Below, one piece after another: positions 1 to 23,455 of a stretch of DNA of 23,455 nt. The notes beneath the pieces are model-generated. The model was not told the origin of the DNA. It saw only the letters and a list, made by a program, of their open reading frames with translations, and did not search any database. The number at the start of each line of letters is the position of its first letter. Position 1 is the first letter of the stretch. The stretch comes from a virus. The translations under genes and the position numbers were made by a program. The stretch lies in the IMG/VR virus record IMGVR_UViG_3300005913_000917, positions 1-23,455 of that record. One strand, given 5' to 3'.

Positions 1-196
1 CCTCGTTGTCAATGCCCTGCCATTCCGGGTGATTCCACACACCACCGTGATGATATCCTTGCCAAATACCTTCCCATTGTGCGTCATCATTTGGGTTAAA
101 GTTTGTTCTAGCAATGATTACTAGTACATCATGACTGTCTACACGACCTTCCCAGATATCTCTAACACACCTACTAAAACTTAAACCAATTTTCAT
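1..196 (-). CDS. conserved-looking phage protein of unknown function (C-terminus outside the window)
   Basis: Reading the minus strand from the ATG at 196 gives an open frame of 65 codons that runs off the left edge. The peptide starts MKIGLSFSRCVRDIWEGRVD and is rich in Trp, His and Asp, with a 'DVLVIIARTNFNP' hydrophobic strand and a 'QWEGIWQGY' stretch. The ATG follows the TAA stop of the metallophosphoesterase gene directly, and a GAGG ribosome-binding site lies five bases upstream inside that gene, so translation is probably coupled. The style (small, acidic, aromatic) resembles conserved hypothetical proteins of T4-like phages, but I cannot assign a function. Only the N-terminal part is visible. 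Confidence 0.75.
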   Translation of the reverse strand, partial: MKIGLSFSRCVRDIWEGRVDSHDVLVIIARTNFNPNDDAQWEGIWQGYHHGGVWNHPEWQGIDNE

Positions 197-1003
197 TTAA
201 ACCTCTACAATTAATTCAGGATCCCAACCAGTATCTTCACTCCACCCGAATGATTGGTGATAACCACGAGGATTACATACTACACGAGTTTCACCAACCA
301 TGTAGTCAAAAGCATTGTGCATGTGGCCGTGTGTCCACAATTTGATGTGCGGATTGTCTAGCATAATATCCTCAAGGCTACTATAGTACGCACCGTTCAT
401 TAACGGGTCACTGCGATACTGTTCATGAACACTTTGGTAACTAGGTGCGTGATGTCCTACTACAACTATCTTCTTGTCCTTGTTTTCACCGACAACGTGT
501 TTAATATACTCTTTTGTTTCACGATGACGCATTGCTGAGTCATATGGCTTTAAAGAAGTATACCCTTTTTCATCGTTTTTAATAGCACGATAGTCCATCA
601 TCATGTCTTTAACAGCATGTAGAGTAAGAGGATCACCTTTGTTCATATCAGTCCAAAGTGTTCCGCCTACAAACAGCACATCATCGATGATTTTCATATC
701 ACGCTCTAGGAGATAAATGTTGTCGTAAATACCGCAGGCCGTGCGCATTTCTTCAATACCCTGAACCCAGCGGCCACCGTCATAAAACTCGTGATTTCCC
801 ATAACGTAAACAACATGGGGGAATGTATTACTAACTTGCTTTAGAAAGTTACGGAATCGTATACCGTATTCGCTTTCGGGCTTGTGAACTTTCGCCGCAA
901 CCATAATATCTCCTCCGAGAATTAGAACATCGGCACCTTTGCTATTTTCTATAACAATATCGCTAAATTCTAAATGGAGGTCTGATACTATCTGAATTTT
1001 CAT
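197..1003 (-). CDS. calcineurin-like metallophosphoesterase
   Basis: This 268-aa protein carries the full metallophosphoesterase signature in order: DLH (D8, H10), GGD (D32), GNHE (N70, H71), GHH (H184) and GHMH (H227, H229). These residues bind the two metal ions of calcineurin-type phosphatases and nucleases, so an active hydrolase is likely. The short single-domain form matches cytoplasmic phosphodiesterases of phages and bacteria. There is no signal peptide. The substrate (phosphoprotein, cyclic nucleotide, nucleotide or RNA/DNA end) cannot be read from the sequence. The start ATG overlaps the TGA stop of the upstream cytidylyltransferase-like gene as ATGA, so the two are translationally coupled and may share a nucleotide or phosphate-ester pathway; that pairing is inference. 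Confidence 0.92.
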   Translation of the reverse strand: MKIQIVSDLHLEFSDIVIENSKGADVLILGGDIMVAAKVHKPESEYGIRFRNFLKQVSNTFPHVVYVMGNHEFYDGGRWVQGIEEMRTACGIYDNIYLLERDMKIIDDVLFVGGTLWTDMNKGDPLTLHAVKDMMMDYRAIKNDEKGYTSLKPYDSAMRHRETKEYIKHVVGENKDKKIVVVGHHAPSYQSVHEQYRSDPLMNGAYYSSLEDIMLDNPHIKLWTHGHMHNAFDYMVGETRVVCNPRGYHQSFGWSEDTGWDPELIVEV

Positions 1004-1461
1004 TTTTTACTTTCTGCTTGTGCTACTCGTTTTCGTAAACTTGAAGAACTAAAAGAATGATCTCTACCGTTAAACACCAATTCAATATTTCGTTTAGCAC
1101 ATATATTTTTACCAGTAAAGTCTTTATCTTTGTACTCTATACCTAATATTCTAACATCAATTGGTAAAATAAGCAAGAGATCTTCGAGATCTTTTTCAGT
1201 TTGATAGATAACTATTTCGTCTACATTTCGAGTAGCACTCAATTGTATTTGTCTTTCTACAATAGTTTGAACAGGCGGATTCTTGCTATCCGGCCGATCA
1301 ATAGTAGGATCTGTTTGCAACGCAGCAATTAGATAATCACAATGATTTTTAGCCTCTGCTAACATAGCAATATGTCCTGCATGAAGTAAATCAAAAGTAC
1401 TAAACGTTATTCCAATTTTTAATCCGTCGTGTTTTAGTTGTTTAATTTTATTAAATATCAT
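1000..1461 (-). CDS. cytidylyltransferase-like nucleotidyltransferase (TagD/RfaE type)
   Basis: From the ATG at 1461 this is a 153-aa protein with the HxGH motif (HAGH, residues 27-30) after a GITFSTFDLLH strand, and a C-terminal SSSLRKRV motif equivalent to the ISSTxxR signature. This is the single-domain nucleotidyltransferase fold of glycerol-3-phosphate cytidylyltransferases and of ADP-heptose synthase C-domains; such enzymes activate a phosphorylated sugar or alcohol with CTP or ATP. I prefer this start over the in-frame ATG at 1485 because AGGAG lies nine bases upstream, while the 1485 ATG has no clear ribosome-binding site and would lengthen the overlap with the small membrane-peptide gene. 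The exact substrate is unknown. It overlaps the metallophosphoesterase gene by four bases (ATGA). Confidence 0.85.
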   Translation of the reverse strand: MIFNKIKQLKHDGLKIGITFSTFDLLHAGHIAMLAEAKNHCDYLIAALQTDPTIDRPDSKNPPVQTIVERQIQLSATRNVDEIVIYQTEKDLEDLLLILPIDVRILGIEYKDKDFTGKNICAKRNIELVFNGRDHSFSSSSLRKRVAQAESKK

Positions 1462-1555
1462 TTTTGCAATCTCCTGTGCAATCATTAGGTAGTTTGCTAA
1501 TAAGATAGCCGACTACAACAACTACAAGAATTAAAATATTAAGTAGCATTTCCAT
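1451..1555 (-). CDS. 34-aa predicted single-pass membrane peptide
   Basis: A short ORF starts at ATG 1555 and ends at TAA 1451. The peptide begins MEMLLNILILVVVVVGYLIS, a clear transmembrane helix (about residues 4-19), followed by a short hydrophilic tail KLPNDCTGDCKNDI with two cysteines spaced C-x3-C. An AAGGA ribosome-binding site sits about six bases before the ATG. It overlaps the end of the upstream 84-aa gene by 17 bases and the start of the cytidylyltransferase-like gene by 11, and it fills the otherwise empty gap between them. Such overlap spacing is typical of a real phage gene. Function is unknown; small phage membrane peptides can act as holin-like, antiholin or host-takeover factors, which is only a possibility here. 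Confidence 0.65.
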   Translation of the reverse strand: MEMLLNILILVVVVVGYLISKLPNDCTGDCKNDI

Positions 1556-1793
1556 TATTTTTCCTTAATAGATTTAACAATCTTGTCTGCTCTTGTTCTT
1601 TAAGCCAATCGTCTTCAACTGAAAATTTTGGACATCGATTCAAAGCATCTTCTAGTACCCATTTAAGTCTATATAGATCCTGTTTGGCTCCCCAACAGAT
1701 AAATCCGTCCATTCTAGAATCAGTTGCATCGTAGGCTGCTGCATTAATTTCTTGTGCAGCCTTGGCAACATTGTATGATCTTGTATATCCCAT
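1539..1793 (-). CDS. 84-aa conserved-looking phage protein of unknown function
   Basis: This small, probably helical protein begins MGYTRSYNVAKAAQEINAAA and has a central 'RMDGFICWGAKQDLYRLKWVLEDAL' block of mixed aromatic and charged residues, followed by a charged C-terminal helix (KEQEQTRLLNLLRK). I recognise the general style from small hypothetical proteins of T4-like marine phages but cannot name a function. It is the first gene after a strong sigma70-like promoter whose predicted start point coincides with the ATG, and no Shine-Dalgarno sequence is present, so a leaderless mRNA is likely. It overlaps the following membrane-peptide gene by 17 bases. Confidence 0.75.
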   Translation of the reverse strand: MGYTRSYNVAKAAQEINAAAYDATDSRMDGFICWGAKQDLYRLKWVLEDALNRCPKFSVEDDWLKEQEQTRLLNLLRKNNGNAT

Positions 1794-1799
1794 ATTGAT

Positions 1800-1828
1800 A
1801 TTATATATGGAAGAATAGGGCTAGTCAA
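1800..1828 (-). promoter_or_regulatory. sigma70-like promoter (TTGACT-17-TATAAT)
   Basis: On the minus strand TTGACT (1828-1823) and TATAAT (1805-1800) are separated by exactly 17 bases. Six bases separate the -10 box from the ATG at 1793, so the predicted transcription start is at or next to that start codon. This suggests an early, host-RNA-polymerase promoter driving the unit at 1793-1. Confidence 0.72.
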
Positions 1829-1836
1829 GCCCTATT
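1814..1836 (-). terminator. stem-loop after the mazG-like gene, possible terminator
   Basis: AATAGGGCT and AGCCCTATT form a perfect 9-bp stem around a 5-base loop, starting eight bases after the stop codon of the MazG-like gene. In the minus direction it is followed by TTCTTCC on the 3' side rather than a clean T-run, so termination may be partial. The -35 box of the next promoter lies within the loop and one arm. Confidence 0.55.
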
Positions 1837-1844
1837 GGATGTTT

Positions 1845-2210
1845 TTACTTAACGAAAGGTTTTAGATTAGGTGCTACCCAACCTAGTGGTTTCATGACCT
1901 TTCCATCTTCACGCTTGCGTACCTTGCCAGTCTCTCGATCAATCTTAGCAAAGTTAGAACTCATGACTTCTTTCCAGCCTGCTTCTCCATCGAAGCCTCC
2001 ACTATGGATAGCACCAATAGTAACCACAAGAATGTCTAACAATGCATCTAACTGCTCTTCTCGATCTCCTTGTTCAACTGCTACGTTAAATTCTTTAAAT
2101 TCTTCAGCAATTAAATCACTGTAAAGTTTATACTGCTTGTCATTATGGTCGTCTACTGTTTGATCGCATGCCCGCATAAATTTTTCTTGGTCTCTAAATA
2201 AATTTGTCAT
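1845..2210 (-). CDS. MazG-like / phosphoribosyl-ATP pyrophosphohydrolase-type NTP pyrophosphohydrolase
   Basis: This 121-aa all-helical protein has the two metal-binding helices of the all-alpha NTP pyrophosphatase superfamily: IAEEFKEF (ExxE type, about residues 34-41) and DALLDILVV (ExxD type, about 55-63), followed by a conserved-looking 'GWKEVMSSNFAKID' and a 'GKVMKPLGW' C-terminal segment. Members hydrolyse nucleoside triphosphates or house-cleaning nucleotides to the monophosphate and PPi. Phage versions have been proposed to alter host nucleotide or alarmone pools. Length is normal for the single-domain phage form. The ATG abuts the TAA of the GroES-like gene with a GGAA ribosome-binding site inside that gene. 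A stem-loop follows, so this is probably the last gene of its transcript. Confidence 0.85.
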   Translation of the reverse strand: MTNLFRDQEKFMRACDQTVDDHNDKQYKLYSDLIAEEFKEFNVAVEQGDREEQLDALLDILVVTIGAIHSGGFDGEAGWKEVMSSNFAKIDRETGKVRKREDGKVMKPLGWVAPNLKPFVK

Positions 2211-2588
2211 TTAATTTCCCGGTAACGGTACATCTTTTGCAGGTTCAGTATTTTGAAATGCTAGCAAAATATCATTTGGCGGATTGTCTGCTGACATCAG
2301 TATAGCACTATTATCTACCATACGCAACTCTATTTTTTTACCATTATCAAGTTCGTGTTCGATGCTACGAGTCCATCTTCCGTGCTCTACTAAGATCCAT
2401 TCACCTACTTTGACATCAGATTGATCAGGACCGACTGCCCATACTTTACCCCATCGAGGATGGATACCGCTTACTTTACCGTTATCACTCGGAATAATAA
2501 TTCCGGAAAATGTTTTTTGTCCGTCAAAGTTCATATTTGAAATTAGAACTTTATTAGACAATGGAACAATTTTGCCTTGTACTTTCAT
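2211..2588 (-). CDS. GroES-like co-chaperonin (T4 gp31-type role)
   Basis: This 125-aa protein has the beta-barrel pattern of 10-kDa chaperonins: 'GKIVPLSNKVLISN' first strand, a flexible loop with SGIIIP (about residues 29-34) that corresponds to the GroEL-binding mobile loop, 'GKVWAVGPDQSDVKVGEWILVEHG' core strands, and a final 'MVDNSAILM' strand. GroES (about 97 aa) has the same order; T4-like phages encode their own version so that host GroEL can fold the large capsid protein. The C-terminal 20 residues form an extra polar tail. The ATG overlaps the stop of the upstream gene as ATGA, with AAAGG about five bases before it. Sequence divergence means I infer the chaperone role from motif order rather than from a close match. 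Confidence 0.8.
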   Translation of the reverse strand: MKVQGKIVPLSNKVLISNMNFDGQKTFSGIIIPSDNGKVSGIHPRWGKVWAVGPDQSDVKVGEWILVEHGRWTRSIEHELDNGKKIELRMVDNSAILMSADNPPNDILLAFQNTEPAKDVPLPGN

Positions 2589-2851
2589 TTTTTACCTTTC
2601 GAATAAGTTACTGAATCTTGTACAACTGTGTTCGATGCTTTAGGAGTAGATTGTTTAACTGCGGCTGCCGGATTATTTTCGTAGTAGGCATTAATCTGCT
2701 CTTCTCTACGCTTAACAATCTTTCCGCCAGGACCTAATTCATCGCCTCGAGCATTCATTCTGACATTACCAACTGCTGGCATTGTTTGATTCTTTTCTAG
2801 CAATTGATCCATGTCGACCATTTTGCCTTTCATTGTTCTATATTGTCTCAT
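2585..2851 (-). CDS. 88-aa conserved-looking T4-like phage protein of unknown function
   Basis: The protein is small and basic. It begins MRQYRTMKGKMVDMDQLLEK, continues with 'PAVGNVRMNARGDELGPGGKIVKRREE' and ends in a low-complexity Ala/Ser/Thr/Lys tail. The 'VGNxxxNARGDELGPGG' block is a pattern I associate with small conserved proteins of T4-like marine phages, but no function is known to me. A strong AAGGAG ribosome-binding site lies before the ATG. The gene is followed with a four-base overlap by the GroES-like gene, so the two are likely co-translated; a role linked to capsid or protein folding would be a guess. Confidence 0.75.
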   Translation of the reverse strand: MRQYRTMKGKMVDMDQLLEKNQTMPAVGNVRMNARGDELGPGGKIVKRREEQINAYYENNPAAAVKQSTPKASNTVVQDSVTYSKGKK

Positions 2852-2861
2852 ATTGGACTCC

Positions 2862-3380
2862 TTATTTTAAAAACTCGTTAATGTCAAGTTTGTATTTTAC
2901 ACTATCAATTTTGTGAACACCTAACAGGTATAAGCAATAACTAGCGACCGAACTGCCCCTACCTACTCCCCATACAATTTTATGCTCACGCATTGTGTCT
3001 ACAAAGTATTTAAGATATTTTAATACATCCATCATGCCATGCTGGCGGAATAGACTTAACTCTTCTACTAATCTTTCGTAGTTTTCTGTTGGACAAATAC
3101 TAACTAGATACTCTTCAATATCTATTTGTTTATACTCATCCGGCATAAACCAGTTTTGTTGATTGTTTTTGTCAAAATGATCTACAGATTCTGTATGTTC
3201 AGAATAAGATTTTAATTCTGAAATATCGTCATAATTTATCTTAACAGCAGAATTAAATTTAATTAATTCGTCTAAGTCGGCGAGTATAACAGATTTAATA
3301 TCTGTTATTTGTCCAGAATATATGGCTTTAAAAACTTCATCTGAAGTTAATAATATATCACCGTATTCTGTAGTTTTCAT
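2862..3380 (-). CDS. stand-alone DnaE/PolC-like 'GRGS' module protein (not a full polymerase)
   Basis: The C-terminal third of this 172-aa protein has VWGVGRGSSVASYCLYLLG (about residues 136-154) followed by 'HKIDSVKYKLDINEFLK'. This matches the bacterial replicative polymerase III alpha-subunit segment 'GPGRGSAAGS...LGITxxDPLxYxLxFERFL'. The N-terminal part is Asp/Glu/Lys-rich and not recognisable. The protein stops just before where the alpha subunit's catalytic aspartates begin, so it cannot be an active polymerase; it keeps only the phosphate-binding-type loop and flanking helices. It lies between structural and chaperone genes. The start codon lies in an inverted repeat and has no Shine-Dalgarno sequence. 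A role in nucleotide binding or in interfering with the host replicase is conjecture. Confidence 0.72.
   Translation of the reverse strand: MKTTEYGDILLTSDEVFKAIYSGQITDIKSVILADLDELIKFNSAVKINYDDISELKSYSEHTESVDHFDKNNQQNWFMPDEYKQIDIEEYLVSICPTENYERLVEELSLFRQHGMMDVLKYLKYFVDTMREHKIVWGVGRGSSVASYCLYLLGVHKIDSVKYKLDINEFLK
3286..3308. repeat. inverted repeat ATAACAGAT/ATCTGTTAT inside the DnaE-like gene
   Basis: ATAACAGAT (3286-3294) and ATCTGTTAT (3300-3308) form a perfect 9-bp stem around a 5-base loop, near codons 25-32 of the DnaE-like gene. The same half-site recurs at the start of that gene (3379-3398). Confidence 0.6.
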
Positions 3381-3398
3381 CTGTTAAGTATAACAGAT
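3379..3398. promoter_or_regulatory. inverted repeat covering a stop-start junction
   Basis: ATCTGTTA (3379-3386) and TAACAGAT (3391-3398) form an 8-bp stem with a 4-base loop. It spans from the last base of the upstream TAA to the AU of the DnaE-like start codon, so in mRNA the start codon would be partly paired. There is no Shine-Dalgarno sequence. A translational or operator control site is a reasonable inference. Confidence 0.5.
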
Positions 3399-3640
3399 TA
3401 ATCTACATTAATCAAGCCATCAATTTCACCATTTAATTTAGTTGAAGTGTCTTGCAGTGCTCTTTGACTTCTTTTCGACATTTCGAATCGATATGCTTCT
3501 AATGCAACAAGTATCTGTGGAATAACATCATTCATTCCAGATCGTGCAGCAATAGCATATTTTTTACCAAGTTCTAAAACTTTGGATTCAACTTCGTTGT
3601 CCTTTAATTTAGACAAATCTTCCATTAATGGATTAAACAA
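3398..3640 (-). CDS. 80-aa conserved-looking phage protein, TTG start
   Basis: This small, mostly helical protein starts (L/M)FNPLMEDLSKLKDNEVESK and continues 'LGKKYAIAARSGMNDVIPQILVALEAYRFEM', an amphipathic helical pair. I associate the 'FNPL...DLSKLKD' opening with small conserved proteins in T4-like marine phages, function unknown. The start is a TTG at 3640, supported by AGGGGG five bases upstream; the next ATG (3625) has no ribosome-binding site. The ribosome-binding site lies within the last codons of the structural gene upstream, with an 8-base overlap. The N-terminal half could form a coiled coil. Confidence 0.7.
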   Translation of the reverse strand: MFNPLMEDLSKLKDNEVESKVLELGKKYAIAARSGMNDVIPQILVALEAYRFEMSKRSQRALQDTSTKLNGEIDGLINVD

Positions 3641-4205
3641 AAGGGCCCCCTAATAATTTTACATAAACATTTGCACCAGCATCTACAGTCCATAATTCAA
3701 AGAAAAATGGATCAGGCGAGGTAGTAGAACTTACCGTGTAGGGAAATGTTAGGCTAGATTCTTTTTTAATACTGCCTAATGTGTTATTGAAAGTTACAGT
3801 AGCATTAGTTGTAGTAGAATTATTTTTAATTTCTAATTTAACCTTGCCTTCTATTGCTGCGCTTGGCCAGTTAACAACTCCTAAACTGATATTACCTGTA
3901 ATACCCACTTGTTGATAGTTTCCATTTAATGCACTAATTTCAGTCACATCTTCGAGAACTGTAAATACTTTTAAGCCTACTGAGTCTAATACAGCCCTGT
4001 AGATATTTCCTTCGTACCCGAAATCATTTCTTTCATCTAACCTTGCGGTATTTGTTTGTAGTCCGTTAACTTCACTTGCAACTGATGTTAACGCATTTTT
4101 AATGTTTGAATAGTTATCTCTAAATCCCTGAGTGTCATTATCTACTCCAGGAATTGGATAATTGGTGTTAATACTATTGATATAAGTTGTTGCTGTACTG
4201 CTCAT
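3633..4205 (-). CDS. tail-fibre/baseplate-associated structural protein with phage anchor domain
   Basis: This 190-aa protein has an N-terminal block 'INTNYPIPGVDNDTQGFRDNYSNIKNAL' (about residues 11-38) typical of T4-like phage fibre and baseplate proteins, followed by a short coiled coil (VASEVNGLQTNTARLDER). The rest is beta-rich with Thr/Asn/Val repeats, ending KLLGGPFV. It is the last structural gene of the tail operon. The ATG has AAGAGA upstream and a TAAATATC motif about 21 bases before it, which could be a weak late promoter. It probably forms or attaches to a small fibre; the receptor-facing part is unknown. The assignment rests on the anchor block and position. Confidence 0.75.
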   Translation of the reverse strand: MSSTATTYINSINTNYPIPGVDNDTQGFRDNYSNIKNALTSVASEVNGLQTNTARLDERNDFGYEGNIYRAVLDSVGLKVFTVLEDVTEISALNGNYQQVGITGNISLGVVNWPSAAIEGKVKLEIKNNSTTTNATVTFNNTLGSIKKESSLTFPYTVSSTTSPDPFFFELWTVDAGANVYVKLLGGPFV

Positions 4206-4226
4206 AAGAATCTCTTGTTAGTTGTA

Positions 4227-4236
4227 GATATTTAGC
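4227..4236 (-). promoter_or_regulatory. possible T4-type late promoter motif (GCTAAATATC)
   Basis: GCTAAATATC on the minus strand ends 21 bases upstream of the ATG at 4205, the same distance as the AATAAATAC motif upstream of the 2099-aa fibre gene. It overlaps the end of the protease gene. A single weak match, so tentative. Confidence 0.25.
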
Positions 4237-5809
4237 CACGGATTGTTAGTGGGTCAGGTAAATTAAATGGTTGGTATAGTGCTCTAGCAGGGCCGCCCTG
4301 TAGATTTCCCCAAGAACCGTAATTAGTCCCACTATAATATGTTTCATCGGCAAGCCAATTGCTACCGTATGCTTCGATAAAATTACGACAATCTTGTTGG
4401 GTCATCCAAGGTCTTGCTTGTAATATGCATGCTAATAATCCTACAACTTGAGGACTTGATTGACTAGTTCCTGAAATTGCATTTAGATAGTACGTGTATG
4501 TACCAGCACTTCTTGTATCAGCAACCGCAGGACCTGCATATGCAGCGTTAGCATATGCACCCATAATATAATCACCGGGTGCCCATACATCTACTTTAGG
4601 ACCAGCACAACTAAAATTGCGTTTATGTTCAGGATCAGGATTACTAGTAGCAACTGCTGCAATACATCCTACTGTGATTACTCCCGATGTTGCAGCAGGA
4701 GTCGAACCTCTATGATAATAAAAACTACTTCCGTAGTAAGAACTTGTCCAATAGTTATTATAATCTGCTCCGCCTAACACATCTATTTTATGACGATCGT
4801 TTCCGGCAGCACCAACAACTATAATTCCAACAGCAATAGTAGCAGCAACTTCGGCATCTATTGCAGTATACCTATATCCATGAACACCGCTGCCGCCTTC
4901 TGGAACTCCTATAGTACCGTATGCAACAGTTGTAGTAGTTGCTCCGGTTAAACTTCCTCTATAATTAATGTTGGTTACATCTCTATAGGTTATGTTAAAT
5001 CCAAAACTACAATTAACAATAGTAGGACGTTTGTAACCAGTTACAGGGTCTACAGGCTTAGAGTTATGCCATGCTCGTAGAGTTTGCCAAATTTGAAAAT
5101 CGTCCAACAATGCCAATGTTCTTCCGTCTGTAATATCTGTATAGGGACCAGCGGTACCGTCCCCTACTGAACGTAGAGTATAAATGGCAGACCCTTTGGC
5201 CCAACCGCATGTATTACCCCCTGCAATACTTGCACAATTGCTACCGTGTCCGTCACAGTCACCCAAAAATCCTCCAGTAGGAACACTCATGATGCCGTGC
5301 TGTGACCAGTCATAATCTACTACACGACTACCGCCTGTACCGTCTGCATTGACTGCAAACTCTGGATGATTAGGTTCTACTCCTGTATCGATAACAACAA
5401 TATCAACGCCTGTACCATCTAAGTTAAACGGAACATTTGCTGCTATAGTTGTATTCAGTCCAAAATTGTGTGTTGTGCTTACAGCCCTAAGGAGTCCCCA
5501 GTTTTTATTATTAGTGTTTGCTATAGCACTTTTACTATAATTGCCTGGTCTAATACCAAATGGACTTTTTTGCACACCTAATTCGTAAGGATCTCTATGC
5601 ACATCTACAATTCGTAAATCGCTTAACAATGCATCTGCTTCTTCCTGTGTTAGTAACACCGCGGAGTTATGATTGCTGTGCGGCATGTCGTCTACAATAT
5701 CTACTGTTCTTGTAGGTATTGCTTCGTCCCCTGTATCTGAAACTAATTCTTGTTTTAAAGAGTCTTTACTAATTGCATCTTCTGCAACAACATAAAACTT
5801 GTGCAACAT
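4232..5809 (-). CDS. subtilisin-like serine protease (peptidase family S8) in the tail operon
   Basis: This 525-aa protein contains the complete S8 catalytic set: Asp in VIDTGVEPNHPEF (D141), His in DGHGSNCASIAGG (H188), the oxyanion Asn in GAAGND (N337) and Ser in SGTSQSSP (S449). The first ~80 residues (HKFYVVAEDAISK..., LLTQEEADALLSD) look like an I9-type inhibitory propeptide, with no signal peptide, so it is made in the cytoplasm and could be packed in the virion. The domain ends near residue 480, leaving a short Gly/Tyr-rich tail. It sits between a collagen-like gene (one-base TAATG overlap) and another structural gene. Possible roles are maturing the fibres or cutting host surface proteins; both are inferred from context. 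Confidence 0.93.
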   Translation of the reverse strand: MLHKFYVVAEDAISKDSLKQELVSDTGDEAIPTRTVDIVDDMPHSNHNSAVLLTQEEADALLSDLRIVDVHRDPYELGVQKSPFGIRPGNYSKSAIANTNNKNWGLLRAVSTTHNFGLNTTIAANVPFNLDGTGVDIVVIDTGVEPNHPEFAVNADGTGGSRVVDYDWSQHGIMSVPTGGFLGDCDGHGSNCASIAGGNTCGWAKGSAIYTLRSVGDGTAGPYTDITDGRTLALLDDFQIWQTLRAWHNSKPVDPVTGYKRPTIVNCSFGFNITYRDVTNINYRGSLTGATTTTVAYGTIGVPEGGSGVHGYRYTAIDAEVAATIAVGIIVVGAAGNDRHKIDVLGGADYNNYWTSSYYGSSFYYHRGSTPAATSGVITVGCIAAVATSNPDPEHKRNFSCAGPKVDVWAPGDYIMGAYANAAYAGPAVADTRSAGTYTYYLNAISGTSQSSPQVVGLLACILQARPWMTQQDCRNFIEAYGSNWLADETYYSGTNYGSWGNLQGGPARALYQPFNLPDPLTIRG

Positions 5810-6798
5810 TAGTAAATCCTTGTTCTATCGTATGTCCACCAATAAGTGCCATCAAAATAAACTGGCTGCGCCACTCCGACAGCATCTATTGCAAACATCA
5901 TAGCACCTGGAGTAGTAGTTAATGACAGTGTAGTTAATGTTGAAGTTGTGCAAGTAGAAAGAATAAACGGACTGTTTACTTTGACATTGCCTACTGCTGA
6001 TAAGTTTAAGTCATTACCAGAAACAATATTTGCAGCGCCTGCTGATGATACTGTCAATGTGTTTACATATAGAGTTTGAACAGTATAAGTATTGCCGACT
6101 AATACAGCAGCACCAGTGGCGCCTGCTGGCCCAGTAGCACCTGGCACATTACTTACACCTGCTGTGCCAGTAGCACCAGTCGGTCCAGTAGCACCTGTCG
6201 ATCCAACTCCACTAGGTCCTGTGGAACCTGCTGGACCAGTCGCTCCAGTAGAACCATTTGATCCATTAGTTCCAGTAGCGCCTGTAGCACCTGCTCCAGT
6301 CGCCCCGGCAGGCCCAGTCGCCCCGTCAGCACCTGTAGCGCCTGTGCCGCCCTGTGCTGCTGCGGTTCCTGGAATACCTTGTTCACCAGTAGAACCGGCA
6401 GGTCCAGTTGCTCCATCTAAGCCAGTGGCACCTTGTGCTCCAGTAGCACCTGTACCACCAACTCCTTGTGCTCCAGTTGACCCTTGTGGACCAGTTGATC
6501 CTTGCGGCCCTGTTGCACCAGTGGCTCCAGAACCAGTAGCACCTGTTAACCCTGTAGCGCCGTTGGCACCTGTAGCACCTGTGCCGCCTTGTAGTGCAGC
6601 AGTACCTGGAATTCCAGTAGCACCAGTAACTCCGGTTGCACCAGTTGCTCCGACCCCTCCTGGACCAGTAGCGCCGGTAGCACCTCCAGGTAGTGGCCCT
6701 GCTAACCAAGCAGTTGAAGTAGAATTGTAAACCCAAAGGTAGCCATCATATGTATATATGTCGCCGTTGTTAGGATCGTTTGGAAAACTTATTGCCAT
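5809..6798 (-). CDS. collagen-like GXY-repeat fibre protein 1 (329 aa)
   Basis: The N-terminal ~40 residues ([27 protein letters not shown]) form a short beta domain of the kind found at the ends of phage collagen-like fibres. Residues ~41-232 are GXY triplets dominated by Gly-Ala-Thr and Gly-Pro-x, expected to form a trimeric triple helix. The C-terminal ~95 residues ([20 protein letters not shown]... to [11 protein letters not shown]) are a beta-rich, probably trimerising or receptor-binding head. Collagen-like stalks are known from phage tail fibres. The stop overlaps the protease start by one base, and a 6-bp gap separates it from the second collagen-like gene. Antisense frames across the repeat stay open as a by-product of the repeat and are not genes. 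Confidence 0.88.
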
Positions 6799-6804
6799 AA
6801 TTTA

Positions 6805-8205
6805 TTACCAGGTTGTGTCTATTGTTGTTCTTATCCATGTGTCAGTTGCTACACAAACATACATATATGAACTATCATAAGTAATTTCGCCCGGATTTCC
6901 TGTAGAAGTAGGAGTCTGTGCGCTACTAGTTACTGTAACAGATCCCGTCAATCCAGTAGCGCCAGTAGCACCAAATCCTTGCGCACCGGTAGCACCTGTT
7001 GCTCCAATGTTCCCGTCGTTTCCTTGCGGACCAGTAGCACCTGTTGCTCCTAGCCCGGTAGCACCAGTTGATCCGTCGGGCCCGTTTGGACCTTGCGGAC
7101 CAGTAGCACCTGCAGAACCAGGAATTGTTGAATCAGCACCTGTTGCTCCTGCTGGACCGTCTAAACCGGTTGCACCCGTGGCACCTTCAGATCCTGCCGC
7201 TCCTGTTGCCCCAAATTCTCCTTGTGGACCAGTAGCACCTGTTGCCCCTGCACCAGTAGCACCTGGAGTACCAATACCGGTTGCTCCAGTAGCACCTGCA
7301 CCGGTAGCACCGGTTAAACCTGTTAATCCCTGTACTCCAGTTGCTCCTTGATCTCCTTGAGAACCAGTTAATCCTGTAGCACCACTTCCTGTAGCACCAG
7401 TAGCACCTTCATTTCCAGTTATACCGGGGAATCCAGTTGCACCAGTTGAACCTTGTGGTCCAGTAGCACCACCCGGAGTTCCTTGTGGTCCTTGTGGTCC
7501 AGTTGAACCAGTAGAGCCCGGATCTCCGTCCACGCCATTTAATCCGCTTGGCCCAGTTGCGCCTGAACTTCCGGTTGCACCCGGTGAGCCTATTCCTGTA
7601 GAACCTGTAGAACCTACTGATCCTTGCGGCCCTGTTGCACCTAAACTTCCAGTTGCGCCTGGTGCTCCGGTTGCACCCGTAGAACCAGTTGCACCCAATG
7701 CCGCCGCAGTACCCGGAATACCTTGCAGTCCAGTTGCTCCAGTAGCACCATTATTTCCTATGGCTCCACCAGGTGCTGCTGCAACCCAAATACTGCCATT
7801 GTATGTTAATAATTGTCCCGAGTTTCCAACGTCTAGCCACATGTCACCTGCCGTAGATTCTGCAGGTTTAACAATTGAAATTACAGCAGTTAGTCTAGCA
7901 CCAGTTGAACCTTGCAAGCCGGTTGCTCCAGTAGCACCTTGAATACCTGTTGCGCCAGTGGCTCCTGATACATCTAAACTTACTGATATAGTTCCAGTAC
8001 TATCTATTTCTAATCCATTGCCTACAATAACAACACCGGGCGTTGATGTAGTGGCAATATTTTGTTGTGTTAGAATATATTCTGCTATTGTATCTAAACT
8101 TACTTGAACTGTTGGCCTTGCACCTAATACGCTTGTGTCAATTGCAGGAACTATTGTTTCTCCCGTTGCAGTAGTTAATACTGGTAAATTGCTTATGGTA
8201 CTCAT
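6805..8205 (-). CDS. collagen-like GXY-repeat fibre protein 2 (466 aa)
   Basis: The N-terminus [20 protein letters not shown] is followed by a beta-rich region to about residue 80 (an 'anchor' shared with collagen-like protein 3). The triple-helix repeat is interrupted at about residues 103-145 by a small domain ([33 protein letters not shown]) resembling an insertion hinge, then GXY repeats continue to about residue 423. The C-terminal ~40 residues end [20 protein letters not shown], a compact cap found on other phage collagen-like proteins. It overlaps the stop of protein 3 by four bases (ATGA), so the collagen-like genes are coupled. It probably forms a trimeric stalk. The receptor is unknown. 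Confidence 0.88.
8171..8205 (-). repeat. direct repeat copy A at the start of collagen-like gene 2
   Basis: This 35-bp segment covers the first codons of collagen-like gene 2. It matches 10474-10508 at 32 of 35 positions, and the 24 bases nearest the start codon are identical. Confidence 0.85.
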
Positions 8206-10508
8206 TTAACTAAACACTCCACTAAACCGGGCCCACCGTCTTCTAAAGCAAATGCAAATGGTGATCGACTATTTGGTACATTAGTACCTTTACCGTCACC
8301 CCAAGGATAAATGGGGTCACCTTTTCTTACAAATGTCGCTAACATAACAGGCACACGCCCTGTTAAAGCAATAAATGTACCGCCTTCTAATTCTTCGTTC
8401 ATTCTATATGCAGGTTTTTCAGATACAACACCTACTGCATAACAATCATTATTTTTCACAGCAGTTACTTCTCGGTCCCCGCCTGCCATTACTACTGTAC
8501 CTACATCATATTCTTGATCTGTTAGATATTTTTCTGCTAAGTCAGCATATTGTGCAGATGTTGCTGTACCATAAATTATTCCGTTTATATCTCTTGCTAC
8601 AACTGTACTTCCGATATTTAATTCTTGTGCCCCCGCATAGTATGTACTAGCAGTTGTGCTTGTAACTAGTAATGTGTTGGCCTCAGTACCAGCAGCACCA
8701 GTTGCACCTGACGGACCTGCTGGTCCAGTTGCACCTGACGGACCTGCTGGTCCAGTTGCACCTCTAACATTACCTGCAACTATATCAGTTGCATTTGATA
8801 ACGTTAAGACTAATTCGTCTAATATTATACTAGCAGTTGTAATTGATACTCCAGATGCACCTACTGCACCAGCACTTCCTTGTGGTCCAGTTGCGCCAGT
8901 AGATCCAGTAGCCCCAAATGATCCCGGAATACCATCTGGACCAGTTGCACCTGAAGGTCCGGTAGCACCGGTAGCACCATCAGCGCCAGTTGCTCCGTCG
9001 GGCCCTGTTGCGCCAGTTGCACCAAAATTTCCTTCTGGACCAGTAGCACCTGTTGAACCCGTTGGACCAGTTGCGCCAGTTATAGGCCCTACTGTTATTG
9101 TAGTACTATCATTTAAAGTAAACTCTAAATTAATATTACCGTCGACTAATGTTGCAGTAGTTACATATAAACCAGTAGCACCAGTAGCACCAAAAGCGCC
9201 AGCAGCACCAATTTCGCCTTGCGCACCAATTTCGCCTTGCGGGCCAGTTGATCCTGTAGCGCCTGTTGAGCCAGTCCCGCCTTCAGTACTTACACCCGGC
9301 GGTCCATTTGGGCCAGTTGCTCCTGTTGCACCAGGCACATTGCTCACACCTTGAATACCTTGAGGTCCAGTAGCACCTGTTGCACCAAGTTCTCCTGTTG
9401 CACCTAACGCACCAGTAGCACCTGTGCCTCCTTGATTACCAGTAGCACCAGTAGCACCTGCTCCGGTAGCACCTGGCTCTCCTTGGTTACCTGTTGCACC
9501 GGTTGATCCTATGCCAGTAGCACCAGTAGCACCTGCTCCAGTAGCGCCAGTAGGCCCCGTTACGCCTGTTGCACCATCTGGTCCTGGTATACCTTCGGCT
9601 CCAGTAGCGCCAGCACCTGTAGCACCTTGAACACCAGTAGCACCTTGTGGACCTGGTACTGTGGAGTCAGCACCGCTGGCACCAGTAGCGCCTATATTTC
9701 CTTGTGGTCCTGGTATGCCTTCTGATCCTTGTAATCCAGAAGCACCTGTTGCACCTGGCCCGCCCACAGGACCTGTTGCTCCACTTGCACCTGTAGCACC
9801 TTGTGCTGCTGCGGTACCTGGAATTCCTTGTGGTCCAGTAGCACCTGTTGTTCCTATATTTCCTTGAGGTCCAGTTGCACCAGATGAACCTGTTGCTCCT
9901 TGCAATGCCGCAGTTCCTGCAATGCCTTGAATGCCTTGCGGCCCTGTTGCACCAGTAGCCCCGTCATTGCCGTCATTGCCTACAGGGCCAGTAGAACCAG
10001 TAGATCCGGTTGACCCTGTACCACCTGCATAAGTTGCAGTGCCCGGAATACCTTGCGGACCAGTTGCTCCTAATGCTCCTGTAGATCCTAAGGGTCCAGT
10101 TGCACCAGTTGCACCTGCAGGACCTGTTGCGCCTGTAGATCCTAAGGGTCCAGTTGCACCAGTTGCACCTGTAGATCCGGTAGCACCTTGAGCCGCCGCC
10201 GTTCCTGCAATGCCTTGTTCGCCTGTAGCGCCTGGTTCGCCTCTATCACCTTTTGGGCCTGTTGCACCGCTAGCACCATCAACTCCTGCAGGACCTACTA
10301 ATCCAGTAGCACCAGTTGCGCCGCTTCCTGTTGCTCCTCTTAGACCAATTGGTCCAGTGGCACCAGTTGCACCTACCGCAGTTTCTCTACTAAAGAATGT
10401 TCCTAAGTCGCCTACAGTAGTTTGATATGTTTTCCCCTCCTGCGCTGCTATCAGAGAAACATCATTTGTAACTGTAGTTAACGATGGTAAATTGCTTATG
10501 GTACTCAT
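8202..10508 (-). CDS. collagen-like GXY-repeat fibre protein 3 (768 aa) with YADLAEKY tail domain
   Basis: This is the longest collagen-like protein here. Its first ~25 codons are nearly identical at DNA level to those of protein 2 ([12 protein letters not shown]). GXY repeats run from about residue 46 to 610, broken by two short non-collagenous inserts (around 440-465 and 550-575; e.g. [20 protein letters not shown]). The C-terminal ~116 residues, beginning [10 protein letters not shown] at about 653, match the C-terminal domain of the 2099-aa fibre protein (shared YADLAEKY, PAYxMNxExEGG, ALxGRVPxx, xRKGD). This domain recurs in T4-like phage fibres and is likely the distal or trimerising tip. 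The ribosome-binding site is weak and the gene follows a 3-bp gap. Confidence 0.9.
8698..8763. repeat. 27-bp perfect tandem repeat in collagen-like gene 3
   Basis: Two identical 27-bp units (8698-8724, 8725-8751) plus a 12-bp partial third encode GATGPAGPS-type triplets near the end of the collagenous region. Such perfect copies point to recent slippage or unequal recombination. Confidence 0.88.
10078..10171. repeat. 40-bp direct repeat, period 54 bp, in collagen-like gene 3
   Basis: The 40-bp unit at 10078-10117 recurs exactly at 10132-10171. The 54-bp period equals 18 residues (six GXY triplets), so copy-number change would keep both reading frame and triplet phase. Confidence 0.85.
10474..10508 (-). 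repeat. direct repeat copy B at the start of collagen-like gene 3
   Basis: Partner of the repeat at 8171-8205, with 32 of 35 positions identical, covering the ATG and first codons. Recombination between the copies would delete or duplicate a whole collagen-like gene cleanly. Confidence 0.85.
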
Positions 10509-10511
10509 ATA

Positions 10512-13229
10512 TTATTCAACTAAAAGTTCGTTTCCATCTTCGTCAAGAATGATAATACCGTCTGGGCCTGCTAACACGTTTAATGTCTGCGGATCATCAA
10601 TATTCTTTATTGGGAACTTGAGGTATTTATCGCCATCGTAATCGAAGGTTTGATCAATTAATAATCGGTCTACTTCAAAGTCCATTAGTTTAAAATCAAA
10701 TCCACTTAACTGTATCTTACGAACAATGTTTTTACCTTCTCCAGGTTTTATATATGCAATAGGAACCGCCTTAATAAATCCCAAAGGAGCACCTGTAATT
10801 GATTGTACAGTACGCATAAATCTCGGACGTAAGTATTCGTCAGTTTTAATAACATCGCCGTAAATAGGAATACTTTCTAAACTATTTCGCCAATTGACTG
10901 TACTGTCAGAATATAAATCAACTAATTGTGAATTAATTAAAAAACTTATACTATCTGGACTTTTACCTGCTGAGTTTATTTGATTGTCGATCACATCTAA
11001 GTATACAATATCATATACATAATTGCCTTTTTCGTCCTCTGCAGGCAAAGTTTTAACTGCACCAAAATAAAATCTCTTGTTGTAAAAATAATATTGTAAT
11101 CCTATAATGTATTCAGCAAGGTTTAATCTTTCTAGACCATATTCAATGGTCATTCGTATTTCTTTTTGTAGACCAAATGCTGGATCAGCAGGACGATATA
11201 GCACATCTTCATTAAAGATGTTAGTGCTATTAATAAAGTTTCTATAACTCTTACGCCGATCTCTATTCATAAACGGACGAATATAGACAGAACTGTAAGG
11301 AGTTCTATCATTATCATCTATTAAAATAGTAAATGTTTGATCAATAGTAGCAAGCCTATATGCATTTGTTGCTTCTGCAGTAAACGTAAACGCACGATCT
11401 ATTTTTGTATTATCACTGTCAATTGTAAAATTGCCGGCATCTACATCAGTTAATCCGCCGTATGGTATTTTGCCTGCAATGCTACCATCATTTTTAAATT
11501 CTAATCCGTTAGGTAATTCTCCGGAAGTTAACTTATATTGAATGTCTAGATCAGGAAAATTTTCATGTTCTGCTTTTACAAACAACTCACTTTGTAATCC
11601 TGCTCTTATAGTGCCAATTGTTGCAGTAGATATCCATCCCAAATCTGTATTGATACTTCCTTGCAACCTTAATTGAAATACTCTATCTAAATAACTTGTA
11701 TCTCCAGTTTTAACATCATTTTTAATCATTCTAATGGTAAACTTATAATCTAAGTTATATGCAGGTATGTATGGAATTTGTCCATACAAATCACCAGTCT
11801 CTGGATTTAGGTTAAACCCTAAGGGCTTTTCACTAGCAGTACCTATGTAAAAAACAGTTCCGTCTGAAATGTTATCTAACAAAATTGTATCATAAATTAA
11901 TACATCATCTACTAATCGATCATTGTATCGTATACCAATTTGACAACTTGTTGTGGTTCCTGTTACTGAACTAATTGTATATGTTGTAGTGTTTAATGCG
12001 CTTTCTAAATAATTGTCTAATCTAAACTGATGACCTACCTGAGGTAAACTGGTTAAATTTTTAATATGAACTGTTGATGTTCCTGCTCTATTATACTTAG
12101 GATAAAAATCTGCTGAAATCCAATCTGTGCCGTCAAATACATAATTAGTATTTTCATCTGACACTCGATATAAATCACCTTGTATTGCCGCAGGCAAATA
12201 TGCATACGTGTCTACAACTCCACGCATTACTACTTCAAACCCGTCTGGACCGGTATTTGCTTGTGTGTCTGCTTCTACTCTTATTTCAGGATTAACTGTT
12301 AATGTATCCCATGTCCATTCGTTTGTGCCAATTGCAGGATGAGGATCGTATGTTTTAAGATCAATTATTTGATAATTATTAGCACGACGGATACCTAAGT
12401 TAGCAGGACTTAACCAAGTTGGAGTAAACAAGTAACTATCGCCTGCTTGAAAACATTCTGCATCTGAAGAAATATAAGAAGTGTCGCCTCTTAAACTGTT
12501 ATGGTCTAATACTTGAATTTTAAATTGTTTTCTAGAAATTTCATAACCATCAGTTGCTGTTATATAAAATTGATATATTTTTTTAAGCAACTTGGGTCTT
12601 GTGGAAATATCACCAATAATTACAGCACTGTCATATGGATATCTATCATAAAACTCAGTGTCGTACCCTGCACTACTTGCTGCGCCATATTCTTCTGATA
12701 CAGTAATCTCGTCAATAGTACCAATAATGCGTCCGTCTTCTGTTAGCCTTAGTCCTCTAGGAATTTGTCCGTCACCATCTGCAATATAATAACGCATCTT
12801 CATGTTTTCAAACAATATATTCGGCAATGCATATAATTGATAATCAACAGTATGACGGTTAACACCGAAACATTCTCCGCTTGTACCTATTGGAAGATAA
12901 CCGGCCGTCGTTACCCAAATAGGAGCAGTAGTTCCTATAGTGTCTAGCACAAACGTTCTATCTGAAATTCCAACATCATTCCTAGCCCGAATGACAAATT
13001 CCGAACTTATTTTTGTTGGAACACTCATAGGATTACCGGTTATGTAACCCGTAGTTGCTGTACTTGTTGCAGTCGTTAATACTTTTAGAACAAGGCCGTT
13101 AGGTAATGTTCCCGAAAGAAGTGTAAAGGTAGTATCAGACCCGCTTGCTGCAAACGGAATCGTTACGGCTGTTCGTTCCGTTACTGTACCTAATAGACCT
13201 GCCTTTGTTAACCATGTTGGTGCCGCCAT
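10512..13229 (-). CDS. large beta-rich virion protein with Ig/cadherin-like (He_PIG-type) repeats (905 aa)
   Basis: The protein begins APTWLTKAGLLGTVTERTAV and contains at least three 'LPNGL...G.I.G' units (about residues 43-66, 149-162 RGLRLTEDGRIIGTI, and near 570-588 LPNGLEFKNDGSIAGKI) characteristic of putative immunoglobulin-like/cadherin-like (He_PIG) modules. Repeated openings 'PIWVTTAGYLP' and 'GWISTATIGTIRAGLQSE' mark domain boundaries. The C-terminal ~240 residues (RPFMNRDRRKSYRNF... to DEDGNELLVE) are a different fold, rich in Tyr and Asp, and may attach to the baseplate. Such proteins occur beside fibre genes in T4-like marine phages. Role inferred: structural spacer or adhesin. 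It is separated by 3 or fewer bases from both neighbours and is thus in the same operon. Confidence 0.78.
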   Translation of the reverse strand: MAAPTWLTKAGLLGTVTERTAVTIPFAASGSDTTFTLLSGTLPNGLVLKVLTTATSTATTGYITGNPMSVPTKISSEFVIRARNDVGISDRTFVLDTIGTTAPIWVTTAGYLPIGTSGECFGVNRHTVDYQLYALPNILFENMKMRYYIADGDGQIPRGLRLTEDGRIIGTIDEITVSEEYGAASSAGYDTEFYDRYPYDSAVIIGDISTRPKLLKKIYQFYITATDGYEISRKQFKIQVLDHNSLRGDTSYISSDAECFQAGDSYLFTPTWLSPANLGIRRANNYQIIDLKTYDPHPAIGTNEWTWDTLTVNPEIRVEADTQANTGPDGFEVVMRGVVDTYAYLPAAIQGDLYRVSDENTNYVFDGTDWISADFYPKYNRAGTSTVHIKNLTSLPQVGHQFRLDNYLESALNTTTYTISSVTGTTTSCQIGIRYNDRLVDDVLIYDTILLDNISDGTVFYIGTASEKPLGFNLNPETGDLYGQIPYIPAYNLDYKFTIRMIKNDVKTGDTSYLDRVFQLRLQGSINTDLGWISTATIGTIRAGLQSELFVKAEHENFPDLDIQYKLTSGELPNGLEFKNDGSIAGKIPYGGLTDVDAGNFTIDSDNTKIDRAFTFTAEATNAYRLATIDQTFTILIDDNDRTPYSSVYIRPFMNRDRRKSYRNFINSTNIFNEDVLYRPADPAFGLQKEIRMTIEYGLERLNLAEYIIGLQYYFYNKRFYFGAVKTLPAEDEKGNYVYDIVYLDVIDNQINSAGKSPDSISFLINSQLVDLYSDSTVNWRNSLESIPIYGDVIKTDEYLRPRFMRTVQSITGAPLGFIKAVPIAYIKPGEGKNIVRKIQLSGFDFKLMDFEVDRLLIDQTFDYDGDKYLKFPIKNIDDPQTLNVLAGPDGIIILDEDGNELLVE

Positions 13230-13231
13230 TT

Positions 13232-13753
13232 TTATAACCTAAATAAACTTACTTTTGCTTTCCACGAAATAACATTACTAGTTGTAGTACCAGATACATT
13301 GTTTGCTAATACTCTTAAATCATTGTCTACTATATCAGTATCTAAATCCCACAATGCATTTCTAGTAGTTCCATTTTGACTTAGGCTTACGATGCCTGTT
13401 CCTAGCACATGACTAGTTGTACTATTCCATGTTACCATGTAACTACTACCGGAATCTTGTGTTCCTGCAATAGTATCTTCTGCGTATATATCAATGCTTG
13501 CGCTTCTATGAATTGCAGTATCAAAACTAAACAACGGAGCATGTGTAGCAGGACTTACTGGTAACTCAAAACTTCCTTGATATACTTTAATATCAACTAC
13601 TGCAACATCACTATTATCAGTAATAGTAACTGTCGAAGTAGTTTCGTTTCCTATCTGACTAAAGTTAGTGTTAATCTTATGGAAAGCAGTTCGCAGAGTA
13701 TCACCGTCTCCTTTGTTCGAACTTGTACCAGTGTTAATATATAAAAATGCCAT
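13232..13753 (-). CDS. 173-aa fibre-anchor-type structural protein
   Basis: The N-terminus 'INTGTSSNKGDGDTLRTAFHKINTNFSQIG' (about residues 6-35) is the same type of anchor as in the giant fibre next door (INIGSQPNDGTGDSIYVAMQKINSNF), a motif common to baseplate-attached fibre proteins of T4-like phages. The rest is beta-rich (TVTITDNSDVAVVDIKVYQG..., YMVTWNSTTSHVLG) and ends in WKAKVSLFRL. Its start overlaps the stop of the giant gene by one base. A short fibre, adaptor or capping subunit built on the same attachment module seems likely; the exact role is not determined. Confidence 0.75.
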   Translation of the reverse strand: MAFLYINTGTSSNKGDGDTLRTAFHKINTNFSQIGNETTSTVTITDNSDVAVVDIKVYQGSFELPVSPATHAPLFSFDTAIHRSASIDIYAEDTIAGTQDSGSSYMVTWNSTTSHVLGTGIVSLSQNGTTRNALWDLDTDIVDNDLRVLANNVSGTTTSNVISWKAKVSLFRL

Positions 13754-16700
13754 TAAATTCTCCCTACTACAACTTCAATAATACCAACATGTTGGCTATC
13801 ATAATTTTCTAATGCTTTGCCTATTACGGACCCCATTACTGGATTATCAGATGCTGTAGCAACACCGTGTACTTCACTAGTAACAAGCATATCACCTTTT
13901 CTAATCTTGCCAACTACACGACACGGTACACGACCTTGTAGAGCAACGTAAACTCCGCCCTCTTGTTCACTGTTCATTTTGTAAGCAGGATCTGTAGAAA
14001 TAACACCTGCTACCCTACGATCCATGTAGCCGGATGATTTAGTTATTTCTTTTTCACCACCAAATACTACAACAGTACTTGGAGTCATTTTTGCATCTGG
14101 TAAATATTTTTCTGCCAAGTCAGCGTATCTAGCAGTAACAGCAACTCCACTAAATGTCGTAGCGTACACGGTAGCAAATCTATTATCAGTTTGACCTATG
14201 TCGCCAGCGCCGTTAGTACCACTCTTAGTAATACTGTTTAATGTAATGGTACCGGCGGCAAAATTACCACTAGCATCTCTTGCAACAATTGTATTTGCTG
14301 TGTTTGCATTAGTAGCATTACTAGTAACAGTAAATGTCTGTGCAGATGCACCATCAAATGTAGCACTTCCGCTTAGACCGGTTCCTGATACACCTAAACT
14401 TAAATTGTTTGATACTCTTGTAGCAGTTCCGTTAAAGTTATTGGCATTTACTGTAGTACCGTTTATTGTAACTGCATTTACAACGCTGTACCTAGCACTT
14501 GCTGTACCTAAGAAATAGGTGTTATCAGCAGTAGGCTGCATTATTCTAGTATACAATGGACCAACCATTGTATCGCCGCTGGTGTTTACATAAGTATCTT
14601 GAACATACTTCTTAGTAACAGCGTCTTGGTCGTTTATAGGATCAGCCATTCCGGTGATTCTATTTGCACCCATCTTGATGTCAGCATCCATTTCCCGAAC
14701 GCCACCCAAGTCTAAGAACCCGCTACCAATAGGAACAACGCCTGCTGTGGTATTGTTTCTGTTTAAGCCTAAACGATTGTTTACATAACTTTGTACTGCA
14801 CGTTCTGTTGGTACACTGTTATTGCTGTTGCCACCCATTGTGCCGTCGACACTGAATACCTGTACTAAAGTTTGGCCACGTTTGAAACTAATACCGTCAA
14901 CATTTGTTAAACTGATCGGAGCACTAATACTTACTGTACCCCTACCTTGATCAACGGAGAAATACTTACCAACTTTGAAGTTACCGTCTTGATCAGTTGT
15001 TGTATAATATACACGACCTTTTCCGACTTCTTGAACTTCTAATGCAGTATCTGGTGGATTATTTGGAGGACCATATAAATCATTAGGATACTTACTGTCA
15101 GCATATCCGCCAGTACCAACGTTCAGCATGTCGTGTCCTGTTACACGCATTGTTGAAATACGTGATGTTACACTACCATCTTGGTTTGATGTAATACCTG
15201 CTTGCAAACTTGCTGATAGGATCTGGATTTGTAATGCTGCGCTATCACTAGCACGCTCAACTTGTACTTCTCCCCATACGTTACCAGTTTCGATTGCACT
15301 CTTATAATCTAAAATCTTATAAATGTCGCCTTCGAAACCAAAGTAATAGTAATAAGGAGTACTTGCTGTTAATCCGGAATCAATCCTAGCCTCATCAGTA
15401 GGGTCAATTTCTGCAATTTTAATCCATTTTGTACCAGCAATACCGTCTGCATAAGCAGTAGCAGTTGCAGCACCGCTAGCAAACGTAATGTTTCTTACAG
15501 TAGTAGCCGCATAACCTGCACCGTTTGTAGTAAGAACTAAACTAGTAATAACACCAGATGCATTAGTTACACCGTATCCAACTGCTTGCACACCTGGGAA
15601 TGTTAGACTAGCACCGCTAGCCCAATTGTTAATAGTACTTACTCTAATTTGTGTCTGTGCAGCATTTACCCAAATAACATATGTAGGACCGCCTGCAGGA
15701 TCAACTCCGCCTACCTTAACCTGACTACCAATCATTATGGTATTAGCAGCACCAGAAATTGTCACTAAGTCAGTGTCAGTTTGCGTACCGCTAACTGTTG
15801 CAGAACCTGCAACACTTGGAGCAGGAATTACAGCGGCTACTGTACTGCTCGGAGTATATCCGCTGCCACCGCCGGTAATAGTAATTTGTCCCAAGCCTTG
15901 TGCATATCGTCCGCTGCCATCGATATAAGGAGTCATTGGAATATAGTTATACGGTGCTTCGCCTTCTGCAAGAGCAGTATCTGCACCTTGGTCTGTATAA
16001 CTTAAAATTCTGTATACATTACTAGGATCTTCGTCAAATGTCAATACAGTACTTGGACGACTTAGAGTTTCTGCATTTAAATCTAACAAACTTAGATTGT
16101 AATAAACACGAACAGTAACTTCGGCATTATCTGCAACTGCTAATGTTAACCCTTCACCTTGTCCGTTATCAATTGACAGACTGTAAATTGTTTCGTCGTC
16201 AGCATCTTGTGTTGCACTTTTGACGTTGTATAACGTTACTTCACCATTGTGGTTAATTTCCAATTGACTTTGTGGTAACGGAGGATAATCTAACCCATCG
16301 ATATAAATTGTAAAATCGCCTGCTCTGTTTGTATACTTTCCTGTTGAAACAACTGACGCAATTTGTGTCATTGCATATTTGTTTTTAACTGATACCGGAA
16401 CTTCTAACGGATCGCTACCTTCTGCTTTTAATCCATTAAGACCGTATGAAGTTGATCCTCCAATAGAACGACACTGGCCGCCATTTGATGAATAGTACGC
16501 ACTGTAGCAATAGTAAGTAAACATGGAAACGTTTTCAACTAAACCGCCGTTGGTTGAGAAAATACCGTATCCTAAATCGTTCATCTGTGTAAAGTCGTTT
16601 GCCAACATAGAACGGTTACCAGCAGTAATTAATGTAATTTCACTAGGCAATGGATGCGCAGCAGTTACATTAAAACCAGGCTTAACTGTGATAGTATAGT

Positions 16701-19700
16701 TTTGTGCAGTTCCGAAAGTTACAAAAGGATCAGTAGCATATCCGCTGCCGTCATTGCTAATAGTAATACTGGTAATAGCACCGTTAGCATCTACAGTAGC
16801 AACTGTTGCAGTCGCCGTATCGCTAGTAGTTGAGAAATTAATAACAGTACCGACAGCATATCCTTCACCACCATCAATAATAGTGTATGCAGTAATATTG
16901 CCAGTTGTTCCTAATGTCCAACTTATACGAGCACTACCAATAACAATCTTTGGACCATCTGAGTCTGCAAATGCAGTAACACCATTTTCGTAACCACTAC
17001 CTGGAAACTCTACAGTAAGCCCGGTAACTGCACCTGAACTGTTAATAGTTGCAGTACCTGTTGCCTTCAAGCCACCTACTCTTGTCGGATTGCTAAATCT
17101 TACAGGAATAGTTCTAGTAGCGCCTGTTCTAAATCCAGAACCTGCGGCATTAGTAATACCGCTTATACCGCCTGCACGTAGTGGGTTTAAGTTAATAATG
17201 CCAGTACCAAATGTCGGGTCATAATTTCCGATAAAACTTACTTCATATGTTGTACCTTCGTGTACAAAGAAACATGGAGTCTGTGGTTTAATATACCCTG
17301 CACCTGGTACAATGCTAGGACGACCTAGCCCGCCGGTTGCCGTAATATTAATTTTAACTGGGTAACCTTCTGAATCGTTTGTTATTGATGCAGGTTGTGC
17401 AACTGTATTACCTGCAAAACCGTCGATAAACATACCACCGCTAAACACTTGTCTATTTTTACTCTTAGAGAAACTTGATGCAGTTTGAGTGTACGGGGAC
17501 TTAGCAAGTATTTGACCGTCTGGATCTAAAACTTTCATAAAGCCGCCATGGCCTTGAGCACTGATATAACGATTGATGGTAGCGTCATTCATTAAGAATA
17601 CGTCCATTTGGTCGTTATACTTAGGCGGGTTGTATGCGGGATCATTATTAATAATACCCTTCATCATGTTAATCAAGTCTTTTAAGACAGCGCCTGAACT
17701 GGCTTCCGGAACCCTAAGTTCTTCAATAGTCTGATCTATTCCATTAGTGTTAAGTACTGGTAATGATGGCTGATTTATAATAACCTGTACACCGACAGTC
17801 CATATATGTTCAATTGCAGCAATCGTTTCTGTAAGTTGTGCTGTCTTAACTACTGCAACATTTCTATAACTATCAGCAGCATTAACTGACCATGTCCATC
17901 CGCTCTGGCGCATGTCGTAAATTAATGCATCAACAATTATACCTACATCACGATAACACTTATCTTGATCGTATGATAAACTTGGAAAAGTTGCTGTTAA
18001 ATATGCAATACACTCTTCTTGAATAAATTCTTTGTTTTCTTCTAAAGACAATGCTGCAAAGTTGTGTCCGCCTAAGTTAGTAACAGTGTTTAACACATTT
18101 AACGGACGACTTTCGTCTCTTAAATAGTGGTAGCCATAACGATATGGTTCGTACACATGCCAATCACCTGATGCAATTGAATCAACGCTCACAGTGTAAT
18201 CGTTTATTTCTTTCTGATAATCAACAGTATTTTGTGCAAGAGATACTTCAAAAGTATCGTTGTTAACTGATCGAACTTCGCCTTGAGCATCAGCACTTCC
18301 GCTAGTTTTAAAAATCTTACCAATCCAACTGCTGTCAGCAACGCCCGATGCTAAAGTAAATGTTACTGTATCAGTGATAGGATCGTTGTTAATAGAATCA
18401 GCAGTTATCGAAACTGCCGAAGCATAATCTGTTCCTGTATTAAACTGAGTAACTACTATGCCATCAATTTGTGCATCACGATAAAAGTAGGTATTTGACC
18501 ATTTAGAACTACTAACACCTGGATAACGAGTTCCTTGCAATGGCGCAGGTTTAATAACACTACGTCTAAATTCATCACCACGAATGGAACAGTTTTCTGG
18601 AACTTTAATAGGATATTGATCTTCGTGCTGACCAGACTCAATCATAATAGTACACTGATTTAAGTTCTGTCTCTGACCCCAAATTAGTTCTTCACTTAAC
18701 ACATAATCATCTGCATATACATGCCACTTGTTAGCGTCAATTGTAACACCGCTAGTTAATGCTACACCGTTTCTAAAATCAACAGTAATAGTATCGCAAG
18801 CATTACCTTGATAATCATATGTTGTTGTTAGATCTGCAATAATACCGTATGAAATTATATTATAAGAAACATTTGTTACAACATATTTCTGACCTACCCA
18901 AAAATCTGGAATATCAATACACTCGCTTACACCTAGAGTGAATACAGTAGCAGTTGTATTTTCCCAATCTCCCGGAGTTATTGAAACATTGTATGGTGCT
19001 GCATAATCATGCGGAGCAACGTGATAGTATTCGTAACCATTGATGTCGTCTAATTCGATTGCTTCAATTCTACCAACTGCTTCACTGCTTGCACCAACAA
19101 GGTAGTTTCCTGGAAAAATACTTTTGTTAATGAACGGATCTGTACCAATATTTGCAGAACTTGGATCTAAGTCAACTCTAAGTCGAATACCAAATAGGTT
19201 AGGGCTTAATACACTGCTAGTAGTAACTTCTGTTACAACTGATTTAAATGTACCCTCGGCATGAGTTATAGTTTTTTGGTATGGTCCTAATGTAACTGCA
19301 CCGCCATTAATGTATTGGTCAGCAGCACGAGCAGCACGGTTTACAGTTTTAAATGCATAAGCAAACGCACGACCTCTTTTGTTACTAGGTAAATCAAATC
19401 TTGCATCATCGCCGTCCATTGCAACATAGAAGTTGGTTTTACTAGCATAACCGCTGCGATCAACTAGGTTATCGACGTAATCTTTATTAACAATATGTTG
19501 AGGATTTGTAGGAAGAGGTAATAAAGAAACATTACCTCTAATAGTACTTAATCCTCCGTAGAAAAATTCTAAACTACTTGTGCTATCGTATTTTGTAACA
19601 CCGTCTCTGTTAATAAAGTTTTCATATACCCACTTTCTACTAACAGCATCCCAGTCAGCATGCGGCCCTTGATTATCCATGTTAACTAGACTGAAAGCAT

Positions 19701-20052
19701 TTTGACCTTGTAAGTCTGCTGCTAGAGTAGGATTTCGATCTGACTTTAAATTTGAACTTGTATTAGTAATTACAATTGAAGATCCTGTTGATAGAATCTG
19801 CATTCCAGTTCCGGCAACAAGCGTTTTGTATTCAAATTTGTTACCTGTTGAATTGACTTGTAAAAGTGCTGCAGGTACCATAGGTCCTGCAGGCGCCTCT
19901 TTCATTCTTAGGAATGTAAATCCTGCACCAAATCCCAACAGTGTGTAAATGTCATTAAAATTAGAATTAATTTTTTGCATTGCGACATATATACTGTCGC
20001 CTGTTCCGTCGTTTGGTTGACTTCCGATATTAATTAGTTGTTGATTAGCCAT
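13753..20052 (-). CDS. giant tail-fibre / receptor-binding structural protein (2099 aa)
   Basis: The N-terminal anchor 'INIGSQPNDGTGDSIYVAMQKINSNFNDIYTLLG' is followed by a coil/strand region with 'QHIVNKDYVDNLV'. About residues 210-900 include a helix-like repeat section with 'VPENCSIRGDEFRRSVIKP' (pectate-lyase-type beta-helix flavour). Residues ~900-1520 hold six 'GxGY' beta repeats. The C-terminal third has AVTKKYV and NTANTIVARDASGNF fibre motifs and ends in the YADLAEKY domain (about 1975-2099), shared with collagen-like protein 3. It is presumably the main long or baseplate-linked fibre. An AGAGGAAA ribosome-binding site precedes the ATG, and two late-promoter motifs lie upstream, so it heads the late operon. 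Confidence 0.88.
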   Translation of the reverse strand: MANQQLINIGSQPNDGTGDSIYVAMQKINSNFNDIYTLLGFGAGFTFLRMKEAPAGPMVPAALLQVNSTGNKFEYKTLVAGTGMQILSTGSSIVITNTSSNLKSDRNPTLAADLQGQNAFSLVNMDNQGPHADWDAVSRKWVYENFINRDGVTKYDSTSSLEFFYGGLSTIRGNVSLLPLPTNPQHIVNKDYVDNLVDRSGYASKTNFYVAMDGDDARFDLPSNKRGRAFAYAFKTVNRAARAADQYINGGAVTLGPYQKTITHAEGTFKSVVTEVTTSSVLSPNLFGIRLRVDLDPSSANIGTDPFINKSIFPGNYLVGASSEAVGRIEAIELDDINGYEYYHVAPHDYAAPYNVSITPGDWENTTATVFTLGVSECIDIPDFWVGQKYVVTNVSYNIISYGIIADLTTTYDYQGNACDTITVDFRNGVALTSGVTIDANKWHVYADDYVLSEELIWGQRQNLNQCTIMIESGQHEDQYPIKVPENCSIRGDEFRRSVIKPAPLQGTRYPGVSSSKWSNTYFYRDAQIDGIVVTQFNTGTDYASAVSITADSINNDPITDTVTFTLASGVADSSWIGKIFKTSGSADAQGEVRSVNNDTFEVSLAQNTVDYQKEINDYTVSVDSIASGDWHVYEPYRYGYHYLRDESRPLNVLNTVTNLGGHNFAALSLEENKEFIQEECIAYLTATFPSLSYDQDKCYRDVGIIVDALIYDMRQSGWTWSVNAADSYRNVAVVKTAQLTETIAAIEHIWTVGVQVIINQPSLPVLNTNGIDQTIEELRVPEASSGAVLKDLINMMKGIINNDPAYNPPKYNDQMDVFLMNDATINRYISAQGHGGFMKVLDPDGQILAKSPYTQTASSFSKSKNRQVFSGGMFIDGFAGNTVAQPASITNDSEGYPVKINITATGGLGRPSIVPGAGYIKPQTPCFFVHEGTTYEVSFIGNYDPTFGTGIINLNPLRAGGISGITNAAGSGFRTGATRTIPVRFSNPTRVGGLKATGTATINSSGAVTGLTVEFPGSGYENGVTAFADSDGPKIVIGSARISWTLGTTGNITAYTIIDGGEGYAVGTVINFSTTSDTATATVATVDANGAITSITISNDGSGYATDPFVTFGTAQNYTITVKPGFNVTAAHPLPSEITLITAGNRSMLANDFTQMNDLGYGIFSTNGGLVENVSMFTYYCYSAYYSSNGGQCRSIGGSTSYGLNGLKAEGSDPLEVPVSVKNKYAMTQIASVVSTGKYTNRAGDFTIYIDGLDYPPLPQSQLEINHNGEVTLYNVKSATQDADDETIYSLSIDNGQGEGLTLAVADNAEVTVRVYYNLSLLDLNAETLSRPSTVLTFDEDPSNVYRILSYTDQGADTALAEGEAPYNYIPMTPYIDGSGRYAQGLGQITITGGGSGYTPSSTVAAVIPAPSVAGSATVSGTQTDTDLVTISGAANTIMIGSQVKVGGVDPAGGPTYVIWVNAAQTQIRVSTINNWASGASLTFPGVQAVGYGVTNASGVITSLVLTTNGAGYAATTVRNITFASGAATATAYADGIAGTKWIKIAEIDPTDEARIDSGLTASTPYYYYFGFEGDIYKILDYKSAIETGNVWGEVQVERASDSAALQIQILSASLQAGITSNQDGSVTSRISTMRVTGHDMLNVGTGGYADSKYPNDLYGPPNNPPDTALEVQEVGKGRVYYTTTDQDGNFKVGKYFSVDQGRGTVSISAPISLTNVDGISFKRGQTLVQVFSVDGTMGGNSNNSVPTERAVQSYVNNRLGLNRNNTTAGVVPIGSGFLDLGGVREMDADIKMGANRITGMADPINDQDAVTKKYVQDTYVNTSGDTMVGPLYTRIMQPTADNTYFLGTASARYSVVNAVTINGTTVNANNFNGTATRVSNNLSLGVSGTGLSGSATFDGASAQTFTVTSNATNANTANTIVARDASGNFAAGTITLNSITKSGTNGAGDIGQTDNRFATVYATTFSGVAVTARYADLAEKYLPDAKMTPSTVVVFGGEKEITKSSGYMDRRVAGVISTDPAYKMNSEQEGGVYVALQGRVPCRVVGKIRKGDMLVTSEVHGVATASDNPVMGSVIGKALENYDSQHVGIIEVVVGRI
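15490..17310 (-). repeat. six degenerate GxGY beta-repeats within the giant fibre gene
   Basis: Six related segments encode a motif of the form 'G-x-I-T-x-h-x-I-x-x-x-G-x-G-Y' at about residues 920, 1020, 1063, 1102, 1396 and 1512 (GAGYIKP, GSGYENG, GEGYAVG, GSGYATD, GSGYTPS, GAGYAAT). They look like divergent copies of a beta-sandwich or solenoid unit. Confidence 0.7.
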
Positions 20053-20072
20053 GGTTTCCTCTGCATTATACC

Positions 20073-20081
20073 GTATTTATT
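20073..20081 (-). promoter_or_regulatory. T4-type late promoter motif (AATAAATAC), proximal
   Basis: AATAAATAC on the minus strand ends 20 bases before the ATG of the giant fibre gene, leaving room for a start point and the AGAGGAAA ribosome-binding site. It resembles TATAAATA late promoters used with phage sigma factor gp55. Followed by GGTATAAT, which could also act as a -10 box. Confidence 0.6.
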
Positions 20082-20124
20082 CTAGGTAAAATTGCCACTT
20101 TTGTAGCATAAATTTTCTATAATA

Positions 20125-20136
20125 GTATTTATTTAG
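20125..20136 (-). promoter_or_regulatory. second late promoter-like motif (CTAAATAAATAC), distal
   Basis: A second AATAAATAC core lies 52 bp further upstream on the same strand, followed by TATTATAG. A TTGCCA 16 bases before that TATTAT could also make a weak sigma70-like promoter. Two cores in tandem strengthen the case for a late promoter array. Confidence 0.5.
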
Positions 20137-20173
20137 AGTTTGGCAATAATGAAAACTTAGTTAACTGCCCATA

Positions 20174-20203
20174 TTACCTATAACTACATTATATTATAGG
20201 TAA
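20174..20203. promoter_or_regulatory. inverted repeat TTACCTATAA/TTATAGGTAA in the divergent region
   Basis: A perfect 10-bp inverted repeat (20174-20183 and 20194-20203, 10-base spacer) lies 33-62 bases before the plus-strand gene. TAGGTAAA occurs again at 20083-20090. This could be an operator or an RNA hairpin in the 5' leader of the plus-strand gene. The rest of 20053-20235 is AT-rich with no ORF. Confidence 0.45.
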
Positions 20204-20235
20204 ATATTTCATCTTTTTAATTATAAGGAATTAAC

Positions 20236-20544
20236 ATGTTAAAATTTTTAAAAGAACTTTTTTTAGGAAAAGAAAAAGTGCCCCCAGTAGAAGTGCTATA
20301 TAAAATTGATGCACCTAGTCTTGAAAGCGAAGTTGTTCAACCAGTAACTGAATCTAAAGTTGATCCAGTTTCAGTAGCATTAGATTTAGAGCCAATAGAT
20401 TTTGCAGTATCTACTACTCCTGTAGCAGAAAAAAAGCCTCGCAAACCACGTGCTCCTAAAGTTGCAGAAACAAAACCTGCTAAGAAAACTGCTGTTAAAA
20501 AACCACCTGCAATTAAAGCAGTTAAGACTAAAAAAACAAAGTAA
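20236..20544 (+). CDS. 102-aa lysine/proline/alanine-rich protein with histone H1-like tail
   Basis: This is the only plus-strand gene. It starts MLKFLKELFLGKEKVPP after an AAGGA ribosome-binding site seven bases upstream. The first ~65 residues are acidic to neutral with an amphipathic N-terminal helix; the last ~37 are dominated by Lys, Pro, Ala and Thr (KKPRKPRAPK, KPAKKTAVKKPP). This composition is like histone H1 or the basic tails of nucleic-acid-binding proteins. A DNA-compacting or RNA-binding role is plausible but composition alone cannot prove it. It is divergent from the fibre operon and is closed by the 41-bp hairpin. No homologue identified. Confidence 0.8.
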   Translation: MLKFLKELFLGKEKVPPVEVLYKIDAPSLESEVVQPVTESKVDPVSVALDLEPIDFAVSTTPVAEKKPRKPRAPKVAETKPAKKTAVKKPPAIKAVKTKKTK

Positions 20545-20559
20545 TTTGTTTACTCATTG

Positions 20560-20600
20560 AAAAAGGACCTTAAGGTCCTTAGGACCTTAAGGTCCTTTTT
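20560..20600. terminator. bidirectional hairpin terminator with tandem palindromes
   Basis: A perfect 19-bp stem with a 3-base loop (TTA), flanked by A5 on the left and T5 on the right, lies between convergent genes (stop codon at 20542-20544 plus, stop at 20601-20603 minus). It can end transcripts from both sides. Each arm contains the palindrome GGACCTTAAGGTCC, and the hairpin consists of a 17-bp unit repeated in tandem (20564-20580 and 20581-20597). Confidence 0.92.
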
Positions 20601-20846
20601 CTATCTCTTTAATTCGTGCAACAAGAATTCTTTAGGATCGCACCAATATGTTTCAAACAGTGGTTCGCCAGCACCTGTAATCATACAATGCACTACTTCG
20701 CATCGCTTAAACCAAAGCTGCTTGCCACTTAGATAACATCGTCTAGGTAATAATGAGTGTTTCTGCTCTAGACTTATTCGACGCTGGTTGAACATCCAGC
20801 CGTCTATTGCTCGTTCGTTGAGGCGTATTTGTTCTGGTATTGGCAT
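20601..20846 (-). CDS. 81-aa conserved-looking phage protein overlapping uvsE
   Basis: From ATG 20846 the frame encodes MPIPEQIRLNERAIDGWMFN, then 'RISLEQKHSLLPRRCYLSGKQLWFKRCE' and 'PLFETYWCDPKEFLLHELKR'. The pattern of a Cys/Tyr 'YLSGKxLW' core followed by 'EPxFExxW...EFLL' is typical of a compact alpha/beta protein and, in my recollection, of small T4-like phage proteins of unknown function. The start lies in the uvsE C-terminal region (104-base overlap, +1 frame relative to uvsE). An in-frame extension to 20933 gives no sensible protein, so I take 20846. No Shine-Dalgarno is evident, so expression may depend on coupling to uvsE. It stops directly at the terminator. Confidence 0.65.
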   Translation of the reverse strand: MPIPEQIRLNERAIDGWMFNQRRISLEQKHSLLPRRCYLSGKQLWFKRCEVVHCMITGAGEPLFETYWCDPKEFLLHELKR

Positions 20847-21846
20847 AATTATATAATTCAAAACTGGCAATATTTTTGCCTTTACTTTCACACATGAGAT
20901 CTGCGTGTGGTAAGAATGAAAGAGCATATTCATTTACAGCCGTGTTCCAGTAAAAATTACTGTGTCCACGCAACTTTGCTTTCTTAAATCCAGCATTCAA
21001 TAGTTGAGTCATGTCGGGCAATGTATTAGGACAATGATCTGGCAACCAAGCCTCACGTGACACTGAGTAGTGCATGGCCGGCCGCACCCCTCGCCAACTG
21101 TCAATTACACGTTTAAATCTATCGTCGGCGGGCTGAATGTACTCTCCTTCACGACACCAGTGATGGTGTATGTCAAGTACAAGGGCACAATGTTTTTCGA
21201 GTTCGAGACTACTTTCGATGCCCCAGGCGTTTTCGTCGTTTTCGATTGTAATGCAGTTTCTTGCTTCTGGGGTGAGTCTCTCCAAGGTTTCAATAATACC
21301 CTCTGGACCGCGCCTACCTGAAATATGTACGTTGATTTTAAAGTCTTGAAAGGATCGGCCGTAACCCATCCACCTGGCCATATCCACATGATATTCAAAC
21401 TCCTCTATACTACGATCAACAATTTCTGGGTTATCACTTGCCAGCACAGTAAACTGCCCAGGATGGAAAGACAGACGTACACTACGAACACGGGCAATGT
21501 CGCCCACAGTGGCAAAGTGCCGTTCACAATATGCACGGACGTCAGGTAACTGCCAAAAATACTGCCAATCACGGTGAGTGTACACAGGAAGAATATCGCT
21601 ACCAAGCCTAACCATTCTGAGTCTATCATCTAGTGAGCCTACCTTTTCTACTAATTTGCGGATGCTTTCAATGTTACCTGTCATTAAGTCCCAGAGTTTT
21701 TGCTCTGCAACTTCTTGAGTCTGGCGATTAAGCCAGGCAACCGTAGTGGAACCGGTGTTGTATTTTTTAGCATCGTCTTTAGGTTTAATACCATTGACCT
21801 GCTCGAGGGTGTCAATCCACTTGCATGCGAAACCAATTTTACCCAT
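20743..21846 (-). CDS. uvsE: UV damage endonuclease UvsE/UvdE
   Basis: This 367-aa protein is a TIM-barrel nuclease of the UvdE family. Recognisable metal-ligand motifs are SFHPGQF (H128), VHISG (H174), TIENDE (E202), DIHHHW (D225, H228), HYSVSR (H259) and MCESKGKN (E320). UvdE nicks DNA 5' to UV photoproducts, so the phage carries its own alternative excision repair. The domain should end near residue 335; the last ~35 residues (TRTNTPQRTSNRR...) are Arg/Asn/Thr-rich, overlap the next gene and look like read-through in a second frame rather than part of the fold. The start ATG overlaps the stop of the AbrB-fusion gene by 8 bases. The family is reported in large phages; this copy appears intact in the catalytic part. 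Confidence 0.93.
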   Translation of the reverse strand: MGKIGFACKWIDTLEQVNGIKPKDDAKKYNTGSTTVAWLNRQTQEVAEQKLWDLMTGNIESIRKLVEKVGSLDDRLRMVRLGSDILPVYTHRDWQYFWQLPDVRAYCERHFATVGDIARVRSVRLSFHPGQFTVLASDNPEIVDRSIEEFEYHVDMARWMGYGRSFQDFKINVHISGRRGPEGIIETLERLTPEARNCITIENDENAWGIESSLELEKHCALVLDIHHHWCREGEYIQPADDRFKRVIDSWRGVRPAMHYSVSREAWLPDHCPNTLPDMTQLLNAGFKKAKLRGHSNFYWNTAVNEYALSFLPHADLMCESKGKNIASFELYNYANTRTNTPQRTSNRRLDVQPASNKSRAETLIIT

Positions 21847-22330
21847 TTGACTCTTTCTTTAGTAAAGTCCAAGAACCGTCGTTATTATCTTTCCAAGTTA
21901 AAACATCTCCGAAATCCCAACCTACTTGTGCTAGTATATCAGGAGGAAATGGAAGAATAAGTTCACCTGTTTCTGGATCCTGCTCTAGAGTAGCAGTCCA
22001 TCGAGTTTGATCAGCCTGCATTGCCTTAATAGAAATCACACGCATAGTTTTAAAACTACGCCAAGATTGTTTATCAGTACACCAAACACTCATTGTTTCC
22101 GGATCGTGCTGCTTTTCTTTTTTGGTGTTAGCGGAATTGTCAATATTTGCCTCGTTAATTGGTACAGGAGTCGTCGGCACAACAAGAGGATCAAGTGTGC
22201 AGGGCATTACTCGAATTTCTCCATTTAGTTTAGTAAACTCTACATTAAATACACCAGTCCGTAGCAATTTGTTAATCATTTTGTACTGAGTTTCGGTATC
22301 GTTTCTAGTATTTTTAAAATCTAATGTCAT
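21839..22330 (-). CDS. DUF2693-like domain fused to AbrB/SpoVT-type domain
   Basis: This 163-aa protein has two halves. Residues ~18-108 (KLLRTGVFNVEFTKLNGEIRVMPCTLDP ... SVWCTDKQSWRSFKTMRVISI) match the small beta-barrel DUF2693-type domain common in T4-like marine phages, split by an Asp/Asn/Lys-rich linker. Residues ~116-158 (DPETGELILPFPPDILAQVGWDFGDVLTW) match the AbrB-like swapped-hairpin DNA-binding domain found in phage proteins. A transcriptional or host-takeover regulator is a fair guess. I place the start at ATG 22330 because AGGAG is five bases upstream; a GTG three bases earlier is too close to it. It has its own sigma70-like promoter and overlaps uvsE by 8 bases. Confidence 0.8.
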   Translation of the reverse strand: MTLDFKNTRNDTETQYKMINKLLRTGVFNVEFTKLNGEIRVMPCTLDPLVVPTTPVPINEANIDNSANTKKEKQHDPETMSVWCTDKQSWRSFKTMRVISIKAMQADQTRWTATLEQDPETGELILPFPPDILAQVGWDFGDVLTWKDNNDGSWTLLKKESNG

Positions 22331-22355
22331 CACATCTCCTAGTTAATATGTATAT

Positions 22356-22384
22356 ATTTTACACGATATTACGGAAATAGTCAA
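22356..22384 (-). promoter_or_regulatory. sigma70-like promoter (TTGACT-17-TAAAAT)
   Basis: On the minus strand TTGACT (22384-22379) and TAAAAT (22361-22356) are 17 bases apart, followed by a ~19-base leader with AGGAG and the ATG at 22330. The -35 box is identical to that at 1823-1828. The stop codon of the UDP-xylose synthase gene forms the first half of the -10 box. Confidence 0.68.
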
Positions 22385-23294
22385 TGGTTTTTTCTAGGCC
22401 TTTTACTAAAGGAATTTTTGGTGTCCAGTTCAACATTTGGTTGGCTTGTGAAATATCAGGTCTACGTTGTTTTGGATCATCTTGCGGCAAAGGTTTATGT
22501 ACAATTTGGCTGTTAGATCCGGTTAGTGCAATCACTTGTTGGGCTAAGTCTAACATAGTGAACTCTCCCGGATTGCCAATGTTAACAGGACCAATAAACT
22601 GATCGTCAGGATGATTCATCATAGCCTGCATAGCATCCAAAAGATCATCAACGTAGCAAAAACTACGAGTTTGCATGCCATCACCGTATATAGTAATGTC
22701 ATTGCCTTTAAGAGACTGAACAATAAAATTGCTAACAACTCTACCGTCATTTTCGGCCATTCTAGGTCCGTATGTGTTAAAAATACGCACAATCTTGGCC
22801 TTAACATTATGTTCACGGTAGTAATCCATGAATAGTGTTTCAGCAGCACGTTTACCTTCATCATAACAACTACGAGTACCAATTGGATTTACATTACCCC
22901 AATAAGATTCTTGTTGCGGATGCTGGTGGGGATCACCGTAAACTTCACTAGTACTAGTCTGTAGAATTTTAGCACCAGTGCGTTTAGCAAGCCCGAGCAT
23001 ATTAAAAGCACCGATAACAGATGTTTTCATAGTCTGAATTGGATCTAACTGATAATAGTAAGGACTTGCAGGGCATGCCAAATTGTATATTTCATCTACT
23101 TCTACATATAACGGAATGCATATATCTTGTCGAATGACTTCAAAATTTTTATAATCCAGCAAATGTTCAATGTTCTTTTTACTGCCAGTAAAGTAGTTGT
23201 CTACACATAGGACATGATGACCTTCTGCTACTAATCTATCACACAGGTGACTACCTAAAAAACCAGCCCCACCAGTTACAAGAATTTTTTTCAT
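22359..23294 (-). CDS. UDP-glucuronate decarboxylase (UDP-xylose synthase)
   Basis: This 311-aa extended short-chain dehydrogenase has the NAD-binding GGAGFLG (residues 8-14), the 'STSEVYG' active-site strand, and the catalytic YDEGK inside '[19 protein letters not shown]', which together with '[10 protein letters not shown]...DGRVVSNFI' and '[11 protein letters not shown]' is the signature of UDP-xylose synthases rather than of UDP-galactose epimerases. The enzyme oxidises and decarboxylates UDP-glucuronate to UDP-xylose. Length fits the soluble bacterial form. It starts 2 bp after the stop of the DadA-like gene with AAGAG upstream. In a phage it may alter host polysaccharide or modify phage components; that is inferred. 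Confidence 0.92.
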
Positions 23295-23296
23295 TA

Positions 23297-23455
23297 TTAC
23301 TCTTTAATTAAGTTTACCAAACGCTTTGCCGTTGCTGGACTTAGAGTCCAACCCAAATGTCCGTGTCCAGTATGATAAAACACTCTACTGTCAACCTTAC
23401 TTTGTTTGATGATAGGCATCATGTCTGGTGCCATAGGGCGCAAACATGCCCATTG
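23297..23455 (-). CDS. DadA-like FAD-dependent D-amino-acid dehydrogenase, C-terminal end only
   Basis: Minus-strand reading gives 52 codons to a TAA at 23297. The visible peptide contains '[16 protein letters not shown]' and '[21 protein letters not shown]', corresponding to the conserved C-terminus of D-amino-acid dehydrogenase small subunits (RPMTPDGxP, NTGHGTLGWT). The rest of the gene lies beyond the right edge. The DAO-fold oxidoreductase uses FAD to oxidise an amine to an imine; the substrate may not be a free D-amino acid. Its stop is 2 bases from the start of the UDP-xylose synthase gene, so both are probably in one operon and in one sugar- or amine-modifying pathway (inference). Confidence 0.85.

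Follow-up and report, generated by a model that had tools for sequence, protein, structure and literature searches.

A gene encoding a 172-aa protein in a 23,455-nucleotide virus sequence (IMG/VR record IMGVR_UViG_3300005913_000917, analysed over its whole length and henceforth referred to as the window) is a new member of the split minimal Pol III alpha described in group 2.2 jumbo phages by Iyer et al. 2021 (PMC7824862). Our preferred reading, to which we assign a probability of roughly 0.6, is that its product is the N-terminal half of a miniature C-family enzyme made from two genes and acting as a small accessory DNA polymerase. The basis of this reading is homology, complementary boundaries of the two halves, their co-occurrence, invariant catalytic residues and purifying selection, from which we infer physical assembly, catalysis and an accessory role.

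In the published system, NTP binding is assigned to an N-terminal protein and metal and template binding to a C-terminal one, the two genes lying far apart, and it was suggested that the split alpha may cooperate with a family B enzyme in one-strand synthesis or repair (PMC7824862). Like that system, the window gene encodes a standalone GRGS-containing, putatively NTP-binding piece which ends ahead of the catalytic aspartates, and its relatives carry a distant, separate catalytic gene together with a family B polymerase; the second gene lies outside the fragment, and no feature of the window gene excludes membership. We arrived at the split independently, and what we add to the published description is the change at the R390 position, estimates of selection, conserved gene clusters, many metagenomic phages and one 141-kb phage. 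The literature that we searched, with most subscription journals outside its scope, contained no biochemical test of the split alpha.

The 172-aa protein matches the GRGS region of DnaE

The open reading frame starts with ATG and its product matched phrog_11127 over the whole length (E 1.7e-44; see Table 1). PF07733 (DNA_pol3_alpha) matched residues 94-171 with an E-value of 3.3e-11 and 43.7 bits (curated cut-off 23.9 bits), covering model positions 17-94 of 260. The initial annotation had reported a match to the GPGRGSAAGS region at the C-terminal end and had proposed profile-profile comparison as a check; the match held, the family aligning to six phage DnaEs over 77 columns without gaps (E 1e-12). 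An ungapped alignment likewise pairs residues 99-171 with positions 320-392 of E. coli alpha, which places the end of the chain at the counterpart of residue 393, 8 residues before D401. The catalytic aspartates are therefore absent from this chain, which is not a complete DnaE and, as had been proposed from the sequence, is not a polymerase by itself.

There was no Pfam match to a PHP domain, and the part of the protein preceding the DnaE segment comprises just 93 residues, whose fold was predicted with confidence. The AlphaFold model of the single chain had a pLDDT of 91; among solved structures it came closest to chains of Pol III alpha, with E-values that were modest. A frameshift shared with a full polymerase gene was not found: the next gene encodes an unrelated 88-aa protein. 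An artificial read-through model of the GRGS half and the 88-aa protein (from L015) gave a pTM of 0.62, and Foldseek matched it only to Pol III. An identical copy of the 172-aa gene was present in one 35.8-kb contig.

Table 1 Features of the window at and around the GRGS-half gene
Feature	Position	Strand	Support or remark
First (GRGS) half of split mini Pol III alpha	2862..3380	(-)	172 aa, phrog_11127
DnaE palm segment, residues 94-172, equivalent to E. coli alpha ~315-393	2865..3101	(-)	Pfam, alignment, profile-profile
GRGS loop, codons 140-143 (E. coli 361-364)	2952..2963	(-)	sequence
Codon 169, Glu at the position of dNTP-contacting Arg390 of DnaE	2874..2876	(-)	alignment
Family-specific N-terminal part, residues 1-93, invariant W77	3102..3380	(-)	outside any Pfam match
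80-aa helical protein, phrog_15348, directly upstream	3398..3640	(-)	kept neighbour, 164/167 loci
88-aa protein, phrog_14844, directly downstream	2585..2851	(-)	kept neighbour, 165/167 loci
GroES-like co-chaperonin	2211..2588	(-)	kept neighbour, 161/167 loci
MazG-like pyrophosphohydrolase	1845..2210	(-)	neighbour, 89/167 loci

The GRGS half is widespread and conserved

A search for the same short form in other phages, also suggested by the initial annotation, was productive. Using tblastn with at least 80% coverage, we found the GRGS half in 59 phage records, mostly of jumbo phages, with hosts including Enterobacteria, Pseudomonas, Xanthomonas, Stenotrophomonas, Vibrio, Agrobacterium, Sinorhizobium and Salicola; in IMG/VR, relatives were encoded on hundreds of stretches. 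The C-terminal end fell 32-41 residues past RGS in all 171 homologous ORFs examined, and every one of 97 aligned members matched PF07733 (these counts take in close relatives and do not represent independent events). The median dN/dS was 0.12, i.e., the GRGS half is under purifying selection.

R141, G142, S143, S147, H156 and F170 were invariant in the 97 members. The first three correspond to R362, G363 and S364 of E. coli alpha, which are dNTP-site residues (PMC4374717); given their invariance, nucleotide binding by the GRGS half is plausible. By contrast, the position of E. coli R390, another dNTP contact (PMC4374717), was occupied by glutamate in 90 and aspartate in 7 members, while arginine was found in 6/6 DnaE controls.

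A divergent GRGS half was also found in Slicko01, a 141-kb Alishewanella phage. Two genes further along comes a GroES-like gene, and after it a MoxR-like AAA gene and a metallopeptidase-vWA gene (these features at 3725-4237 and 5064-7357). A scan with the Slicko01 protein as query yielded no further full members.

A separate gene carries the equivalents of the catalytic residues

The first whole-genome PF07733 searches (E up to 10, six complete genomes) did not find a second piece, as its PF07733 signal is too weak. Three sub-threshold matches in metagenomic genomes lay at or just past the point where the GRGS half stops, and the weak matches fell in ORFs of ~192 aa that start with MPDIDIDF and continue with FKIDFLN, IRPAK and FKKSHAIAYA. 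This family corresponds to phrog_11778, and it begins at PDIDIDF, the very motif missing from the GRGS half. The equivalents of D401, D403, D405, K553, D555 and H760 were invariant in 85/85 distinct second halves (those of K553 and H760 being placed by motif alignment), with the roles of the catalytic, lysine and steric-gate residues of alpha taken from PMC3919608, PMC4374717 and PMC8485763. K138 of the second half was invariant too.

Mapped onto the solved mycobacterial DnaE1, the second-half profile formed collinear blocks, with the thumb and ~110 residues of the fingers missing. The block around K553/D555 was supported by hhalign (E 2e-4); single blocks score weakly against DnaE, and it is their order together with the invariant residues that carries the homology. 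A start codon immediately preceded PDIDID in 87 of the 106 members. With the end of the first half at 393 and the beginning of the second at ~399, few residues were lost between them. Like its counterpart, the second half is under purifying selection (median dN/dS 0.12). Its gene was flanked by a zinc-finger gene (87/91 loci) and a convergent gene of ~124 aa (88/91), with a primase nearby in 79/91 loci.

The earlier suggestion that the GRGS half is a reused relic was not supported: the catalytic remainder exists as a conserved gene of its own, the two pieces abut almost seamlessly, and both are under purifying selection. A related reading, a gene left over from an old polymerase and now in decay, is hardly credible. 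The GRGS half is indeed shorter than a full alpha subunit, but a dN/dS of ~0.12 refutes decay, and the invariant positions in 97 diverse members and the fixed C-terminal end also count against it.

The two halves co-occur in distant operons

Among the 60 best tblastn matches of each half, 59 records were common to both lists. XacN1, the one BLAST exception, has the second half by profile, and so does the distant 141-kb phage Slicko01. Both halves were present in 16/17 large genomes or contigs, the exception (G005) being a 228-kb IMG/VR contig classed as lacking end repeats, a class often made up of fragments. In the reverse direction, only 1/8 contigs carrying the second half had the first; the other seven also lacked phrog_14844, which makes it probable that these fragments do not include the GRGS-half region. 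Where both were found, the halves belonged to different operons 11-224 kb apart (19 genomes), and no record examined had them fused or at one place. A family B polymerase was encoded alongside in 17/17 genomes tested. The window does not extend to the second-half gene and its phage is known from fragments only, so for this phage the second half is inferred from relatives. The description of the GRGS module as "lone" is thus accurate within the 23-kb window, though in relatives the catalytic half lies elsewhere in the genome.

It had also been proposed that the GRGS half might mimic part of the host replicase; in the form considered here, such a mimic would disturb host replication. Its likeness to alpha is what such mimicry would call for, but a separate catalytic gene is conserved in nearly every large relative, and we consider mimicry very improbable. 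The GRGS segment belongs to what we take to be the palm core, as opposed to a clamp-, tau- or epsilon-binding surface, which also counts against it.

Compared with bacterial DnaE, the GRGS motif is in the first half and the catalytic residues and steric gate are in the second; unlike DnaE, the split enzyme is distributed over two chains and lacks the PHP, thumb, OB and alpha C-terminal regions as well as R390. Alpha is likewise encoded in more than one piece in Thomasclavelia phage TR-TP2, Bacillus phage KLEB27-3 and Rossellomorea phage phiT1, where adjacent genes interrupt DnaE, but those pieces are neighbouring and larger, and the PDxDxD region or its equivalent lies within the first. Interruption of phage DnaE genes in this way, in two cases by HNH endonuclease genes, is a different kind of split. 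In Cellulophaga phage phiST, considered as a possible unsplit ancestor, the first 50 kb contained no annotated polymerase.

A putative two-chain enzyme with an altered nucleotide site

In the arrangement that we favour, the two chains would most likely meet without being covalently joined. The GRGS half would supply the nucleotide-phosphate loop and its flanking helices; from the second half would come the aspartates that bind metal, the active-site lysine and shortened fingers with the steric-gate histidine. Without thumb, PHP, OB and alpha C-terminal regions, such an enzyme would be expected to be small and distributive, and it may fill gaps or serve in repair as an accessory to the T4-type family B replicase of the phage. 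Counting against this arrangement are the distance between the two genes, their separate operons and the weak scores of single second-half blocks, besides the altered nucleotide site.

The replacement of R390 by Glu/Asp, combined with the loss of a finger segment bearing further dNTP-contacting arginines, means that the activity may differ from polymerisation; judged from sequence, the product could be a DNA polymerase or another nucleotidyltransferase. One conjecture is that K138 of the second half compensates for the loss of R390. Alternatively, the halves may assemble into a nucleotidyltransferase other than a template-directed DNA polymerase, such as a terminal transferase, an enzyme that makes primers or one that modifies RNA or protein. 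The acidic residue at the R390 position in 97/97 members, the new invariant H156, the loss of the thumb and much of the fingers, and the family B replicase that these phages already own would all fit, whereas the steric-gate histidine and three catalytic aspartates retained in 85/85 second halves fit dNTP use; we regard this alternative as unlikely. Much the same standing, a shade lower, is given to a different nucleotidyltransferase in which the 80-aa and 88-aa proteins possibly serve as dedicated subunits, for which the features cited are the acidic R390 position, the missing finger segment and the new invariant H156 and K138.

If the accessory polymerase reading is true, a bacterial replicase core cut down to two chains that total ~364 residues would help to define the minimum of C-family chemistry, and many jumbo phages would run a second, bacterial-type enzyme beside their T4-type replicase. 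There are also consequences for annotation. The first half was noted as truncated in the CBB genome paper (CBB_328; PMC5259590) and read as a Pol III alpha/replication subunit in that of Atu_ph07 (gp316; PMC6102473), and the second half is annotated as "putative membrane protein" in several records. The largest cluster of marine jumbo phages has PF07733 as its most typical gene (PMC9123017), a prominence which may partly reflect the GRGS short form.

Genomic neighbourhood of the GRGS half

As the initial annotation had it, the gene lies among chaperone and structural genes, with the GroES-like gene on one side and tail-type genes upstream. The conserved, same-strand cluster comprises the 80-aa gene, the GRGS half, the 88-aa gene, the GroES-like gene and a gp44 clamp loader gene, the last found nearby in 138/167 loci. 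In the 88-aa protein, an N-terminal motif around NARGDELGPGGKI is strongly conserved and the tail is variable; the protein had no Pfam match, no NCBIfam match and no convincing PDB match.

This cluster bears on another reading, in which the halves were reused separately and never form one enzyme, the GRGS half being a nucleotide- or phosphate-binding subunit working with the 88-aa protein cluster. The 88-aa gene is almost always adjacent (Table 1), and among the records listed it occurred only in phages carrying the GRGS half (40/40). Against separate reuse stand the co-occurrence of the two halves, which is nearly perfect, and their boundaries, which complement each other, and we hold it to be improbable.

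No T4 late promoter (TATAAATA) was present within the window. As weak evidence against a virion protein, the GRGS half bore no mass-spectrometry mark in the PA5oct record and was not called structural in the CBB and GAP32 records. Elsewhere in the window, a subtilase (Peptidase_S8) gene lies among the tail-type genes (4232-5809, minus strand), followed by three adjoining collagen-like proteins with long GATG-type repeats (5809-10508, minus strand), and a 311-aa protein (22359-23294, minus strand) resembles by eye a nucleotide-sugar epimerase/dehydratase.
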